DNA from: Parvibaculum lavamentivorans DS-1
Lineage (GTDB): Bacteria > Pseudomonadota > Alphaproteobacteria > Parvibaculales > Parvibaculaceae
Direction of reading: 5' to 3'
Assembly (NCBI RefSeq): GCF_000017565.1
Contig: NC_009719.1
Span: 868,001-932,000 of the forward strand
DNA length: 64,000 nt
How positions within the stretch are numbered: position 1 is the stretch's first letter; every line of letters begins with the position of its first letter. The notes beneath the pieces are model-generated. The model had not been told where the DNA came from. It saw only the letters and a list, made by a program, of their open reading frames with translations, and did not search any database. A program made the position numbers and the translations under genes. Positions 1 to 64,000 of this stretch are shown here, one piece after another.

Positions 1-137
1 TGGGCGAGAGCGCCCCATTGCGCCTGCGTCAGACCGCTCACCCTGTCGTTGAAGGCGGTTTTCATGAAACGCGAATTATCGCGCAACAGAAAGCCGGTGC
101 TGCGTTCGGGGTTCTGATTGGCAGGCATGCGATCCAT
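1..137 (-). CDS. MarR-family transcriptional regulator (5' part only)
   Basis: Only the first 45 codons lie in the window; the gene continues past position 1. The reading frame gives RDNSRFMKTAFNDRV followed by LTQAQWGALA. This is the usual start of MarR proteins: helix 1, then the 'GLT.aQW..L' segment before the winged helix. MarR dimers bind short inverted repeats and are released by small ligands. The ATG at 137 is chosen; a second in-frame ATG at 128 is possible, and neither has a strong ribosome binding site. A perfect 19-bp palindrome lies 24 bases upstream, so autoregulation is likely. The regulated partner gene is not visible. Confidence 0.7.
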   Translation of the reverse strand, partial: MDRMPANQNPERSTGFLLRDNSRFMKTAFNDRVSGLTQAQWGALA

Positions 138-161
138 CCCAGAGGAAGAATGTACGGCTTC

Positions 162-180
162 TAATAAGCTTAGCTTATTA
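162..180. promoter_or_regulatory. Perfect 19-bp palindromic operator upstream of marR
   Basis: TAATAAGCT-T-AGCTTATTA: two perfect 9-base arms around one base, AT-rich in an otherwise GC-rich region, 24 bases upstream of the MarR-family start codon. Size and symmetry fit a MarR dimer site that overlaps the promoter. Binding is inferred. Confidence 0.65.
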
Positions 181-254
181 TATGAGTATGCCATTACGCA
201 GGGCAAGAGCCGATAATCTGCGGAAAAAGAAAATGGGAGATGGAAAGAGGGTTG

Positions 255-280
255 CGGCGCGGCGGCGGACCGCCGCGCCG
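255..280 (-). terminator. GC-rich hairpin downstream of the 73-aa membrane protein
   Basis: An 11-bp perfect stem (255-265 with 270-280) closes a 4-base loop, cgga. It follows the leftward gene ending at 310. The minus strand after the stem is pyrimidine-rich but has no clean T run, so intrinsic termination is possible rather than certain. The remaining 138-254 stretch holds only the MarR promoter region. Confidence 0.45.
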
Positions 281-309
281 GAAGATGGTTACGGTCGTGC
301 CTTCGCGGC

Positions 310-531
310 TCAGTAGAGAACGGCGATATAGGCCACGAAGCCGGTCGCATAAAGACCGAGCAAGCTGTAGCCGGCGGCGGTGAAGGCGTCCGACGGGCTG
401 AATTCAGTGCGGGTCTTGTGAATCTGGGCCGCGATTGCCGTCCACAGGCGTTCCACCTGGGCCGAAAGCCCGACGCTGGCAGAACGGGTCTGGGCGGCGA
501 CATGGGAGGCGAGATGCTGGGCGGTAGTCAT
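310..531 (-). CDS. Small hypothetical membrane protein (73 aa)
   Basis: I do not recognise a family. The ATG at 531 is preferred over the longer frame because AGAGG lies 7 bases upstream of it. The protein has an amphipathic N-terminal half (residues 1-45, with 'AAQTRSASVGLSAQVERLW') and ends in one hydrophobic segment, roughly residues 50-72 (AGYSLLGLYATGFVAYIAVLY), that could be a C-terminal membrane anchor. It has no cysteines and no signal peptide. A GC hairpin follows it. Codon use looks normal for the window. It stands alone between the MarR gene and the acyl-CoA synthetase, so context gives no function. Confidence 0.6.
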   Translation of the reverse strand: MTTAQHLASHVAAQTRSASVGLSAQVERLWTAIAAQIHKTRTEFSPSDAFTAAGYSLLGLYATGFVAYIAVLY

Positions 532-722
532 GGGCAAACCTCTGGTAACAAGAGTGGACTCAAGTCCGGCCTGGCCGTTTCCGCTCATTGCCCCTTTCGG
601 GATGCCGCCTCGAGTGGCGGTCTGCATCTTGGTTCAAAGATATGCTGCATTGCACAAACTGACAAGATGTCAGTGAGTGAATATTTCGTGGCAGCGCATG
701 ACTTTTTGACGCAGGGCATGAA

Positions 723-748
723 AAAAAGGGCGGAAGACCGCCCTTTTT
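723..748 (-). terminator. Rho-independent terminator (bidirectional)
   Basis: An 11-bp stem (723-733 with 738-748) has the core GGGCGG/CCGCCC, loop aaga, and A/T tracts on both sides. It lies directly after the stop codon of the leftward acyl-CoA synthetase and could work in both directions. Confidence 0.85.
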
Positions 749-764
749 ATTCGCGTGGGCGAGA

Positions 765-2315
765 TCAGATCTGGCGGCCCGCCTGCTGCCAATAGGGCTC
801 GCGCAGCTTGCGCTTGAAGATCTTGCCCGAATCCTCGCGCGGCAGATCGTTCTGAAACTCGACCCGCTTCGGCACCTTGTAGCCGGCCACCCGCTCTCGG
901 AGAAAGGCTTTGACGTCCGCTTCCGAAAGCCCGGCGCCCGGCTGCTGCTGGACGACGGCGCAGAGCGACTCCCCGAACTCCTCGTCCGGGATGCCGAAAA
1001 CCGCGCAATCGCCGACGCCCGGCATCTTGTGAAGCTCGGCCTCGATTTCGGCCGGGTAGATGTTGACCCCGCCCGAGATCACCATGTCCTTGGCGCGGTC
1101 GCAGAGATAGAGAAAGCCGTCTTCGTCGAGATAGCCGATATCGCCGAGTGCGATGAGGCCGGCCTTTTCGGCCTTGCGCCGCTTCTCGTCGTCGCCGTGA
1201 TAGGTGAAGTCGGGAATGGCGGGAATGCGGCAGACGATTTCGCCTGTCGCACCGGCTGCAAGCTCCTCGCCATTCTCGCCGAGCACCATGACCTTCGCGC
1301 CCTGGACCGCCTTGCCGACGGTGCCGGGATGCTTGAGATATTGTTCGGAGTTGCAGAAGACGACCGCGCCCGTTTCGGTGCCGCCGTAATATTCATTAAT
1401 GACGGGCCCCCACCAAGCGATCATGGCCTGCTTCACGTGAACGGGGCAGGGCGCCGCCGCATGAACGACGAAGCGCAGCGACGACAGGTCGTATTTTTTC
1501 TTTACCTCATCGGGCAATTTCAGCAGGCGGACGAACATGGTGGGCACCATGTGGAGATGCGTGACCTTGTAGGTGTCGATCATCTGCAGCAATTCTTCGG
1601 GATCGAAGCGGGGCTGCAGGATGACATTGGCGCCGACGCGGAAGGCGAAGAGCCCGTAGGCATTGGGCGCGGAGTGATACATGGGGCCGGTGACGACCGT
1701 GACCATGTTCTGCGGCTCGCCATATTCGGGGCTGAAACCCATGACGGTGCCGACGACCTGGCCCCAGGCGGCGGCCTGTTCCGCCGTCGGCGCGGCGCGG
1801 CGCACGCCCTTCGGATGGCCGGTGGTGCCGGATGTGTAGATCATCGAGCCGGGCGCCTCGGCGGGGCCGGCGGTGATCGGCGGGAACTGCGCGAGCCATT
1901 GGCCCCAGTCCTGCGTGCCGGCCGGGAGCTTCGCGGCTTCGGCGGAGAGACCATAGGCCGAGACGATTTCGGCCGGCGTCTCGACGACGAAAACGGGGAC
2001 GTTCTTCGGCAGCGCCTTTTCGATGCCACGCCAGAGATCGGCATGGATGACGATCGCCTTGGCGCCCGAATTCTCGAAGATGTAGCGCGCCTCGTCCGGC
2101 GAATTGTGCCAGTTGACGGGTGTCGAATAGGCGCCTACGAGACCCGCCGCCGCGGATGCCTCGAAGAAAGGAAAATCGTTCCGTAGATAGACCGCGACGA
2201 CATCGCCCGCGCCTATGCCGAGGCTGGCAAAGCCGCTGGCGGCGCGCGCCGCCCGCTCCGCCAGGCCCGATATTTCCGCTACCCGCTTGCCGGACCTGAC
2301 TGCCGCTGCGCCCAT
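765..2315 (-). CDS. Acyl-CoA synthetase (AMP-forming)
   Basis: ANL-superfamily ligase that adenylates a carboxylic acid and transfers the acyl group to CoA. The AMP-binding P-loop YTSGTTGHPKG is near residues 160-170, the YYGGTETG A5-type motif is in the middle, the hinge region DRAKDMVISGG and the following GVNIYP are near residue 410, and the catalytic-lysine segment SGKIFKRKL puts Lys at about 498. The 516-residue length is normal. GGGAGGA lies 6 bases before the ATG. The central HAAAPCP...WWGPVI...EYY segment closely resembles the second synthetase at 52150-53703, so the two are paralogues. The substrate (fatty, steroid-side-chain or aromatic acid) cannot be read from sequence. Confidence 0.9.
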   Translation of the reverse strand: MGAAAVRSGKRVAEISGLAERAARAASGFASLGIGAGDVVAVYLRNDFPFFEASAAAGLVGAYSTPVNWHNSPDEARYIFENSGAKAIVIHADLWRGIEKALPKNVPVFVVETPAEIVSAYGLSAEAAKLPAGTQDWGQWLAQFPPITAGPAEAPGSMIYTSGTTGHPKGVRRAAPTAEQAAAWGQVVGTVMGFSPEYGEPQNMVTVVTGPMYHSAPNAYGLFAFRVGANVILQPRFDPEELLQMIDTYKVTHLHMVPTMFVRLLKLPDEVKKKYDLSSLRFVVHAAAPCPVHVKQAMIAWWGPVINEYYGGTETGAVVFCNSEQYLKHPGTVGKAVQGAKVMVLGENGEELAAGATGEIVCRIPAIPDFTYHGDDEKRRKAEKAGLIALGDIGYLDEDGFLYLCDRAKDMVISGGVNIYPAEIEAELHKMPGVGDCAVFGIPDEEFGESLCAVVQQQPGAGLSEADVKAFLRERVAGYKVPKRVEFQNDLPREDSGKIFKRKLREPYWQQAGRQI

Positions 2316-2569
2316 TGCCGCTCCTCCCCGGAAGACATTGTTATTGAGGGAATAGTAGCAGCCGCGAGGGCGGGGAAAACCGCCAATCGGGCCGGGCGGC
2401 CTGCCCTTGTTGGGCTAGAAGGCGGCGCCTGACGTTGCGTCGGCCTCGCATATGTATTTTCCGTAACGGCGATGGAACCCGAATGGAACCGGCGCGTTTT
2501 CTTGCAGTTCCTCGTTTCTACCGGTGCCGGGTGGCGCCGGATTCCCGTCACCAAGGATGGAGACTTTTT

Positions 2570-2767
2570 ATGTTGCGCAAGACACTCATCGGGTTCGCGA
2601 TTCTTCTGCCCATGATGGGCGGCCTGGCTGCCTGCGACGACCAGGGCCCGGCGGAAGAAGCCGGCGAGGCGCTGGATGAAGCCGGCGAAGACATCGGCAA
2701 CGCATTCGACAATTCCGGCCCGATGGAAGATGCGGGTGAGGAAATCGACGACGCCACCGGTAACTGA
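2570..2767 (+). CDS. Small acidic lipoprotein (65 aa)
   Basis: The start ATG at 2570 follows AAGGATGGAG. The N-terminus is a lipoprotein signal peptide: MLRK, a hydrophobic core, and the lipobox LAAC with Cys at residue 22. The mature part is about 43 residues and almost entirely Asp, Glu, Ala and Gly. It carries loosely repeated (E)EAGE.LDEAGED and EDAGEEIDDATG units that would form one or two acidic amphipathic helices. It is probably anchored to the periplasmic face of a membrane. It lacks the features of entericidin. Function unknown. A strong hairpin follows the gene. Confidence 0.7.
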   Translation: MLRKTLIGFAILLPMMGGLAACDDQGPAEEAGEALDEAGEDIGNAFDNSGPMEDAGEEIDDATGN

Positions 2768-2819
2768 ACGGGCCGCCATGCCTTGAGCATGGTTCCGAAA
2801 GTATGTTGCGTATGAGTTG

Positions 2820-2849
2820 GAAGCCCGCCGATTCCCCCCGGCGGGCTTC
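2820..2849 (+). terminator. Hairpin terminator between convergent genes
   Basis: A perfect 11-bp stem (GAAGCCCGCCG at 2820-2830 with CGGCGGGCTTC at 2839-2849) has an 8-base loop and is followed by tcttc. It sits between the lipoprotein gene and the leftward PLP enzyme and probably serves both. Confidence 0.7.
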
Positions 2850-2857
2850 TTCATGTC

Positions 2858-4093
2858 TCAGCTGTAGCGCGCTTCCCGCTTCTTGCCTTCATTGCCGGCT
2901 TTCACTTCGCCAAGTGCCCATTCGAGATCGGCGAGGTAGGTGCCCGTCACCTGCGCGTGGAAAGGCGAGAGCATGAGATGGAGCCCCTTCGGCTCGGTCG
3001 TCAGGCTGGTGAACCAGCCGCGCTCGAAAAGCTTGCCCCAGACAGCGAAGGGGTCTTCCTCATCATGTGTGAAGGAGACGATGCCGAGCTGCGGACGGCC
3101 GAGCACGCGGAAGCCGAGCTTCGCGATGCCCGCCTCGATTGCCTCGCGCGCGTCCGTCACCTGTTTGTGCTTTGCGCGATAGCCTTCCTCGCCGAGGAAA
3201 TTCATGACGGCCCACGCCGCCGCGATGGCGCCGCCTGGCCGCGTGCCGGCAAGCGTCGGCGTGACCATCCGCCCGCCCGGCCAGTCCGCGCAGTCGAAGA
3301 TCATATGCGCGCGAAGTTCTTCCGAACGGAAGAGGACGGTGGAGGCACCCTTGGCGCAATAGCCGTATTTGTGCAGGTCCGCCGACATGGAGGAGACGGA
3401 GGGCACCTCGAAATCGAAAGGCGGAATGTCGCCGCCATTCATGCGGACGAAGGGCGCGATATAGCCGCCGACACAGGCATCGACATGGAGCCAGAGGTTT
3501 TTCTTCTCGGCGAGCTTGCCCAGCGCCTCGATGGGATCGATCAGGCCATAGGGAAAGCAGGGCGCGGAGCCGACCAGCATGATGGTGTTGGCATCGATCT
3601 TCTTTTCCATCGCACCGACATCGGCGAGAAGATCGGCGCAGGGCACGCGCCGCATTTCGATTTCCATCATCTTCGCCGCCTTGTCGAAGGCGGGATGCGC
3701 GGACCAGGGCGCGACGATGTTGCACTGGCCCGTGACGCCCTTTGTCTTGCGCGCGAAATCGCGGGCGGTCTTGATCGCCATGGTGATCGAATCCGTGCCG
3801 CCCGAGGTGATGTTGCCGACGGAGCCGTCCGGCCCGTGCAGGAGGCCGAGGCCCATCGAGACCACCTCGTCCTCCATCTGTTTCAGGCTCGGAAAGGCCA
3901 TCGGCCCGAGGCCGTTTTCCGACATGAACATCGCATAGGCTTCCTTCTGGACCTGTGCGACCTCGGGACCGGCATTGAAGACATAGACGGCGGTCTTGCC
4001 GTCGCGCCATTTGACGTCGTGGGAGCCGCGGGCTTCCATTTCCGTCTTCAATTCGCTCCAGTCCTTGCCCTTTTTCGGCAGCGTCGTTCCCAT
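2858..4093 (-). CDS. Sphingosine-1-phosphate-lyase-like PLP enzyme
   Basis: Fold-type I, group II decarboxylase-like protein of 411 residues. GNITSGGTDS (93-102) is the phosphate-binding segment, LHVDACVGGY (202-211) holds the cofactor-pairing Asp, and SADLHKYG (237-244) carries the PLP-binding Lys242. The HKYG-YCAKGAS context matches the sphingosine-phosphate lyase branch rather than glutamate decarboxylase. The membrane anchor of the eukaryotic enzyme is absent, as in bacterial homologues. The reaction would be cleavage of a phosphorylated long-chain base to phosphoethanolamine and an aldehyde. That substrate is inferred from family only. AGGAG precedes the ATG. It is a lone gene, 54 bases after ycnI on the same strand. 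Confidence 0.8.
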   Translation of the reverse strand: MGTTLPKKGKDWSELKTEMEARGSHDVKWRDGKTAVYVFNAGPEVAQVQKEAYAMFMSENGLGPMAFPSLKQMEDEVVSMGLGLLHGPDGSVGNITSGGTDSITMAIKTARDFARKTKGVTGQCNIVAPWSAHPAFDKAAKMMEIEMRRVPCADLLADVGAMEKKIDANTIMLVGSAPCFPYGLIDPIEALGKLAEKKNLWLHVDACVGGYIAPFVRMNGGDIPPFDFEVPSVSSMSADLHKYGYCAKGASTVLFRSEELRAHMIFDCADWPGGRMVTPTLAGTRPGGAIAAAWAVMNFLGEEGYRAKHKQVTDAREAIEAGIAKLGFRVLGRPQLGIVSFTHDEEDPFAVWGKLFERGWFTSLTTEPKGLHLMLSPFHAQVTGTYLADLEWALGEVKAGNEGKKREARYS

Positions 4094-4147
4094 GCCGGCT
4101 CTCCTGTCGTTGCTGGAGAGAGACTAGCAGATCGGCGCCGCGAGGCA

Positions 4148-4684
4148 TCAATGATGATGCTCATGGCCCTCGCCATGGATCAGCATGAGGGCGGGAGCGG
4201 GCCTCTTGAGCGAGTGCGGATCGACGCCCGGCGCGGCGAATTCGTCCCAGGCGATCGAGCCTTTCTCGCAGGTCTGCTCGACCGGGAAGAAGAGCATCAT
4301 GGCTTCGGGGTCGGAGGGGAGCTTCGCGAGGAAGGCGAATTCGTCGAACTGGTCGTCGGGCAGGGGCCCTCCCTGCCACGTGACCTTCACCACGCCTTCC
4401 GACACCGGCTTGCCATGCACTTCATAGGTTTGGGTGTAAGCGGCTTTTTCGGTCGCGACGGTCCAGCCGGGCTTCGGCTGCGCCTTCACGGAGATGACAC
4501 CTTCGGGAATGCGCATCGAGACGGCGGTGGTCGCCGAGCCGTCGCAGCCATGCGGCACGCGGAAGGACGCCTTGTAGTAGCTCCCCGCCTGCGCGCTCTC
4601 CTCACCGAGCGTGACATGGGCCGAGGCGGGCGCGGCCGCCGCGAAAATCGCGGCGGCGCAGAGAGCAATGGAAAGATGTTTCAT
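4148..4684 (-). CDS. YcnI-like (DUF1775) periplasmic copper protein
   Basis: A 178-residue exported protein. The signal peptide ends ...PASA and leaves His23 as the first mature residue (HVTLGEES). An N-terminal His is the copper ligand in YcnI-type proteins. The body has the DUF1775 pattern (FRVPHGC, IPEGV, KPGWTV, VTWQGG). The C-terminus is His-rich (HGEGHEHHH), a further possible metal site. GGGAG precedes the ATG. It is the last gene of an operon after the TonB receptor (11-base gap) and the DUF2946 gene. That order points to periplasmic copper handling or uptake. The metal is inferred from family and neighbours. Confidence 0.85.
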   Translation of the reverse strand: MKHLSIALCAAAIFAAAAPASAHVTLGEESAQAGSYYKASFRVPHGCDGSATTAVSMRIPEGVISVKAQPKPGWTVATEKAAYTQTYEVHGKPVSEGVVKVTWQGGPLPDDQFDEFAFLAKLPSDPEAMMLFFPVEQTCEKGSIAWDEFAAPGVDPHSLKRPAPALMLIHGEGHEHHH

Positions 4685-4695
4685 CGTTATTCTCC

Positions 4696-6840
4696 CTAGA
4701 AGGCGAGTTTGAGACCGGCAAAGAAGCTGCGGCCTTCGCCCGGATAGAAGACGTTGGTTGAGACCGCCGGGTCTGTCGCGTCGGTGATGGTGCTGTAGGT
4801 GGAAATGTAGTTCTCGTCGGTCAGATTGCGCGCATCGAGAAAGAGGCGAACGCCCTTGGCGATGTCGACGCCGCCTTCAAGCCCGAGCGTCGCATAGCCC
4901 GGCGCTTCGAGATTGTTTGCGTAATCGACATAGCCGCCATCCGGCACCCATTCGACTTTCGGCGCGATGTCCCAGCCGAGACCGTTCGGCGCCGGCGACT
5001 TGTAGCGCAGTGCGGCGACATAGACATGGGGCGGCATGCCGGCGAGCTTGTTGTCGCCATAGACCGCATCGCCATCGAAGCTGAAGTCGCTGAACATATA
5101 GGCCTGTTCGAGCAGAAGGCGGCTCCCCTCCGGCAACAGTTTGTTCACGCCATAGGCGCCGATGTCGAGCGTGAGCGACGCTTCGATACCCTGATGGATC
5201 GTCTCGTCGGCATTGAGGGTCAAGGGCGGACTACCGGGGACCACGGTGAAGGAGATGAGTTCGCCTTTCACCTCGGCCCGGTAGAGCGCGACGTCCCATG
5301 CGGCGGTGGCTGACGTGCCGCGCGTGCCGATTTCCGCCGTCCAGGCGCGCTGCGGATCGAGCGGCACGAACTGGAAGACGGTTGCCTGCACGAGTTCCGA
5401 GAAGGTCGGCGGCTCGTAGCTGCGCGTGACATTGGTATAGGCCTGCGCGTTCTCCGCGAAGTCCCACAACACACCGGCGCGCGGGCTCACCGTGCTGTAG
5501 GAACTGCTGTCGCTCTGGGCGGGCACAAGATCGTTGGTGAACTTGCGCCGCGAATGGATGGCCTGCGCACCGCCGACAAGGGCGACGGTCGGCACGACAT
5601 AGAACTGGTTTTCGAGATAGAGGCGGAGATTGGTGGATTCCTGCGTGCCGCTCGCCTGCAACGCGCCGCGCGACCCGGCATTGTTTGTGTATTGCTTCGC
5701 ATCGACCTCGCCCCATGAAACATCGCCGCCGACCGTGACGATGTTGCGGTGCCCGGCAAGCGTGCCTTCGTCGCTGTAGCGCGTGAAGGCGCCGGCGAGC
5801 GGCCCGCGCTGATCGAGCACGCGGAAGATGGGGTGGTACAGGCGCTTGTAGCCGACATAGCCGCCGAATTCGAGCGTGCCGCCATTGTCGAGGTCGAGCG
5901 CGGTCTTGTTGGCGAAGCGGAGCGAACGGACATTGCGTTGCTCATTGCGTGAGACGCTCAGCGGATTGGCCATTTCGGGGTCGTTCTCGGCCTGGGCCAG
6001 TGTCAGCGTGCCCGGGAGATCCTGATCGACGACGTTGGAGAGGAGATAGAAGCGGGTCTCGGCGCGCTCATTGAAGCGGTGGCCGATATTGCCGGAGAAA
6101 CGGATGCTCTCCTCGCGCTCATGGTCGCGGAAACCTTCGACGAGATTGCCGGTCATGGCGGCGAAAACGTCGGTGGCGCCGTAGACGCGCGCCGCCTGCA
6201 TATGGACGCGCGCGGTGCCGTGACTGCCGCCTTCGATGCGGAAGAGATTTTCGGCGGAGGCCGTGTGGCCGGACGGCATGACGAAGTTGATCGCGCCGCC
6301 GAGTGTGGACGAACCGAAGCGCAGGCCGTTGCCGCCCTTGTGGACCTCGATGTGCTGCGCGATCAGCGGATCGATTTCCTGGAAGTCCGCCGCGCCGTCG
6401 GCGAGGTTGAACGGAATACCGTCCTGCATGATTTCAAGGCCGCGCATATGGAAACTGCGGCTGAGGCCGGAGCCGCGAATGGAGAGGCGAACCTCCGCGC
6501 CGAACCGCTTGCGCGCATAGACGCCGGGCGTGAAGTCCATCACGTCTTCGATGTTATGGGCGTAGCTGTCTTCATAGCGCGTGGCAGGGACGAGGCTGAC
6601 GGCACCGGGCATGCGCGACATCTCCCGCTGCGCCTCGATGACGCCGGGTACGGTGAGCGTGCCGGAAGGATGAACGGCGGGGTCGAGACCCGACAGAGGG
6701 TTTTCGTTAGCTTCATCGGCGGTGATGACGATCTGCGGGAGGGTGACGGCGCCGCTTTCCGCCGTTTGGGCGAAAGCGGGGGAAGCGAGAAACGGCGCCG
6801 CAAGCGCCGCCCCGCGAAGGAGCGAGAAGGTATTTTTCAT
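4696..6840 (-). CDS. TonB-dependent outer-membrane receptor, probably metal/copper
   Basis: 714 residues. Signal peptide cleaved after ASPAFA, TonB-box-like LPQIVITA at about residues 34-41, plug domain with RLSIRGSGLSRSFHMRG and GGAINFVMPSG, then a 22-strand barrel ending in the aromatic terminus FFAGLKLAF. The receptor takes up a ligand across the outer membrane with TonB-ExbBD energy. It sits between a DUF2946 gene upstream (83-base gap) and ycnI downstream, which suggests a copper complex or another metallophore. The plug motifs resemble FecA/IroN-like receptors, so a ferric chelate is the alternative. The start at 6840 has AGGG nearby. Confidence 0.85.
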   Translation of the reverse strand: MKNTFSLLRGAALAAPFLASPAFAQTAESGAVTLPQIVITADEANENPLSGLDPAVHPSGTLTVPGVIEAQREMSRMPGAVSLVPATRYEDSYAHNIEDVMDFTPGVYARKRFGAEVRLSIRGSGLSRSFHMRGLEIMQDGIPFNLADGAADFQEIDPLIAQHIEVHKGGNGLRFGSSTLGGAINFVMPSGHTASAENLFRIEGGSHGTARVHMQAARVYGATDVFAAMTGNLVEGFRDHEREESIRFSGNIGHRFNERAETRFYLLSNVVDQDLPGTLTLAQAENDPEMANPLSVSRNEQRNVRSLRFANKTALDLDNGGTLEFGGYVGYKRLYHPIFRVLDQRGPLAGAFTRYSDEGTLAGHRNIVTVGGDVSWGEVDAKQYTNNAGSRGALQASGTQESTNLRLYLENQFYVVPTVALVGGAQAIHSRRKFTNDLVPAQSDSSSYSTVSPRAGVLWDFAENAQAYTNVTRSYEPPTFSELVQATVFQFVPLDPQRAWTAEIGTRGTSATAAWDVALYRAEVKGELISFTVVPGSPPLTLNADETIHQGIEASLTLDIGAYGVNKLLPEGSRLLLEQAYMFSDFSFDGDAVYGDNKLAGMPPHVYVAALRYKSPAPNGLGWDIAPKVEWVPDGGYVDYANNLEAPGYATLGLEGGVDIAKGVRLFLDARNLTDENYISTYSTITDATDPAVSTNVFYPGEGRSFFAGLKLAF

Positions 6841-6923
6841 GTTGCCCTGACTGCATGGCTCGCGCCTGCTGGCGGCGAGGCGCTGCAGGCGTCGTTATGA
6901 CACTGGGAAGAAGTAGCGTGCCG

Positions 6924-7319
6924 TCAGGCGGGAGGGGCGCGGGGATGGGTCGTCGAGGCGAAGACGCCCGAGGCGACCGAATAGACGGCCGCGAGAGGCG
7001 CGGGAAGCGCCCAGGCCGGACCGGCGACCATGAGATGCGATGCGAGCGTGGCCGCGCAATGATGGACGCAGGATTTGCAGTCATGGCTCGCCTTGCCGGG
7101 CGAAGCGGGCTCGACGGGATTGCCTTCGGCGTCGATATAGACCGTCTTCGCCTCGCCACCCGAACAGATGACGGTTTCGAGCAAGTCCTGCGTGGCCGTG
7201 CTGGAAAGCTGGAAGGCGAGAGGCGCCGCGACGTGAAGGAAGATCGCCAGAAGGGCGAGCAAAGGCCCGGCGCCAAAGCGCGCCCGCCGGTTCAGCCCAT
7301 ATGACGAATTCGTCCCCAT
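6924..7319 (-). CDS. DUF2946 protein, Cys/His-rich
   Basis: A 131-residue protein with an N-terminal hydrophobic segment (about 17-37) and a cysteine/histidine cluster: Cys52, then Cys81-x2-Cys84-x-His-His-Cys88. This CxxCxHHC pattern is typical of DUF2946 proteins, which are often found beside copper TonB receptors. A second hydrophobic stretch (about 90-115) follows. It probably sits in the inner membrane with the metal-binding loop in the periplasm. AGGA lies 5 bases before the ATG. It is the first gene of the operon with the receptor and ycnI. The crotonase gene 70 bases upstream is on the same strand, so read-through is possible. Confidence 0.75.
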   Translation of the reverse strand: MGTNSSYGLNRRARFGAGPLLALLAIFLHVAAPLAFQLSSTATQDLLETVICSGGEAKTVYIDAEGNPVEPASPGKASHDCKSCVHHCAATLASHLMVAGPAWALPAPLAAVYSVASGVFASTTHPRAPPA

Positions 7320-7389
7320 GACGACGATCCTAACCGGGCGGCGCGACGGAGGCTATGACCATTGCGCGCACATCTTGTCGCAGTTGGGG

Positions 7390-8199
7390 TCATTTACCTT
7401 TGAATTTGGGTTCCCGCTTGTCGAAGAAAGCCTTCACGCCCTCGCGGACATCGGCGCTGGGGTTCGTGACCATGACGGAGAGGGCGGCATCGCCCAGCGA
7501 CTGTTCGAGCGACAGCGTCTGGCCCCGCATCATCATGGACTTGGCGAGGCGGACGGCGAGCGGCGCGCGGGCAGCAAGACCTCGCGCAAGCTCCATCACA
7601 CGGGCCTCGAGCGCGGCGGCGGGAACGACCTCGGTGACAAGGCCGAGATCTTCCGCCTCGTCCGCACTGTAGACCTCGGCGAGCATGGTCATCTTGAGCG
7701 CGAGGTCGAGACCCATGAAGCGGGGAAAGAACCAGGCGCCGCCCTCATCCGGCAAGAGACCGAAACGGCCCGATGTATCGCCGAGCTTTGCCGTGTCGGC
7801 GGCAATCCGCATATCGCAGGAGAGAGCAAGCGTGAGCCCGCCCGCGACGGCGGGGCCGTTCACCATGGCGATGGTCGGCTTGTCGAGGCGCGAGAAGGCG
7901 AGGATGACGCGATGCATGCCGTCGCGCATTTCGCGGCCATGCGAAAGCTGCGTCTTCATCAGCGCCTCATGCTCCTCGTCCGCGCCGCTGATATCGCCAC
8001 CGGCGCAGAAGCCGCGCCCGGCGCCTGTAAGGATGAGGCATCGGAGATCGTCGTCGCGGAGATAGATGTCGAGCGCCTCGACGAGTTCCGCGCAAAGCAG
8101 CGTCGAATAGGCGTTCATTTGAGCCGGGCGATTGAGCGTCACTTTCGCAATGTGAGGCTCGGGCGTCTCGAAAAGAATTTCGCGGAAATCGGCGGCCAT
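7390..8199 (-). CDS. Enoyl-CoA hydratase/isomerase family protein
   Basis: Crotonase-fold protein of 269 residues, starting at the ATG at 8199 because GGGGAG lies 8 bases upstream; the longer frame lacks this. The oxyanion-hole segments are GAGRGFCAGGDI and NGPAVAGGLTLALSCDMRIAAD, followed by GLLPDEGGAWFFPRF, where the Pro-Asp-Glu region aligns with the acid/base position. It probably hydrates or isomerises an acyl-CoA in beta-oxidation. It is divergent from another crotonase at 8313, with a 113-base shared promoter region. The exact substrate is unknown. Confidence 0.88.
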   Translation of the reverse strand: MAADFREILFETPEPHIAKVTLNRPAQMNAYSTLLCAELVEALDIYLRDDDLRCLILTGAGRGFCAGGDISGADEEHEALMKTQLSHGREMRDGMHRVILAFSRLDKPTIAMVNGPAVAGGLTLALSCDMRIAADTAKLGDTSGRFGLLPDEGGAWFFPRFMGLDLALKMTMLAEVYSADEAEDLGLVTEVVPAAALEARVMELARGLAARAPLAVRLAKSMMMRGQTLSLEQSLGDAALSVMVTNPSADVREGVKAFFDKREPKFKGK

Positions 8200-8256
8200 T
8201 TCGGTTCTCCCCGCTGGTTTTGCTTCGACACTTCTCAAAGGGTGCAAGCTTCTGCT

Positions 8257-8262
8257 TATACT
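8257..8262 (+). promoter_or_regulatory. Possible -10 element for the crotonase at 8313
   Basis: TATACT, about 50 bases before the rightward crotonase start and in the only AT-rich part of the divergent spacer (8200-8312). No convincing -35 is seen, so this is a weak assignment. Confidence 0.3.
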
Positions 8263-8312
8263 GACGCAAACGGCATCGACAAGAAAGCCACGTGGAAACG
8301 AGGGAGGAAATC

Positions 8313-9158
8313 ATGAGCTATGAAGACCTGACATATGAAGTGAAGGACCGCGTCGCGACCCTGACGCTCAACCGGCCCGACAAACTGAACGCGTGGACGG
8401 GAGCGATGGAAAAGAGCGTGAAGAAAGCGATGGCGGCCGCCGTCGCCGACGATGATGTGCGCGTCATCGTCATCACGGGCGCGGGCCGCGGCTTCTGTGC
8501 GGGCGCGGACATGAACCTGCTGCAGTCGATCAAGGCGGAGACGTGGGAGGATCGCGAGCTGGCGACTGCGGCGCGCGAGGAGAAGTTCGACTTCAGCAGC
8601 GGTCTGGGGCCGGACGTATCGCCTCACTATGGCGGCCGCTTCGGTTATCTGATGCAGGTGAAGAAGCCGATCATCGCCGCGATCAACGGCCCGGCGGCAG
8701 GGCTCGGCCTCGTCTTTGCGCTTTACGCCGACATGCGCTTCGCAGGCTCCGAGGCGAAATTCACGACCGCCTTCGCCAATCGCGGCTTGATTGCGGAACA
8801 TGGCATCTCATGGCTGCTGCCGCATCTCGTCGGCCCGGCCCATTCGCTCGACCTGCTGATGTCCGGCCGCAAGGTGATGGCCGACGAAGCGGCGCGCATG
8901 GGCCTCGTCAACAAGGTGTTTCCGCAGGAAACCTTCATGACGAATGTGATGGACTACGCGAAGGTGCTGTCCGAGACAGTATCGCCGCGCTCCATGGCGG
9001 TGATGAAGGCGCAGATATGGAAGGCGCTGTTCCAGAACTTCAACGATGCACTGGAAGTGGGCGACAGCGAAATGCAGAAGAGCTTCGGCAGCGCCGACTT
9101 CAAGGAAGGCGTGGCGCATTTCGTGGAGAAACGCGTGGCGAATTTCACGGGACGGTGA
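8313..9158 (+). CDS. Enoyl-CoA hydratase family protein
   Basis: A 281-residue crotonase. The ATG at 8313 follows GGGAGGAAATC; a frame from 8292 adds only seven unsupported residues. The oxyanion-hole segments are GAGRGFCAGADM and NGPAAGLGLVFALYADMRFA. RGLIAEHGISWLLPHLVG carries the catalytic-side Glu. The C-terminus EGVAHFVEKR is typical of the family. It resembles the crotonase at 53923-54828 more than its divergent neighbour. Probably fatty or branched acyl-CoA oxidation. A strong terminator follows. Confidence 0.88.
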   Translation: MSYEDLTYEVKDRVATLTLNRPDKLNAWTGAMEKSVKKAMAAAVADDDVRVIVITGAGRGFCAGADMNLLQSIKAETWEDRELATAAREEKFDFSSGLGPDVSPHYGGRFGYLMQVKKPIIAAINGPAAGLGLVFALYADMRFAGSEAKFTTAFANRGLIAEHGISWLLPHLVGPAHSLDLLMSGRKVMADEAARMGLVNKVFPQETFMTNVMDYAKVLSETVSPRSMAVMKAQIWKALFQNFNDALEVGDSEMQKSFGSADFKEGVAHFVEKRVANFTGR

Positions 9159-9173
9159 GGCAGGACAAAAAGG

Positions 9174-9206
9174 AAAAGGCGCGGGAGGTTCGCTCCCGCG
9201 CCTTTT
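9174..9206 (+). terminator. Strong bidirectional terminator
   Basis: A perfect 14-bp stem (9174-9187 with 9193-9206) has a 5-base loop, gttcg, flanked by AAAA and TTTT. It lies between the convergent crotonase and btuB genes and serves both. Confidence 0.92.
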
Positions 9207-9220
9207 GTTGTGGCCGTTCG

Positions 9221-11200
9221 TCAGAACGTGAAGACGACGCCTGCCAGTGCTTCGATACCGGCTGCTTCCAAACCGTTGACCGGTTCATAGCGTGTATCGA
9301 GCAGGTTGTTCACACGTGCCGTCAGCGTCACATTGTCGGTCAGCTTGTGCGAACCGGCGATGTTGACCACGGTATAAGGCCCCGGATCGAGGAAGAAACC
9401 GAAGGAGTCGCGCGGAATGTCGCGGTAGATATCCACCCATTGCACATTGGTCGAGAGGACCGTGCCCGCGACCGGCTCCCAACTGCCGGTGAAGCCGATC
9501 AGGTGGCGAGGCCGCCTGGTCATGGTGGTCACGAACGGATCGGCCTTGAAGATCGTCAGCGTGTAGTCGATACGCGCTGTGACTTCAGGCGAGGGCTTGA
9601 ACTGGATGAAGGTCTCGATGCCCTTCGCATCGAACTTATCGACGTTGACCGCGCTCGAATTTCCTACAAGGTCGAACTCGATGGAAATCGCGTCTTCGAC
9701 TTCGCTGTCGAACCAGGTGACGCCGGCCAGACCGCGGCCTTCCAGAAAGCCCTGCTCGACGCCGACTTCCCAGGCCTTGCTCTTTTCGGGCTTGAGGTCC
9801 GGATTTCCGGTGTACTGCGTGATGGTTCCGAAGAAGGCATTAATTTCCTGTCCGTAACGCTGATAGAGCGACGGCGTCTTGAAGCCTGTGCCGTAGGAGA
9901 AGGTCAGGCGCGTGTCGGTTTCAGGATGGTAATAGCCCGGAGCGATCGTGAAGGTGAAGCGGTCCTCCATGTCTTCCGGCATGTCGTAGCGCGTGGAGAC
10001 GGTGGCAAAGAAACGCTCGCCGAAGGTCATGTGGTCGCTGGCATAAACCGCGAACGCGTCTGTGTCGGCGTCAGATACCGGCGTAACGATGAAGCCGCCG
10101 AGATCGCGGATACCGCTCGATGAATATTCGTCCCGCGTGTAGCTCGCGCCCGCCGTCAACAGATGCTGCGGATGAATGTCGAAGGCATTGTCGAAGCGGA
10201 CCGTAACCGTCTTACCTTTGTAGTCGACGTCGCTCAGATAGATCGAGCCGCCGGGATCGGGCTGGTCGTCGAGAAACGATTTCTGGTTGGTAATGCCGGC
10301 GGAGAGTTTCGGCCGCCACTTATTGTCGAAGAAGCTGCCGGAAAGGTCGCCAGCCATGATGAGACGGTTCGAATCATAGGTGCTGTCGAAGTTCTGATAG
10401 ACCTGAACGAAACCGGCGTCTGAACCGTCATCGTCAATGTCCGTCTCCGACTTCGTGTATTGAATGAAAGCCGAAGCGCTCAGGTTTTCATTGAGCTTCG
10501 CGCCGATGCGGCCGGAGACGGAGCCGACTTCATTGCCGTCCTTCTCCTCGCCACGCGCATCGCGCAGCCGGGTGGGTGTCGCATCCGAGCCGTTTGTCGC
10601 TTCACGCGAGAGGGAGAGGAAGTAATCGACACCGTCGAGACTTCCGCCCGTCGACGCATGTGTATTGAGCGTTCCGAGCGTGCCGCCTTCGACTCGCAGG
10701 CTGGTGACGGGTGCGCCGGCACCCGTCTTCGTGATGATGTTGATGACGCCGCCGATGGCCTGGCTGCCATAGAGCGCGCTTTGCGGACCGCGCACCACCT
10801 CAATGCGATCCACATTGTCGAGCGGTATGTTGGCGAGATTGGCGGCGCCGCCCGGAGAAGCCGAGTCGTTGATCGGCAGCCCGTTGATCATGACCAGCGT
10901 CTGGTTGGAATTGGCGCCGCGCGTGAAGACGGAGGTCTGCCCGCCGCGGGGGCCGGACGTCGCCACATGGAGGCCCGGAACCGACCGCAGCGCGTCGGTC
11001 AGGTCGCGATACTGGAAGGTTTCGATCTCTTCCGCCGTAACGATCGTGAAGGAGCTTGCAACTTCCCGGGTGGGAAGGGGTTCGACACCGGCCGAAATCA
11101 GAAGGTCCGGCAGTTCGGTCGTCTCTTCGGCATGTGCGGGCATCGCCGCGAACGCCAAAAGGGTAAGGGCAGCATAGGCCCCCCAGCCTGTCTTTTTCAT
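9221..11200 (-). CDS. btuB: BtuB-like TonB-dependent vitamin B12 receptor
   Basis: 659 residues with a signal peptide ending MPAHA, a TonB-box-like LPDLLISA, and a plug with TRGANSNQTLVMINGLPIND, VEVVRGPQSALYGSQAIGG-type and GVINIITK motifs. Then comes a long barrel whose last residues are GVVFTF. The plug pattern matches BtuB, which imports cobalamin with TonB energy. The assignment is strengthened by a complete cobalamin riboswitch in the leader, 145-335 bases upstream. AGGA before the ATG abuts a strong hairpin. The terminator at 9174-9206 is downstream. No cobalamin ABC transporter is in the window. Confidence 0.92.
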   Translation of the reverse strand: MKKTGWGAYAALTLLAFAAMPAHAEETTELPDLLISAGVEPLPTREVASSFTIVTAEEIETFQYRDLTDALRSVPGLHVATSGPRGGQTSVFTRGANSNQTLVMINGLPINDSASPGGAANLANIPLDNVDRIEVVRGPQSALYGSQAIGGVINIITKTGAGAPVTSLRVEGGTLGTLNTHASTGGSLDGVDYFLSLSREATNGSDATPTRLRDARGEEKDGNEVGSVSGRIGAKLNENLSASAFIQYTKSETDIDDDGSDAGFVQVYQNFDSTYDSNRLIMAGDLSGSFFDNKWRPKLSAGITNQKSFLDDQPDPGGSIYLSDVDYKGKTVTVRFDNAFDIHPQHLLTAGASYTRDEYSSSGIRDLGGFIVTPVSDADTDAFAVYASDHMTFGERFFATVSTRYDMPEDMEDRFTFTIAPGYYHPETDTRLTFSYGTGFKTPSLYQRYGQEINAFFGTITQYTGNPDLKPEKSKAWEVGVEQGFLEGRGLAGVTWFDSEVEDAISIEFDLVGNSSAVNVDKFDAKGIETFIQFKPSPEVTARIDYTLTIFKADPFVTTMTRRPRHLIGFTGSWEPVAGTVLSTNVQWVDIYRDIPRDSFGFFLDPGPYTVVNIAGSHKLTDNVTLTARVNNLLDTRYEPVNGLEAAGIEALAGVVFTF

Positions 11201-11204
11201 AAAC

Positions 11205-11267
11205 TAGGTCCTGTCTCTCTGGCGCGGCCGCCCCGGCCGCATGGCGCCGGTGCAGGGAGAGAGACAG
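11205..11267 (-). promoter_or_regulatory. Leader hairpin at the btuB ribosome binding site
   Basis: A 10-bp outer stem (11211-11220 with 11258-11267) encloses a GC-rich inner hairpin (GGCGC with GCGCC, GGCCG with CGGCC). On the transcript the 3' arm ends in ...ACAG and runs straight into the Shine-Dalgarno AGGA, 7 bases before the start codon. This is placed to act as the riboswitch expression platform, blocking translation. The mechanism is inferred. Confidence 0.6.
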
Positions 11268-11344
11268 AAAAACGGAAGACCCGAATGCGAGAGGCACACA
11301 GGGCGCACCGTCCCCCTGGCAGACCCCCGGCCACGGCAGATGAC

Positions 11345-11535
11345 GAACTCGGTGGCAGGTCTCCTGGCTCACGGGTCATCGGCCTCGTTCCGTCTTCCCG
11401 GAATGCCCGCCCTCGAAAGGACTTGGGTATCCAGTGACACAGGTGGAACGCGACCTCGCCGCTTACAGTTGCGGGGGCAGCCAGGGCATTGGCGAAGATG
11501 CCTCACCCTGTTCCCTCTTGCCTCCATGCACCGCC
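11345..11535 (-). promoter_or_regulatory. Cobalamin (B12) riboswitch
   Basis: Read leftward, the conserved blocks appear in order: GGAGGC/AGGGAACAGGG, then CTGCCCCCGCAACTGTAAG at about 11490-11465, the CACTGG element, GGGAAGAC, GACCCGTGAG, and the B12 box AGCCAGGAGACCTGCC (11369-11354). These are the hallmark segments of the class-I cobalamin riboswitch. It lies upstream of the BtuB gene on the same strand, where adenosylcobalamin normally represses expression. The 5' and 3' limits are approximate. Confidence 0.95.
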
Positions 11536-11650
11536 ATGACGGGCGGCACGTGGAACCATCGAGCGGGCGCATCATAGGGCGGGAAAGGGGCGTGTCAAAC
11601 CGGCGGCAAGCGCGCGGCGACAGGGCCTTTTATGTCGGGGAAATTTCGAA

Positions 11651-11727
11651 TGGTCGGAGTGAGAGGATTCGAACCTCCGACCCCCTCGTCCCGAACGAGG
11701 TGCGCTACCAGACTGCGCCACACTCCG
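11651..11727 (-). tRNA. tRNA-Pro (CGG)
   Basis: A 77-base cloverleaf on the minus strand. The acceptor CGGAGTG pairs with CACTCCG, the anticodon stem CCTCG/CGAGG encloses loop TTCGGGA (anticodon CGG), the T arm is GGTTCGAATCC, and CCA is encoded. Confidence 0.96.
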
Positions 11728-11907
11728 TATCCAATTCGAGGCGGCGTTATAGCCCTCAAATCGGGGCCGGGCAAGGGCGAACACTGGCGCTTTTTGCCCT
11801 TTCCGCGCGCCTTCGGGGCGGGGCCGGGCCGGTTGCGCGGCGAGAACTATGCCGGTATCTTCCGCCGCATTTCGCGAGGCAGGCCACCCGAAGGCCCCGA
11901 GCCCTGC

Positions 11908-11982
11908 TGGGGCGTAGCCAAGTGGTAAGGCAGCGGATTTTGATTCCGCCATTCGGAGGTTCGAACCCTCCCGCCCCAGCCA
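11908..11982 (+). tRNA. tRNA-Gln (TTG)
   Basis: A 75-base cloverleaf. The acceptor TGGGGCG pairs with CGCCCCA, the anticodon stem GCGGA/TCCGC encloses loop TTTTGAT (anticodon TTG), the T arm is GAGGTTCGAACCCTC, and the 3' end GCCA is encoded. No integrase lies nearby. Confidence 0.96.
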
Positions 11983-12071
11983 ATCCCTCCTTCTCTCCGG
12001 CACCCTCTTTCCTTGTGCCCGCCGGGCCCCGGGTTAAGATTACCCAACAAGAAAAACCGGGAGGATGCGTC

Positions 12072-13703
<1,632 letters not shown>

Positions 13704-13705
13704 CG

Positions 13706-14821
13706 CTAGTTCGGCTCGCCGGTCGGCAGGTCGTCGAGGGGGCCAAGCGCTTCCCTGTCGCGCCGGAAGAGCGGCTTCGACTGCATATAGAGCACGAGCA
13801 GGCGGGAGAGCGCTTCCAGCGAACTGAGATGCACCCGCTCATAGCCATGCGATGCATCAAGGCCGAAGCAGAGGAGGGCGGTGCGAATGTCGTTCCCTGC
13901 TTCAAGCGCCGCCGCCGCATCGCTGCGGTAGTAGCGAAACACATCGCGCGCGTGCTCGATGTCGTGCTGCTCGCAGAGCCCCAGCAGACTTCTCGTCAGA
14001 TGCCAGTCGAAAGGCCCGGACGAATCCTGCATCGCGACGGTAACGCCGTACTCGCTTGTATACTGACCCGGCGCAACGGTGCCGTTGTCGATAGATACCA
14101 TTTCCGCGACATCGCCATGCAGCACATGCGATGAGCCGACGCCCACTTCCTCGGAGATGGTGAACAGGAGATGACAGTCGATGGGCAGCGTCACCTCCGA
14201 TTGCGTGACGGCCTTGGCGGCGGCAAGCATGGAAGCCACACCCGCCTTGTCGTCGAGATGCCGCGAGGTCACGAAGCCGGTGTCGGAGAACTCCGTCTCC
14301 GGGTCGATCGAGATCGTGTCGCCGACATGGATGCCGAGCGCACGGGTCTCGGCTTCGCTCCCCGTCCTTGCGTCGATACGCAGCTCCAGGTTGCTCCATG
14401 AAGCCGGCTGCGTGTCGATCTCCTCGTTGAACGTGTGGCCGGAAGCCTTGAGCGGCAGGATGCTGCCGCGATAGCGCGCGCCGCCATCTGCATAAATCGT
14501 GCAGCGCGCCCCTTCGGCAAAACGCGCGGACCACGTACCGATGGGAACGACCTCAAGGCGGCCATTCGCCCGGTAGCCCTTGACCATTGCGCCAAGCGTA
14601 TCGAGATGCCCGATAATGGCGCGGTCGGGAGAATGAAGGCCGCCCTCCAGATCCGCGCGGATTGCGCCACGTCTCGTAAGCTCGAAGTTGATGCCGAATT
14701 TCTCCAGCTCTTCGCAGACGAGCCCGACGATCATGTCGGTCATGCCGGAGGGGCTCGGCGTTTCCAGCATGCGCTCCATTACGTCGCACATATAGTTGCT
14801 ATCGATACTGAGGTTCTTCAT
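13706..14821 (-). CDS. NAGGN-system M42-family peptidase/hydrolase
   Basis: 371 residues starting at the ATG at 14821, preceded by GAGGAAGA; the longer frame begins with GTG and has no site. M42 metallopeptidase pattern: GHLDTLG (first metal His-x-Asp), SRHLDDKAG (bridging Asp), ISEEVGVGSSH (catalytic Glu-Glu), DNGTVAPG, and SYD-like AAL..G.D.SHGYER near the end. It ends the three-gene operon with asnO and ngg, and this peptidase is the usual partner of that pair. It presumably degrades or trims the dipeptide osmolyte N-acetylglutaminylglutamine amide. Its exact role is unknown. Confidence 0.85.
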   Translation of the reverse strand: MKNLSIDSNYMCDVMERMLETPSPSGMTDMIVGLVCEELEKFGINFELTRRGAIRADLEGGLHSPDRAIIGHLDTLGAMVKGYRANGRLEVVPIGTWSARFAEGARCTIYADGGARYRGSILPLKASGHTFNEEIDTQPASWSNLELRIDARTGSEAETRALGIHVGDTISIDPETEFSDTGFVTSRHLDDKAGVASMLAAAKAVTQSEVTLPIDCHLLFTISEEVGVGSSHVLHGDVAEMVSIDNGTVAPGQYTSEYGVTVAMQDSSGPFDWHLTRSLLGLCEQHDIEHARDVFRYYRSDAAAALEAGNDIRTALLCFGLDASHGYERVHLSSLEALSRLLVLYMQSKPLFRRDREALGPLDDLPTGEPN

Positions 14822-14844
14822 TCTTCCTCGCGCTTGCGTCACGG

Positions 14845-16563
14845 TCAGGGCTTGTCGTATCGCGTCTCGGGGAACAGGAAGTCGACGAAGCGTTCTACAG
14901 TCGGCGCGGGCCCGTGATTGGCAAGTCCCGGCCGCTCATTCGCTTCGATCACGCGGTAAAAGGGTCTGTTCGGCGCCTCGACCATGAAGTCGAACCCGAC
15001 GACAGGCATTGAAAGCGTACGCGCCGCGAGGATCGCCGCCTCGCCAAGCGCCGGATGAAGTTGCGGCGTGACATCATGGATGGTGCCGCCGGTATGAAGG
15101 TTCGCGGTCTTGCGCACGGCGAGCCGCATGCCCTCGGGCAATATATCGTCGCATGTGTAGCCGGCATCTGCGATGCAGCGTTCCGTTTCCGCGTCGACCG
15201 GTATCGAGCCTTCGCCGCCCGTTGCGGCGGCCCGACGGCGGCTCTGCTTCTCGATAAGCGTCGAGATGCTGTGGTGGCCGTCTCCGATTACTTCCGCAGG
15301 ACGGCGCAAGGCTGCCGCGACGACGGCGCTGTCGATAACGATGATTCGCAAATCCTCGCCCTCGACGAATTCCTCCAGGATGACCTGATCGCATTGCTCG
15401 CGTGCGATTTCCACAGCACGCTCGACGGCTTCCATGCTTCGCAGGTCGACGAACACACCGCGCCCCTGCTCGCCGCGCGCGGGCTTGGCGACGATGCGCT
15501 TGTGCTTTTCCAGAAAGTCTTGATTGATCTCGCTGCTTCCCGCGAGAACCTGGTCGGGCACGTCGATGCCCGTGCGCTGCAAGAGGCGCCGCGTCAGCGC
15601 CTTGTCGTCGCAGCGGCTCATGGCGACGGCGGATGTGAGGTCGCTGAGCGACTCGCGGCAGGAAATGCTGCGCGACCCGAGTGTAAGGGTAAAGAGGCCC
15701 GCCTTCTCATCCTCGACATCCACAGCCACACCGCGACGCCGCGCTTCGTCGATGATGACCCGTGCATAGATGTTCAGTTCGTGCCCTGGCGGCGGGCCGA
15801 TATAGAGAGATTGGTTGATCGCATTGCGCGTCTTGACGCAGAAGACCGGCACACGCTCGAAGCCGAGCTTTTCGTAAAGATGGATTGCGCTTCCATTGTC
15901 GTGCATCACCGACAAATCCATGAACCTGCAGCCCTGCCGGCGCAGCAGTTCCGCGAGTTCCGTCGTCAGTGCCGCGCCGACGCCGGGCCACGCGGCCTGA
16001 ACGTCGACCGCCAGCGCCCAGAGGCTGGAGCCGGCTTCGGGATCCTCGAATGCGCGACGATGATCGACACCCATGACCACGCCGACAACATGTCCCGGCG
16101 TGGCGGTGTCTTCTGCCACCAGGACGAGATGCGGACTGTCCGGCGAAAGCTTGTCGAGAAAACCTTTCTCAATCGGCACCATGCCGCGCCCGCTGTAAAC
16201 CCGATTGATGTCCGGAAGATCCTCCGGCCAAGCGCTCCGAATGGAAAAGCCGAGTGGTGGATCGCGATCCACTTCTTCTTCAAGAGCGAGGCGATAGGTG
16301 TGAGAGGGATCGAGGAAAAGAGCTTGCGGCTCCAGCGACAGCATCACATGCGGCTCGCGAACGTAAAAGGCGATGTCGCGCTTGCCCTCGCTCTCGGCCA
16401 GCAATGTCTCCGCCAATTCGCGCGGGCCGCTGAAGGTTTGCCCGAAGAGTAGCCGCCCCCAGCCGCAATCGAGCGCCACGCTCGCCCGCGTCAGTTCGCT
16501 GCCGGTGCCACCGGCATCCCACTGCCGCAGGGAGAGCGAAGCCGGATCGCGGCTGTTGGTCAT
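14845..16563 (-). CDS. ngg: N-acetylglutaminylglutamine synthetase (GNAT-ATP-grasp fusion)
   Basis: 572 residues. The ATG at 16563 is chosen because AAGGA lies 8 bases upstream; longer frames would run into asnO. The N-terminal part is a GNAT acetyltransferase (LWALAVDVQAAWPGVGAALT, then VMHDNGSAIHLYEKLGF). The C-terminal part is an ATP-grasp ligase (KPARGEQGRGVFVDL, ILEEFVEGEDLRIIVID, GFDFMVEAPNRPFYRVIEANERP split across the metal site). This fusion builds N-acetylglutaminylglutamine from two glutamines and acetyl-CoA in the NAGGN pathway. It starts 34 bases after asnO and ends 23 bases before the M42 gene, so the three are one operon. Cytoplasmic. Confidence 0.92.
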   Translation of the reverse strand: MTNSRDPASLSLRQWDAGGTGSELTRASVALDCGWGRLLFGQTFSGPRELAETLLAESEGKRDIAFYVREPHVMLSLEPQALFLDPSHTYRLALEEEVDRDPPLGFSIRSAWPEDLPDINRVYSGRGMVPIEKGFLDKLSPDSPHLVLVAEDTATPGHVVGVVMGVDHRRAFEDPEAGSSLWALAVDVQAAWPGVGAALTTELAELLRRQGCRFMDLSVMHDNGSAIHLYEKLGFERVPVFCVKTRNAINQSLYIGPPPGHELNIYARVIIDEARRRGVAVDVEDEKAGLFTLTLGSRSISCRESLSDLTSAVAMSRCDDKALTRRLLQRTGIDVPDQVLAGSSEINQDFLEKHKRIVAKPARGEQGRGVFVDLRSMEAVERAVEIAREQCDQVILEEFVEGEDLRIIVIDSAVVAAALRRPAEVIGDGHHSISTLIEKQSRRRAAATGGEGSIPVDAETERCIADAGYTCDDILPEGMRLAVRKTANLHTGGTIHDVTPQLHPALGEAAILAARTLSMPVVGFDFMVEAPNRPFYRVIEANERPGLANHGPAPTVERFVDFLFPETRYDKP

Positions 16564-16597
16564 CGGGGTCTTCCTTGTCTCGCCCATCGCCATGTGA

Positions 16598-18370
16598 TCA
16601 GACCGAATGCGACTGCAGCCACAGCTCCAGAAGGCCGATCTGCCAGAGCTTGGAGCCGCGCAGCGGTGTGATGTGTTCGGATGGATTGGCGAACAGTTCT
16701 TCGAGATAACCCTGATTGAAGAGCCCCCGTTGCTTTGCCGCATCGGTGCTCAACGCATCCCGCACCATGGCGAGATAGGGCCCATCCAGATATTTGAGCG
16801 CGGGAACCGGAAAGTAGCCCTTCGGCCGGTCGATCACGTCGGCGGGAATAACTTTGCGGGCGACCGTCTTCAGAATGCCCTTGCCGCCATCGGCAAGCTT
16901 GTGCTGAGCGGGTATGCGCGCCGCAAGCTCCACAAGTTCATGATCGAGAAAGGGGACGCGCGCCTCAAGTCCCCAAGCCATCGTCATGTTGTCCACACGC
17001 TTCACCGGATCGTCGGCGAGCATGATGGTGGTGTCGAGGCGCAATGCCTTGTCCACGGCGTGTTCTGCGCCGAGGCGGGAGAACTGATCTTCGATGAATT
17101 CTTCGACGAAATGTCCGTCGTGATATTGCGGCTGGACCGTCCGGCGATATTCGTCGAAATCGCGGTCGAAAAAGGCCGCTGCGTAATCGCTTGCCGGCGC
17201 GTCTGAATTGGCGAGCTTCGGGTACCAGTGATAGCCGGCAAAAACCTCGTCGGCGCCCTGGCCGCTCTGTACGACCTTCACATGCTTTGCGACTTCCTGC
17301 GACAGCAGAAAGAAGCCGACATTGTCATACGACACCATGGGCTCCGACATCGAGCCGATGGTGCGGGGGAGCGCATCGAGCAGCTCGCTTGACGGTACGA
17401 AAATCTTGTGATGCTCCGTACCGAAGTGCTTCGCGACAATGTCGGAATATTTGAACTCGTCGCCGAGCTCTCCATTCGCGGCTTCAAAGCCGATAGAGAA
17501 TGTATTGAGCGATTGCTGACCGGCCTCGGCAAGAAGGCCGACAATCAAGCTTGAATCGACACCACCCGAAAGCAGAACCCCGACAGGTACGTCGGCAATC
17601 ATTCGCCGGTCGACGGCGGCGATAAGCGATGCGTGCAGCATTTCCGCCCAATCGCCTTCACTGCGCATTGCGTCTTCCCGGGAGCGCTCATAGCCGAGTG
17701 ACCAGTAGACGGTATCCCGGCGGCTGCCATCTGCCTCGAATATGGCGACGGTCGCCGGCGGCAGCTTGCGGATGCCTTTCAGCATTGTCAGCGGTGGCGG
17801 CACGACGGCGTGCCATGTCATGTAAGCCTGAAGTGCTTGCGGATCGATCGACGTGTCGACATCGCCCGCCGCCAATATGGCGGGAAGCGTCGAGGCAAAG
17901 CGCAGCCGTTTGCCGCTGAGGGAGAGATAAAGCGGCTTGATGCCGAGCCTGTCGCGCGCCAGCGCGGTGCGGCCGCTGTCACGTTCGTGCACGGCGAAGG
18001 CGAACATGCCGTTCATATGCGTGGGCGCATCGGCGCGCCAAGCGTGCCATGCCTTCAGCACGACTTCCGTGTCGCTTGCCGAATGAAAGCTGTAGCCCTT
18101 CGCTTCGAGCTTCTCGCGCAATTCACGATAATTGTAGATGCAGCCATTGAACACGAGGGTTAGCCCAAGCGCCGGATCCGTCATTGGCTGGCTGCCGCGT
18201 TCGCTGAGATCGATGATCTTCAACCGGCGGTGTCCCATTGCCACATTGCCACTCGCGGCAAGGCCGCTTCCGTCTGGCCCTCTCGGTGCGAGGACGTCGC
18301 ACATGGTCATTACCGCACGGGCATCCGCCTGCACGCCGTCGAATCTTATTTCGCCGCTGAAGCCACACAT
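16598..18370 (-). CDS. asnO: N-acetylglutaminylglutamine amidotransferase (AsnB/AsnO type)
   Basis: 590 residues in asparagine-synthetase B architecture. Cys2 (MCGFSGE) is the glutaminase nucleophile, with RGPDGSG and FNGCIYNY in the class-II amidotransferase domain. The synthetase domain has the PP-loop SGGVDSS at residues 268-274. In the NAGGN pathway it amidates N-acetylglutaminylglutamine, giving the osmoprotectant dipeptide amide. It is first in the operon with ngg and the M42 peptidase, which is why it is called asnO rather than asnB. It has a 150-base leader with palindromes and only a distant AAGGA before the ATG. Osmotic induction is known for the system elsewhere and is not visible here. 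Confidence 0.9.
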   Translation of the reverse strand: MCGFSGEIRFDGVQADARAVMTMCDVLAPRGPDGSGLAASGNVAMGHRRLKIIDLSERGSQPMTDPALGLTLVFNGCIYNYRELREKLEAKGYSFHSASDTEVVLKAWHAWRADAPTHMNGMFAFAVHERDSGRTALARDRLGIKPLYLSLSGKRLRFASTLPAILAAGDVDTSIDPQALQAYMTWHAVVPPPLTMLKGIRKLPPATVAIFEADGSRRDTVYWSLGYERSREDAMRSEGDWAEMLHASLIAAVDRRMIADVPVGVLLSGGVDSSLIVGLLAEAGQQSLNTFSIGFEAANGELGDEFKYSDIVAKHFGTEHHKIFVPSSELLDALPRTIGSMSEPMVSYDNVGFFLLSQEVAKHVKVVQSGQGADEVFAGYHWYPKLANSDAPASDYAAAFFDRDFDEYRRTVQPQYHDGHFVEEFIEDQFSRLGAEHAVDKALRLDTTIMLADDPVKRVDNMTMAWGLEARVPFLDHELVELAARIPAQHKLADGGKGILKTVARKVIPADVIDRPKGYFPVPALKYLDGPYLAMVRDALSTDAAKQRGLFNQGYLEELFANPSEHITPLRGSKLWQIGLLELWLQSHSV

Positions 18371-18401
18371 AAGCTGCTGTTATCAATCCTTGTTGGGAAA
18401 A

Positions 18402-18443
18402 CATGCGCGCATGCACATTGAAAATAACGCGCGGCAAGCCGCG
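18402..18443. promoter_or_regulatory. Palindromic elements in the asnO promoter region
   Basis: CATGCGCGCATG (18402-18413) is a perfect 12-bp palindrome, and CGCGGC-AA-GCCGCG lies at 18430-18443. Both are 30-75 bases upstream of asnO, in the 150-base gap after the ABC exporter gene. They are candidate sites for an osmotic-stress regulator. No known motif is recognised. Confidence 0.35.
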
Positions 18444-18520
18444 AAGTTCCATTATTTGAATGTCGCCTTCCACAGCGCAGCGAACGCTGTGCGCGGGAAG
18501 AAAGGGGGCAAAGCGAAAAA

Positions 18521-20410
18521 TCAGATGTTCTTGCTCGTGCCGGCCACGTCCTGAACTTGAAGCTCATAAAGCGTTTTGTAAAGACCGCCTATGGCAATCA
18601 GTTCATCGTGGCTGCCGATTTCGCGCACTTCGCCACCGGCGAGCACGACGATGCGGTCTGCTTCACGAATCGTCTGAAGTCGATGCGCGATGATGATCGA
18701 GGTGCGCCCCTGCGTGACTTTGGAAAGTGCATCCTGGATGACGAGTTCGGTTTCCGTATCGATGCTCGCGGTTGCTTCGTCGAGAACGAGCACTTCGGGG
18801 TTCATCGCCAGCACGCGCGCAAATGCGAGAAGCTGCCGCTGGCCATGGCTGAGATTGCGCCCGCGCTCCGTCAACATCGTGTCGTAGCCTTGCGGCAAGG
18901 TGCGGATGAAAGGATCCGCATGCACGAGCCGCGCCGCCTCGCGGGCCATCTCGCGCGTGATCGCAGGGTTTCCAAGCGCGATATTGTCGTAGACCGTGCC
19001 GGAGAAAATATGAAAATCCTGCAGCACGACGCCGACCCGTTGCCGGATTTCGGACGGCATCACATCCATGATGTCGATGCCGTCGATCAGGATGGAGTTT
19101 GCCGGCACATCGTAAAAGCGGCAGAGCAGGCGGATGAGGCTCGTCTTGCCGGAACCTGTCGGTCCTACGATGGCGATGCGCTCGCCCGGCTTGATGTCGA
19201 AGCTGACATCTTTCAGGATCGTCGTGCCTGGCGTGTAGCCGAAGGTCAGATGGTTGAACGTCACCTGGCCTTTCAGGTCTTTCGGCAGCGGCTTCGGCTC
19301 TTCCGGCTCCTTCAATGCCTCGTCCCAGTCGAGAGCCTGGAATATCCGCTCGCAACTCGCCATGGCGCGAAAGACGACGTTCCATTGTTCACCCATCGCC
19401 ACGATGGGCCGGAACATCATATCGGCAAATTGTGCGAAGAGGATGACGCTGCCAAGCGTCGCCGCGCCTTCGAACACATGCTGCCCGCCGAACCAGATGA
19501 TGGCCGCCATGGCGAGAAAGGCCATGCTGTCCATCGCCGGGCCATAATAGCTTTCGATCCGGACGGCGAGATTTTCCTGTTCGCGGTTTTCCTCATTGAT
19601 GCCGGTATAGCGCTGAAAGTTGATCTCCTCGCGGCCATATAGTTGCACCACTTCGATACCCGACAGGTTTTCCTGCAGGTTCTCGTTGAGGCGCGACATG
19701 GTGGAGCGGATGCCGCGATAGACCTGCCGCGAGACGATACGGAAGGCCCATGTAGCAAGCGCGGCGAGCGGCAGCAGCAGCATCAACTCGAATGTCAGCG
19801 TGGGGTTGAGTGCCAGCATGATCGAAACGGCGACAAAGAACGGCACGAATTCACCAAGCAGCACGCCAAATCCCGCCAGCAGCTCGAACAGCGTTTCGAT
19901 GTCGTTGGTAAGGCGCGTCATGACGCGGCCGACGGCGACGCGGTCATAGAAACTTGAAGGACGCGTTTCGAGATGCGCGAAGAGGTCGCGCCTCAGGTCG
20001 CGCAATCCATTGAGTACGGTGCGCGCCAGCATGACGCGGAAGCCGTGTCCGAATGCCGCCCAGAGAACCGTCCACACGCCATAGAGAATGCAGGCGGCAA
20101 CGATCGGATGAAGGTCGAGGAGACTGGAAAGAAAAGCGTTGAGGGCCTTCTGACCGAAATCCGGCGCACCGGCGTCGGAAGTCGGCAGCAGAATGCCGTC
20201 GACAACCACGCGGCTAACCACGACAGGGGCAAGCACAGCCGCGCTCGCTGCCAGCAGAACGAAGACGAGCGCGATCAGCCCCTGCCTTCGATATGGCCGC
20301 ATCCAGCGCATGAGCCGGACGATCAGCCCGAAATCGAAGCCGCGCGTCTCCATCTCGTCGTCGAAGATGGTGTAGTCGCGTGTTTTCTTTTCCGGCCGCG
20401 CGTCGCTCAT
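18521..20410 (-). CDS. ABC exporter half-transporter (non-canonical signature motif)
   Basis: 629 residues: six transmembrane helices (about 30-330) fused to an ATPase. Walker A is GPTGSGKT, Q-loop VLQDFHIFSG, Walker B VLVLDEATAS (catalytic Glu present), and H-loop IAHRLQT. The signature is LSHGQ instead of LSGGQ. Its partner, encoded upstream with a 4-base ATGA overlap, has Asp in place of the catalytic Glu. The two defects fall in the same composite ATP site, the pattern of heterodimeric exporters such as TM287/288. Likely exports a lipid or hydrophobic compound. It ends 150 bases before asnO on the same strand. Confidence 0.9.
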   Translation of the reverse strand: MSDARPEKKTRDYTIFDDEMETRGFDFGLIVRLMRWMRPYRRQGLIALVFVLLAASAAVLAPVVVSRVVVDGILLPTSDAGAPDFGQKALNAFLSSLLDLHPIVAACILYGVWTVLWAAFGHGFRVMLARTVLNGLRDLRRDLFAHLETRPSSFYDRVAVGRVMTRLTNDIETLFELLAGFGVLLGEFVPFFVAVSIMLALNPTLTFELMLLLPLAALATWAFRIVSRQVYRGIRSTMSRLNENLQENLSGIEVVQLYGREEINFQRYTGINEENREQENLAVRIESYYGPAMDSMAFLAMAAIIWFGGQHVFEGAATLGSVILFAQFADMMFRPIVAMGEQWNVVFRAMASCERIFQALDWDEALKEPEEPKPLPKDLKGQVTFNHLTFGYTPGTTILKDVSFDIKPGERIAIVGPTGSGKTSLIRLLCRFYDVPANSILIDGIDIMDVMPSEIRQRVGVVLQDFHIFSGTVYDNIALGNPAITREMAREAARLVHADPFIRTLPQGYDTMLTERGRNLSHGQRQLLAFARVLAMNPEVLVLDEATASIDTETELVIQDALSKVTQGRTSIIIAHRLQTIREADRIVVLAGGEVREIGSHDELIAIGGLYKTLYELQVQDVAGTSKNI

Positions 20411-22218
20411 GCCTCGCCTCCCGTCGTTTCGGTCAGCGTCTGCACGAGTTCGTCGCGGCGGCCCTGCTGGCGCTCAAGCGTGGCATAAAGCCCGCCTTTC
20501 GCAATTAGCTCATGATGCGTGCCGATTTCGGCGACGCGCCCCTCATCGAGCACGATGATGCGGTCCGCATGCCGTGCTGTCGAAACGCGGTGCGATACCA
20601 TCAGCGTGGTGCGCCCCTGCCGCAGCGTCTTGAGCCGTGAGAGGATGAATTCCTCCGTTTCCGTGTCGACGGAGGAGAAGCAGTCATCGAGAAGCAGCAC
20701 CGGCGTCTCGCGCACAAGCCCGCGCGCAAGGCTCGCGCGCTGCTTCTGCCCGCCGGAAAGCGTCACGCCGCGCTCCCCCACCATGGTTTCGAGCCGGTGA
20801 GGAAAGCGGCGGATGGTCGCTTCGAGATCGGCGCTTTCCGCCGCGCGCCACACTTCCTCCGTCGCACGGTCCGGATTGTCGTAGGAAATGTTCTGCGCAA
20901 TATGCGTCGCGAAGAGGAAGGGGTCCTGCGGCACCATGGCCACCTCGCTCCGCACCTGCGATACGGGCAGCATCCGGATGTCGCGGCCGTCGAGATAGAC
21001 CGTACCGGGCGGCGGATCGAGCAGCCGCACGATGAGCCGGAGCAGCGTCGACTTGCCGGAGCCGACGCGGCCCAGCAACGCGATCATCTCCCCCTTGCGG
21101 ATTTCGAGCGATACATCGTTGAGCGCCGGCCAGCCCTCGCCGTTTGCCGCCGGGTGCACATAGGAGAGATGGTTGAGCGTGATCGCGCCGCCGATTTCGT
21201 CCAGCGGCGCGGCGTCGGGCGCGTCGCGAATTTCCGGCTCGTGATCCAGAATCTCGAAAATCCGCGCCGCCGCCGATCCGCCGCGCTGAAACAGCGTCAC
21301 CATCACGCCGCCTTCCTTGATCGGCGCTAGCATCATGTTGAGATAGAAGATGAACGCGGTGAAGGTGCCGAGCGTTATGACGCCCTCCACAACCTGCAAT
21401 CCGCCATAGCCGACAACGATCAGCGTGGTGAAGCCGGTGGCCATAAGCATCGCGGAGGTGAGGCCGGAATTGAGCGACATCAGCTTGTAGTAGTTTTTTG
21501 CGTAATGGTCCGAACTGGCGGCGAAGCGATCGGTCTCGCGCGCTTCCTGCGCATGGGTCTGGATGGTGCGGATACCGTTCAGGTTTTCCTGCACCTGCGC
21601 GGAGAGCGAAGAGAACCCCTCCTGAACCTGCGTCGACTGCGTGAAAATCTTCTTCGCGATCACCCATCCGATAACCGCGAACACAGGCAGCGCCGGGAGC
21701 AGCAGAAGCGTCAGCGAGGGCGACTGATAGAACATGAAGATAAAGGCGATGATGCCCGAGAAGCCGAGCACGAAGAGGAGCCTCGTCCCCATGCCGATCA
21801 GCTGGCGGATGAGCATGATGTCGTTGATCGCCCGCGCCATCAGGTCGCCGGTCGTATAGCGGGAGAAGAAGCGCGGCCCCTGCAATTCCAGATGCCAGTA
21901 GAGCCGCTGCCGCAAATCGAAGGCGGCATCGACGCCGACCTCGCGCACATAGCGCCGCCCGAGATTGAAGGCGATGTAGCGGAGCACCATCAGGCCGAGA
22001 ATGGCGAGGGCCGGCACCGCCAGGCGCATGTCGCCCACCGCGATCCTGTCGATCCCCATCTTCAGGAAGAGCGGCATGAAGGCTTCAAGCAGGCGGCCGG
22101 CATTGATAAGCGACATCCCGCCCCAGAAGCGCCACTTGTGGCGCTGGATAAGCGGCACCAGCCGCCACAACGGGCTGGCTGTCCGGTCCGGCCGGGACGT
22201 GGTCGCGCGCGATTCCAC
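20407..22218 (-). CDS. ABC exporter half-transporter (degenerate Walker B)
   Basis: 603 residues: six transmembrane helices then an ATPase with Walker A GRVGSGKS, signature TLSGGQKQR, and Walker B LLLDDCFSS, where Asp replaces the catalytic Glu. This makes it the degenerate-site subunit of a heterodimer with the downstream gene (ATGA overlap). The start is GTG at 22218 and lacks a clear ribosome binding site, so the true start may differ by some codons. It diverges from btaA across a 265-base spacer. The cargo is unknown; multidrug/lipid exporters of the YheIH or BmrCD type are the nearest architecture. Confidence 0.88.
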   Translation of the reverse strand: MESRATTSRPDRTASPLWRLVPLIQRHKWRFWGGMSLINAGRLLEAFMPLFLKMGIDRIAVGDMRLAVPALAILGLMVLRYIAFNLGRRYVREVGVDAAFDLRQRLYWHLELQGPRFFSRYTTGDLMARAINDIMLIRQLIGMGTRLLFVLGFSGIIAFIFMFYQSPSLTLLLLPALPVFAVIGWVIAKKIFTQSTQVQEGFSSLSAQVQENLNGIRTIQTHAQEARETDRFAASSDHYAKNYYKLMSLNSGLTSAMLMATGFTTLIVVGYGGLQVVEGVITLGTFTAFIFYLNMMLAPIKEGGVMVTLFQRGGSAAARIFEILDHEPEIRDAPDAAPLDEIGGAITLNHLSYVHPAANGEGWPALNDVSLEIRKGEMIALLGRVGSGKSTLLRLIVRLLDPPPGTVYLDGRDIRMLPVSQVRSEVAMVPQDPFLFATHIAQNISYDNPDRATEEVWRAAESADLEATIRRFPHRLETMVGERGVTLSGGQKQRASLARGLVRETPVLLLDDCFSSVDTETEEFILSRLKTLRQGRTTLMVSHRVSTARHADRIIVLDEGRVAEIGTHHELIAKGGLYATLERQQGRRDELVQTLTETTGGEA

Positions 22219-22397
22219 GGGAGAAAATCCGGGGCTGGGCGCGAAACGGGCCGCGCCGGTCTGGGCTGGTATCGCCCGGCCTCATATCCCGGGCAAGCCG
22301 CCGGGGCGGGCAGGGAGACGGTGTTTCCTGGGGTTTTAGCGATCTTGCCGACGACTATACGCCTCTCCATCCGATTCGGAAGCAGGCTTGTCGGCCC

Positions 22398-22415
22398 GGG
22401 TCACACGAGGTTCAC
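22398..22415 (+). promoter_or_regulatory. Pho-box-like direct repeat upstream of btaA
   Basis: GGGTCAC-ACGA-GGTTCAC: two 7-base units with 4-base spacing, the geometry of a PhoB site (CTGTCAY-N4-CTGTCAY) in the correct orientation, 68 bases before the btaA start. The match to consensus is only 5/7 and 4/7. Betaine-lipid synthesis is known to be phosphate-starvation induced in alphaproteobacteria, which supports the reading. Confidence 0.4.
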
Positions 22416-22483
22416 ACAAAGCCTGTAGCAGCAGGTGAGAGGCCGCTTGGGCGGCGCTCAAACCCGCGAATGGAGACATACCC

Positions 22484-23764
22484 TTGTCCGACACCGCTGC
22501 CGAAGCCGCGTCCGATGCCGTCATTCCCGCCGGCCGCCGGCGCGATATAAACCGCCGTCTCGCCGCCGCCGTTCATAGGCACAAACCTGCCTCGAAGGAA
22601 GGACTGACGGAACGTCTCTTCACCTGGCTTTTCACCGGTCTCGTCTATCCGCAAATCTGGGAAGACCCCGAGGTCGACATCGCCGCCATGGCTTTGGGGC
22701 AGGACATGTCGCCCGACACGCGGATTGTCGCCATCGCGTCTGGCGGCTGCAATGCGCTCTCCTATGCGACCGCTTCACCCGCCCGCATCACCGCGCTCGA
22801 TCTCAATCCGGCCCATGTGGCGCTGGTGCGGCTGAAGCGCGCCGGTGCCGCTCATCTTCCGGGCTATGACCGGTTTTCCCGCTTTTTCGGCAATGCCGAC
22901 ACGCGCGAGAACCTGAAAACATATGACCGCTTCCTGAAGCCGAATCTCGATGACACGACACGCGCCTATTGGGAGAAGCGCCCCTTCCATTTTCGCCGCC
23001 GCATCGCGCTCTTCGCGCGGGGCTTTTATCGCCACGGTCTTCTCGGTCATTTCATCGGCGCCGCGCATTTCGCGGCGCGGCTCTATGGTGTCTCCTTCCG
23101 CGCACTTGTCGAAGCGCCGACGCTCGATGCCCAGCGCCGCTTCTTCGACGAGAAGCTTGCCCCGCTTTTTGAGAGAAAGACGATCGCCTGGCTGACGGAC
23201 AAGCCTTCGACACTTTATGGTCTCGGCATTCCGCCCGCCCAGTATCAGGCCCTGGCGGGCGGCCGCGAGATGCGCCTCGTCCTGCGCGAGCGGCTCGAGC
23301 GCCTCACTTGCGGTTTCCCCCTGAGCGAAAATTATTTCGCCTGGCAGGCTTTCGCTCGTGCCTATGCGCCGGATGGCAAGGGCCCCTTGCCGCCCTACCT
23401 CAAGCGAGAAAACTTCTCCGTGCTGCAGGCTCGCGCTGGACGCATCGACGTGCTGAATGCCTCCTTCACCGACTATCTGCGGGAAGAAAGCGAAGCGAGC
23501 ATGGACCGCTACGTCCTTCTCGACGCGCAGGACTGGATGACGGACGCACAGCTCAACGACCTCTGGTCCCAGATTACACGCACGGCCCGCCCCGGCGCCC
23601 GCGTCATCTTCCGCACCGCCGCCGAGCCAACACTGCTGCCCGGCCGCGTGGACGATGCGATCCTTGCACGCTGGGCGTACCGCGAAGAGGAATCGCTCGC
23701 CTTCACCGCGCAAGACCGCTCCTCGATCTATGGCGGCTTTCACCTTTACGTGTTGAAGGATTGA
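22484..23764 (+). CDS. btaA: Diacylglycerol 3-amino-3-carboxypropyltransferase BtaA
   Basis: 426 residues (DUF3419 family). It moves the aminocarboxypropyl group of S-adenosylmethionine onto diacylglycerol, the first step of the betaine lipid DGTS. The SAM region is IASGGCNALSYA followed by ITALDLNPAH (about 85-110), and WEDPEVD near residue 60 is conserved in the family. The second half carries YRHGLLG, LYGLGIPPAQ and VLLDAQDWM. The start codon is TTG at 22484 with GGAG 8 bases upstream. btaB begins 4 bases after the stop, and together they make DGTS. Likely induced under phosphate limitation. Confidence 0.92.
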   Translation: MSDTAAEAASDAVIPAGRRRDINRRLAAAVHRHKPASKEGLTERLFTWLFTGLVYPQIWEDPEVDIAAMALGQDMSPDTRIVAIASGGCNALSYATASPARITALDLNPAHVALVRLKRAGAAHLPGYDRFSRFFGNADTRENLKTYDRFLKPNLDDTTRAYWEKRPFHFRRRIALFARGFYRHGLLGHFIGAAHFAARLYGVSFRALVEAPTLDAQRRFFDEKLAPLFERKTIAWLTDKPSTLYGLGIPPAQYQALAGGREMRLVLRERLERLTCGFPLSENYFAWQAFARAYAPDGKGPLPPYLKRENFSVLQARAGRIDVLNASFTDYLREESEASMDRYVLLDAQDWMTDAQLNDLWSQITRTARPGARVIFRTAAEPTLLPGRVDDAILARWAYREEESLAFTAQDRSSIYGGFHLYVLKD

Positions 23765-23768
23765 ACCC

Positions 23769-24449
23769 GTGAGTGTCGCTGGACATGGCGAACAGGATCA
23801 CAGCCGGCTCATGGACCGTGTCTACCGGCGCCAGCGCCACTTTTACGACCTGACACGCCGCTACTACCTTCTCGGTCGCGACCGGCTGATCGCCGAACTC
23901 GCGCCGGCGGCCGGCGGCACCGTGCTCGAAGTCGGCTGCGGCACGGGGCGCAATCTTGTGCGGACGGCGAAGCTGCACCCACAGGCCGAACTTTACGGCA
24001 TGGATATTTCGGATGAGATGCTCGCCAGCGCCCGCAGCGCCGCTACGCGGGCGAACGCCACCGCCATTCACCTCGCCTGGGGAGACGCGACGCGCTTCAA
24101 CCCCTATGCGGCCTTTGGCATCAGCCGCTTCGACCGCATCTATTTGTCCTATACGCTGTCGATGATCCCGGATTGGCAGGCGACGCTTGCTCAGGCGATC
24201 TGCAATCTCGCACCGGGCGGCAGCCTCCACATTGTGGATTTCGGCCAGCAGGAACGTCTGCCGCGCTGGTTCCGCGCGCTCCTATGGGCTTGGCTCGCCC
24301 GCTTTCATGTGAGGCCGCGCGCCGAGCTTCGGCCTGTGCTGCACGCCCTTGCCGAAAAGCTCGGGGCGGAACTCGCGTTCCGCCCCTTGTATCGTGGCTA
24401 TGCCTGGTACGCGGTATTGACCTTGAAGGCGGCTCAGAAAAACGCCTGA
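23769..24449 (+). CDS. btaB: Diacylglyceryl-homoserine N-methyltransferase BtaB
   Basis: 226 residues, SAM-dependent methyltransferase. [11 protein letters not shown] (about 54-64) is motif [11 protein letters not shown] motif II, and [10 protein letters not shown] with [12 protein letters not shown] the later motifs. It trimethylates the amino group of diacylglyceryl-homoserine to give DGTS. The start codon is GTG at 23769, preceded by AAGGA within the btaA end. The N-terminal [24 protein letters not shown] region is typical of BtaB. Its last 16 bases overlap the convergent acyl-CoA dehydrogenase gene. Confidence 0.9.
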
Positions 24450-25663
24450 ATGCCTGTCTGCTCGCGGCCGAGGATCAGCGCATGAACGTCATGCGTACCC
24501 TCATAGGTGTTCACCGCTTCAAGGTTCATGACGTGGCGGATGACGTGATACTCGTCCGAAACGCCATTGCCGCCATGCATGTCGCGGGCGACGCGGGCAA
24601 TGTCGAGCGCCTTGCCGCAATTGTTGCGCTTCATCAGCGAGATGGAGGCGGGCGCTGCCGTCCCGGCGTCGAACATCCGGCCGAGTTGCAGGCAACCCTG
24701 CAGCCCGAGCGTGATTTCCGTCTGCATGTCGGCGAGCTTCTTCTGGATAAGCTGGTTCGCGGCGAGCGGCCGGCCGAACTGCTTGCGGTCGAGCGTATAT
24801 TGCCTGGCCGCATGCCAGCAGAATTCCGCTGCGCCCATCGCGCCCCAGGCGATGCCGTAGCGCGCCCGGTTGAGGCAGCCGAAGGGACCGGCAAGCCCGC
24901 GCACATTCGGCAGCAGGTTCTCATCCGGCACGAAAACATCCTGCAATGAAATCTCGCCGGTAATCGACGCACGCAAGCTGAACTTGCCCTCGATCTTCGG
25001 CGTCTCGAAACCCTTGAAACCGCGCTCGACCACAAAGCCGCGGATGACATCGTCTTCCGTCTTCGCCCAGACGACGGCGAGGTCCGAAATCGGCGCATTG
25101 GTGATCCACATCTTCGCGCCGTTCAGCACATAGCCGCCATCGACCTTCGCCGCCCGCGTCCGCATGGAGCCCGGATCGGAGCCGTGGTCGGGCTCGGTCA
25201 GGCCGAAACAGCCGACCCATTCGCCGGTCGCGAGCTTCGGCAGATATTTTTCGCGCTGCGCCTCGGTGCCATAGGCATAGATCGGATGCATGACGAGCGA
25301 GGATTGCACGCTCATCGCCGAGCGATAGCCGCTGTCGACGCGTTCCACCTCGCGCGCGGCGAGACCGTAGCAGACATAGGAGAGCCCGGCGCAACCGTAT
25401 TTCTCCGGCAGCGTCAGCCCGAGCATGCCCTGCGCGCCCATCTCGTTCATGATTTCGCGATGGAAAATCTCGTGCCGGTTCGCTTCCTTCACCCGCGTGA
25501 AAAGCTTCTCCTCGCAATAGGCGCGCGCGCTGTCGCGCACCATGCGCTCTTCCTCGGTGAGCTGTTCGTCCAGCAGCAACGGGTCCTGCCAGTTGAAGGA
25601 GGCGAGCGGCGGATTGGGCTTCTCGCCGGATTTCGCGGGGCTGGCTTCGGCGGCTTTGCTCAT
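24434..25663 (-). CDS. Glutaryl-CoA dehydrogenase-like acyl-CoA dehydrogenase
   Basis: 409 residues from the ATG at 25663 (AGGA upstream; the longer frame starts at TTG). The acyl-CoA dehydrogenase pattern is complete: [16 protein letters not shown] for [40 protein letters not shown], and the catalytic Glu in [16 protein letters not shown]. The N-terminal [17 protein letters not shown] and the final segment match glutaryl-CoA dehydrogenases, which convert glutaryl-CoA to crotonyl-CoA (lysine and aromatic breakdown). No electron-transfer flavoprotein or CoA-transferase partner is adjacent. Confidence 0.88.
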
Positions 25664-25737
25664 GGGAAAGTCCTCGGGACGCAAGGGAAGGCTGCTTCGC
25701 GATTGATATAGCAGGGTGGGGCGCGGCGGGCGATAGC

Positions 25738-26667
25738 CTACTTGGCGGCCGCTTTTTCCGCGGCTTCCCGCGCACCATGCCGGACATAGGCGCTCATTTC
25801 CTCGGCCAGATGGTCGAACATCAGCCGCATCCGCCGGCTCGTCTTCAAATCCTCATGCATGGCGATCCAGACATCTAGCTCGAAATCGATCGCCCCCGGC
25901 AGCACCGATACGAGATCGGGATAGCGAAGCGCGAGCGGATACTGGCACATGCCGAAGCCGACCCCGGCCCTGAGCGCCGCAAATTGCCCCACATCGCTGT
26001 CGCAGCGGAAGGCAAACAGCTCGCGGCTGAGCGGAAAGCCGCCGAGGTCCTTCAGCCGCCGGATCGAGGATTCCCGGTCGAAGCCGATGATTGGATATTG
26101 CGTAAGATCCTCGACAGATTGGGGCATGCCGAAGCGCTGGATCAGGTTCTTGTGGGCGTGGAGTCCGAGCCCGATCGTGCCGCATTTTTTCGCGACAAGG
26201 GAGGTTTGCGTCGGCCGGACCATGCGAATGGCAATGTCGGCGTCGCGCCGGATGAGGTCGTCCGTCCTGTTCGACAGCACGAGCTCGATGGCGATGCGCG
26301 GATGTTTCTCGCAAAAGGCGGCGAGGATCGAGGGCAGCACCTCCGTGCCGATCATCTCGCTTGCGGTGATGCGGACCGTCCCCCGGTCTTCCTCCGCCTC
26401 GCCGGACGCCGCCCGCCGCAGCGCCTCCGCCGCCATCGACATGGCCTCCGCATGGGGCACCAGCGACAGGGCCGCTTCCGTCGGTGCGAGCCCGCCCTGG
26501 GAGCGGGTGAAGAGGCCGACGCCGAGCGCTTCTTCCAGCGCATCCACATGCCGCCCCACGGTCGGCTGCGTCAGGCCAAGCTGCCGCGCAGCCCCCGAAA
26601 GGCTCCCCTCCCGCACGACCGCAAGGAAGGACCGGTAAAGCTCCCAGCCGGGTTGTTCGTTGTTCAT
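25738..26667 (-). CDS. LysR-family transcriptional regulator
   Basis: 309 residues. The N-terminal winged helix-turn-helix is [31 protein letters not shown] (split: SGAARQLGL / [13 protein letters not shown]), with an effector domain from about residue 90 ([18 protein letters not shown]) to the end. It diverges from the NAD-epimerase gene at 26766. Two palindromes lie in the spacer, at 26666-26679 overlapping its own start and at 26706-26723. The usual inference is that it represses itself and controls the divergent gene. Effector unknown. Confidence 0.88.
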
Positions 26668-26679
26668 ACAAAAATGTAT
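26666..26679. promoter_or_regulatory. Inverted repeat overlapping the lysR start
   Basis: ATACA-AAAA-TGTAT overlaps the start codon of the LysR gene at 26667. This is a likely autoregulatory half of a LysR binding region. Confidence 0.4.
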
Positions 26680-26705
26680 ATCAGATAGCAGAATTTAGGC
26701 AATTC

Positions 26706-26723
26706 ATATTCATACGTGAATAT
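26706..26723. promoter_or_regulatory. LysR-type operator between lysR and the epimerase gene
   Basis: ATATTCA-TACG-TGAATAT: perfect 7-base arms, containing a T-N11-A core, 42 bases before the rightward gene and 38 before the LysR start. Size, AT content and position fit the regulator's main site. Confidence 0.6.
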
Positions 26724-26765
26724 TTCATTCTCCAGTCAACGAAACGGTGACCCCGGAGAAAGACA

Positions 26766-27788
26766 ATGACCTCTACGGCCCTCATCCTCGGCGCGACAGG
26801 CGGCTTCGGCGGCGAAACGGCGCTGGCGCTCCACCGCCACGGCTGGCAGATCCGTGCTCTTCACCGCAATCCGAAGGCCGCCGCCCGCGCCCTGTCCGAC
26901 ATGCCCTTCATCGACTGGGTGAAGGGCGATGCCATGAGCGCCGGAGACGTCCGCGCCGCCCCCGTGAATGTCGATGTGATCGTCCATGCCGTGAACCCGC
27001 CCGGCTACCGCAACTGGGGCAGCACCGTCCTCCCCATGATCGGCAACACGATCGCCGCCGCCAGGGAAGCGGGCGCGCGCATCGTCTTCCCCGGCACCGT
27101 CTATAATTTCGGGCCGGATGCCTTTCCGCTTCTCGCCGAAACCTCGCCGCAAAATCCGAAGACGCGCAAAGGCGCCCTCCGCGTCGAGATGGAACGCCGC
27201 CTCCGCGCCGCCTCGGAAGAGGGCGTGCCCGTGCTGGTCCTGCGCGGAGGCGATTTCTTCGGCGGCTGCAATCCCGGCAACAACTGGTTCGCGCAGGGCC
27301 TCGTGACGCCCGGCAAGCCGCTCCGCTCCGTCAGCTATCCGGGGCCGCACAAGGTCGGCCACAACTGGGCCTATCTGCCGGACATGGCGGAGACGGTCGC
27401 GCGGCTGCTGTTGCGCGCGGATGAGCTGAAGCCCTTCGAGGTCTTCCACTTCGGCGGCCATTGGCTTGAGCAAGGCATCGAGATGGCGGACGCCGTCCGC
27501 TTCGCTGCCCGCAAGCCGGACCTCCCCGTGAAGCGCCTCCCCTGGTTCGCGCTCACGGTTCTCTCGCCCTTCGTCGAGACGTTCCGCGAGATGCGCGAGA
27601 TGCGCTACCTCTGGAAAAAACCCGTGAAGCTCGACAATGCGAAACTCGTCGCCTTCCTCGGCCACGAGCCCCACACGCCCCTCGACATCGCCGTCCGCAC
27701 GACGCTTGCCGGCCTCGGCTGTATCGACATGGCGGACACCTCCTCCCGTCCCGCAAGCCTCTCCCTCACAGAAGGAACGATCCGATGA
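26766..27788 (+). CDS. NAD(P)-dependent epimerase/dehydratase-family protein
   Basis: 340 residues, extended short-chain dehydrogenase fold. ILGATGGFGGETALAL near residues 7-22 is the nucleotide-binding loop. The usual Tyr-x3-Lys is not clear; TVYNFGPD is at the expected place, so catalysis may be atypical. The protein resembles sugar epimerase-like NAD-binding proteins of unknown substrate. Upstream, the LysR gene diverges from it with a palindromic operator. Its stop codon overlaps the start of a 36-residue protein (ATGA), so the two are translationally coupled. Confidence 0.78.
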   Translation: MTSTALILGATGGFGGETALALHRHGWQIRALHRNPKAAARALSDMPFIDWVKGDAMSAGDVRAAPVNVDVIVHAVNPPGYRNWGSTVLPMIGNTIAAAREAGARIVFPGTVYNFGPDAFPLLAETSPQNPKTRKGALRVEMERRLRAASEEGVPVLVLRGGDFFGGCNPGNNWFAQGLVTPGKPLRSVSYPGPHKVGHNWAYLPDMAETVARLLLRADELKPFEVFHFGGHWLEQGIEMADAVRFAARKPDLPVKRLPWFALTVLSPFVETFREMREMRYLWKKPVKLDNAKLVAFLGHEPHTPLDIAVRTTLAGLGCIDMADTSSRPASLSLTEGTIR

Positions 27789-27895
27789 CCCGCACGAACC
27801 GCATCGAACGCATGTTCAACGCCTTCGTCCTCACCACCCTCGCGCTCTACGTCATGAGCTTCCTGCACGAGACGGCCGGGCAATACTTGGTTTGA
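27785..27895 (+). CDS. 36-residue membrane-associated small protein
   Basis: An ORF of 36 codons whose ATG overlaps the stop of the epimerase gene (ATGA). It has a basic start (MTRTNRIERMFNAF), a hydrophobic centre (VLTTLALYVMSFL) and a short polar end (HETAGQYLV). A single hydrophobic helix is likely. The overlap, the good position before a terminator and the coherent composition argue that it is real rather than a chance frame. It lies below the size limit of ordinary gene finders. Function unknown; a membrane partner of the epimerase is one guess. Confidence 0.5.
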   Translation: MTRTNRIERMFNAFVLTTLALYVMSFLHETAGQYLV

Positions 27896-27902
27896 ATAAG
27901 AA

Positions 27903-27932
27903 AACGGCGGCGGAAGAAATTCCGCCGCCGTT
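27903..27932 (-). terminator. Bidirectional terminator
   Basis: A perfect 12-bp stem (27903-27914 with 27921-27932) has loop agaaat. On the minus strand it is followed by TTTTCTTATTC. It ends the leftward nitronate monooxygenase gene and probably the epimerase operon. Confidence 0.85.
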
Positions 27933-27953
27933 CTGTGCCAGAAAGCCGGAGCC

Positions 27954-28961
27954 TTATTCCGCCGCCGCCCTTGAAGCCGTCAGTGCTTCTGCCGGCATCC
28001 GCTCAGCGAATTCGCGGCAGGCCTGCACATATTCGCGCTTCAGCCGGTCGATGAGTTCGGCGACGGGCGGCGCGTCGGTGATCTGGCCGATGCCCTGGCC
28101 GGAGCCCCAGATGTCCTTCCATGCCTTCTGCTTCATGTTGCCGCCCGAGCCGAAATTCATCTTCGACTTGTCGGCTTCCGGCAGGTTGTTCGGGTCGAGA
28201 CCCGCCGCGGCAACGGAGGGCGCGAGGTAATTGCCATGCACGCCGGTAAAGAGGTTCGTGTAGACGATGTCGTCCGCCGCATACTGGATGAGATGATCCT
28301 TGTACGCCTGTTCGGCGTTCGCTTCCGCCGTGGCGACGAAGCGCGTGCCCATATAGGCAAGGTCGGCGCCCATCGCGAGCGCGCCCGCGATGCCCCAGCC
28401 GTCGCTGAGCGCGCCGGAGAGGATCACGGTTCCCTTGAACCACTGCTTCACCTCGCGCACCAGCGCGAAGGGCGACAGCGTGCCCGCATGTCCGCCCGCG
28501 CCGGCACAAACGAGGATGAGACCGTCCACGCCCTGTTCCGCCGCCTTCTTCGCATGCTTCACATTGATGACGTCGTGGAAGACCTTGCCGCCATAGCTAT
28601 GCGCCGCGTCGATCACCTCGGCCGGCGGTCGGAGCGATGTGATGATGATCGGCACTTCGAGCTTCGTGCAGACGTCGATGTCATGTGCCAGCCGGTCGTT
28701 CGAGGCATGGCAGATCTGGTTGACGGCGAAGGGCGCCACCTTCTTCTCGGGATGTTTCGCCTGATATTCGCCAAGCTCGCCCTTGATCCGCGTGATCCAC
28801 TCTTCCAGCACATGCGCCGGCCGCGCATTGAGCGCCGGAAACGAGCCGACGATGCCCGCCTTGCACTGCGCGATCACCAGCTCCGGGCCGGAAACGATGA
28901 AGAGCGGAGAGCCGATGACGGGTATCTCCAGGCTGTTTTTCAGAATGTCGGGCAGTGCCAT
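27954..28961 (-). CDS. Nitronate monooxygenase-like (2-nitropropane dioxygenase family)
   Basis: 335 residues, TIM-barrel FMN enzyme. IGSPLFIVSGPELVIAQCKAG is at the N-terminus, CAGAGGHAG (near 155) holds the active-site His, and LSGALSDGWGIAGALAMGADLAYMGTRF is the phosphate-binding part. It would oxidise alkyl nitronates or act as a related FMN monooxygenase. GGAGGA precedes the ATG. A LysR gene lies 93 bases upstream on the same strand, and a second family member, transcribed divergently from that LysR, is at 30189. The two paralogues differ greatly in sequence, so substrates may differ. Confidence 0.85.
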   Translation of the reverse strand: MALPDILKNSLEIPVIGSPLFIVSGPELVIAQCKAGIVGSFPALNARPAHVLEEWITRIKGELGEYQAKHPEKKVAPFAVNQICHASNDRLAHDIDVCTKLEVPIIITSLRPPAEVIDAAHSYGGKVFHDVINVKHAKKAAEQGVDGLILVCAGAGGHAGTLSPFALVREVKQWFKGTVILSGALSDGWGIAGALAMGADLAYMGTRFVATAEANAEQAYKDHLIQYAADDIVYTNLFTGVHGNYLAPSVAAAGLDPNNLPEADKSKMNFGSGGNMKQKAWKDIWGSGQGIGQITDAPPVAELIDRLKREYVQACREFAERMPAEALTASRAAAE

Positions 28962-29021
28962 GTCGGTGTCCTCCGGAAATTCATTGCGCTCAATATGGAC
29001 CGGATCACGCTGTTATGCCTG

Positions 29022-29033
29022 TTCAGCGCTGAA
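29022..29033. promoter_or_regulatory. Perfect 12-bp palindrome upstream of the nitronate monooxygenase
   Basis: TTCAGCGCTGAA, 61 bases before the start of the leftward monooxygenase, in the 93-base gap after the LysR gene. It is a candidate site for that LysR protein, although it is not a classic T-N11-A box. Confidence 0.4.
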
Positions 29034-29054
29034 TGCCGGAATGTTCGGATGTGT

Positions 29055-29966
29055 TCAGGTGACGTTTCGCCCCGCCAGCCGGTCGCGATCCACCTTCGCC
29101 TTCTCGCCGAGGAAATCGATGACGGCGCGCACGGGCGCGGTGTCGCGAAGGTCGGGATGCGCGAGCAGCCACATCTCCGTGCCATTGGCGAGCTTCTGCG
29201 GCGCAATGCGGATGAGGTCGTCATAATGGTCGCCCGTCAGGCAGACGAGTGTCGAGATGCCGACACCGGCCCTGACCGCCTGCACGAGATCGGCGTCCGA
29301 GAAACAGCGCAGCGCCACCCGCGCCCCCTGCGTCACATGGGCGAGCCAGTCCGCGAGTTCCACCTCCGCTGCCCGTCCGCCGAAGCCGATGATCCGATGC
29401 TCTTTCCATTCCTCGCGCTTCGAGGGCAGGCCGAAGCGTTCCGCATAGGAGCGCGATGCATAGAAACCGACGCCGATGCGGCCGATCTTGCGGCCCACCA
29501 CGTTCTCGCGCCCCGGCCCGTAAGGCCGGATGACGATGTCGGCGTCGCGCCGCTTCACCGATACCTGCGTCACCTCGTTCACGATCTCGATCTCGATGCC
29601 GGGATGCCGCGCCGCGAATTCGTCGAGATAGGGCATGAACCAGTAGGAGGCGATGCTGTGCGGAATGGCGACGCGCACCAGCCCCTGCGCCTGCCCATCC
29701 TCGCTCGATGCTGCGTGCAGCGCGCGCTCGGCGGCCAGCGACATCGGCTCCACTTCCGCGCGCAAGCGCTCGCCGGCGCCCGTCAGCGCATAGCCGGTCG
29801 GCTCCCGCACGAAGAGCTTCGTGCCGAGCCGCTTCTCCAGCGTCGCGATATGGCGGCCCACCGTGGCATGGCTGAGCTTGAGCCGCCGGCCCGCGCCGGA
29901 CAGGCTTTGCGTATCCACCACCGCGAGAAAAATGCGATAGGCGTCCCAGTTGGCGTCGTTGTTCAT
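29055..29966 (-). CDS. LysR-family transcriptional regulator
   Basis: 303 residues from the ATG at 29966; the frame can be extended 5 codons to a TTG, and no strong ribosome binding site decides. The N-terminal HTH has YRIFLAVVDTQSLSGAGRRL and LSHATVGRHIATLE. The effector domain starts near residue 90 (VRVAIPHSIASYWFMPYLDEF). It shares architecture and local wording with the LysR at 25738, so the two are paralogues. It sits between two nitronate monooxygenase genes, one co-directional (27954) and one divergent (30189), and is the likely regulator of both. Confidence 0.87.
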   Translation of the reverse strand: MNNDANWDAYRIFLAVVDTQSLSGAGRRLKLSHATVGRHIATLEKRLGTKLFVREPTGYALTGAGERLRAEVEPMSLAAERALHAASSEDGQAQGLVRVAIPHSIASYWFMPYLDEFAARHPGIEIEIVNEVTQVSVKRRDADIVIRPYGPGRENVVGRKIGRIGVGFYASRSYAERFGLPSKREEWKEHRIIGFGGRAAEVELADWLAHVTQGARVALRCFSDADLVQAVRAGVGISTLVCLTGDHYDDLIRIAPQKLANGTEMWLLAHPDLRDTAPVRAVIDFLGEKAKVDRDRLAGRNVT

Positions 29967-30122
29967 GCGTGAACAATCCAATGTCTGATCTTGTCGCGGC
30001 AGACTGCGCCGCTTTTTCCGTCATTTCAAGAACTTGCGAATGCTTGGAGGACGTTGCGGCAAGGCGTTTCGCCGCCATTTCCGCCGATTCCCGGCGTGCA
30101 AAAGCCTCGAACCTTCTGCTAA

Positions 30123-31187
<1,065 letters not shown>

Positions 31188-31204
31188 TCCGCCACTCACG
31201 AAAC

Positions 31205-31236
31205 AAAAGCCCGCGCCGGAAACGGTGCGGGCTTTT
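31205..31236 (+). terminator. Rho-independent terminator between convergent genes
   Basis: The stem AAAAGCCCGC(G)CCG with CGG(T)GCGGGCTTTT (31205-31218 with 31223-31236) has loop gaaa and a T run after it. It ends the rightward nitronate monooxygenase and touches the stop of the leftward Crp/Fnr gene. Confidence 0.9.
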
Positions 31237-31941
31237 TCATGCGTTCTCGGCCGCCACCAGCCGCCTCAGCGCCGCCGCATCGCGAATTTCGATCGCCCGG
31301 TAGCCAAGCGCGACAACCCCCCGCCTCTCGAGATCCTTCAATATGAGATTGACCGTCTTCCGCGACAGCCCGGTCATTTCCGCCAGCTCGTCCTGGCGTA
31401 TCGGCAGCGTGGCGGTGCCATCTTCATTGTCCCATACAGCCGCATAGGCCTGCAGCCGCGATGCAACCTGCGCAGGCGGCGGCAGGCGCGACCGCTCCGC
31501 GAGCACCTTCATCGCCCATGTGAGCTGCTCGGTCGCCAGCTCCGCGAAATGGAGCCAGAGCGACGGCAGGTCGCGGGCAATCGCCGCCAGCGCATGCTGC
31601 GGAATGAAGATGATCTCCGAGCGTTCATGCGCCACCGCCGTCGTCACCCGGTGCCCGCCCAGAACCTGTGCCGCATAGCCGAAGATCGAACTCGGACCGG
31701 AAATATTGATCGGCACGTTTTCGCCATTGTCGAGCGCCACATAGGTCGTCACCGAGCCGCTGAGCACGCCGTAGAGACCGCGCGCCTCGTCGCCTGCGTC
31801 ATAGATCCAGTGTCCCGCTTCCACCGTCGAAACCTGCGCATGGGCGACAAGTTTGCGCCGCAGTTCGGCCGGCCGCCGCGCGAACCAGTAGTTCCGTCCG
31901 AGCATGGCCGCCACGCGTTGGGAAGTCGGGGCCTTTTCCAT
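31237..31941 (-). CDS. Crp/Fnr-family transcriptional regulator
   Basis: 234 residues. Cyclic-nucleotide-binding-like beta barrel from about residue 15 to 120 (GHWIYDAGDEARGLYGVLSGSV, split: YDAGDEARGLYGVLSG), dimer helix, then C-terminal winged HTH with RQDELAEMTGLSRKTVNLIL. No N-terminal cysteine cluster, so it is not an oxygen-sensing FNR; the ligand is unknown. It diverges from the TauD-like gene at 32042. A perfect palindrome at 31955-31974 lies 13 bases before its start, so it probably controls itself and the dioxygenases. Confidence 0.85.
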   Translation of the reverse strand: MEKAPTSQRVAAMLGRNYWFARRPAELRRKLVAHAQVSTVEAGHWIYDAGDEARGLYGVLSGSVTTYVALDNGENVPINISGPSSIFGYAAQVLGGHRVTTAVAHERSEIIFIPQHALAAIARDLPSLWLHFAELATEQLTWAMKVLAERSRLPPPAQVASRLQAYAAVWDNEDGTATLPIRQDELAEMTGLSRKTVNLILKDLERRGVVALGYRAIEIRDAAALRRLVAAENA

Positions 31942-31954
31942 GATCCATGCCTGA

Positions 31955-31974
31955 ATTGTTACTTCCGTAACAAT
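31955..31974. promoter_or_regulatory. Crp/Fnr-type operator, perfect 20-bp palindrome
   Basis: ATTGTTAC-TTCC-GTAACAAT: perfect 8-base arms. The layout (arms around a 4-base spacer) is that of Crp/Fnr boxes (TTGAT-N4-ATCAA), though the half-site TTGTTAC is different. It lies 13 bases from the Crp/Fnr start and 67 from the TauD-like start, with TCTATAC just downstream as a possible -10. Confidence 0.75.
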
Positions 31975-32041
31975 CTATACCGCACGCAGGCTTAGCCTCA
32001 ATCCCATGACCGGCAAACCGGTGCTTCACATGGAGGAAATC

Positions 32042-32872
32042 ATGGGTGCGATCGAAGTTCGGAAAATGACGGGCGGCTGTGGCGCCGAAGTGCTCGGCGC
32101 CGATCTGGCGAAGCTGAGCAATTCGGACATGGAGGCCGTGCGGCAGGCCTATGTCGACTACGGCGTCGTCTTCTTCCGCGACCAGAACCTCACGCCCGAG
32201 GACCACATCGCCTTCGCACGCCGCTGGGGCGACATCGTCGTCAACAGGTTCTTCACGCCGACTCAAAATCCGCTCATCGCCGAGGTGCGGAAGGAGAAGG
32301 AGCAGACCGTCAATATCGGTGGCGGCTGGCACACGGATCATTCCTACGACGCCGAACCCGCCATGGGCTCCGTGCTCGTCGCGCGCGAACTCCCGGACGA
32401 GGGCGGCGACACCATGTTCGCCAGCATGTATGCCGCCTGGGACGCGCTGACGCCGGGCCTGAAGAAAACGCTGGAGGGCTTGCGCGCCGTCCATTCCAAC
32501 GCGCATGTCTTCGGCGCCGCCGGCTTCTACAAGAACAGCGATCAGGGCAAGGGCTTCAAGGGTGAAAATCTCGTCAGCGAAGCCGTCCACCCCGTCGTCG
32601 TCACGCATCCCCTGAGCGGTCGTAAGGCGCTCTACGTCAACCCCGGCTTCACCACCCATTTCGAAGGCTGGAGCTGGCTGGAGAGCAAGCCGCTCCTCGA
32701 CTATCTCTTCGCCCATGCGGCGCGGCCCGAATTCACCTGCCGCTTCCAGTGGCGCGACGGCTCGGTCGCCTTCTGGGACAACCGCGCCACCTGGCACTAC
32801 GCGGTCAACGACTACCACGGCGAGCGGCGCCTGATGCACCGCATCACCATTGCCGGCGCGCCCCTCCAATAG
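32042..32872 (+). CDS. TauD/TfdA-family Fe(II)/2-oxoglutarate dioxygenase
   Basis: 276 residues. The ATG at 32042 follows GGAGGAAATC. Metal ligands are His97 and Asp99 (GGWHTDHSYD) and His252 (RATWHYAVND). Arg263, 11 residues later, would hold 2-oxoglutarate. This is the taurine dioxygenase/2,4-D dioxygenase fold, and a substrate is oxidised with loss of CO2 and succinate formation. The substrate is not known. The next gene, 68 bases on, is a second member, and a third is at 43200. Likely controlled by the divergent Crp/Fnr regulator through the 31955-31974 palindrome. Confidence 0.87.
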   Translation: MGAIEVRKMTGGCGAEVLGADLAKLSNSDMEAVRQAYVDYGVVFFRDQNLTPEDHIAFARRWGDIVVNRFFTPTQNPLIAEVRKEKEQTVNIGGGWHTDHSYDAEPAMGSVLVARELPDEGGDTMFASMYAAWDALTPGLKKTLEGLRAVHSNAHVFGAAGFYKNSDQGKGFKGENLVSEAVHPVVVTHPLSGRKALYVNPGFTTHFEGWSWLESKPLLDYLFAHAARPEFTCRFQWRDGSVAFWDNRATWHYAVNDYHGERRLMHRITIAGAPLQ

Positions 32873-32940
32873 GTTTTACCCGCCGGGCCGATGTGGCAAT
32901 CTCTCGTCAAAGCTCCATGAAAGGAGCAGGGGAGGGAACC

Positions 32941-33810
32941 ATGTCGCAAGCCGCCGCGAAACCGCGCAGCATCCATGTGAAGCCGAACGCATCCGGCTTT
33001 GGTGCCGAAATCACCGGCCTCGATCTGTCGAAGCCGCTCCCGCCCGATGTGCTGGCGGAAGTGCATCGGGCATGGGCAGACCACGCCGTCGTCTGGTTCC
33101 CCGATCAGCCGCTCACGCATGACGAGCTTGAAGCCTTCACCCTCCAGATCGGCCCCTTTGGCCACGATCCCTTCATCGCACCCATGGAAGGCCGCCCGCA
33201 TATTCTCGAACTGCGCCGCGAGCCGAACGAGAAGGCGCGGAATTTCGGCGCCGGCTGGCATTCGGACTGGAGCTTCCAGGAAGAGCCGCCCGCCGCCACC
33301 ATCCTGCACTCAAAGGTAACGCCCCCCGTCGGCGGCGACACGCTCTATGCCGATTGCACCCGCGCTTATGACGCGCTTTCGGATGAGATGAAGAAAGTGC
33401 TTTCCGGCCTCACCGCTGTTCACAGCGCCGCGCTTCCCTACGGCACCAAGGGCATCTTCGCGCAGGAAAAAGAGCAGCGGACAATGAAAATCATCGTCAG
33501 CAAGGAAGCCGAGAAAACATGTCCGCATCCGCTGGTGCGTACGCATCCTGTCACCGGCCGTAAGGCGCTCTATGTCAGTCCCGTTTACACCGTCGGCATC
33601 GAAAGCATGACGCATGAGGAATCCGCCGCCATTCTCGGTTTCCTTTACACCCACATGACGAAAGATGAATTCGTCTACCGCCACAAATGGCGCGAGAACA
33701 TGCTCACCATGTGGGACAACCGCTGCACGCTGCATTTTGCCGATGGCGGCTATGACGGTCATCTGCGTGTCATGCACCGGACCACCGTCGCAGGTGATGT
33801 ACCGCATTAA
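32941..33810 (+). CDS. TauD/TfdA-family dioxygenase
   Basis: 289 residues. The ATG at 32941 follows GGGAGGGAACC. His107 and Asp109 (AGWHSDWSF), His265 (CTLHFADGG) and Arg276 match the metal and 2-oxoglutarate positions of the family. The N-terminal FGAEITGLDLSKPL is also typical. It is adjacent to and co-directional with the previous dioxygenase but clearly diverged, and closer in motif spelling to the one at 43200. Probably in one operon with the upstream gene. A perfect hairpin lies 30 bases after the stop. Confidence 0.87.
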   Translation: MSQAAAKPRSIHVKPNASGFGAEITGLDLSKPLPPDVLAEVHRAWADHAVVWFPDQPLTHDELEAFTLQIGPFGHDPFIAPMEGRPHILELRREPNEKARNFGAGWHSDWSFQEEPPAATILHSKVTPPVGGDTLYADCTRAYDALSDEMKKVLSGLTAVHSAALPYGTKGIFAQEKEQRTMKIIVSKEAEKTCPHPLVRTHPVTGRKALYVSPVYTVGIESMTHEESAAILGFLYTHMTKDEFVYRHKWRENMLTMWDNRCTLHFADGGYDGHLRVMHRTTVAGDVPH

Positions 33811-33839
33811 ATTGTCCCCGGACGCATTATTTAAGGAAT

Positions 33840-33858
33840 CTGTCCCGCCTCGGGACAG
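33840..33858 (+). terminator. Hairpin downstream of the TauD pair
   Basis: CTGTCCCG-cct-CGGGACAG: an 8-bp perfect stem with a 3-base loop, 30 bases after the TauD stop. There is no T run, so it may be a weak terminator or the first element of the structured region that follows. Confidence 0.5.
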
Positions 33859-34228
33859 TTGGGTAGAATCATGCGTCTACGGACGAATCTCCTTCCAAAG
33901 AAGCCTGCTCTGAACTAGTCTCGCTCTATCGGGTCTTGTTCGGCGCCACTGCCCCCCAGCCCCCCGCCGGGCAAGTCCGTCAGCTGTTCCAGGCTGAAGC
34001 GAGACGAACGGGCACTGATGCGGCTTTGCCTTCCTGTCCGCACGGTTCCCGGGGACGACGCGCCGGCGTGTACCCCGAACACGCCTGTGCGGTGGAAGCG
34101 GAAATGTTGCCAGCGACCCCTTGCCCCCCCAAGCCGCGGCAACGAACTCTATACCGTCTTCCGCCATCGCTCCCGGGGTCCGGCAATCAGCCGGGCTCCG
34201 GGAGACGATGTCCTGACAGGCGACCTGT
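33859..34228. other. Gene-free, GC-rich structured region between convergent genes
   Basis: About 370 bases without a convincing gene. It holds several perfect inverted repeats: GGCGTGT/ACACGCC (34065-34071 with 34079-34085), GTTGCC/GGCAAC (34106-34111 with 34138-34143), the nested hairpin CTCCCGG/CCGGGAG with inner CCGGC/GCCGG (34170-34204), and GACAGG-cga-CCTGTC (34215-34229). A 75-codon minus-strand frame at 33915-34142 ends in a protein-like stretch (FSLEQLTDLPGG) but has no good start or family. I checked by eye for tmRNA, RNase P, SRP and tRNA signatures and found none. Candidates are an undescribed structured RNA or a decayed gene. Confidence 0.45.
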
Positions 34229-35134
34229 CTAGCGGGCGAATATCAGCAGCAGAATGCCGCCAATGACCAGCGCAATGCCGGTAAGCTCCAGCGCGTTCGT
34301 CTTTTCCCGGAACAGGAAATGCGACGAAGCGAAAGTGAAGACGAGCTCGATCTGCCCGAGCGCCCGCACATAAGCCGCGTTCTGTATCGTCATTGCCGTG
34401 AACCAACCCATGGAGGCCAGCGCGCCGGTCACACCGACAAGCGAGCTCACTTTCCACGTCCGGAACGACGCGGAAAGCTCCGCCGGATGCCGCAGGCGCA
34501 GCCATACCGTCATGACCGCCGTTTGTATGAGCAGCACGATCACGAGCGTATAGGCGGCGGAAACCAGAAAATCCGGCCGCTCCAGCGATAGCGATGCCGC
34601 CCGGTAGCATACCGCCGCCACGCCGTAGCAGGCGCCAGAGCCGATCCCCATCAGCGTCGGTTTCTCGCCGAGCGACCGCCAGAATGTGCCCAACGTCAGC
34701 TTCGACTGCGCGATCGAAATCGCGAGAACGCCGGCAAGGCTGATAAGGATGGCGGCAAAGGCCCCGAAGCTCAGATGGTCGCCCAGCACGATGATGCCGA
34801 AGAGAGCGGTCTGGATCGTCTCCGTCTTGGAATAGGTCGTGCCCACCGCGAAATTGCGATAGGCGAACAGCGCCACCAGCAGCACCGTCCCCCATATCTG
34901 CGCCAGCCCGCCCACCGTCGCATAAGCCAGAAAAGACGCATTCGCCTCCGGCATCGCGGCGCCCGTAAAGGCGAGAAGCCCCCACAGGTAAAGTGCCGCC
35001 ACCGGCAACCCATAGGCGAAGCGCACATAGGTAGCACCGAGCGCCGACATCTCACCCGTCAGTTGCTTCTGCAACGTCGAGCGCAGGTTCTGCAGGAACG
35101 CAGCTGCGATTGTCAGCGGAATCCAGAGCGGCAT
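34229..35134 (-). CDS. EamA/DMT-family transporter
   Basis: 301 residues with about ten hydrophobic helices in two EamA repeats (about 10-135 and 155-300). The duplicated halves end in GDHLSFGAFAAILISLAGV and REKTNALELTGIALVIGG. Drug/metabolite-superfamily carriers export small metabolites; the substrate cannot be told. It starts 21 bases after the beta-lactamase-fold gene on the same strand, so it is likely in the same operon. Confidence 0.85.
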   Translation of the reverse strand: MPLWIPLTIAAAFLQNLRSTLQKQLTGEMSALGATYVRFAYGLPVAALYLWGLLAFTGAAMPEANASFLAYATVGGLAQIWGTVLLVALFAYRNFAVGTTYSKTETIQTALFGIIVLGDHLSFGAFAAILISLAGVLAISIAQSKLTLGTFWRSLGEKPTLMGIGSGACYGVAAVCYRAASLSLERPDFLVSAAYTLVIVLLIQTAVMTVWLRLRHPAELSASFRTWKVSSLVGVTGALASMGWFTAMTIQNAAYVRALGQIELVFTFASSHFLFREKTNALELTGIALVIGGILLLIFAR

Positions 35135-35155
35135 GATGGCGGGCGCGCCGCTTCC

Positions 35156-36397
35156 TCAATCGATGATGGCGCCGTAGACGAGCTGTTGAAGCTGCGGCCT
35201 TAGCGGATAGGTGGAGGAGGGATAGAGCTGCGTCATCAGAATGGCGATCAGGTCTTCTTCCGGGTCGATCCAGAAATAGGTGGAAGCAGCGCCGCCCCAC
35301 GAAAAATTCCCCGCCGAGCCGATGGCCTGCGTCACCGCCGGATCCAGAACCACCTGGAAGCCGAGCCCGAAGCCCGCGCCTTCCGCCGCCAGTTCGCTGA
35401 AGGCGGAAATCGACATTTCCTTCATTTCCTTGCCGCGCGGCAGATGGTTCAGCGTCATGAACTCGATGGTCTTCGGCGAACAGATGCGCACTCCGTCCAG
35501 TTCGCCGCCATTCAGCAGCATCTGGCAGAAGCGCCAGTAGTCCATCATCGTCGAGGTAAGTCCGCCGCCACCGGAGAGAAACTTCGGCGGCTGCGCATAG
35601 GTGCTCGTCTCGTCGCCGACATCCATGATGCCGGACTTGCCCGTCTTCGGGTTCTTGAAATAATTGGTCGCGAAGCGCCCGAGCTTTTCCTTCGGTACGA
35701 AGAACGCCGTATCCACCATGCCGAGCGGCGCGAAGATGCGCGAGGTGAGAAACTCGTCGAGCGGCCGCCCCGACATCACTTCCACCAGATGCCCGCACAC
35801 ATCCGTCGAAACCGAATAATTCCAGTGTTCGCCCGGCGAGAACAGCAGCGGAATCTCGGAAACGGCCTCGACCATTTCCTTCAGCGTCATGCCGACCGTA
35901 TTCGCGCCCTCGATGCCGGCATCCCGGTAAAGCTGGTCCACCGGATGCTCATACATGAAGCCATAGGTCAGCCCCGACGTATGCGTGAGCAGGTCGCGGA
36001 TCGTCATTTCCCGTTCGCAGGGCTTCGTCTCGTATTTCTCCGCCGTGCCGCTCGCCCAGACGCGCAGCTTCTTGAACGAAGGGATATAGCGCGACACCGC
36101 GTGGTTGAGCTGGAAGTGCCCTTCCTCGTAAAGCATCATCAGCGCAAGGCTCGTGATCGGCTTCGTCATCGAATAGATACGGAAGATCGTGTCCTTTTCC
36201 ATCGGCAGCCCGCGCTCGCGGTCGCGATGTCCCGCCGTTTCGAAATGCGCGATTTCGCCGCCGCGCGAAACCAGCGTGGAAAAGCCCGCAATCTTCTCCC
36301 GGTCGACATAGGACCGGAAATAATTCGTGATGTTGGCGAGCCGCGCGGGGTCGAAACCGGAATCCTCGGGTTTGCCGACGCGGGGTATGATGTTCAT
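35156..36397 (-). CDS. Serine hydrolase, beta-lactamase/class C-like fold
   Basis: 413 residues. The ATG at 36397 follows GGAGGAATTCGTC. The catalytic SxxK is S76-M-T-K79. HWNYSVSTDVCGHLVEVM holds the Tyr of the YxN/S motif. These are family VIII esterase/class C beta-lactamase hallmarks. No signal peptide is seen, so a cytoplasmic esterase or D-peptidase-like activity is more likely than antibiotic resistance. It precedes the DMT transporter and follows a 97-residue unknown protein on the same strand. Confidence 0.83.
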   Translation of the reverse strand: MNIIPRVGKPEDSGFDPARLANITNYFRSYVDREKIAGFSTLVSRGGEIAHFETAGHRDRERGLPMEKDTIFRIYSMTKPITSLALMMLYEEGHFQLNHAVSRYIPSFKKLRVWASGTAEKYETKPCEREMTIRDLLTHTSGLTYGFMYEHPVDQLYRDAGIEGANTVGMTLKEMVEAVSEIPLLFSPGEHWNYSVSTDVCGHLVEVMSGRPLDEFLTSRIFAPLGMVDTAFFVPKEKLGRFATNYFKNPKTGKSGIMDVGDETSTYAQPPKFLSGGGGLTSTMMDYWRFCQMLLNGGELDGVRICSPKTIEFMTLNHLPRGKEMKEMSISAFSELAAEGAGFGLGFQVVLDPAVTQAIGSAGNFSWGGAASTYFWIDPEEDLIAILMTQLYPSSTYPLRPQLQQLVYGAIID

Positions 36398-36428
36398 GAC
36401 GAATTCCTCCGGATAGTGTTTTTGAAGA

Positions 36429-36722
36429 TCAATTCTGTTCGGACGCGGCGAGCGCGCGAAAAAGCTCGTCGGCGCTCCGGGCCCGCGCGGCAACGCCCCC
36501 GGCTTCCTCCGCGCCGAGCCCGATGGCTTCCCAGCCTTCCGGCGTTTTCCGCAGGCGAAAGCTCGGCCGCAAATGCCCGCAGCGCGTGAGGTAAGGCGCG
36601 AGAACCCCTTGGCCGTTGGTTCGGAAGTCGAGATCGAACGGAGATCCCTCGGCCGCCAATGTCAGCCGCCGCCGGTCATGCTCCGTAACGAGATCGCCGG
36701 GAAATCGGACGATGCTTCCCAA
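36429..36722 (-). CDS. Hypothetical 97-residue protein
   Basis: No family recognised. It begins at a TTG at 36722 (AGGGG about 10 bases upstream) and has good codon use for the window. A mixed alpha/beta composition with RRRLTLAAEGSPFDLDF in the first half and an Ala/Arg-rich end. No membrane segment. It is 31 bases before the beta-lactamase-fold gene and co-directional, so it may be part of that operon. The TTG start and lack of homologue recognition leave real doubt. Confidence 0.5.
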   Translation of the reverse strand: MGSIVRFPGDLVTEHDRRRLTLAAEGSPFDLDFRTNGQGVLAPYLTRCGHLRPSFRLRKTPEGWEAIGLGAEEAGGVAARARSADELFRALAASEQN

Positions 36723-36809
36723 AGTGCCGTGCCCCTGTTTCGAGTGCAGGCGGCAGTCTACACGCAGCGCCCCGCCTTTGGCTTCTGTAATTCGCGGTGT
36801 TGCGCCGTC

Positions 36810-37868
36810 TCAGCCGCTCCTGAAACAATCCACAATATCGGCAATCCACGCTTTCGGATTGAGCTTCATTTCAAGCGACGTCTTCCCGTGGCGCACCACC
36901 ACCATGTCGAGCTCGGGCACGATGACGGTGTATTGCCCCTCGAAACCATTGGCCGAAAAGCTCCCTGGCCCGGCAAGGTCGAGCCACCAATGCGCGCCAT
37001 AAGCACCCTCGGCGCCCGTCTGCTGCCATGTCGGCGTCCGCGCATAATCCACCCAGCCTTCCGGCAGGATACGCTTTCCCTCCCACACGCCGTCGCGCAG
37101 ATAGAGAAGGCCGAAGCGCGCGAAGTCCCGTGGCGTGCAGAAGCAGAATGACGAGCCGATGAAGGTCCCCGCCGCATCGAATTTCGGCTTGGCGCTTTTT
37201 ATGCCGATGGGATCGAACAGCCGTTCGCGCATGAAGGCTTCGAAATCCGGCCCGAAGGCGTTCGCCGCCCGCGCCGCCGCCCGCGCGACGATGTTGGTCG
37301 TCCCGCTCGCATAGGACCAGTAGCTCCCCGGCTCATGCTCCAGCGGAAACGACGCCGCGAAATGCGCCACATCGTCCTTGCCCGCGCCCCACAGCATCTC
37401 GATCACATCGGAGGGATGTTCCGGCACATAATCCTCGCGAAACGCCAGCCCGCTCGACATCCGCAACAGCAGGTCGAGCGTGATCTTCCCGCGCGGGTCG
37501 CCCGCCTCCTGCCATTCCGGCACATCGGCGGGCGCGTGAATATCCATCTTCCCGTCCTTGACGAGAATGCCCACAAGGGCCTGCGTAATGCTCTTCCCCT
37601 TCGACCAGGACGGGCAGGTCACATCCGGCCCGAAGCCCGTCCAGTACTGCTCATGAACCAGCTTGCCGCTCTTGATGACGACCACAGCATGCGTCTCGCC
37701 AAGATCGGCGGGGGCGTCCGGTGCGAAGGCATGGTCCATCAGCCGCTGAAAGCGCGCCTTGTCCGCCCCGGCCGGCAGCTCACCCACGGGCCAATCCCCG
37801 GTCGGCCAGGCGACGCCCGCAGGCTGGGCGGGCAGGGCAGGGAGTTTTTCCTTCGTCGGCGCGTTCAT
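36810..37868 (-). CDS. Serine hydrolase, beta-lactamase fold
   Basis: 352 residues from the ATG at 37868; a longer frame exists without a site. SxxK is S89-K-G-K92 (CPSWSKGKS). The YxN-equivalent is YWSYASGT, and HGKTS near the C-terminus fits the third motif. It is a class C/family VIII-type serine hydrolase. It has no signal peptide, so a cytoplasmic esterase or amidase is likely. It is divergent from the GH5 gene at 37988, with a spacer of about 120 bases. Confidence 0.82.
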   Translation of the reverse strand: MNAPTKEKLPALPAQPAGVAWPTGDWPVGELPAGADKARFQRLMDHAFAPDAPADLGETHAVVVIKSGKLVHEQYWTGFGPDVTCPSWSKGKSITQALVGILVKDGKMDIHAPADVPEWQEAGDPRGKITLDLLLRMSSGLAFREDYVPEHPSDVIEMLWGAGKDDVAHFAASFPLEHEPGSYWSYASGTTNIVARAAARAANAFGPDFEAFMRERLFDPIGIKSAKPKFDAAGTFIGSSFCFCTPRDFARFGLLYLRDGVWEGKRILPEGWVDYARTPTWQQTGAEGAYGAHWWLDLAGPGSFSANGFEGQYTVIVPELDMVVVRHGKTSLEMKLNPKAWIADIVDCFRSG

Positions 37869-37987
37869 GTCTCGGTCCCGTTGTTGCCGGCCAATGCTGC
37901 CCGCTGCCGCCCGGAGATGCAATCCGCCCTGTCCCGCCGCGCCCATGCCCGCTATCCTCGACCCAACGATAAAAGGGGAGGACGGAA

Positions 37988-39958
37988 ATGGCGTTGCCGA
38001 GGCTCGGAATTGAAGGCGAGTGGTTTCAGGGAACGGATGGCCGCAAGCGCATCCTGCGTGGCGTCAATCTTGGCGGCGACTGCAAGGTGCCATATGCGCC
38101 GAACGGCCACACAAATATCCCGACCGATTTTTCCGATCACCGCACCGTCTCCTTCGTCGGCCGTCCCTTTCCCCTCGCGGAAGCGGATGAACATTTCTCC
38201 CGCCTCAAGGCATGGGGCTTCAACTGCCTCCGCCTGCTGACCACATGGGAAGCGGTCGAACATGAAGGCCCCGGCCGCTACGACGAGGCCTATCTCGACT
38301 ATTTCGCCGAACTCTGCCGCAAGGCCGACGATTACGGCCTCTATGTCTTCGTCGATTTCCATCAGGATGTCTGGAGCCGCATGACAGGCGGCGACGGCGC
38401 CCCCGGCTGGCTCTTCGACGCGGTCGGCCTCGACTTCACGAAGTTCCATGCCGCCGGCGCGGCGCATGTCATGCAATACAAATACGACTTCGCGAAAGGC
38501 GGCCGCCAGGAAGAAAACTACCCGACCATGACCTGGTCGCAGAATTACAAATACCCCGCCAACGCGATCATGTGGACGCTCTTCTTCGCCGGCAACACCT
38601 TCTGCCCGGACTTTCTCGTGCAGGGCCGCCCCGCGCAGGATTTCCTTCAGGAGCATTATCTCGGCGCGATGGAAGCCGTCGCACGCCGCGTGAAAGACCT
38701 GTCCAACGTCATCGGCTTCGACTCGCTGAACGAGCCGGGCTCAGGCTATGTCGGCCAGTGGCTGAGCTACCGGCACACAGGCCCCAGCGAGAAAAACCCC
38801 ATGCCCGCGCGTCCCGGCCTCGCCTGGTCGCCGCTTGACGGTTTCGCCGCCGCGCGCGGTCTCGCCCGCGAACTCCCGGAAATGCATATCGACTGGGAGC
38901 AGCGCGCCGTCGTGAAGAAGCGCGACGTGCTGGTGAACGGCGATGGCGTCTCGATCTGGAAGCAGGGCCGCCATTGCCCCTTCGAGCGCGCAGGCGTCTA
39001 CCGCATCAATGGCGGCGAGATCGAAGCCATGGATGAAAAATTCTTCCGCGAGCGCAACGGCCGCAGATTTGAAATGGAAAAGGATTTCATGGGCCCGTTC
39101 TTCGCCCGTGTCGCGGAGCGCGTGCGTGCCGTCAACAATGACTGGCTGCTCTTCGCCGAGCTCGATCCCGGCGCCGGCCTCGGCCACGGCTTCCCGCCCG
39201 ACACGCCCGAGCGCACGGTCAATGCCAGCCACTGGTACGACATCGTCACGCTCTCGACCAAGCGGTTCGACTTCCCCGTGAAGATCAATCCCTATACCGG
39301 CCGCACCACCGAAGGCGCGGAAGCGATCGAAGCCTCCTACACGCGCCAGCTCGGCCGCCTGAAGGATGCCTCGCACGCATTGAACGGCGGCACGGGCGCA
39401 CCGGCCCTTCTCGGCGAATTCGGCATCCCCTTCGATCTCGACAATGCCGCCGCCTACAAGGCGTGGAAAGCGGGCGACCGCACGGATGCGCCTTGGGAAA
39501 AACACATCATCGCCCTCGACCTCATGTACAACGCGCTCGACCAGTTGCTCATGCACTCGACGCAATGGAACTACACCGCGTCGAACCGCAACGATCAGGC
39601 GGTGGGCGATGGCTGGAACCAGGAAGACCTCTCGATCTACAGCATCGACCAGCGCGTCGACCCGTCGGATGTGAACAGCGGCGGCCGCGCGCTTGCCGGC
39701 TTCGTCAGGCCTTATGCCCGCGCCGTCGCGGGCCGCCCCTTGAAGATGAAGTTCAAGCGCGAGACCGGCGCCTTCCGTTTCATCTATCAGGCGGAAGGCG
39801 AGGGCGAGACGGAAATCTTCGTACCGAACCTGCAATATCCGAATGGCTATGACGTCGAAGTCGAAGGCGGCACCGTCACCCGCGATGAGGAAAACCAGTG
39901 CCTCCGCGTCCATGCCGTCGGGTCCGACAAGGTCGGCGTCATGATCACGAGGCGGTAG
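37988..39958 (+). CDS. GH5 glycoside hydrolase, endoglycoceramidase-like
   Basis: 656 residues. GGGGAGGACGGAA precedes the ATG. The GH5 barrel has the catalytic acid Glu249 (FDSLNEPG) and the nucleophile Glu477 (LLGEFGIP). N-terminal RGVNLGGDCK, FVDFHQDVWSR and the C-terminal beta domain (about 560-656) are typical of endoglycoceramidase and related steryl- or glycolipid-glucosidases. There is no signal peptide, so it acts inside the cell. It would hydrolyse a glycolipid head group. Its 3' end overlaps the convergent iclR by 14 bases. Confidence 0.82.
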   Translation: MALPRLGIEGEWFQGTDGRKRILRGVNLGGDCKVPYAPNGHTNIPTDFSDHRTVSFVGRPFPLAEADEHFSRLKAWGFNCLRLLTTWEAVEHEGPGRYDEAYLDYFAELCRKADDYGLYVFVDFHQDVWSRMTGGDGAPGWLFDAVGLDFTKFHAAGAAHVMQYKYDFAKGGRQEENYPTMTWSQNYKYPANAIMWTLFFAGNTFCPDFLVQGRPAQDFLQEHYLGAMEAVARRVKDLSNVIGFDSLNEPGSGYVGQWLSYRHTGPSEKNPMPARPGLAWSPLDGFAAARGLARELPEMHIDWEQRAVVKKRDVLVNGDGVSIWKQGRHCPFERAGVYRINGGEIEAMDEKFFRERNGRRFEMEKDFMGPFFARVAERVRAVNNDWLLFAELDPGAGLGHGFPPDTPERTVNASHWYDIVTLSTKRFDFPVKINPYTGRTTEGAEAIEASYTRQLGRLKDASHALNGGTGAPALLGEFGIPFDLDNAAAYKAWKAGDRTDAPWEKHIIALDLMYNALDQLLMHSTQWNYTASNRNDQAVGDGWNQEDLSIYSIDQRVDPSDVNSGGRALAGFVRPYARAVAGRPLKMKFKRETGAFRFIYQAEGEGETEIFVPNLQYPNGYDVEVEGGTVTRDEENQCLRVHAVGSDKVGVMITRR

Positions 39959-40739
39959 ACCGTTCCTCGAGGTTCGCCGCAATCGCCGCCGCCGTGCGTT
40001 GCAGCGCCGGCAGATAGCGTTTCACGGCTTCCGCCTCGCTCATGGTCGAGCCGATATAGCGGATGTTGATGCAGGCGGCGACATGCTCGCCCTGCATCAC
40101 AGGCACCGCGAGCCCCATCGCCGGGTCGCCGCGCGGCGCCGCCGTGTTCGCATAGCCGCGCTTGCGAATACCTTCGACCATCGCGGCCATGTAGCTCTCG
40201 TCGCGCGCGGGCGCGTTCATCTTCGATTTCGAATTGCGCAGCAGCGTCAGCAGCACGCGCCGCTCTTCCTCCGGGCAGAAGGCGATATAGGCGCGCGCCA
40301 GTGCCGAGACGAGAATGGCCAGCCGCCGGTTCAGCCAGTCCGGGTCCATCGCAAACGGGCTTTCCTGCCGCGTCGAAAGCCGCACCAGCATCGCGTCCCT
40401 GTCGAGCGTGGCGAGGCCCATCGGCCATTTATGTTCCGCCGTCAGCGCCGAAAGAAAAGGCCGCGCCGCCTCCACCACGAGATCGCCATGCCGGAAGCCG
40501 CTGGAAAGCCGGAGAACGCGCTCGGTCAGCGCATAACCCGCCATCCGCGATACGCGCCGCACATGCCCCGTGGAGATCAGCGTATCGAGCAGCCTCACCA
40601 GCGTCGGCTTCGGCAGCCCCGTCTCCTCATGCAGTTGCGCAAGTGTCGTCGCCTTGCCGGTGGCGTTCATCGCTTCCAGCACCATCAGGCTTCGGATGAC
40701 GGGGTTCACCCCGGCCGCATTGTCGAGCAAACGTGGCAT
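39945..40739 (-). CDS. IclR-family transcriptional regulator
   Basis: 264 residues. Winged HTH at 15-75 (TTLAQLHEETGLPKPTLVRLLDTL, split: LAQLHEETGLPKPTLVRLL), then the IclR effector domain to about residue 255 with GYALTERVLRLSSGF and GLAVPVMQGEHVAACINI. It lies 65 bases downstream of modC on the same strand but has its own operator, AATTCCG-N5-CGGAATA, in that gap. A near-identical element lies at 43091-43109 between modA and the TauD-like gene. It therefore probably controls itself and the flanking clusters. Ligand unknown. Confidence 0.88.
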   Translation of the reverse strand: MPRLLDNAAGVNPVIRSLMVLEAMNATGKATTLAQLHEETGLPKPTLVRLLDTLISTGHVRRVSRMAGYALTERVLRLSSGFRHGDLVVEAARPFLSALTAEHKWPMGLATLDRDAMLVRLSTRQESPFAMDPDWLNRRLAILVSALARAYIAFCPEEERRVLLTLLRNSKSKMNAPARDESYMAAMVEGIRKRGYANTAAPRGDPAMGLAVPVMQGEHVAACINIRYIGSTMSEAEAVKRYLPALQRTAAAIAANLEERSTAS

Positions 40740-40771
40740 CGGATTCTTTTCAGGCTGTCTGCCTATAGTCT

Positions 40772-40790
40772 AATTCCGCGGCACGGAATA
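40772..40790. promoter_or_regulatory. Candidate IclR operator in the iclR promoter
   Basis: AATTCCG-CGGCA-CGGAATA, 33 bases before the IclR start, next to GACTATAGG as a possible -10. The half-sites are identical to the operator at 43091-43109. ATTCC-N7-GGAAT is the layout I recall for IclR members such as GenR. Confidence 0.75.
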
Positions 40791-40804
40791 GCCAGACAAT
40801 CCGC

Positions 40805-41530
40805 TCAGTCGTCCGCGGCAAGGTCCAGCAGTTCGGCCACGGCCTCGCTCGCCGGATGGGCCATCACCTCTTTCACGCTGCCTGCCTGCAGAATTTTTCC
40901 CCGATGCATCACACAGATGCGTTCGGCAAGCCGCCGCACATCGTCGAGGTCATGCGTCACCAGAACCACCGGCATGGGCAGATCGCGGCGCAGCTCCGCC
41001 AGTTCGCGGCGCAGGCTCCGCCGCGTCACGCGGTCGACCGCCGAAAAGGGTTCATCGAGCAGCAACACGTCGGGCCGCCGCGCCAGCGCGCGCGCCACCG
41101 CCACGCGCTGTTGTTCGCCGCCAGACAGTTCGGCGGGCCTCCGGTCGGCATGGGTGTCGAGATGCACGCGCGCGAGATAGCCGGCCGCCGCCTCGTGCCG
41201 CGCCTCTTTGGGCAGGTCGCCCAGCGCCTCCATCACATTCTGGCGTGCCGTCAGATGCGGAAAAAGCGCATAGGATTGAAACACCAGCCCTGCGCGCCGT
41301 TCGCGCGGGCGCATGTTGATCTTCTCTTCGCTGTCGAGCCATGTCGCGCCGTTGCAGGCGATGTTTCCTGTCGCGCCTGTGTGGAAGCCCGCAATGGCGC
41401 GCAGCGTCGTCGTCTTGCCGCTGCCCGAAGGCCCGACCAGCGCCATCGCTTCGCCCGGCGCCACGTCGAAAGACACATCGAGCGGGAAGGGCGTCTCCTG
41501 GCGGAGGCTCACCCGGAGGCCCTTATCCAT
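40805..41530 (-). CDS. modC: Molybdate-type ABC transporter ATPase (ModC-like, no MOP domain)
   Basis: 241 residues. Walker A GPSGSGKT, Q-loop VFQSYALFPH, signature LSGGEQQR, Walker B VLLLDEPFSA, H-loop VTHD. E. coli ModC carries an extra C-terminal molybdate-binding MOP domain of about 110 residues, which is absent here. It overlaps modB by 8 bases. It energises ModAB import of an oxyanion. Because the operon is under an IclR-type operator and the MOP domain is missing, a different oxyanion or organic anion is possible. Confidence 0.85.
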   Translation of the reverse strand: MDKGLRVSLRQETPFPLDVSFDVAPGEAMALVGPSGSGKTTTLRAIAGFHTGATGNIACNGATWLDSEEKINMRPRERRAGLVFQSYALFPHLTARQNVMEALGDLPKEARHEAAAGYLARVHLDTHADRRPAELSGGEQQRVAVARALARRPDVLLLDEPFSAVDRVTRRSLRRELAELRRDLPMPVVLVTHDLDDVRRLAERICVMHRGKILQAGSVKEVMAHPASEAVAELLDLAADD

Positions 41531-42191
41531 GGCGCCGTCCGATGCGTTGCGTCAGCAGATAGCTCGCGGCGATGGTGGCGAGCGACACCATCAGCAGCAC
41601 CGCCGCCATCTGTCCCGCCGCCGCCTCGTCGAATGCCTGCACGCGGTCATAAATCGCAATGGCGATGGTGCGCGTCTCGCCGGGAATGCTGCCGCCTACC
41701 ATCAGCACCACGCCGAATTCACCGAGCGTATGGGCGAAGGTCAGCACCGTGCCTGTCAGAATGCCGGGCCAGGCGAGCGGCAGCTCCACCCGCCACAGCA
41801 TCCGCCACCACGACATGCCGCAGCTCGCCGCCGCCTCGCGAAGCTCCGGTCCCACCGCCTCGAAGGCGCGCTGTATCGGTTGTGCGGCAAAGGGAATATT
41901 GACGATCAGCGAGGCAACGAGCAGTCCCTCGAAGGTGAAGACCAGCGTCTGCCCGAACAGCCACTCGAATGCCTGTCCGAACCAGCTTGCCGCGCCGAAG
42001 CCCGACATCAGGTAGAAACCCACTACCGTCGGCGGCAGCACCAGCGGCAGCATCAGCATTGCTTCGATGGCGGGCTTCGCCTTTATCCGTGTAACGGCAA
42101 GGGCGCGTCCACCCAGCACCGCGAGCGGGATCAGCAACGCAACGGTCAGCGCGCCCAGTCGCAAGCTCAATCCAAAGGCTTCCCAGTCCAT
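41523..42191 (-). CDS. modB: Molybdate-type ABC transporter permease
   Basis: 222 residues with five to six hydrophobic helices. The conserved EAA-type loop is EAAASCGMSWWRMLWRVELPLAWPGIL (split: LREAAASCGMSWW / RVELPLAWPGILTG). The N-terminal MDWEAFGLSLRLGALTVALLIPLAV is typical of ModB. A weak GGGAA precedes the ATG. It is the middle gene of modABC: modA ends 27 bases before it and modC overlaps its end. Confidence 0.88.
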   Translation of the reverse strand: MDWEAFGLSLRLGALTVALLIPLAVLGGRALAVTRIKAKPAIEAMLMLPLVLPPTVVGFYLMSGFGAASWFGQAFEWLFGQTLVFTFEGLLVASLIVNIPFAAQPIQRAFEAVGPELREAAASCGMSWWRMLWRVELPLAWPGILTGTVLTFAHTLGEFGVVLMVGGSIPGETRTIAIAIYDRVQAFDEAAAGQMAAVLLMVSLATIAASYLLTQRIGRRHG

Positions 42192-42218
42192 TTGTTCCCG
42201 GCTTCCGTATCGGCGGTC

Positions 42219-43013
42219 CTACATGGCCTCGCCGGGAAGAACATAGCCGTAGCGGCGCATGATTGCCCGCGCTTCCTCGCCTTGCATGAAGCCGTAAAAG
42301 GCATGCGCCGTCTCGCCCGCGCCCTTCAACAGCGCCATGCGCTGGCGCAACGGCCTATGCCGGTCTTCGGGAACCAGCGCATATGTTCCGCGCGTGCCCA
42401 CCTCGGGTGCCAGCGCCAGCGAATAGGCGATCAATCCGCCTTGCGCGTTGCCGGATGTGGCGAACTGCGCCGCCTGCGAAATATTTTCGCCGATCACGAG
42501 TTTGTCCTCGATGGCATCCCACAATCCCGCTTTGTCCAACGCCTCTTTTGCGGCCCGGCCATAGGGCGCGTGTTCAGGATTCGCTATGGCGAATTTCTTC
42601 AGCCGTCCGTCTTCCAGTGCCGCGCCGAGATCGGCCAGCGTGCCGTCGGCAAGGAGCGGCGACCCTTCACCCGCCATGATGACGAGACGGCCGACCGCAT
42701 AGATGTCGCCTTCGCCGTTCGCCGTCAGGCCCTTCTCCGTTAGCCCCATCACGAACCCCTCATCCGCCGACAGGAACATCTGGAAAGGCGCGCCTTGCTG
42801 AATTTGCCGGAAGAAGTTTCCGGATGAACCGAAGGCAAGCTTCACCTCCTTGCCCGTCTTCCCGGTAAAGGCGGTGGCCACGTCGGTCAGCGCGAATTGC
42901 AGCGTTGCCGCCGCGGCTATGTTAGGCGTCTCCTCCGCGCGGCCGGGGCCCGCAAGCGGCAAGGAGGCGAGCGCAAAGGCGGCGAGCAGCAGGATGGCGC
43001 GTCTCGGTTTCAT
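42219..43013 (-). CDS. modA: Molybdate-type ABC transporter substrate-binding protein
   Basis: 264 residues from the ATG at 43013 (GGAG upstream), with a signal peptide MKPRRAILLLAAFALASLPLAGPGRA. ModA pattern: AAAATLQFALTDVATAF, LAFGSSGNFFRQI, QMFLSADEGF, IANPEHAPYGRAA, ENISQAAQFATSGNAQGGLIAYSLA. The first binding Ser of E. coli ModA appears to be Thr here. It binds an oxyanion in the periplasm and hands it to ModB. It is divergent from the TauD-like gene at 43200, with the IclR-type operator between them. Confidence 0.87.
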   Translation of the reverse strand: MKPRRAILLLAAFALASLPLAGPGRAEETPNIAAAATLQFALTDVATAFTGKTGKEVKLAFGSSGNFFRQIQQGAPFQMFLSADEGFVMGLTEKGLTANGEGDIYAVGRLVIMAGEGSPLLADGTLADLGAALEDGRLKKFAIANPEHAPYGRAAKEALDKAGLWDAIEDKLVIGENISQAAQFATSGNAQGGLIAYSLALAPEVGTRGTYALVPEDRHRPLRQRMALLKGAGETAHAFYGFMQGEEARAIMRRYGYVLPGEAM

Positions 43014-43090
43014 GGCTGGCTCCATCGACATCACCGGTGGAATGGTATCGAAAGTACGAAAGGCGCGATATAGCGCCAGTTTTGCCACCT

Positions 43091-43109
43091 AATTCCGTCT
43101 GACGGAATT
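43091..43109. promoter_or_regulatory. Candidate IclR operator in the modA/TauD divergent promoter
   Basis: AATTCCGTC-T-GACGGAATT: a perfect 19-bp palindrome, 77 bases from modA and 90 from the TauD-like start. It shares AATTCCG-N5-CGGAAT with the site in front of the IclR gene at 40772-40790. Confidence 0.8.
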
Positions 43110-43199
43110 TTGAAACATGGTTGAAGCGCCGGGCGGCCGGAGCCCCGTAAGCTTCCTGGCAATGGGATCGGGAGGTCCCTTGATCCGGGAGGAATGATC

Positions 43200-44057
43200 A
43201 TGAGCCAGGCCGCCAAGGCGCCACAACCGGCGCCCTTCACCCTTTCGCCGCTGACGCCCCTCATCGGCGCCGAGATAACCGGCATCGACCTCGTAAAACC
43301 GCTCGACACCGCCGCGCTTTCCGCGCTGCGTCAGGCGCTGCTCGACTGGAAGGTCATCTTCTTCCGCGATCAGGACATCACGACGGATCAGCACCTCGCC
43401 TTCGCGCGCCTCTTCGGCGAACTCGAAGTGCATCCCTTCGCACCCCACAAGCAAGGCTATCCCGAAGTCCTCGCCATCACGCATGACCGCGACCGCCCGG
43501 GCCGCGAGAACAAATGGCACAGCGACGTCACATGGCGCGAATGCCCCTCGCTCGGCTCCGTCCTCCGCGCCATCGAAGTGCCCGAGGTCGGCGGCGACAC
43601 GCTCTTCGCCGACATGTATGCGGCCTATGACGGCCTCACCGAAGAAGTGAAGGAAAAGATCGACGGTGCCGTCGCCATCCACGATTTCGCGCATTTCCGC
43701 GCTGCCATGCGCGCGCGCGGCAAGAGCGAAGCCGAGATCGAGGAAATGAACCGCAAATATCCGATGGTCGAGCATCCGGTCGTCCGCACCCATCCGGAAA
43801 CCGGCCGCAAGGGCATCTATGTGAACGTCGCCTTCACCCAGCATATCGTCGGCTTGGAAAAGGCGGAGTCGGATGCGCTCCTGAAGCATCTCTACGCGCA
43901 GGCCGCGATCCCCGAATATCAGTGCCGCTTTCGCTGGCAGAAAAACTCCATCGCCTTCTGGGACAATCGTTCGAGCCAGCACTACGCCGCTTCGGATTAC
44001 TGGCCGGCCACCCGTCGCATGGAGCGCGTCACCATAATCGGCGACCGTCCGCGCTAA
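43200..44057 (+). CDS. TauD/TfdA-family dioxygenase
   Basis: 285 residues. The ATG at 43200 follows GGAGGAATGATC (an ATG two codons earlier is poorly placed). His107 and Asp109 (KWHSDVTW), His261 (SSQHYAASD) and Arg272 match the family. FFRDQDITTDQHLAFARLFG, FAPHKQGYPEVLAITHD and PEVGGDTLFADMYAAY are typical of taurine/alkylsulfonate dioxygenases. A sulfonate or another small acid is likely oxidised. It is first in a run of five co-directional genes (DUF1214/DUF1254 pairs) and carries the IclR-type operator upstream. Confidence 0.87.
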   Translation: MSQAAKAPQPAPFTLSPLTPLIGAEITGIDLVKPLDTAALSALRQALLDWKVIFFRDQDITTDQHLAFARLFGELEVHPFAPHKQGYPEVLAITHDRDRPGRENKWHSDVTWRECPSLGSVLRAIEVPEVGGDTLFADMYAAYDGLTEEVKEKIDGAVAIHDFAHFRAAMRARGKSEAEIEEMNRKYPMVEHPVVRTHPETGRKGIYVNVAFTQHIVGLEKAESDALLKHLYAQAAIPEYQCRFRWQKNSIAFWDNRSSQHYAASDYWPATRRMERVTIIGDRPR

Positions 44058-44083
44058 GGGCTGTCATACGCAAGAGAGAAAGA

Positions 44084-44653
44084 ATGAAAACACTTATCTA
44101 TTGGGGCTCCGCCCTGGCGGCGGCGCTCGTCCTCGCTCTGGGCACCGCATGGTGGTTCGTCAACGACTATGGTGGCACCTACCGCTCCGGCGCATGGACC
44201 ACATCCACCGCCTATGGCAGCGTTGAGGCGGATATGTACACCCGCGCCCGCGTCGCTCTGTTCGGCCTTCTCGCGCTCGACAAGCGCGAGACCATGTACT
44301 ACCAGACCCGAACCGACAGCGCGGGCGAGCCCCTGTCAGGCAACTGCACCTACCGTCTCGAAGGCAGCGACCTCGCCGCCCATTGGTGGAGCATCACCGC
44401 TTACGATGCCGACAGCTTTCTGATCCCCAACGAGCGCAATGTCTTCTCCTTCTCGCAGACGACAACGGCGCGCGAACCGGATGGCAGCTTCGTCATCCGC
44501 ATATCCCCCGATCCGCAGGAGAAGAACTGGTTGCCGGTCAAGGCGGGCGAGGGCTTCGACCTCACTGCGCGCTTCTACAACCCGCAAGCGTCGATCTACG
44601 CCGATCCCGCCGCTGCGGTTCTTCCCATCATCGCGAAGGAAACCTGCCGATGA
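44084..44653 (+). CDS. DUF1214 membrane-anchored protein (copy 1)
   Basis: 189 residues. One N-terminal transmembrane segment (TLIYWGSALAAALVLALGTAWWF), then a periplasmic DUF1214 domain with ADMYTRARVALFGLLAL, TDSAGEPLSGNC and AAHWWSITAYD. Function unknown. DUF1214 and DUF1254 are often domains of one periplasmic protein; here they are separate genes with overlap ATGA to the next gene. The pair is duplicated immediately downstream (45218-46335) with high local similarity. Weak ribosome binding site. Confidence 0.8.
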   Translation: MKTLIYWGSALAAALVLALGTAWWFVNDYGGTYRSGAWTTSTAYGSVEADMYTRARVALFGLLALDKRETMYYQTRTDSAGEPLSGNCTYRLEGSDLAAHWWSITAYDADSFLIPNERNVFSFSQTTTAREPDGSFVIRISPDPQEKNWLPVKAGEGFDLTARFYNPQASIYADPAAAVLPIIAKETCR

Positions 44654-45195
44654 ACCGCAAACCTCAGTGGCTCGCCGTTGTCGCGGTTCTTGCCGTCATC
44701 TTGCATCTCGCCATCGTCTGGGCGGTCCCGCGCGTCGTCATGTCGGTTGCGATGGCCAAAATCGGCGATACCGCGGCGCTCAACGAATTTACGCATCCGC
44801 CCCGCGCGACCGATGCATCGCGTGCCGTCGTGCGGCCGAGTCCGGATCTCGCCTATTCGATCTGCCTTCTCGACCTGTCGCAGGGTCCGGTTCGCATCGA
44901 GGTGCCGGCCAGCGCGCCCTACACCTCGCTCGCGCTCTATTCCTCGATCACGGATAATTATTTCGTCCGCAACAACCGCGAAGATGGCGGACTTCAGGAT
45001 GGCGAAATGATTGGTGTCGTCGTCACCGGTCCCGCTGACGAGGCGCCAGCGAACCTGCCGGAAGGTCTCGCCGTCGTCAGCTCGCCGACGGAAAAGGGCC
45101 TCGCTCTTGTCCGCCGCGTCATCGAGAGCGACGCCGCCATGCCGGGGCTCGACGCGCTGCGCGCATCCTCGGTTTGCACACCATACGGAAACTGA
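44650..45195 (+). CDS. DUF1254 membrane-anchored protein (copy 1)
   Basis: 181 residues. Its ATG overlaps the stop of the DUF1214 gene (ATGA), so the pair is translationally coupled. N-terminal transmembrane helix (WLAVVAVLAVILHLAIVWAVP), then a periplasmic DUF1254 domain with RPSPDLAYSICLLDLSQGPVRIEVP, PYTSLALYSSITDNYFVRNN and ENDAAMPGLD-like SDAAMPGLDALRA. Function unknown. A near-duplicate is the last gene of the run. Confidence 0.8.
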   Translation: MNRKPQWLAVVAVLAVILHLAIVWAVPRVVMSVAMAKIGDTAALNEFTHPPRATDASRAVVRPSPDLAYSICLLDLSQGPVRIEVPASAPYTSLALYSSITDNYFVRNNREDGGLQDGEMIGVVVTGPADEAPANLPEGLAVVSSPTEKGLALVRRVIESDAAMPGLDALRASSVCTPYGN

Positions 45196-45217
45196 GATCG
45201 TCACGGAGGGAGTGAAT

Positions 45218-45793
45218 ATGAAACCCGTTTTGTATTGGGGCGGCATTCTCGCCGCCGGGCTGCTGCTGGGTCTCGTATCGGTGGTCGTGGGCTTGAGGGT
45301 CGGCAATCCCGCCATCACCCTCAGCTCCGGCCCCTGGACCACCACACTCTCCGCTGGCAGCGCGGATGCGGACATGTATACCCGCGCCCGCGTCGCGCTT
45401 TTCGGTCTTCTCGCTCTCAACAAGGAGGAGACGATGTATTACCGCACCGCCACCGACAGCGCAGGTGAGCCGCTCTCGGGCGATTGCATCTATGTGCTGG
45501 AGGGCGGCGATCTCGCCGCGCATTGGTGGGCGATCACTGCCTATGGGCTTGATGGCTTCCTGCTGCCGAACGAGCCCGGCATCTATTCCTTCTCGAAGAC
45601 AACGGTGAAGCGCGATGCCGCCGGCCGTTACACCGTCCGCGCTTCCGCCGAGCCGCAGGCGGGCAACTGGATTCCGCTGCGGGCGGGGGAGCCGTTCGAT
45701 CTCACGGCCCGCCTCTACAATCCAGAACCCTCCGTCTATTCGGCGCCGCAATCCGCGGCCCTGCCCACCATCGTCAGGGAGAGCTGCCAATGA
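45218..45793 (+). CDS. DUF1214 membrane-anchored protein (copy 2)
   Basis: 191 residues; GGAGG lies before the ATG at 45218. The transmembrane start MKPVLYWGGILAAGLLLG is followed by the same DUF1214 body as copy 1: ADMYTRARVALFGLLALNKEETMYY, TDSAGEPLSGDC and AAHWWAITAYG. Sequences of copies 1 and 2 agree over most of the conserved blocks and differ mainly in the N-terminal helix. It begins 22 bases after copy 1 ends, so a tandem duplication of the whole pair is the simplest history. Confidence 0.82.
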   Translation: MKPVLYWGGILAAGLLLGLVSVVVGLRVGNPAITLSSGPWTTTLSAGSADADMYTRARVALFGLLALNKEETMYYRTATDSAGEPLSGDCIYVLEGGDLAAHWWAITAYGLDGFLLPNEPGIYSFSKTTVKRDAAGRYTVRASAEPQAGNWIPLRAGEPFDLTARLYNPEPSVYSAPQSAALPTIVRESCQ

Positions 45794-46335
45794 AGCGCGT
45801 TCTCGTATTCGCCGGCGCCACGCTGTTGGTCGCCGCCATCGTCCATGTCGCCGTGGTCTGGTCCATTCCGCGCGTCGTGATGTCGAGGGTCTTCGAGGGC
45901 GTTGGCGGTGCCGGCGCGGTGAACAACTTCCTCTCGCCGCCTCCCGCCACCTCCGCCTCCCGCACCATCGTCCGGCCGAGCGCCGACCTCGCTTATTCGG
46001 TCTGCATTCTCGATCTCTCGGCGGGGCCCGTCCTGCTGGAGGTGCCCGCCACCGCGCCCTACACCTCGCTCGCGCTCTACTCCGCCACGACCGACAATTA
46101 TTTCGTCCGCAACAACCGCGAAGGCGAGGGGGTGGGCGAGGGCGAGCCGATCGGCCTCGTCCTCACCGGCCCCGGTGAAGCGCCGCCCGCGAACCTGCCG
46201 GAGGGATATGCCGCTGTCGCTTCGCCGACCTCGAAAAGCCTCGCACTCGTGCGCCGCGTCATCGAGAACGATGCCGCCCTGCCGAGGCTCGACGAGATCC
46301 GCGCGCGTTCCGTCTGCACGCCCCTCAACGGCTGA
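45790..46335 (+). CDS. DUF1254 membrane-anchored protein (copy 2)
   Basis: 181 residues, same length as copy 1. The ATG overlaps the DUF1214 stop (ATGA). N-terminal helix VLVFAGATLLVAAIVHVAVVW, then RPSADLAYSVCILDLSAGPVLLEVP and PYTSLALYSATTDNYFVRNN, close to copy 1. Its 3' end overlaps the convergent dimethylformamidase-like gene by 11 bases. Role unknown; may act with its DUF1214 partner in the periplasm. Confidence 0.82.
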   Translation: MKRVLVFAGATLLVAAIVHVAVVWSIPRVVMSRVFEGVGGAGAVNNFLSPPPATSASRTIVRPSADLAYSVCILDLSAGPVLLEVPATAPYTSLALYSATTDNYFVRNNREGEGVGEGEPIGLVLTGPGEAPPANLPEGYAAVASPTSKSLALVRRVIENDAALPRLDEIRARSVCTPLNG

Positions 46336-47872
46336 GAAACCGCTCCAGCACGTTCCGCGTGATCCTGTCGACGAAGGGATTGCCCGCCTGCAGCCCATAG
46401 GCCCATTCGGTCGTGCCCGAGTTGAACACCTCGCCCTTGCCGCGCCTGAACGTCGCGAGCACCGCATGGCCGCGCATCATCCGCGCGCGGTTCTCCGGCG
46501 CGTCATATCCGGCAAAGGCCCGCGTCAGCGGTCCCCACGCTTCCGGTGGCACCAGCCCGGCGAATTCCGATTCCGGTTCGCCCAGCGTCACAGGTGCCGT
46601 CGCGATGATTTCCAGATGAGCGGGCACGCCGAGCCGCGCCACCGGCTTCGGCAATCCGTCCTCGCCGAAGGTGAGAGCGCAGCCGTCATTCTCGTAGCCG
46701 ATCAGCCGGCAATCGTCGCCGAACACATCGCCCCAATAGAGGTCCGCGCCCTCCAGCGCCCAGTGCTTCTCGTCCCACACCGTATAGCCGCCGATCCCGC
46801 GCGCCACGCACAGTCCGAAGCGGTGATAGCCGCCGAAGAGAAACGACAGCCCCGTCAGTTGCGCCTCCGGCTTGCCGATCCACGGGCTCGACCAGAGCCC
46901 TGATGTGAGATGCCGCTTCTCCGGTATCGCCGCCAGCGGGTCCTCGTCCTCCGCCCGCGCCTTGTGCGCAACGAAGATCTTGCCGCCATCTTCCCAACGG
47001 CACTGCCAGTAGCAGGTATTGCCCGAGAGAATGATCGCGCGCCCGCCCTCGTCGACGAAGCGTTCCACTTCCGCTCGCTGCCCCCAGCTCCAATATTCGC
47101 TGTGCCCCACGAAAAGCGCCGCCGTGTAGCCGTCCAGCACGCCCGGCTCCGCTTCAAGGTCGTAATCGGTGAGATAGTCGAGCGCATATCCCGCGCCCTC
47201 CGCCCAGGTAACGAAGGCATGTTCCCACTTGTCGGTAAAGCCCGCCGGGCAGTCCCATCCCTGGCCGCCCGCCTCGATCTCGTGAACGACCTCGCCCGGC
47301 AGCACGCGCTCGCGAAAGCCGCGCCGCGTCTCGCTCACCAGCCGGTGCTTCTCCGCCGCCGGCTGCATGATGCCGCGCGAGAAAGGCCGCTCCGCCGAAA
47401 GCCGCGCCGCCACGACATGGCGTCCTTGATCGGCGGGAACAGGCGCGGGCGGGGGCCCGCCGAGCCAGACATAGGTGTTGGCCCCGCCCCAGGAATTATA
47501 GGCGTGATAGGTATTGGTCGCGAGAACGATGACGGCCTTCTCGGTCTGCTGCGCCGGCCGCACGCAAAGCATGTGATGCCCACTCGCCCCGTCCGCGCCC
47601 GTGAAGCGGATATCGTAATAGCCGGAGCGCCACTCGGCCGGCACCTCAAGCCGGAATGCCTCCGGCCAGCCGCAGCCATGGATATGCGCTTCCTCCGGCG
47701 CCGCGTGCCGCCCCACGGCAATGCCCTCCTTGCGCCACAAGGGTTCCCGCTTCGCGCCCAGCCGCGCAATTTCGACATCGCACCTGCCGCCCGTCGCCGA
47801 CAGGAAGAAGCTCACCGTCTCGCCCGGCCGCGCGCTCAACTTGTCGGAATAGCCCCAGATCCACTTGTCCAC
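46325..47872 (-). CDS. N,N-dimethylformamidase beta-subunit-like protein
   Basis: 515 residues with a GTG start at 47872 (GAGG upstream). The central ALDYLTDYDLE...FVGHSEYWSW segment carries His257 and Glu259, the H-x-E pair that in the dimethylformamidase large subunit binds iron. The protein is a stand-alone version without the small subunit, resembling the C-terminal region of the beta subunit. It probably hydrolyses an amide, but dimethylformamide itself is only a guess. Convergent with the DUF1254 gene (11-base overlap). The upstream gene on its strand is 68 bases away. Confidence 0.72.
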   Translation of the reverse strand: MDKWIWGYSDKLSARPGETVSFFLSATGGRCDVEIARLGAKREPLWRKEGIAVGRHAAPEEAHIHGCGWPEAFRLEVPAEWRSGYYDIRFTGADGASGHHMLCVRPAQQTEKAVIVLATNTYHAYNSWGGANTYVWLGGPPPAPVPADQGRHVVAARLSAERPFSRGIMQPAAEKHRLVSETRRGFRERVLPGEVVHEIEAGGQGWDCPAGFTDKWEHAFVTWAEGAGYALDYLTDYDLEAEPGVLDGYTAALFVGHSEYWSWGQRAEVERFVDEGGRAIILSGNTCYWQCRWEDGGKIFVAHKARAEDEDPLAAIPEKRHLTSGLWSSPWIGKPEAQLTGLSFLFGGYHRFGLCVARGIGGYTVWDEKHWALEGADLYWGDVFGDDCRLIGYENDGCALTFGEDGLPKPVARLGVPAHLEIIATAPVTLGEPESEFAGLVPPEAWGPLTRAFAGYDAPENRARMMRGHAVLATFRRGKGEVFNSGTTEWAYGLQAGNPFVDRITRNVLERFLSR

Positions 47873-47940
47873 GAACCGCGCCTCTTTCTGAAATGAATAT
47901 TCCTCACATCAGAAAGAATCGCGGCCCGCCGTGCAAGTCC

Positions 47941-50040
47941 TCACGCGCGTTCCGTCACCGCCAGCGCAAAGGCATAGACCCGCGCCACTTCCTTCAGCCG
48001 CTCGAAGCGGCCGGAAGCGCCGCCATGTCCGGCCTCCATGTTGATGTGAAGCAGCGTCACCGCATCGCCGGTCTTGAGCTCCCGCAGCTTCGCCACCCAC
48101 TTCGCCGGCTCCCAATAGGTCACGCGCGGATCGGTGAGCCCGCCAAGCGCGAAGAGATGCGGATAGGCTTGGGGCTTCACATTGTCGTAAGGGCTGTAGG
48201 AAGCCATGTACTCGTAGGCTTCCTTGCTCTCGATCGGGTTGCCCCATTCGTTCCATTCCGGCGGCGTCAGCGGCAGCGACGCATCGAGGATCGTCGCCAG
48301 CACATCGACAAACGGCACTTCCGCCAGAATGCCCTTGAAGAGATCGGGCGCCATGTTGGAAACCGCCCCCATCAGCATCCCGCCCGCGCTGCCGCCATGC
48401 GCCACGATGTTGCCGCGCGACGTGAAGCCTTCCTTCGCCAGGTGCTCGCCCGCCGCGATGAAATCGGTGAAGGTGTTGCGCTTCTTGTTGAGCTTCCCGT
48501 CCGTATACCAGCGATAGCCCTTCTCCTTGCCGCCGCGAATATGCGCGATCGCATAGACGAAGCCGCGATCGACCAGCGAAAGGCAGGTCGTGGAAAACGA
48601 TGCCGGAATGCTGATCCCGTAAGAGCCATAGCCGTAAAGCAGGCAGGGCGCGCTCCCGTCGAGGCTCAGCCCCTTTCGGTGGACGAGCGAAATCGGCACC
48701 ATCTCGCCGTCCGAGGCGCGCGCGAAAATCCGCCTTGTCTCGTAGTCGGCCGGGTTGTGGCCCGAGGGCACTTCCTGCCGCTTGCGGAATGTCCGCTCCC
48801 GCGTCTCGACGTCATAATCATAGACTTCCGCGGGCGTCGTCATCGAGCTGTAGGAAAAGCGCAGCCGCGTCGTGTCGTATTCGTAGCCCGCGCCCATGTT
48901 GAGATCATAGGCTTCCTCGTCGAAGCCGATCTCATGTTCCGCGCCGTCCGCAAGCCGCCGCACCGCAATGCGCGGCAGCCCGTCCCGCCGTTCGAGCCGC
49001 ACATGATGCCCGCGATAGGCCACATGATGCAGCACCAGCGTCCCCGGCCGGTGGGGCACGAAGTCGCGCCAGTTCTCGCGTCCGGGCGCCGCCTCGGGCG
49101 CCTCAACGATCTTGAAGTCCTCCGCCCCGTCCGCATTCGTGAGAATGAGGAAGCGTTCTCGCGGTTCGTCATGCTCGATATCGTATTCGACAGCCTCCTC
49201 GCGCGGCGCAACGAGCAGCGGCGCAGTCTCCGGCGCATCGGCGGGGATCAGCCTGCATTCGCTGGTCTGGTGGTCATGGCTTGAAATGACGAGCCACTTG
49301 CCGCTCTGCGTCTTCCCCACGCCGACGAAAAAGCCTTCGTCCTCTTCTTCATAGACGAGTGTGTCTTCGCTCGCCGCCGTGCCGACGACATGGCGGAACA
49401 CTTTCAGCGGCCGGTGTTCGTCATCCACCTGCGTATAGAGAAAGCTCGTGCCCGCCGCGTCCCATGCGATGCCGGGCGAAGTGTCCGGCACCTCGTCGGC
49501 GAGGTCCTTCCCCGTCGCGGCGTCGCGCAGCCGCACCGTGAAATATTCCGAGCCCTTGCGGTCCGCCGACCATGCGATCAGCTTGTGCGTCGGCGCATGG
49601 TCCACATCGCCGATCTTGAAATAGGCCTCGCCCTCCGCTTCCTTGTTCGCGTCAAGCAATATTTCCTCGCCCGCTTCCGCCTCTCGCGGCCTGCGGCAGA
49701 AAAGCGGATGCTGCGCCCCTTCGACAAAGCGCGTGTAATAGGCAAAAGCGCCGTCGGGCGACGGCACGGAGCTGTCATCCTCCTTGATCCGCCCCTTCAT
49801 CTCCTTGAAGAGTGTCTCGCGCAATTCGGCGACAGGTTTGAGCGCCGCTTCCGTATAGGCGTTCTCGGCGTCGAGATAGGCGCGGATGTCGGTATCGAGA
49901 ACCGCCGGATCGCGCATCACCTCGCGCCAGTTCTCGTCGCGCAGCCACGCATAATCGTCGGTCCGCGAAATGCCGTGATGCACATCCGTCTGCGGCCGCT
50001 TCGGGGCCAGGGGCGCAACGGCGGGAGGTGTGAGTTTCAT
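47941..50040 (-). CDS. ptrB: Oligopeptidase B (S9A prolyl oligopeptidase family)
   Basis: 699 residues with an N-terminal beta-propeller (about 70-410) and a C-terminal alpha/beta hydrolase domain. Catalytic triad: Ser551 (GGSAGG), Asp637 (GGLTDPRV) and His672 (AGHGG); the spacing (86 and 35) is nearly that of E. coli oligopeptidase B. It cuts peptides after Lys or Arg. No signal peptide; cytoplasmic or periplasmic in other species. The next gene on its strand is msrB, 190 bases upstream, with a REP-like element between them. Confidence 0.92.
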   Translation of the reverse strand: MKLTPPAVAPLAPKRPQTDVHHGISRTDDYAWLRDENWREVMRDPAVLDTDIRAYLDAENAYTEAALKPVAELRETLFKEMKGRIKEDDSSVPSPDGAFAYYTRFVEGAQHPLFCRRPREAEAGEEILLDANKEAEGEAYFKIGDVDHAPTHKLIAWSADRKGSEYFTVRLRDAATGKDLADEVPDTSPGIAWDAAGTSFLYTQVDDEHRPLKVFRHVVGTAASEDTLVYEEEDEGFFVGVGKTQSGKWLVISSHDHQTSECRLIPADAPETAPLLVAPREEAVEYDIEHDEPRERFLILTNADGAEDFKIVEAPEAAPGRENWRDFVPHRPGTLVLHHVAYRGHHVRLERRDGLPRIAVRRLADGAEHEIGFDEEAYDLNMGAGYEYDTTRLRFSYSSMTTPAEVYDYDVETRERTFRKRQEVPSGHNPADYETRRIFARASDGEMVPISLVHRKGLSLDGSAPCLLYGYGSYGISIPASFSTTCLSLVDRGFVYAIAHIRGGKEKGYRWYTDGKLNKKRNTFTDFIAAGEHLAKEGFTSRGNIVAHGGSAGGMLMGAVSNMAPDLFKGILAEVPFVDVLATILDASLPLTPPEWNEWGNPIESKEAYEYMASYSPYDNVKPQAYPHLFALGGLTDPRVTYWEPAKWVAKLRELKTGDAVTLLHINMEAGHGGASGRFERLKEVARVYAFALAVTERA

Positions 50041-50096
50041 CGGGGGTCCGTATTCAATTGGTCGGAACTTCGTTTTGAAGGGAGATAAAAAGTTTC

Positions 50097-50188
50097 GTCA
50101 TTGCGAGGAGCGAAGCGACGAAGCAATCCAGGAGCTGCAAACTCGTTGCTTGCCGCTCCTGGATTGCTTCGCTGGCGCTCGCAATGAC
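50097..50188. repeat. REP-like palindromic element (92 bp)
   Basis: Two nearly matching arms, GTCATTGCGAGGAGCGAAGC... (50097-50135) and its inverted copy ending ...GCTCGCAATGAC (50155-50188), with about 19 bases between. This GTCATTGCGAGGAGCGAAGCG type of repeat is common in alphaproteobacterial intergenic spaces. It lies between oligopeptidase B and msrB. It is not autonomous and codes for nothing. Confidence 0.85.
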
Positions 50189-50230
50189 AAAGGTGGGGAC
50201 GGTACTTCCAACCGGACGCGAGCGACCGGA

Positions 50231-50650
50231 TCACTTCTCCGGCGTATCGTCGGGTTTGAAGTCGAGCGCCGTGCCGTTCATGCAGTAACGCAGTCCCGTC
50301 GGCTGCGGTCCGTCTGGAAACACATGCCCGAGATGCGCATCGCATTTCGCGCAGACCACTTCCGTCCGCCGCATATTGTGGCTGTCGTCATTATGCTCTT
50401 CGACTGCGCCGGGTTGGATCGGAGCATAGAAGCTCGGCCAGCCGGAACCGCTCTCATATTTCGTGTCCGACCGGAACAGCTCCTCGCCGCAGCAGATGCA
50501 CTTGTAGGTGCCGTCGCGATGCTCGTTGACCCACGGCCCCGTAAAGGCCCGCTCGGTCCCCGCCTGCCGCGTCACCGCATATTGCTCCGGCGTCAGCTTC
50601 GAGCGCCACTCGTCATCCGCCTTGTCCAGCTTCTGCTTCGTATCGGCCAT
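50231..50650 (-). CDS. msrB: Peptide-methionine (R)-S-oxide reductase
   Basis: 139 residues from the ATG at 50650 (AGGGAG upstream; the longer frame is unsupported). Zinc cysteines are in CICCGEELF and [10 protein letters not shown]. The catalytic Cys is in [22 protein letters not shown] is the substrate loop. It reduces the R-form of oxidised methionine in proteins with thioredoxin electrons. No signal peptide. It is a single gene. Confidence 0.93.
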
Positions 50651-50742
50651 GAGATGTCTCCCTGAAGGGGGAATGGAATGCACTGCACTCTATATGGGCC
50701 GCACCGGCCCGCCCGGCAACCCGTGGCGATCTCGGGAGTATC

Positions 50743-50773
50743 TTCCCACCCTCCCTCAAGGGGAGGGTGGGAA
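50743..50773 (-). terminator. Perfect 13-bp hairpin between msrB and the MaoC gene
   Basis: TTCCCACCCTCCC (50743-50755) with GGGAGGGTGGGAA (50761-50773), loop tcaag. It follows the stop of the leftward MaoC gene. No T run, so termination may be weak; similar sequence blocks appear at 52080-52095. Confidence 0.6.
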
Positions 50774-50798
50774 ATATGCGAGCTGCCCAGTGTGCGTC

Positions 50799-51251
50799 TT
50801 ATTCGAAAATCAGGCTGATCGTCTCGGCCACCATCGCAGGCCGGTCATTGCCTTCGATTTCCATGGTCACTTCATTGATGATCTGCGTGCCGCCCGCCTT
50901 CGGGCTTGCATCCTTCAGCGTCACGCGGCAGCGCACGCGGCTGCCCACCGGCACCATGTTGGTGAAGCGCACCGAGTTCGAGCCGTAATTGATGCCGCGC
51001 GTCGCGCTCTTCACGCCGCTGATCTGGCCCATCAGGTAAGGCAGCAGCGACAGCGTGAGGTAGCCATGCGCGATCGTGCCCATGCCGAGCTCTTTCTTGG
51101 TGCGCTCGGGGTCGATATGGATCCACTGGTGGTCGCCCGTCGCATCGGCGAAGAGGTTCACGCGATCCTGGTCGATCGTGACCCAATCGCTGACGCCGAT
51201 CTCCTTGCCTTTTTCCGCGACATAGTCGGCAACCGTATCGAAAACGCGCAT
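50799..51251 (-). CDS. MaoC-like (R)-enoyl-CoA hydratase
   Basis: 150 residues, hotdog fold. FADATGDHQWIHID contains the Asp-His catalytic pair (D...H) of MaoC/NodN-type dehydratases. GTIAHGYLTLSLLP and VRFTNMVPVGSRVRCR are family blocks. It hydrates 2-enoyl-CoA to the R-3-hydroxy form, used in beta-oxidation or polyhydroxyalkanoate synthesis. GGGAG precedes the ATG. No PHA synthase is nearby. Confidence 0.9.
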   Translation of the reverse strand: MRVFDTVADYVAEKGKEIGVSDWVTIDQDRVNLFADATGDHQWIHIDPERTKKELGMGTIAHGYLTLSLLPYLMGQISGVKSATRGINYGSNSVRFTNMVPVGSRVRCRVTLKDASPKAGGTQIINEVTMEIEGNDRPAMVAETISLIFE

Positions 51252-51349
51252 TTGCTTCTCCCGTTGGGTGGTGTTGTCTATTCGGCCCCGTGGGAGCCTT
51301 GCCGGCGCAAGTTAGCGGTCCCGGCTGCGCCCGCCAAGCCGTTTAGCTT

Positions 51350-51823
51350 CTAGCGCGAAAGCCGGATGCGGACGCGGCGGTCTTCCTTCGAATCCCAGGT
51401 CAGCGTCTCCTCCAGCCAGCCCCAGGCCTCGCCCTCCGCCAGCGTCACCATTTTCGAACGCGGCCAGCCCTGCGCCTCCAGCGCCGCCGCCACGTTCTGC
51501 GCGCGTTTGTTGGACAGGTTGATATTGCCCTGCTGATTGCCGATCTTGCTCGCCTTGCCGAACACGCAGATCTGCTGCGCGTTCTGCCCCTTGGCGAGCT
51601 TCACGATGCGCGCGAATTCCTTGTCGTATTTTGGATCGATGCGGCTCGAATTGGTCTCGAAGTAAATGTAGTAGTTCTTGTCGAAGAGCTTGTTCGATTT
51701 GCCGAGATTCCGGCACTGATGCCCCTGCATATGCACTTCGGAGGTCTGCGCCGCCGCCGCGCCGCCAAAGGCCACCGCCCCCAGCGCCAGAAGCCCCGCC
51801 ATCGCCAATCCGCGCATCGTCAT
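51350..51823 (-). CDS. OmpA-like peptidoglycan-binding periplasmic protein
   Basis: 157 residues. The ATG at 51823 follows GGAGGCTGAG. Signal peptide ends FGGAAAA. The domain contains YIYFETNSSRIDPKYDKEFARIVKLAK, GKASKIGNQQGNINLSNKRAQNVAAAL and RRVRIRL, the OmpA C-terminal signature (NX..LS..RA..V). Two Cys (VHMQGHQC and ICVFGK) could form a disulfide. It probably anchors to peptidoglycan; the partner is unknown. Gene stands alone. Confidence 0.8.
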   Translation of the reverse strand: MTMRGLAMAGLLALGAVAFGGAAAAQTSEVHMQGHQCRNLGKSNKLFDKNYYIYFETNSSRIDPKYDKEFARIVKLAKGQNAQQICVFGKASKIGNQQGNINLSNKRAQNVAAALEAQGWPRSKMVTLAEGEAWGWLEETLTWDSKEDRRVRIRLSR

Positions 51824-51907
51824 CTCAGCCTCCAGAAAAATGAATCGTGCCAATATAGCACATCAGGTGTGAGTGAGCGGGGAGAGGCAACAATAACGCT
51901 CATCTTC

Positions 51908-52033
51908 GCCTCCCCCTTGCGGGGGTGAGGCCCGGTTTGCGGAACGCAAACGCAAAGGTCCGGTGGACCTTTGAGAGGGCTGAACGCCCGAAGCTGTGCG
52001 AAGGGCCGGTAAATTCGCGGCCTCCGCGAATTT
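51908..52033. repeat. Mosaic of intergenic palindromes
   Basis: Four successive hairpins: GCCTC-CCCC/GGGG-TGAGGC (51908-51931), AAAGGTCC-ggt-GGACCTTT (51954-51972), GGGC/GCCC (51977-51989) and AAATTCGCGG-cct-CCGCGAATTT (52011-52033). Loops of 3-4 bases recur. No gene lies in this 326-base gap. It looks like a composite REP-type element. Confidence 0.6.
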
Positions 52034-52107
52034 CCCGGGTGGGGGGGAGGGGCGGTGTCAGAACCAATGAGTGGGATTTCGGACCTCCCACCCTCTCAAA
52101 AGCAAAA

Positions 52108-52128
52108 TGGCCCGGCATTGCCGGGCCA
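52108..52128 (-). terminator. Terminator of the acyl-CoA synthetase gene
   Basis: TGGCCCGGC-att-GCCGGGCCA: perfect 9-bp stem. On the minus strand it is followed by TTTTGCTTTT. It lies 21 bases after the stop at 52150. Confidence 0.85.
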
Positions 52129-52149
52129 CCCGCATTCTTCTGAACGCGC

Positions 52150-53703
52150 TCAAACGATCTTGCTGTCCCGGTTGCCCCAGTAGCGGTCGCGGATGAGCCG
52201 CTTGTAGAGCTTGCCCGTCGGATGCCGCGGCAGCTCCTCCTGGAAGTCGATCGAGCGCGGGCATTTGATCGCCGACAGGTTCTTCTTGCAGAACTCCATC
52301 AGCTCCGCCTCGAGCGCCGGGCCTGCTTCCGACCAGTCGGCCGGCTGCACGATCGCCTTCACCTCCTCGCCGAAATCCTCGTTCGGCACGCCGATCACCG
52401 CGACGTCCGCAACCTTCGGATGCATGACGAGAATGTTCTCTGCTTCCTGCGGATAGATGTTCACGCCGCCCGAAATGATCATGAAGGCCTTGCGGTCGGT
52501 GAGGTAGAGATAGCCTTCCTCGTCCACCTTGCCGATATCGCCGAGCGTCGACCATGTCGGATGGTTCGGATGCCGCGACTCCTGCGTCTTCTTCGGGTCG
52601 TTGTGATATTCGAACTGGCTGTCGCTCTCGAAATAGATCGTGCCCGCTTCGCCGACCGGCAGTTCATTGCCTTCATCGTCGCAAATATGCGCAATGGCGT
52701 TGAGCGGCTTGCCGACGGAGCCCTTGTGCGCCAGCCACTCTTCCGAGTTCAGCGCCGTGAAGCCGTTGCCTTCCGAGCCCGCGTAATATTCATAGATAAC
52801 GGGCCCCCACCATTCGATCATCTGCTCCTTCACGGGGATGGGGCAGGGCGCGGCGGCGTGGATCGCGACCTTCATCGACGAGACGTCGTATTTCTTGCGC
52901 ACGTCTTCCGGCATCTTCAGCATCCGCACAAACATCGTCGGCACCCACTGGCTGTGCGTCGCCTTGTATTTCTCGATGCAGCGCAGGCTGTCTTCGGCGT
53001 CGAAATGTTCCATCACGACCACCGTGCCGCCGAGGCGCTGCACCGTCATCGACCAGCGGAGCGGCGCGGCGTGATAGAGCGGCGCGGGCGAAAGATAGAT
53101 CGTCTTCTCGTCCATGCCATAGAGCAGCATCGCAAGGCCCGCCAGCGCGCTCACCTCGTCGATGGCGCCGCCCGTCAGCGGATGCTTGACGCCTTTCGGC
53201 CGTCCCGTGGTGCCGGACGAATAGAGCATGTCGGTGCCCGCCGTTTCATCGGCGATCCGCGTCTTCGGGAATTTGTCCCGCGCTGCCTCATAGCTTTCAT
53301 AGCCGTTGAGCGCGCCGCCCACGACGAATTTGCGGGCGACCTTCGGCAGGTGGTTGTCTTTCACCAGTTCTTCCGCCGTCGCGGCAAGCGCCGTCGATGT
53401 GAAGAAAAGCTTCGCCCCGCAATCTTCCGCGATATAGGCAATCTCGCCCGCCGTCAGCCGCGACGAGATGCAGGTGAAATAGAGCCCCGCGCGCTGCGCC
53501 GCCCAGCAGATTTCATAATAGCGGACATTGTTGTCCATGAAGATCGCAATGGCGTCGCCCGGCTTCAGCCCTGCGTCCCGGAACAGATGCGCCACCTGGT
53601 TGGAGCGTTCGTCCAGCTCTTTGAAGGTCACGGTCTCGCCGGTCGCCGCCATGATATAGGCAGGCTTGTCCGGCATGGTCTGCGCGTGGATAGAAGGATG
53701 CAT
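52150..53703 (-). CDS. Acyl-CoA synthetase (AMP-forming)
   Basis: 517 residues. The ATG at 53703 is preferred (GGGAG upstream); the frame extends 58 codons further without a site. Motifs: MLYSSGTTGRPKGVKHP (P-loop), YYAGSEGNGFTALN, DRKAFMIISGGVNIYPQE and PTGKLYKRLI near the catalytic Lys. It activates a carboxylic acid with CoA. Paralogue of 765-2315. It is divergent from the crotonase at 53923, as expected for a fatty- or aromatic-acid degradation pair. Substrate unknown. Confidence 0.88.
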   Translation of the reverse strand: MHPSIHAQTMPDKPAYIMAATGETVTFKELDERSNQVAHLFRDAGLKPGDAIAIFMDNNVRYYEICWAAQRAGLYFTCISSRLTAGEIAYIAEDCGAKLFFTSTALAATAEELVKDNHLPKVARKFVVGGALNGYESYEAARDKFPKTRIADETAGTDMLYSSGTTGRPKGVKHPLTGGAIDEVSALAGLAMLLYGMDEKTIYLSPAPLYHAAPLRWSMTVQRLGGTVVVMEHFDAEDSLRCIEKYKATHSQWVPTMFVRMLKMPEDVRKKYDVSSMKVAIHAAAPCPIPVKEQMIEWWGPVIYEYYAGSEGNGFTALNSEEWLAHKGSVGKPLNAIAHICDDEGNELPVGEAGTIYFESDSQFEYHNDPKKTQESRHPNHPTWSTLGDIGKVDEEGYLYLTDRKAFMIISGGVNIYPQEAENILVMHPKVADVAVIGVPNEDFGEEVKAIVQPADWSEAGPALEAELMEFCKKNLSAIKCPRSIDFQEELPRHPTGKLYKRLIRDRYWGNRDSKIV

Positions 53704-53816
53704 CTGGCGTCGTCTCCCGGGGGTACTGAAGAAGCGGACATCGCTTTTATGCGCGTCCATTGTTATATCTGGAGCCAGCGAATTCGTGGCTGTCAGGGCG
53801 CAAAGACACAGCAATA

Positions 53817-53830
53817 TGACGTTCGCGTCA
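53817..53830. promoter_or_regulatory. Inverted repeat in the synthetase/crotonase promoter
   Basis: TGACG-TTCG-CGTCA between the divergent acyl-CoA synthetase and crotonase genes. A similar TGACG-TTG-CGTCG is at 2430-2442, about 115 bases upstream of the other synthetase. It may be a shared regulator site, but both are short. Confidence 0.3.
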
Positions 53831-53922
53831 ACTTGCTTCGGCAGCGTGAGGGTTGACGCAGCGGCAGCGCCCGCCACGCATGAAAATCAGGCAAAAGCCT
53901 ATCAACAGGGAGCGAAACGCAC

Positions 53923-54828
53923 ATGGCCTACGAGACGATCAAATACGAGGTGGCGGACAACATCCTCACCCTGACGCTGCACCGCCCGGACAAGCTCAAC
54001 GCCTTTACCGGCCAGATGATGTTCGAGATGATCGACGCCTTCGACAAGGCCGATGCGGATGACGACGTCCGCGCCATCATCGTGACGGGCGAGGGCCGCG
54101 CCTTCTGCGCCGGTGCCGACCTCTCCGCCGGCGCCAAGACTTTCGACTATGCCGAGCGCGAGGACCGTCCCGAAAAATCCGGCACCCCCGTCAAACCCAA
54201 TGGCGAAATCGACTGGTCCCATGAAAGCGTGCGCGACGGCGGTGGCCGGCTCACGCTGCGCATCTTCGAAAGCCTGAAGCCCGTCATCGGCGCCATCAAC
54301 GGTCCCGCCGTCGGCGTCGGCGTCACAATGCAGTTGCCGATGGACATCCGCCTCGCCTCCGAGAATGCGAAGTTCGGATTCGTCTTCGCCCGCCGCGGTA
54401 TCGTCCCGGAAGCCTGCTCGAGCTGGTTCCTCCCCCGCGTCGTCGGCATCAGCCAGGCTTTGGAGTGGACCTATTCAGGCCGCGTCTTCGGCGCCGAGGA
54501 AGCATTGAAGGGCGGCCTCGTCCGTTCGCTCCACAAACCCGAAGACCTCCTCCCCGCCGCCCGCGAGCTCGCGAGAGAAATCGTCGATAACACCGCCCAG
54601 GTTTCCGTCGCACTCACCCGCCAGATGCTCTGGCGCATGCTCGGTGCCGACCATCCGATGGAAGCCCACAAGATCGACAGCCGCGCCATCTATGCGCGCG
54701 GCGCGAGCGCCGATGCGAAGGAGGGTGTCATGTCCTTCCTCGAGAAGCGTCCCGCGACTTATCCCTGCACCGTCTCGAAAGATATGCCCTCCTTCTTCCC
54801 GTGGTGGGAAGAACGCAAATACGAATAG
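53923..54828 (+). CDS. Enoyl-CoA hydratase family protein
   Basis: 301 residues, a crotonase. GEGRAFCAGADLSAG and NGPAVGVGVTMQLPMDIRLAS form the oxyanion hole, RRGIVPEACSSWFLPRVVG the catalytic segment, and the tail is longer than usual, ending PSFFPWWEERKYE. It probably hydrates an enoyl-CoA made by the divergent synthetase pathway. GGGAG lies upstream of the ATG. It resembles the crotonase at 8313 in motif spelling. Confidence 0.88.
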   Translation: MAYETIKYEVADNILTLTLHRPDKLNAFTGQMMFEMIDAFDKADADDDVRAIIVTGEGRAFCAGADLSAGAKTFDYAEREDRPEKSGTPVKPNGEIDWSHESVRDGGGRLTLRIFESLKPVIGAINGPAVGVGVTMQLPMDIRLASENAKFGFVFARRGIVPEACSSWFLPRVVGISQALEWTYSGRVFGAEEALKGGLVRSLHKPEDLLPAARELAREIVDNTAQVSVALTRQMLWRMLGADHPMEAHKIDSRAIYARGASADAKEGVMSFLEKRPATYPCTVSKDMPSFFPWWEERKYE

Positions 54829-54852
54829 GGGATAACTTTCGGCGTCCATATG

Positions 54853-54884
54853 CGCCGCCCCGGGGATAAGTCCCTGGGGCGGCG
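54853..54884 (+). terminator. Terminator of the crotonase gene
   Basis: A 14-bp stem with one G-T wobble (CGCCGCCCC...GGGGCGGCG, 54853-54866 with 54871-54884) has loop taag, followed by TTTCC. It lies 25 bases after the stop. Confidence 0.75.
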
Positions 54885-54922
54885 TTTCCATGTCGAACCT
54901 CTGGCAAGCCGGATTCTCGCTC

Positions 54923-54951
54923 GTGACGGTCTCGTGACAGTTTGATGACAG
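54923..54951 (-). promoter_or_regulatory. Three-unit Pho box
   Basis: GTGACGG-TCTC-GTGACAG-TTTG-ATGACAG, read on the minus strand as CTGTCAT-N4-CTGTCAC-N4-CCGTCAC. The 7-4-7-4-7 spacing and units (7/7, 6/7, 5/7 to CTGTCAT) match the PhoB consensus. It lies between the convergent crotonase and antiporter genes, where no start codon of a known gene is near. Confidence 0.7.
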
Positions 54952-54988
54952 TCGGCGCCCGTATCCCCGGAAAATAAATAATCCCCGG

Positions 54989-55007
54989 TTCTGAGTTCGC
55001 CTCAGAA
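54989..55007 (-). terminator. Hairpin after the antiporter gene
   Basis: TTCTGAG-ttcgc-CTCAGAA: a 7-bp perfect stem 21 bases after the stop of the leftward antiporter. On the minus strand it is followed by a TTATTTATTTT-rich stretch. Confidence 0.55.
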
Positions 55008-55027
55008 ACCGTATGCGGACAATATTT

Positions 55028-56881
55028 TTATTGAGGAAGACGCTTCGGCGCGTCCTTCTGAAGGTGAGATTTTGCCTTGTCGGCAGCCGATGCCGGGCGC
55101 TGTTCGCCTTCCGAAGCTTCGCTCTTCACGAGGCTCGCCACCTGCCACCCCGGCCCCGCACGAAACGTTCGGTCTTCTGCAAACGGATAAAGCACGCCGT
55201 CGCGCGAAATCGCGTAAAGCGGAATGCCTTCTCCCTCATACTGCAGCATCAGATCCTTGAAGCCGAATTCGTCCGTAAGCTTTGTCACCTTGACCTGGTA
55301 TCCGTCTGCGATGAGCTTCGACAGATGTTCGAGCGTCGCGTCTTCCTTGAAGAGAAGGCGTCCCTCGATGGCGGCGACGTTCTCCGCCTGATCGGCAACG
55401 CGAATGCGAAAGACCGAACCCGAACCGAATTCCCGTGCATAGCGCAGGCAGACGAGCGTGTTGAAGGGCGCCCGCGACGAAAGTGCAAGCAGTTGGCCGA
55501 TGCCGATAAGGTCGAGGCGCCGGTCCGCATTGTCCGACACTGCGTTGCCAAAGAAAGTGCGGATGCCAGCCATGCGCGCCATGCGCGTCTGCTCCCATGA
55601 TGTGTCGGCGAGGATCACATCGTAATCGAGTCTCTGAAGGCTCGTCGCAATGGCAAGCGCAACGGGATTGCCGCCCACGACAAGAACGCCACGCGGCTCC
55701 GGATCGGCAACGCCGAGAAGCCGCGCGAGCGGCCTCGCGGTCAGGCTTTGCAGCAGCACCGTTGTTACGATGACCGTGAAAGTGAGAGACACGAGTGTCT
55801 GCGCGCCTTCGATCCCGGCTTGCGTCATCTGGATTGCGAACAGGCCGGAAACCGCCGCCGCAACGATACCGCGTGGCGCGATCCACGAAATGATCGCCCG
55901 CTCGCGCCACGGCAGACTGGTTCCTGCAGTCGAGAGAAACACCGAGAGCGGTCGCCCTATGAAAAGAATGATGCCCATCAATATGGCAACGGCTGTCCAG
56001 TTTGCCGTGAATGCTTCGAGTGGCAGCCGCGCGGCCAGCACGATGAAAAGTATGGAAGTCAGGAGAATGGTGAGGCTCTCCTTGAAATCCAGAATGTCTT
56101 CGACGTCGATGTCGCGCATATTGGCGAGAACGATACCCATCACGGTGACGGCGAGCAGACCGGCCTCATGCGCGATTTCGTTTGCCGCCACAAAGACGGC
56201 CAGCACAAGCGCAAGTGCCATGACGTTGTGCAGGTAATCAGGCAACATGTGCCGCCGGAGAAGCCAGCCAAACGCATAGCCTGAGGCAGCTCCGAGCGCG
56301 GAGCCCGTCGCGAATATTTCCAGCACAAGAAGGAGATTGCCCGGATCGGCCGTCCCGATGGAAATGAACTGAAAGATGACCACCGCCGCCAGCGCGCCGA
56401 GCGGATCGATGATGATCCCTTCCCACCGAAGGATATTGGCGGAATTGCGCGTAAGGCCGATCGAACGCAAAATCGGAATGATGACGGTTGGCCCGGTGAC
56501 GGAAACGAGTGCGCCGAACAGCAAGGCCACCTGCCAGGTCAGAAGATCGAGGGCCCAGGCACCAAGCGCCGCAACGACGATTGTGGTTGCCGCTCCAATG
56601 GTGACGAGCCGCGTCACGATCCTGCCGTGCCCGCGTATCTCCTCGAACTTGAGTGTCAGGCTACCTTCGAAAAGGATGACGGCCACGCCAAGTGAAACAA
56701 AAGGAAAGAGGAGGTCGCCAAACATCGCATCGGGGCTGAAGAGCTGGAAGCCCGGCCCGATCAGAAGTCCGATGACCAGAAGGAGCAGGATCGCCGGAAG
56801 TTTCATCCACCACGAAAACCACTGCGCCGCGGCGCCGAGCGTCACGATGAGGGCAGCAGCAAGCGCCGGATTTTCGTTCAT
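55028..56881 (-). CDS. Monovalent cation/proton antiporter with TrkA-type domains
   Basis: 617 residues. About twelve membrane helices (1-390) in the CPA1/NhaP family pattern, then a TrkA-N (RCK) nucleotide-binding domain starting VLVVGGNPVALAIATSL (near 400) and a TrkA-C-like end. It exchanges Na+ or K+ for H+, and the RCK domain could sense NAD(H) or cations. AGGAG lies before the ATG. It stands alone, with the Pho box just past its 3' end. Role in pH or salt tolerance is inferred. Confidence 0.85.
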   Translation of the reverse strand: MNENPALAAALIVTLGAAAQWFSWWMKLPAILLLLVIGLLIGPGFQLFSPDAMFGDLLFPFVSLGVAVILFEGSLTLKFEEIRGHGRIVTRLVTIGAATTIVVAALGAWALDLLTWQVALLFGALVSVTGPTVIIPILRSIGLTRNSANILRWEGIIIDPLGALAAVVIFQFISIGTADPGNLLLVLEIFATGSALGAASGYAFGWLLRRHMLPDYLHNVMALALVLAVFVAANEIAHEAGLLAVTVMGIVLANMRDIDVEDILDFKESLTILLTSILFIVLAARLPLEAFTANWTAVAILMGIILFIGRPLSVFLSTAGTSLPWRERAIISWIAPRGIVAAAVSGLFAIQMTQAGIEGAQTLVSLTFTVIVTTVLLQSLTARPLARLLGVADPEPRGVLVVGGNPVALAIATSLQRLDYDVILADTSWEQTRMARMAGIRTFFGNAVSDNADRRLDLIGIGQLLALSSRAPFNTLVCLRYAREFGSGSVFRIRVADQAENVAAIEGRLLFKEDATLEHLSKLIADGYQVKVTKLTDEFGFKDLMLQYEGEGIPLYAISRDGVLYPFAEDRTFRAGPGWQVASLVKSEASEGEQRPASAADKAKSHLQKDAPKRLPQ

Positions 56882-56965
56882 GCTGGAAAACTCCTGTGGC
56901 TTCGCTGCGGCTTCTCGTCCCGAACATACACGCTTGTTGCAAATGCTCCGCCTGGGCCATTGAAA

Positions 56966-58192
56966 CTATCGCGGCGCTTCCATTCTCCATAGCGGAGTCA
57001 GCGAATAGATCGCAAACCAGAGAAAGATCATCGCTCCGCACGGCACAAGCACGGCGTTGAGCGGCCCGACCCACTTGATCAGATAGCCTATGAGTACCGC
57101 GCCGATCGGTCCGCCGCCCATCGTGCCGAGATTGAACCCCGCCAGCATCCGCGCCCGCATCGTCTCCGATGCGCATTCCTGCACGATCGCCCGCGACTGG
57201 CTCATCGAAATGCCAGCCGCCAGTCCCCATCCATGTGCCAGCAGGAAGACGCCCCATATCGGCGGTTCGAAATGGACGAGCACCATCACGAAGGAACCGG
57301 TGCACATGGCAAGCATGATTGCGCGCCCCTGCCGTCTGATCGGACGCAGCCGAGACAGAAGGAAAGACGAAATGCCGATGCCGCCGAAGAACGACATGAA
57401 CACGAAGCCGATCTCGCGCGAACTGCCGTGATAAACGTCGCGAATGAGTAGCGGAAAGAGCACCATGAAGACGCCCATGAAGAGGATGCCGGAAAAGAAC
57501 ATCAACAGCAGCACCGGGCGGATGCGATCATGCTGCCAAACGGCAAGCAATCCTTCTTTCACATCGCGGAAGGGCGCGCGGTGCTGGCTTTCGCGTGGTG
57601 ACGGTGGAGAGGGCGCAAGGCGCGACGTGGTGAAGGCGGCAAAAGCGAGAAGCGCGCTCTGCAGGATGAGCAACGGCCATGCGCCTATGTATTCTGCTGG
57701 GCTGCCGAGCAGGTAGCCGCCCACTTGTCCGAGAAACTGCCCGCTCATGGCGAGCGCGACTGCGCGCTGTATGTTGCCGCCAAGACTGTGCATCGCAACG
57801 CGCGACAGCATCGAGTCGCGTGCCGGCATGATGTAGCCGCCGAGCGACGACAGCGCCAGCACGTAGAGGATCATGATCTCGTAGGTAACGATGTCGTTGT
57901 ACATGAGAACCGCGAGCACGAGCGGCGGCAGCGTGGCGATGATTTGCAGTCTCATCAGATGCCCGCGCAATTCCGTCCTGTCCGCCGCCGCGCCGCCGAA
58001 TAATCCAAGCAGCAGCATCGGCAGCATGGAGAACATCTGCGCAATGCCAACTCGGTCCGAGCTCTCATGCAGAACGAACGCAATGATCCAGGGAAACAGA
58101 ACGCCCTGAATGCCACCGGCAAGAAAATAGCCCCACAAACCGGCCATATACCAGCGGTGGTCGGCCCGATGGTCGCGCGCGGGCGGAATCAT
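56966..58192 (-). CDS. MFS transporter
   Basis: 408 residues from the ATG at 58192 (AAGGA upstream). About twelve helices, with the family's MPARDSMLSRVAMHSLGGNIQRAVALAM and GVFMVLFPLLIRDVYHGSSREIG blocks. It closely resembles the MFS gene at 60808 (GIAQM, PARDS, IQ.AV.LAM, LPLMIRDIYQSTSSE), so the two are paralogues flanking PhyH and a monooxygenase. The substrate is unknown. It is 77 bases downstream of the phyH stop and co-directional. Confidence 0.85.
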   Translation of the reverse strand: MIPPARDHRADHRWYMAGLWGYFLAGGIQGVLFPWIIAFVLHESSDRVGIAQMFSMLPMLLLGLFGGAAADRTELRGHLMRLQIIATLPPLVLAVLMYNDIVTYEIMILYVLALSSLGGYIMPARDSMLSRVAMHSLGGNIQRAVALAMSGQFLGQVGGYLLGSPAEYIGAWPLLILQSALLAFAAFTTSRLAPSPPSPRESQHRAPFRDVKEGLLAVWQHDRIRPVLLLMFFSGILFMGVFMVLFPLLIRDVYHGSSREIGFVFMSFFGGIGISSFLLSRLRPIRRQGRAIMLAMCTGSFVMVLVHFEPPIWGVFLLAHGWGLAAGISMSQSRAIVQECASETMRARMLAGFNLGTMGGGPIGAVLIGYLIKWVGPLNAVLVPCGAMIFLWFAIYSLTPLWRMEAPR

Positions 58193-58269
58193 ATCCGAAT
58201 CCTTGAAAGAACAAATGGCGTCTGTTGCCGCATTATAGGCGGGAGCCGGTGCCGTTGGGAAATGGCATC

Positions 58270-59067
58270 TCAAGTGCCGGAATGCACCGTTTGCAGATCG
58301 CCCGTCGGGTTCCGTTCATAGCCGAGCATTTCGCGCAAGAGCGGGCTGGCGCCGCGCACGACTTCCGGCGCCAGCGTCAGATACCAGTTCCATTGCGGCC
58401 TGATAAAAGGACGGACGTAATAGGCGAAGAGCCCGGCGCGCGTGTCTCCACCGCTTGTGTTCGGTCCAGTCTGGTGCCAGACGCGACCGTCCATCACGAA
58501 GATGGAGCCGGCCTTGCAGATGATGGGCACTGTTTGCGCGCGTTCGCTGGCTTTGCCGGGGCCGTGATCTTTCAGATGAGAACCGGGCACGAAGCGTGTC
58601 GCGCCGTTTTCAACCGTAAAGTCATCGAGTGCCCACGCAACGTTGATCGCCAGCGGATAGGATGGCCAGGGTGCCGGCACATAACCTTGATCGGCATGCA
58701 TCCCCATCGCCCCGGAACCGGGCGCCGTGACATTCGCGGAGAAATTCGACAGGAGAAAAGGACCGTCGAGAAGATAGCGGACCAGCTCGACGGCAGCGGG
58801 ATGCTGCACGAGATCGCGGAAGACCTGATCCTTGCCGATGAGATTGAAAACGCGCGTGTTGAGTGTGTCGGGATCGAAGGAAAATCCGTGAAGCTGAACG
58901 CCGTTTGCATTGTCCGCTTCGATGCCCCGCTTGAGTGCCGCGCGGACCCTTGCGATGCCTTCTGCGTCGAGCACGTCTTCCATGATCGTGAGGCCGTGTT
59001 CGGTGAGTTGCTGCTTTGCCTCCGCAACGCTGCGCGCGCGGGGGAGCTTTTCCATTGTTGTTGTCAT
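58270..59067 (-). CDS. Phytanoyl-CoA dioxygenase (PhyH) family protein
   Basis: 265 residues from the ATG at 59067 (GGGAG upstream; a longer frame has no site). Iron ligands: His124 and Asp126 (MGMHADQGY) and His198 (GRVWHQTGPN). Arg210 would bind 2-oxoglutarate. PhyH members hydroxylate diverse lipids and secondary metabolites; phytanoyl-CoA is not implied. It is divergent from the EthA-like monooxygenase at 59275 and upstream of an MFS gene. Confidence 0.85.
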   Translation of the reverse strand: MTTTMEKLPRARSVAEAKQQLTEHGLTIMEDVLDAEGIARVRAALKRGIEADNANGVQLHGFSFDPDTLNTRVFNLIGKDQVFRDLVQHPAAVELVRYLLDGPFLLSNFSANVTAPGSGAMGMHADQGYVPAPWPSYPLAINVAWALDDFTVENGATRFVPGSHLKDHGPGKASERAQTVPIICKAGSIFVMDGRVWHQTGPNTSGGDTRAGLFAYYVRPFIRPQWNWYLTLAPEVVRGASPLLREMLGYERNPTGDLQTVHSGT

Positions 59068-59274
59068 GGCTTCTCTCCCTTGCGGGAAAGCTTGGGCGGC
59101 GCCGTCCGGAGGGTCAAGTGCCGGGCGCAGCCTCTTTTTGCGGCAGATTTCTGCCATTCTCCGGCAGGCTTTCCGTGTGCGTAGAATACGGAGTGCATTT
59201 TGCGGCGCGAGAGGTTAGAGAATAGCGCCAAGAGGCCAGTCTGGCCCTACGTAAAGCAGGAGTTGAGCGGTTCC

Positions 59275-60783
59275 ATGACCCTTGAACATTTCGATATGGT
59301 AATTGTCGGTGCGGGCCTCTCTGGCGTCGGTGCCGCTTACCACCTTCAGCAAAACTGCCCCGGCAAAAGCTATGTGATTCTCGAGGGCCGCGAGAGCATG
59401 GGCGGGACATGGGATCTCTTCCGCTATCCCGGTATCCGCTCGGATTCGGACATGTACACGCTTGGCTATTCGTTCAAACCCTGGACCGAGGCCAAGGCCA
59501 TCGCGGACGGTCCCAATATTCTCAGCTACGTGAAGGAAACGGCGCGCGAGAACGGCATCGACCGTCATATCCGCTTTGGCCATTTCGTGAAGAGCGCATC
59601 CTGGTCGACCGAAGATGCCGTCTGGACCGTCGAAGCACAGCGCGGGCCCGAGAAGGAAGCGGTCCGCTTCACCTGCAATTTCATTTTCATGTGCAGCGGC
59701 TACTACGACTACGACGCGGGCTATACGCCCGATTTCGCGGGCGCGGAGAGGTTCAAGGGCCGCATCGTTCATCCGCAGAAATGGACTGAAGACATCGATT
59801 ATGCGGGAAAGCGCGTGGTCGTGATCGGCAGTGGCGCGACGGCGGTGACGCTTGTTCCCGAAATGGCGAAAAAGGCCGCGCATGTAACCATGCTGCAGCG
59901 CTCGCCGACCTATGTCGTGTCGCGGCCGGCAGAGGATGGTATCGCCAACTGGCTGCGCCGCAACCTGCCGGCGAAACTCGCCTATGGCATCACGCGTTGG
60001 AAGAACGTCCTGCTCGGCATGGTGTTCTTCAACATGTGCCGCAGGAATCCCGAACGCGCCAAGAAGATGATCCTGTCCGGCGTGCGCGAACAGCTTGGTC
60101 CGGATTTCGACATCAAGAAGCATTTCACGCCGAGCTACAACCCTTGGGACCAGCGCCTCTGCCTGGTGCCGAATGGCGATCTTTTCGAGTCGATCAAGAA
60201 GGGTGAGGCGTCCGTTGTTACGGATCACATCGACAGCTTCACGGAAACCGGCATTCGTCTGAAATCCGGGCAAGAGCTTGAAGCGGACATCATCGTGACG
60301 GCAACCGGCCTCAATCTGAAGGTGCTGGGCGGGCTCGAGGTCACGGTCGATGGTGAGAAAATCGAATTCTCGAAGACCATGAACTACAAGGGCATGATGT
60401 ATAGCGGTGTCCCGAACCTCGCATCCGCATTCGGATATACGAATGCATCATGGACGCTGAAATGCGATCTCACCTGCGAATATGTCTGCCGTTTGATCAA
60501 CCACATGGATGAAATCGGTATGCGCCAGGCGACGCCGGTGCAGAACGATCCCACCGTTCGGGAAGAGCCCTGGCTCGACTTCTCTTCGGGCTATGTCCAG
60601 CGTTCGCTCGATAAATTTCCGAAGCAGGGTTCGAAGAAGCCTTGGAAGCTCTACCAGAATTACGCGCTCGACATCGTCAGCCTTCGGCTTGGCAAGATCG
60701 AGGATGGCGTGATGGAATTCTCCAATCCCGCAAAGGGCCGGAACAGCATGCCGGATCGCGAAGCGGAGCGTCTGGCGAGCTGA
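59275..60783 (+). CDS. EthA-like Baeyer-Villiger monooxygenase
   Basis: 502 residues. GAGLSG (12-17) and VIGSGATA bind FAD and NADPH, and FKGRIVHPQKWTED is the Baeyer-Villiger fingerprint in its EthA form. GGTWDLFRYPGIRSDSDMYTLGY is the conserved N-terminal block. AGGAG is 12 bases before the ATG. EthA-type enzymes oxidise ketones and thio-compounds. It differs from the cyclohexanone-type enzyme at 12072. Surrounded by MFS and PhyH genes, which suggests turnover and transport of one lipid-like compound. Confidence 0.9.
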   Translation: MTLEHFDMVIVGAGLSGVGAAYHLQQNCPGKSYVILEGRESMGGTWDLFRYPGIRSDSDMYTLGYSFKPWTEAKAIADGPNILSYVKETARENGIDRHIRFGHFVKSASWSTEDAVWTVEAQRGPEKEAVRFTCNFIFMCSGYYDYDAGYTPDFAGAERFKGRIVHPQKWTEDIDYAGKRVVVIGSGATAVTLVPEMAKKAAHVTMLQRSPTYVVSRPAEDGIANWLRRNLPAKLAYGITRWKNVLLGMVFFNMCRRNPERAKKMILSGVREQLGPDFDIKKHFTPSYNPWDQRLCLVPNGDLFESIKKGEASVVTDHIDSFTETGIRLKSGQELEADIIVTATGLNLKVLGGLEVTVDGEKIEFSKTMNYKGMMYSGVPNLASAFGYTNASWTLKCDLTCEYVCRLINHMDEIGMRQATPVQNDPTVREEPWLDFSSGYVQRSLDKFPKQGSKKPWKLYQNYALDIVSLRLGKIEDGVMEFSNPAKGRNSMPDREAERLAS

Positions 60784-60789
60784 TGACAA

Positions 60790-60815
60790 CGGACTGACGC
60801 TTCGGCGTCAGTCCG
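60790..60815 (+). terminator. Terminator with UUCG tetraloop
   Basis: CGGACTGACGC-TTCG-GCGTCAGTCCG: perfect 11-bp stem closed by C(UUCG)G. It lies 7 bases after the monooxygenase stop and overlaps the last codons of the convergent MFS gene (stop 60808). Confidence 0.85.
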
Positions 60816-62058
60816 CCGCCGCCTTGTAGCTCCAGATCGGCGAGAGAAAATAGAGCAGAGCCAGTATCCCCACCATGATCGTCGCGGGCACGAGCACGGC
60901 ATCGAAAATGCCGAGCCACCCGACAAGCAGCCCCATCATCAAGGCGCCGAGCGGCGCCCCGCCTGAAAAGCCGAGCTGGTAGGCCGAAAGCACGCGCGCG
61001 CGGTGGCTTTCCGGCGCCGCCATCTGAACGATGGTGCGGCCCATGGTCATTGTCGTTCCCGCACCCATGCCCCACCAGAATACCAGCAGGCACACCAGCC
61101 AGAACGGCATGTGAAAGTGGAAGAGTGCGAGAATGATGAGCCCGCTCGCCAGCGACCCCATCATCAGCCGTCCGCGATGACCGATATGGCCGATGCGTAG
61201 CAAGGCCAGATTGACGACGATCGTGCCGCCCCAGAAGCAGATGTTGATGAGCGCGAATTTGAGCGTGAACTCGCTCGAAGTGCTCTGGTAGATGTCGCGG
61301 ATCATCAGCGGCAGGACGACAAGAAAGCTGCCGACATAGAACAGACCGACCGCGAAATTGAGCGCGATAACGGTGGCGACGATGGGTATTCCCGCAGCCG
61401 ATTTGAGACCGTCCACGATCTGGGCAAAACGGCCGACGGTCGCCGCGAGATTGGTGGGTGGCAGCGGCGCGAGTTTCACCGCCGCCCAGAAGCCCGCCAG
61501 CATGACGGCCGCTTGGAAAAACAGCAATGCGGGTGTGCCCGTGATCGCGGCAAGGGCGGCGATCAGCATGCCGACAAGCTGCGATCCCATCTGCACGCCC
61601 ATGGCAAGCGTCACCGCCTGCTGGATATTGGTTTCGGCGACGCGGGTGAGCGCGCTGTCGCGCGCCGGTATCGCGAAGGCAGCGAGCGTGCCCATTGCAA
61701 GCGCATAGACGATGAGGATCGCGTATGTCAGGTGCCCGGTGAGATAAACCGTAGCGAGAAGCAGCGGCGGCACAGTTGCAAAAAGATGCACGCGAATGAG
61801 GATGCGCCTTGCGTCGCTGTGATCCGCGACGGTGCCGCCGAGCAGCATGAAAAGCAGTGAAGGCGCCATCAGCGACATTTGCGCGATGCCAACCCGGGCG
61901 GCGGGCTCGTGCAGAACCTGTGTCACCAGGAACGGAAAGATCACGAACTGAATGCCGAGGCTGATGAACCAGCTCGCCTGGCCGCCGAGATAAAGCTGCA
62001 GGCGGCGCTGGCGCGCGGCGGTCTCCGTCTCCGGCGTGGCGGCGGGCACGCTGCTCAT
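60808..62058 (-). CDS. MFS transporter
   Basis: 416 residues with about twelve helices. Blocks GIAQMSLMAPSLL, IPARDSALTRVAETNIQQAVTLAM and VLPLMIRDIYQSTSSEF match the MFS gene at 56966. The start at 62058 overlaps the stop of a 14-residue leader ORF by ATGA, suggesting translational coupling. The substrate is unknown; the neighbouring monooxygenase suggests a lipophilic organic compound. Confidence 0.85.
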   Translation of the reverse strand: MSSVPAATPETETAARQRRLQLYLGGQASWFISLGIQFVIFPFLVTQVLHEPAARVGIAQMSLMAPSLLFMLLGGTVADHSDARRILIRVHLFATVPPLLLATVYLTGHLTYAILIVYALAMGTLAAFAIPARDSALTRVAETNIQQAVTLAMGVQMGSQLVGMLIAALAAITGTPALLFFQAAVMLAGFWAAVKLAPLPPTNLAATVGRFAQIVDGLKSAAGIPIVATVIALNFAVGLFYVGSFLVVLPLMIRDIYQSTSSEFTLKFALINICFWGGTIVVNLALLRIGHIGHRGRLMMGSLASGLIILALFHFHMPFWLVCLLVFWWGMGAGTTMTMGRTIVQMAAPESHRARVLSAYQLGFSGGAPLGALMMGLLVGWLGIFDAVLVPATIMVGILALLYFLSPIWSYKAAAD

Positions 62059-62099
62059 GAGCGCGCATACTCCACTGAAATCTGGCCGTTTACCGCCAT
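62055..62099 (-). CDS. Leader ORF (14 aa) coupled to the MFS gene
   Basis: MAVNGQISVEYARS, with GGGGAGGAG ideally placed before its ATG. Its stop overlaps the MFS start (TCATGA, read on the minus strand). The MFS gene's own site is weak (GGAG 11 bases upstream), so coupling is likely. It may also act as a regulatory peptide. Confidence 0.5.
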   Translation of the reverse strand: MAVNGQISVEYARS

Positions 62100-62155
62100 T
62101 ACGGTCTCCTCCCCGAGTGCATTCATTTTTGGAACTCTATCACAGCGCTGCGAAA

Positions 62156-62830
62156 TTAAACCCCTGCGAGGCGTTCCATTTCATCGTAAGTGTGGATTTG
62201 GCGGCCGGGGATTTCGTTTGACGCAGCGGCAACCATCGCTTTTGCGACGGTCTCCGCTTCGATGGACCGATAGGGGCGCGCAGGCCCCAGCATCAGCGCA
62301 TTCAGGAATGGCGCGGCGATGGCGCCGATCTCCTCGACGGGACGCTTCTCCGCGCGCGAGCCGATCAACATGCCGGGACGGAAGATGTGGAGGGCGGCGA
62401 AGCCCAGTGCGCCAACCGCCTGTTCCGTCTCGCCTTTCACGCGCGAATAGAAGATTTGCGACTTCGCATCGGCGCCGATGGCCGAGACGAGCAGAAAGCG
62501 TTTCGCGCCAAGTGCTTTCGCGGCTTGCGCGAAGGCGAGGATGTAGTCGTGGTCGACTTTGCGGAAGGCGGCCTGGCTGCCCGCGATCTTGATGGTGGTG
62601 CCGAGCGCACAATAGGCGTCGTCGACAGCCAAGTTCTTGTTTGCAATGGATTGTTCGAGCGCATCGAAATCCGCGATGAGATTTTCGAGCTTCGGCGATG
62701 CGACGCCGTCCAGCGGCCGGCGGGTGAGCGCGACGATGCGGGCATAGCGCGGATCGGCGATCAGGTGGCGCAGCAAGAAGCCGCCGATGAGTCCCGTCGC
62801 GCCCGCGACGATTGCCGTCTTGCCGCTCAT
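62156..62830 (-). CDS. NAD(P)H-binding reductase (HTATIP2/NmrA-like)
   Basis: 224 residues with Rossmann loop IVAGATGLIGGFLLRHL and DDAYCALGTTIKIAGS, VDHDYILAFAQAAKALG and SRVKGETEQAVGALGF blocks of the oxidoreductase HTATIP2 group. AGAGGAAAGC is before the ATG. Such proteins bind NADPH and often lack a known substrate. It is 97 bases upstream of the MFS gene on the same strand. Confidence 0.82.
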   Translation of the reverse strand: MSGKTAIVAGATGLIGGFLLRHLIADPRYARIVALTRRPLDGVASPKLENLIADFDALEQSIANKNLAVDDAYCALGTTIKIAGSQAAFRKVDHDYILAFAQAAKALGAKRFLLVSAIGADAKSQIFYSRVKGETEQAVGALGFAALHIFRPGMLIGSRAEKRPVEEIGAIAAPFLNALMLGPARPYRSIEAETVAKAMVAAASNEIPGRQIHTYDEMERLAGV

Positions 62831-62876
62831 GCTTTCCTCTGAATTTTGTTTTGCTGCCGTATGTTAGCACGCAAGC

Positions 62877-64000
62877 TCAGCGCGGCGCCTCGCCCGTGTA
62901 GCGGGCGCGGGGGCGGATCATCAGGCCGGTACGGTACTGCTCGATCGCGTGGCCGATCCAGCCGGCGGTGCGGCCGAGGACGAAGATGCTGAGGCCCGCG
63001 CCGCGCGGCAGATGGAGCACGGCGCCGACGGTGGCGATGGCGAAATCGATGTTGGGCTTGAGGCCGCCCGCTTCCTCCATGACGCGGAAAATCCGTTGCG
63101 CGCGCAGGAAGTTAGCGTCGTCGCCATACTTCTCCGCAACCATGGAAAGAAGGGCCGCCGCGCGCGGATCGCCGTCCGGATAGAGGGGATGGCCGAAGCC
63201 CGGCACGGGATCATTGTCCTTCAACCGCTGCAGCACCGCATCTTCCACGTCCTGACGGTTCGACATGTCGAGAAGGAGGCTCTCGACGCGGCCCGACAGG
63301 CCGCCGTGACGCGGACCCTGCGCGGCGCAGATGCCAGCCTGGACCGCTGCATATAGCGTGGCGCCCGTCCCCGCGACGCAACGGACGGTGAAGGCGGAGG
63401 CGTTTAGCTCGTGATCTGCGGAGAGGACGAGAGCGGCGCGGATAAGCTCCGAGGCCGGCTTTTCACCCTGCGTGAGCGCACGGGTGAGAACTTCGTGGAC
63501 GGGTTTGTCGCTTGGCGCCTCGCCGGCGATGACGGCGGCGACGTAGCGGAGCAGGCGGGCGCCGGTGGTGGCGAGGCCGCGATCCGTCATATTGTAGACG
63601 GTGGCGTCCTCAAGCGCCGCTAATGGTAGCAGCGACAGGCAACGCTCGATGCGCGAGGTGCGCGCCAACTCCGCCGCCAGTCCCTTGAGGCGCTCGCTGG
63701 GAGCGAGAACCGCCTCCTTCGTGAATGGCTGCACATCGCGGCAACCCCAGATAAGTGCCGCTACTTGCTCGAGATTCGAGCTTTTGGCGAGGGCGGTGGC
63801 GTCCGAGCCGCGATAGTGGAGGCGGCCATCGGCGATGAGGGTGATGGCGGAATCGAGCACCGGCAGGCCGAAGCTGAGCGTGCCGGACCCTGCCGTCGCG
63901 TCCGGTTTTTCCGCGGAACGCCGCCGTTTAAGAGCCCGGACATCCTCCGCGCGGTAGCGTTTTGCGCGGCTGTCCGGCATGGGCTCGGAGCGGATCATGT
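62877..64000 (-). CDS. Citrate-synthase-family protein with N-terminal HTH (5' truncated)
   Basis: At least 373 codons in the window. The citrate-synthase core holds ADHELNAS, GFGHPLYPDGD and NIDFA, the His, His and Asp of the active site. The N-terminal IRSEPMPDSRAKRYRAEDVRAL is the end of the helix-turn-helix (MerR-like) domain found in a subgroup of citrate synthases, so the ATG at 63998 is internal and the true start lies beyond 64000. It could make citrate or 2-methylcitrate, or be a regulator-like paralogue. The final ARYTGEAPR is the native C-terminus. Confidence 0.82.
   Translation of the reverse strand, partial: MIRSEPMPDSRAKRYRAEDVRALKRRRSAEKPDATAGSGTLSFGLPVLDSAITLIADGRLHYRGSDATALAKSSNLEQVAALIWGCRDVQPFTKEAVLAPSERLKGLAAELARTSRIERCLSLLPLAALEDATVYNMTDRGLATTGARLLRYVAAVIAGEAPSDKPVHEVLTRALTQGEKPASELIRAALVLSADHELNASAFTVRCVAGTGATLYAAVQAGICAAQGPRHGGLSGRVESLLLDMSNRQDVEDAVLQRLKDNDPVPGFGHPLYPDGDPRAAALLSMVAEKYGDDANFLRAQRIFRVMEEAGGLKPNIDFAIATVGAVLHLPRGAGLSIFVLGRTAGWIGHAIEQYRTGLMIRPRARYTGEAPR

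Follow-up and report, generated by a model that had tools for sequence, protein, structure and literature searches.

The window, a 64-kb stretch of the Parvibaculum lavamentivorans DS-1 genome analysed here, holds an iclR gene, modABC, a gene for a TauD-like dioxygenase and two DUF1214/DUF1254 pairs, together with two copies of a palindrome that we treat as candidate operators (Table 1). These gene calls agree with those of a preliminary description of the same DNA. The IclR protein scores above the Pfam cut-offs for both of its domains (HTH_IclR, 44.9 versus 22 bits; IclR_C, 32.5 versus 24) and above that of NCBIfam NF007342 (PRK09834.1-4; 435.1 versus 251 bits), and ModA and ModB exceed their curated molybdate cut-offs (198.3 versus 62.5 and 229.6 versus 182.6 bits, respectively). 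ModC stays under its curated cut-off (200.7 versus 285.05 bits), and because its 241 residues contain no domain beyond the ATPase, the importer had been correctly described as lacking a MOP domain. Alternative ATG starts for modA are found at 43025 and 43013, and its open reading frame extends to a GTG at 43088.

Table 1. Features of the DS-1 locus (positions in the window)
Feature	Position	Strand	Remarks
iclR	39945..40739	-	264 aa, HTH_IclR + IclR_C
Operator 1	40772..40790	.	AATTCCGCGGCACGGAATA; one mismatch (last base); iclR promoter
modC, ATPase	40805..41530	-	241 aa, no MOP domain found; regulon membership doubtful
modB, molybdate permease	41523..42191	-	regulon membership doubtful
modA, molybdate-binding protein	42219..43031	-	start inferred: ATG with first base 43031; regulon membership doubtful
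Operator 2	43091..43109	.	AATTCCGTCTGACGGAATT; perfect palindrome; modA/tauD intergenic
Predicted tauD -10, TAAGCT	43148..43153	+	38 bp downstream of operator 2
TauD-like Fe(II)/2-oxoglutarate dioxygenase	43194..44057	+	287 aa
DUF1214 protein 1, short form	44084..44653	+	hydrophobic N-terminal stretch (by eye)
DUF1254 protein 1, short form	44650..45195	+	hydrophobic N-terminal stretch (by eye)
DUF1214 protein 2, second pair	45218..45793	+	
DUF1254 protein 2, second pair	45790..46335	+	

The two near-perfect palindromes are confirmed as real: a whole-genome scan for exact ATTCCG-N5-CGGAAT found just two places in the 3,914,745 bp of DS-1, operators 1 and 2, against 0.16 expected from base composition and none for the reversed pattern over the same genome. 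Their half-sites had been said to match base for base, which holds for ATTCCG/CGGAAT and fails at the outermost base of operator 1. Palindromes with up to three mismatches are no commoner in the window than in shuffled sequence (20 versus a shuffle mean of 24, the chance level), so only near-perfect copies are informative, and of the 23 DS-1 sites with up to two mismatches (8 in controls) we make no claim for the 20 besides the three discussed. The 5-bp gap is a fixed property of the motif among 24 loci fetched with the IclR protein, where it accounts for 24 sites at no more than one mismatch and gaps of 2-4 and 6-9 bp for 0-1 each; this count supersedes an earlier one (39 sites at 5 bp) whose loci were partly chosen by motif. 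The operator centre is often G/C in Parvibaculum and AT-rich in distant relatives. As for the tandem IclR layout, with 18-22 bp between centres, no second palindrome of up to four mismatches starts within 45 bp of either operator. A palindrome-like stretch with five mismatches is present at 43052, near operator 2.

The arrangement ATTCC-N7-GGAAT had been likened to that of GenR, an IclR-family protein of Corynebacterium glutamicum, and the likeness in half-sites and layout is borne out by the entry ATTCC-N7(5)-GGAAT in Table 1 of PMC8222616. With its 5-bp gap the DS-1 palindrome also fits the consensus WTTYCRYW3RYGRAAW of the IclR class WTT-11-AAW (Suvorova and Gelfand 2021, PMC8222616). GenR both activates and represses, according to the title of a paper cited there, and is listed in its table with 3-hydroxybenzoate/gentisate genes, whereas the genes associated with the DS-1 palindrome encode TauD, DUF and hydrolase proteins.

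Across the family, which we take to be the Parvibaculaceae, the operator lies upstream of iclR in 34/34 readable loci (32 with at most two mismatches, 2 with three), a count that, like the others below, is not made of independent cases since the genus and family genomes are akin. A narrower set comprises 27 iclR loci, 24 fetched by protein match and three by motif, and omits one gene cut by a contig end (G023, L092) and four weaker second IclR matches (40-44%, L067-L070). In this set an operator with at most two mismatches precedes all 27 iclR genes and 20 of 20 adjacent tauD genes, and 300 control palindromes gave at most 2 iclR and 0 tauD upstream matches. The protein search of other family genomes returned 10 iclR loci, those three included, every one with an operator (8 with two mismatches or fewer, 2 with three); two genomes, G013 and G005, yielded no iclR match by protein search. 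The preliminary description had staked a shared operator for iclR, modABC, the TauD-like gene and the DUF1214/1254 genes on conservation upstream of orthologues, and such conservation is found at iclR and tauD and is missing from 4 of 11 mod operons, which leaves modABC a weakly supported member. Because the operator is conserved at iclR and tauD and fits a published IclR motif class, the data support iclR, the tauD-like gene and the DUF1214/DUF1254 genes as one operator-linked set, with IclR as the presumed binder.

Scanned at no more than one mismatch, the 27 genus genomes contain 56 palindromes as against 6 reversed controls. Sorting by hand placed 29 at the iclR/tauD locus, 11 at metallo-hydrolase genes, 3 at arylsulfatase genes, 1 at a fused DUF gene and 12 elsewhere. 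Five of the latter (L208-L212) are copies of a single homologous position shared by four genomes, next to or within a short predicted ORF with no nameable promoter, six are within genes or between gene ends, and one (L213, in a single genome) precedes an MFS-type gene by 53 bp. Other genera contribute 16 sites, six of them elsewhere, including two (L225, L229) that overlap a ribosome-binding stretch immediately in front of a large oxidoreductase-like gene. At three genus loci (L080, L084 and G023, the last on two contigs) the operator is at iclR and neither tauD nor a DUF pair is adjacent. Outside the family, the palindrome sits between divergent iclR and TauD genes in 3 of 13 distant loci (Caenispirillum, Reyranella and an alphaproteobacterial MAG), and a second pair in Reyranella adjoins cysN/cysC. 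For 8 of the 13 distant IclR relatives no tauD match is in the vicinity, and in the five distant genomes with sites these are almost solely at iclR loci.

The operator is thus also present at genes elsewhere that a reading of the window did not include. In DS-1 it occurs with one mismatch at genome position 296000, at a gene for a metallo-hydrolase that carries an alkyl-sulfatase dimerisation domain; in relatives it is also at a PAS-type arylsulfatase gene and one fused DUF1254-DUF1214 gene, and in a sister genus at DUF3604 genes. Allowing two mismatches, it is upstream of 13/22 metallo-hydrolase genes (controls, at most 2) and 4/11 arylsulfatase genes (controls, at most 1), or 8/17 and 2/9 once loci discovered by the motif are set aside. 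Starts had been located for 22/24 metallo-hydrolase, 11/12 arylsulfatase and 7/25 iclR loci, the iclR set then being redone from other anchors. DS-1 itself has no arylsulfatase orthologue (best relative, 35%).

What these enzymes might have in common is less easily read. The TauD-like protein has TauD as its best PDB match (246.5 bits; AtsK, 163) and does not reach the cut-off of the taurine dioxygenase equivalog (NCBIfam PRK09553; 303.8 versus 313 bits). It resembles Escherichia coli TauD and Pseudomonas putida AtsK in fold family, in the residues for Fe and 2-oxoglutarate and in those for the sulfo group, and differs from TauD in that Tyr73 and Asn95, the taurine contacts, are replaced in the aligned DS-1 protein. 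His80, Val112 and Arg278 are invariant in 13/13 and correspond, by our motif alignment, to His81, Val111 and Arg279 of AtsK, its sulfate-group binders. They are not decisive for the AtsK clade because TauD shares these residues, and the S2 pattern for that clade (PROSITE-like, from PMC5066984) matches 0/18 TauD-like proteins. The S3 (SdsA1) zinc motif HxHxDH is present as HGHADH in 3/3 metallo-hydrolases, and the S3 sulfate-binding loop pattern is absent from the same three; with 438-444 aa and 67 bits to SdsA1, they lack an SdsA1-like similarity over ~600 residues. The arylsulfatase of relatives has the S1 motif CxPxR as CSPTR (one protein tested) and scores 281 bits to PDB 4cxk and 279 bits to Pseudomonas aeruginosa PAS/AtsA (PDB 1hdh), from which it differs in its length of 754 aa.

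It is mainly the arylsulfatase that leads us to suspect that the regulon may serve the use of organosulfur compounds, sulfate esters or sulfonates, an idea we find plausible if not quite probable. It is unlikely, though conceivable, that a single IclR with an operator that autorepresses and activates would run a dispersed organosulfur regulon spanning the unrelated chemistries of a formylglycine sulfatase, a zinc metallo-hydrolase and an Fe/2-oxoglutarate dioxygenase, with DUF1254/DUF1214 and DUF3604 proteins in the same sulfur chemistry. A regulon for degrading a carbon compound, be it an aromatic acid, an ester or a lipid, with no link to sulfur is also possible, if somewhat doubtful. TauD/TfdA-type enzymes act on carboxylates as well, and the metallo-hydrolase without the published S3 loop has SDR and aminotransferase genes as neighbours. 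After a Pseudomonas tauD-iclR pair, SDR, MFS and AMP-ligase genes come next, and aromatic or sugar genes are frequent in IclR regulons (PMC8222616). Such a substrate sits less well with the presence of this operator, in some genomes, at the gene of a PAS-type CSPTR arylsulfatase, and with the invariance of residues aligned to the sulfate binders of AtsK.

How the operator might work is suggested by its position relative to promoter boxes, whose patterns were picked after the sequences had been viewed; the sets other than that of tauD/DUF1214 exclude regions with more than three mismatches (DUF3604, more than two, which retained 4/7) or close to a contig end. Bases 2-18 of operator 1 fall in the predicted -35/-10 spacer of the DS-1 iclR promoter, TANNNT begins at operator base 19 in 24/27 iclR promoters, and TTG is at the corresponding -35 place in 19/27 and off by one in 4 more. 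Three iclR loci of other genera do not have this spacer-filling layout. The -35 box of DS-1 iclR, CTGGCT, is a poor one. Among tauD/DUF1214 promoters, TANNNT is at +37/+38 of the operator in 20/23, counted after dropping the near-duplicates L078 and L089. A -35-like box at +14 is seen in 15/20 metallo-hydrolase and 5/7 arylsulfatase promoters and a -10 at +36 in only 7/20 metallo-hydrolase promoters, and the DUF3604 promoters have no common geometry (1/4).

We propose that IclR binds the ATTCCG-N5-CGGAAT palindrome and, because the 17-bp core exactly fills the spacer between -35 and -10 of the iclR promoter, that the bound protein would block RNA polymerase there and repress its own gene. At the tauD/DUF1214 promoter the operator would be ~60 bp upstream of the inferred start, and IclR, probably with an effector bound, may turn the genes on; we favor activation since activators in contact with RNA polymerase usually bind near -60. 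This activator arrangement may hold in part for the metallo-hydrolase and arylsulfatase genes, which are distant. IclR activators of the MhpR/PobR/PcaU type, which the DS-1 protein also resembles by its NF007342 score, likewise have their operator near -60, and differ in serving aromatic-pathway genes, none of which is at the sites read. We lean towards such a dual role, with iclR repressed and the targets activated. Some IclR proteins act as repressors, and the lone operator between divergent iclR and tauD does overlap the iclR promoter, so that IclR could be a plain repressor relieved by inducer everywhere, with the tauD -10 spacing a mere product of the shared divergent region. We think this unlikely, given that some metallo-hydrolase and most arylsulfatase promoters, none of them arranged divergently to iclR, are spaced in a similar way, with a -35-like box at +14 and a -10 at +36 to +38.

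The idea that IclR governs the modABC importer and the dioxygenase as one uptake-plus-oxidation pathway fares less well and seems to us rather improbable. In DS-1 operator 2 precedes the likely modA starts by 59-77 bp, and an operator adjoins modA in 7 of the 11 genus genomes with modB; yet in the other four modCBA occupies the same locus and modA lacks an operator, and 16 of the 27 genus genomes have no modB, iclR and its operator being retained in 14 of these. The modA promoters share no operator-promoter geometry, their -10-like box varying by eye (TATATC at +18 and +20, GATAAA at +32) in contrast to the steady tauD geometry, and the molybdate scores of ModA and ModB also speak against such a pathway. 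With modB this patchy (11/27), the operator missing in 4/11 and the geometry variable, we reject modABC as part of the regulon core. A gap-6 palindrome upstream of modA in L087/L089 was discarded as it is located within a neighbouring dmf-like gene. Control of modABC by IclR is weakly supported and possible in one genome group only; the operon looks like a late insertion beside the operator and a probable passenger. Because the uptake half of the proposed pathway leaned on modABC, it loses most of its support.

That a different transcription factor binds the palindrome, with iclR as just one target, is highly improbable given the palindrome's IclR motif layout, its presence at iclR in 34/34 readable loci and its persistence beside certain iclR-tauD pairs of distant taxa that have few other sites. 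IclR itself is the likely binder, judging from these sequence comparisons. Taken as a whole, the scheme in which IclR represses its own gene through the palindrome and activates the tauD/DUF genes and scattered others, modABC being a later insertion, has in our estimation a good chance of being correct.

A literature search found nothing on DUF1254 together with DUF1214 or on P. lavamentivorans with IclR and, by title, no IclR regulon joining TauD with sulfatase genes; the main text of PMC8222616 has no mention of TauD, sulfatase, molybd, DUF or Parvibaculum, and TauABC transporters do appear in it. The analysis provides a regulon that can be tested and a lead on the function of DUF1214, DUF1254 and DUF3604, three families of unknown function, and it tells a conserved iclR-tauD-DUF core apart from a probable passenger, modABC, that looks convincing in one genome alone. 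DS-1 is known for surfactant degradation, as its genome paper describes (PMC3368416).

The two copies of the palindrome ATTCCG-N5-CGGAAT that the preliminary description placed in the iclR promoter and between modA and the TauD-like gene (tauD) were both found in the window as described. In the complete 3,914,745-bp genome of DS-1, the exact core ATTCCGN5CGGAAT occurs at 2 places, both within the same 2.3-kb stretch of the window; base composition predicts 0.16 for the whole genome, and the reversed control pattern occurs at 0 places.

Conservation of this putative operator was examined in Parvibaculum and its family, where the usual order is a GH5-like gene, iclR, operator, variable insert and a peptidase-like gene (labelled prlB). 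With at most 2 mismatches, the operator lies upstream of iclR at 27/27 loci (24 retrieved by protein match, 3 by motif) and upstream of tauD at 20/20; 300 control palindromes reach at most 2 and 0 loci, respectively. A protein search of the 13 other-genus genomes of the family plus two added genus genomes found iclR in 10 of them, with the operator at 10/10 (8 within 2 mismatches, 2 at 3), so that the combined sets hold 34 distinct iclR loci with an operator. Among the 24 loci fetched by the iclR protein, the 5-bp half-site gap is alone enriched (24 sites; 2-4 bp or 6-9 bp between the half-sites gives 0-1 each). At four related iclR loci of a sister genus the site reads AATTCCA-N5-TGGAATT, a change in both half-sites consistent with selection on the palindrome. 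Where tauD is missing (five loci: L087, L088, L089, L096, L097), the operator directly faces the DUF1214/DUF1254 pair, and in three genomes (loci L080 and L084, and genome G023, spread over two contigs) neither adjoins it. One 71% complete genome (G005), in which a protein search found no iclR, has an operator upstream of a beta-lactamase-family gene.

Features of the locus, further operator-associated genes and neighboring observations
Feature	Location	Strand	Remark
Operator 1	window 40772-40790		iclR promoter
Operator 2	window 43091-43109		between modA and tauD
modA, modB, modC, then iclR		minus	in that order
iclR	window 39945-40739	minus	
tauD	window 43194-44057	plus	divergent from modA
Two DUF1214/DUF1254 pairs	window 44084-46335	plus	tandem; divergent from modA
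N,N-dimethylformamidase beta-subunit C-terminal family match	window 46325-47872		convergent to last DUF1254 gene
Two more TauD/TfdA-type genes	window 32066-33804 (L100:2067-3805)		adjoining
Metallo-beta-lactamase-fold hydrolase, alkyl-sulfatase dimerisation domain	DS-1 genome 296083-297408		operator at 296000, 1 mismatch
Fused DUF1254-DUF1214 gene	genome G009, L105:6948-8403		with operator
DUF3604 genes, sister genus	L220, L222, L223, L227, L232, L233, L115		operator upstream
Beta-lactamase-family gene	genome G005, L104:5387-5592		operator upstream
Second Reyranella iclR-tauD pair	MAG G068, L251:1-2423		own palindrome variant

Within the window, the two DUF1214/DUF1254 pairs are 58% and 61% identical, and a second pair was seen at none of the other loci compared. 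The additional TauD/TfdA-type proteins are 42% and 35% identical to the studied one, and their genes, which lie side by side, occupy a conserved position close by at many loci of the genus. The IclR protein scores above the cut-off of NCBIfam NF007342 (PRK09834 group).

At iclR, the first base of a -10-like TANNNT coincides with the final base of the operator in 24/27 loci, the three others being the other-genus loci, and TTG stands at the matching -35 place in 19/27 and one base off in 4 more; the 17-bp core therefore fills the promoter spacer. The DS-1 -35 box, CTGGCT, is poor. At tauD/DUF1214 promoters, TANNNT lies 37-38 bp downstream of the operator in 20/23 loci, with 3 stray matches elsewhere over 85 offsets. 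A -35-like box at +14 is found at metallo-hydrolase (15/20) and arylsulfatase (5/7) promoters, with a -10 at +36 in 7/20 and at +37/+38 in 5/7, respectively; the shared geometry was not seen at DUF3604 promoters (1/4). Because the box patterns were picked once the sequences had been seen, in genomes related to one another, these counts are descriptive rather than proof. The box positions center the operator near -60 at these target promoters, which suggests activation of the targets, with repression of iclR.

Reading the genes beside other palindrome copies yielded further candidate targets: the metallo-hydrolase, a PAS-like arylsulfatase gene in relatives, a 476-aa protein in which DUF1254 and DUF1214 are fused, from a genome with neither tauD nor the split pair at its iclR locus, and DUF3604 genes in six sister-genus genomes. 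Upstream conservation within 2 mismatches exceeds controls at both the metallo-hydrolase (13/22; controls at most 2) and the arylsulfatase (4/11; at most 1), the counts being 8/17 and 2/9 once loci with a motif-discovered site are removed. Allowing at most 1 mismatch, genome scans returned 56 sites versus 6 controls in the 27 genus genomes and 16 versus 7 in the 13 genomes of other genera; by hand sorting, 44/56 and 10/16 fall at named targets.

The TauD-like enzymes retain the Fe and 2-oxoglutarate residues and also the three sulfo-group-binding places of AtsK, but they do not match the AtsK-clade signature, and the DS-1 enzyme does not reach the taurine dioxygenase cut-off. The metallo-hydrolase retains HxHxDH, but the sulfate loop of SdsA1 was not found in it. 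Judged by sequence, the arylsulfatase alone among the targets is a clear sulfatase, and no orthologue was found in DS-1 (best match 35%). An organosulfur role for the regulon is therefore only a tentative prediction.

ModA and ModB both score above the curated molybdate cut-offs, and of 12 ModB-model matches in the whole genome only the window's exceeds the cut-off; ModC is short and scores below its own, and a domain search found no MOP domain in it. Among the genus genomes, 11/27 have modB. In six, the operon is flanked by iclR and tauD and has operators at both ends; one (G013) is readable only at the modA/tauD end, where an operator lies; and in four the operon stands on the distal side of the insert and modA lacks an operator. 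The modA promoters differ among loci, whereas the operator-to-tauD distance is 75-93 bp in 15/20 loci and 96-119 in five. From this arrangement, modABC appears to have entered an iclR-operator-tauD unit that already existed, and predicted control of the operon by IclR is uncertain.

Among 13 more distant IclR relatives (L195-L207; 37-44% identity), 5 have a tauD match near iclR and 8 have none nearby. Four of the five are divergent iclR/tauD pairs, in alphaproteobacterial, Caenispirillum, Reyranella and Planctomycetia-labelled MAGs, and the first three carry the palindrome between the genes. A Rhodospirillales MAG has it at iclR without tauD. The Reyranella MAG holds a second divergent pair, beside cysN/cysC, with the variant AGTCCGTATTACGGACT. 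In the fifth record, from Pseudomonas fluorescens, the palindrome lies upstream of tauD, which is followed by iclR and then by an SDR gene whose product is 45% identical to the SDR adjoining the DS-1 metallo-hydrolase.
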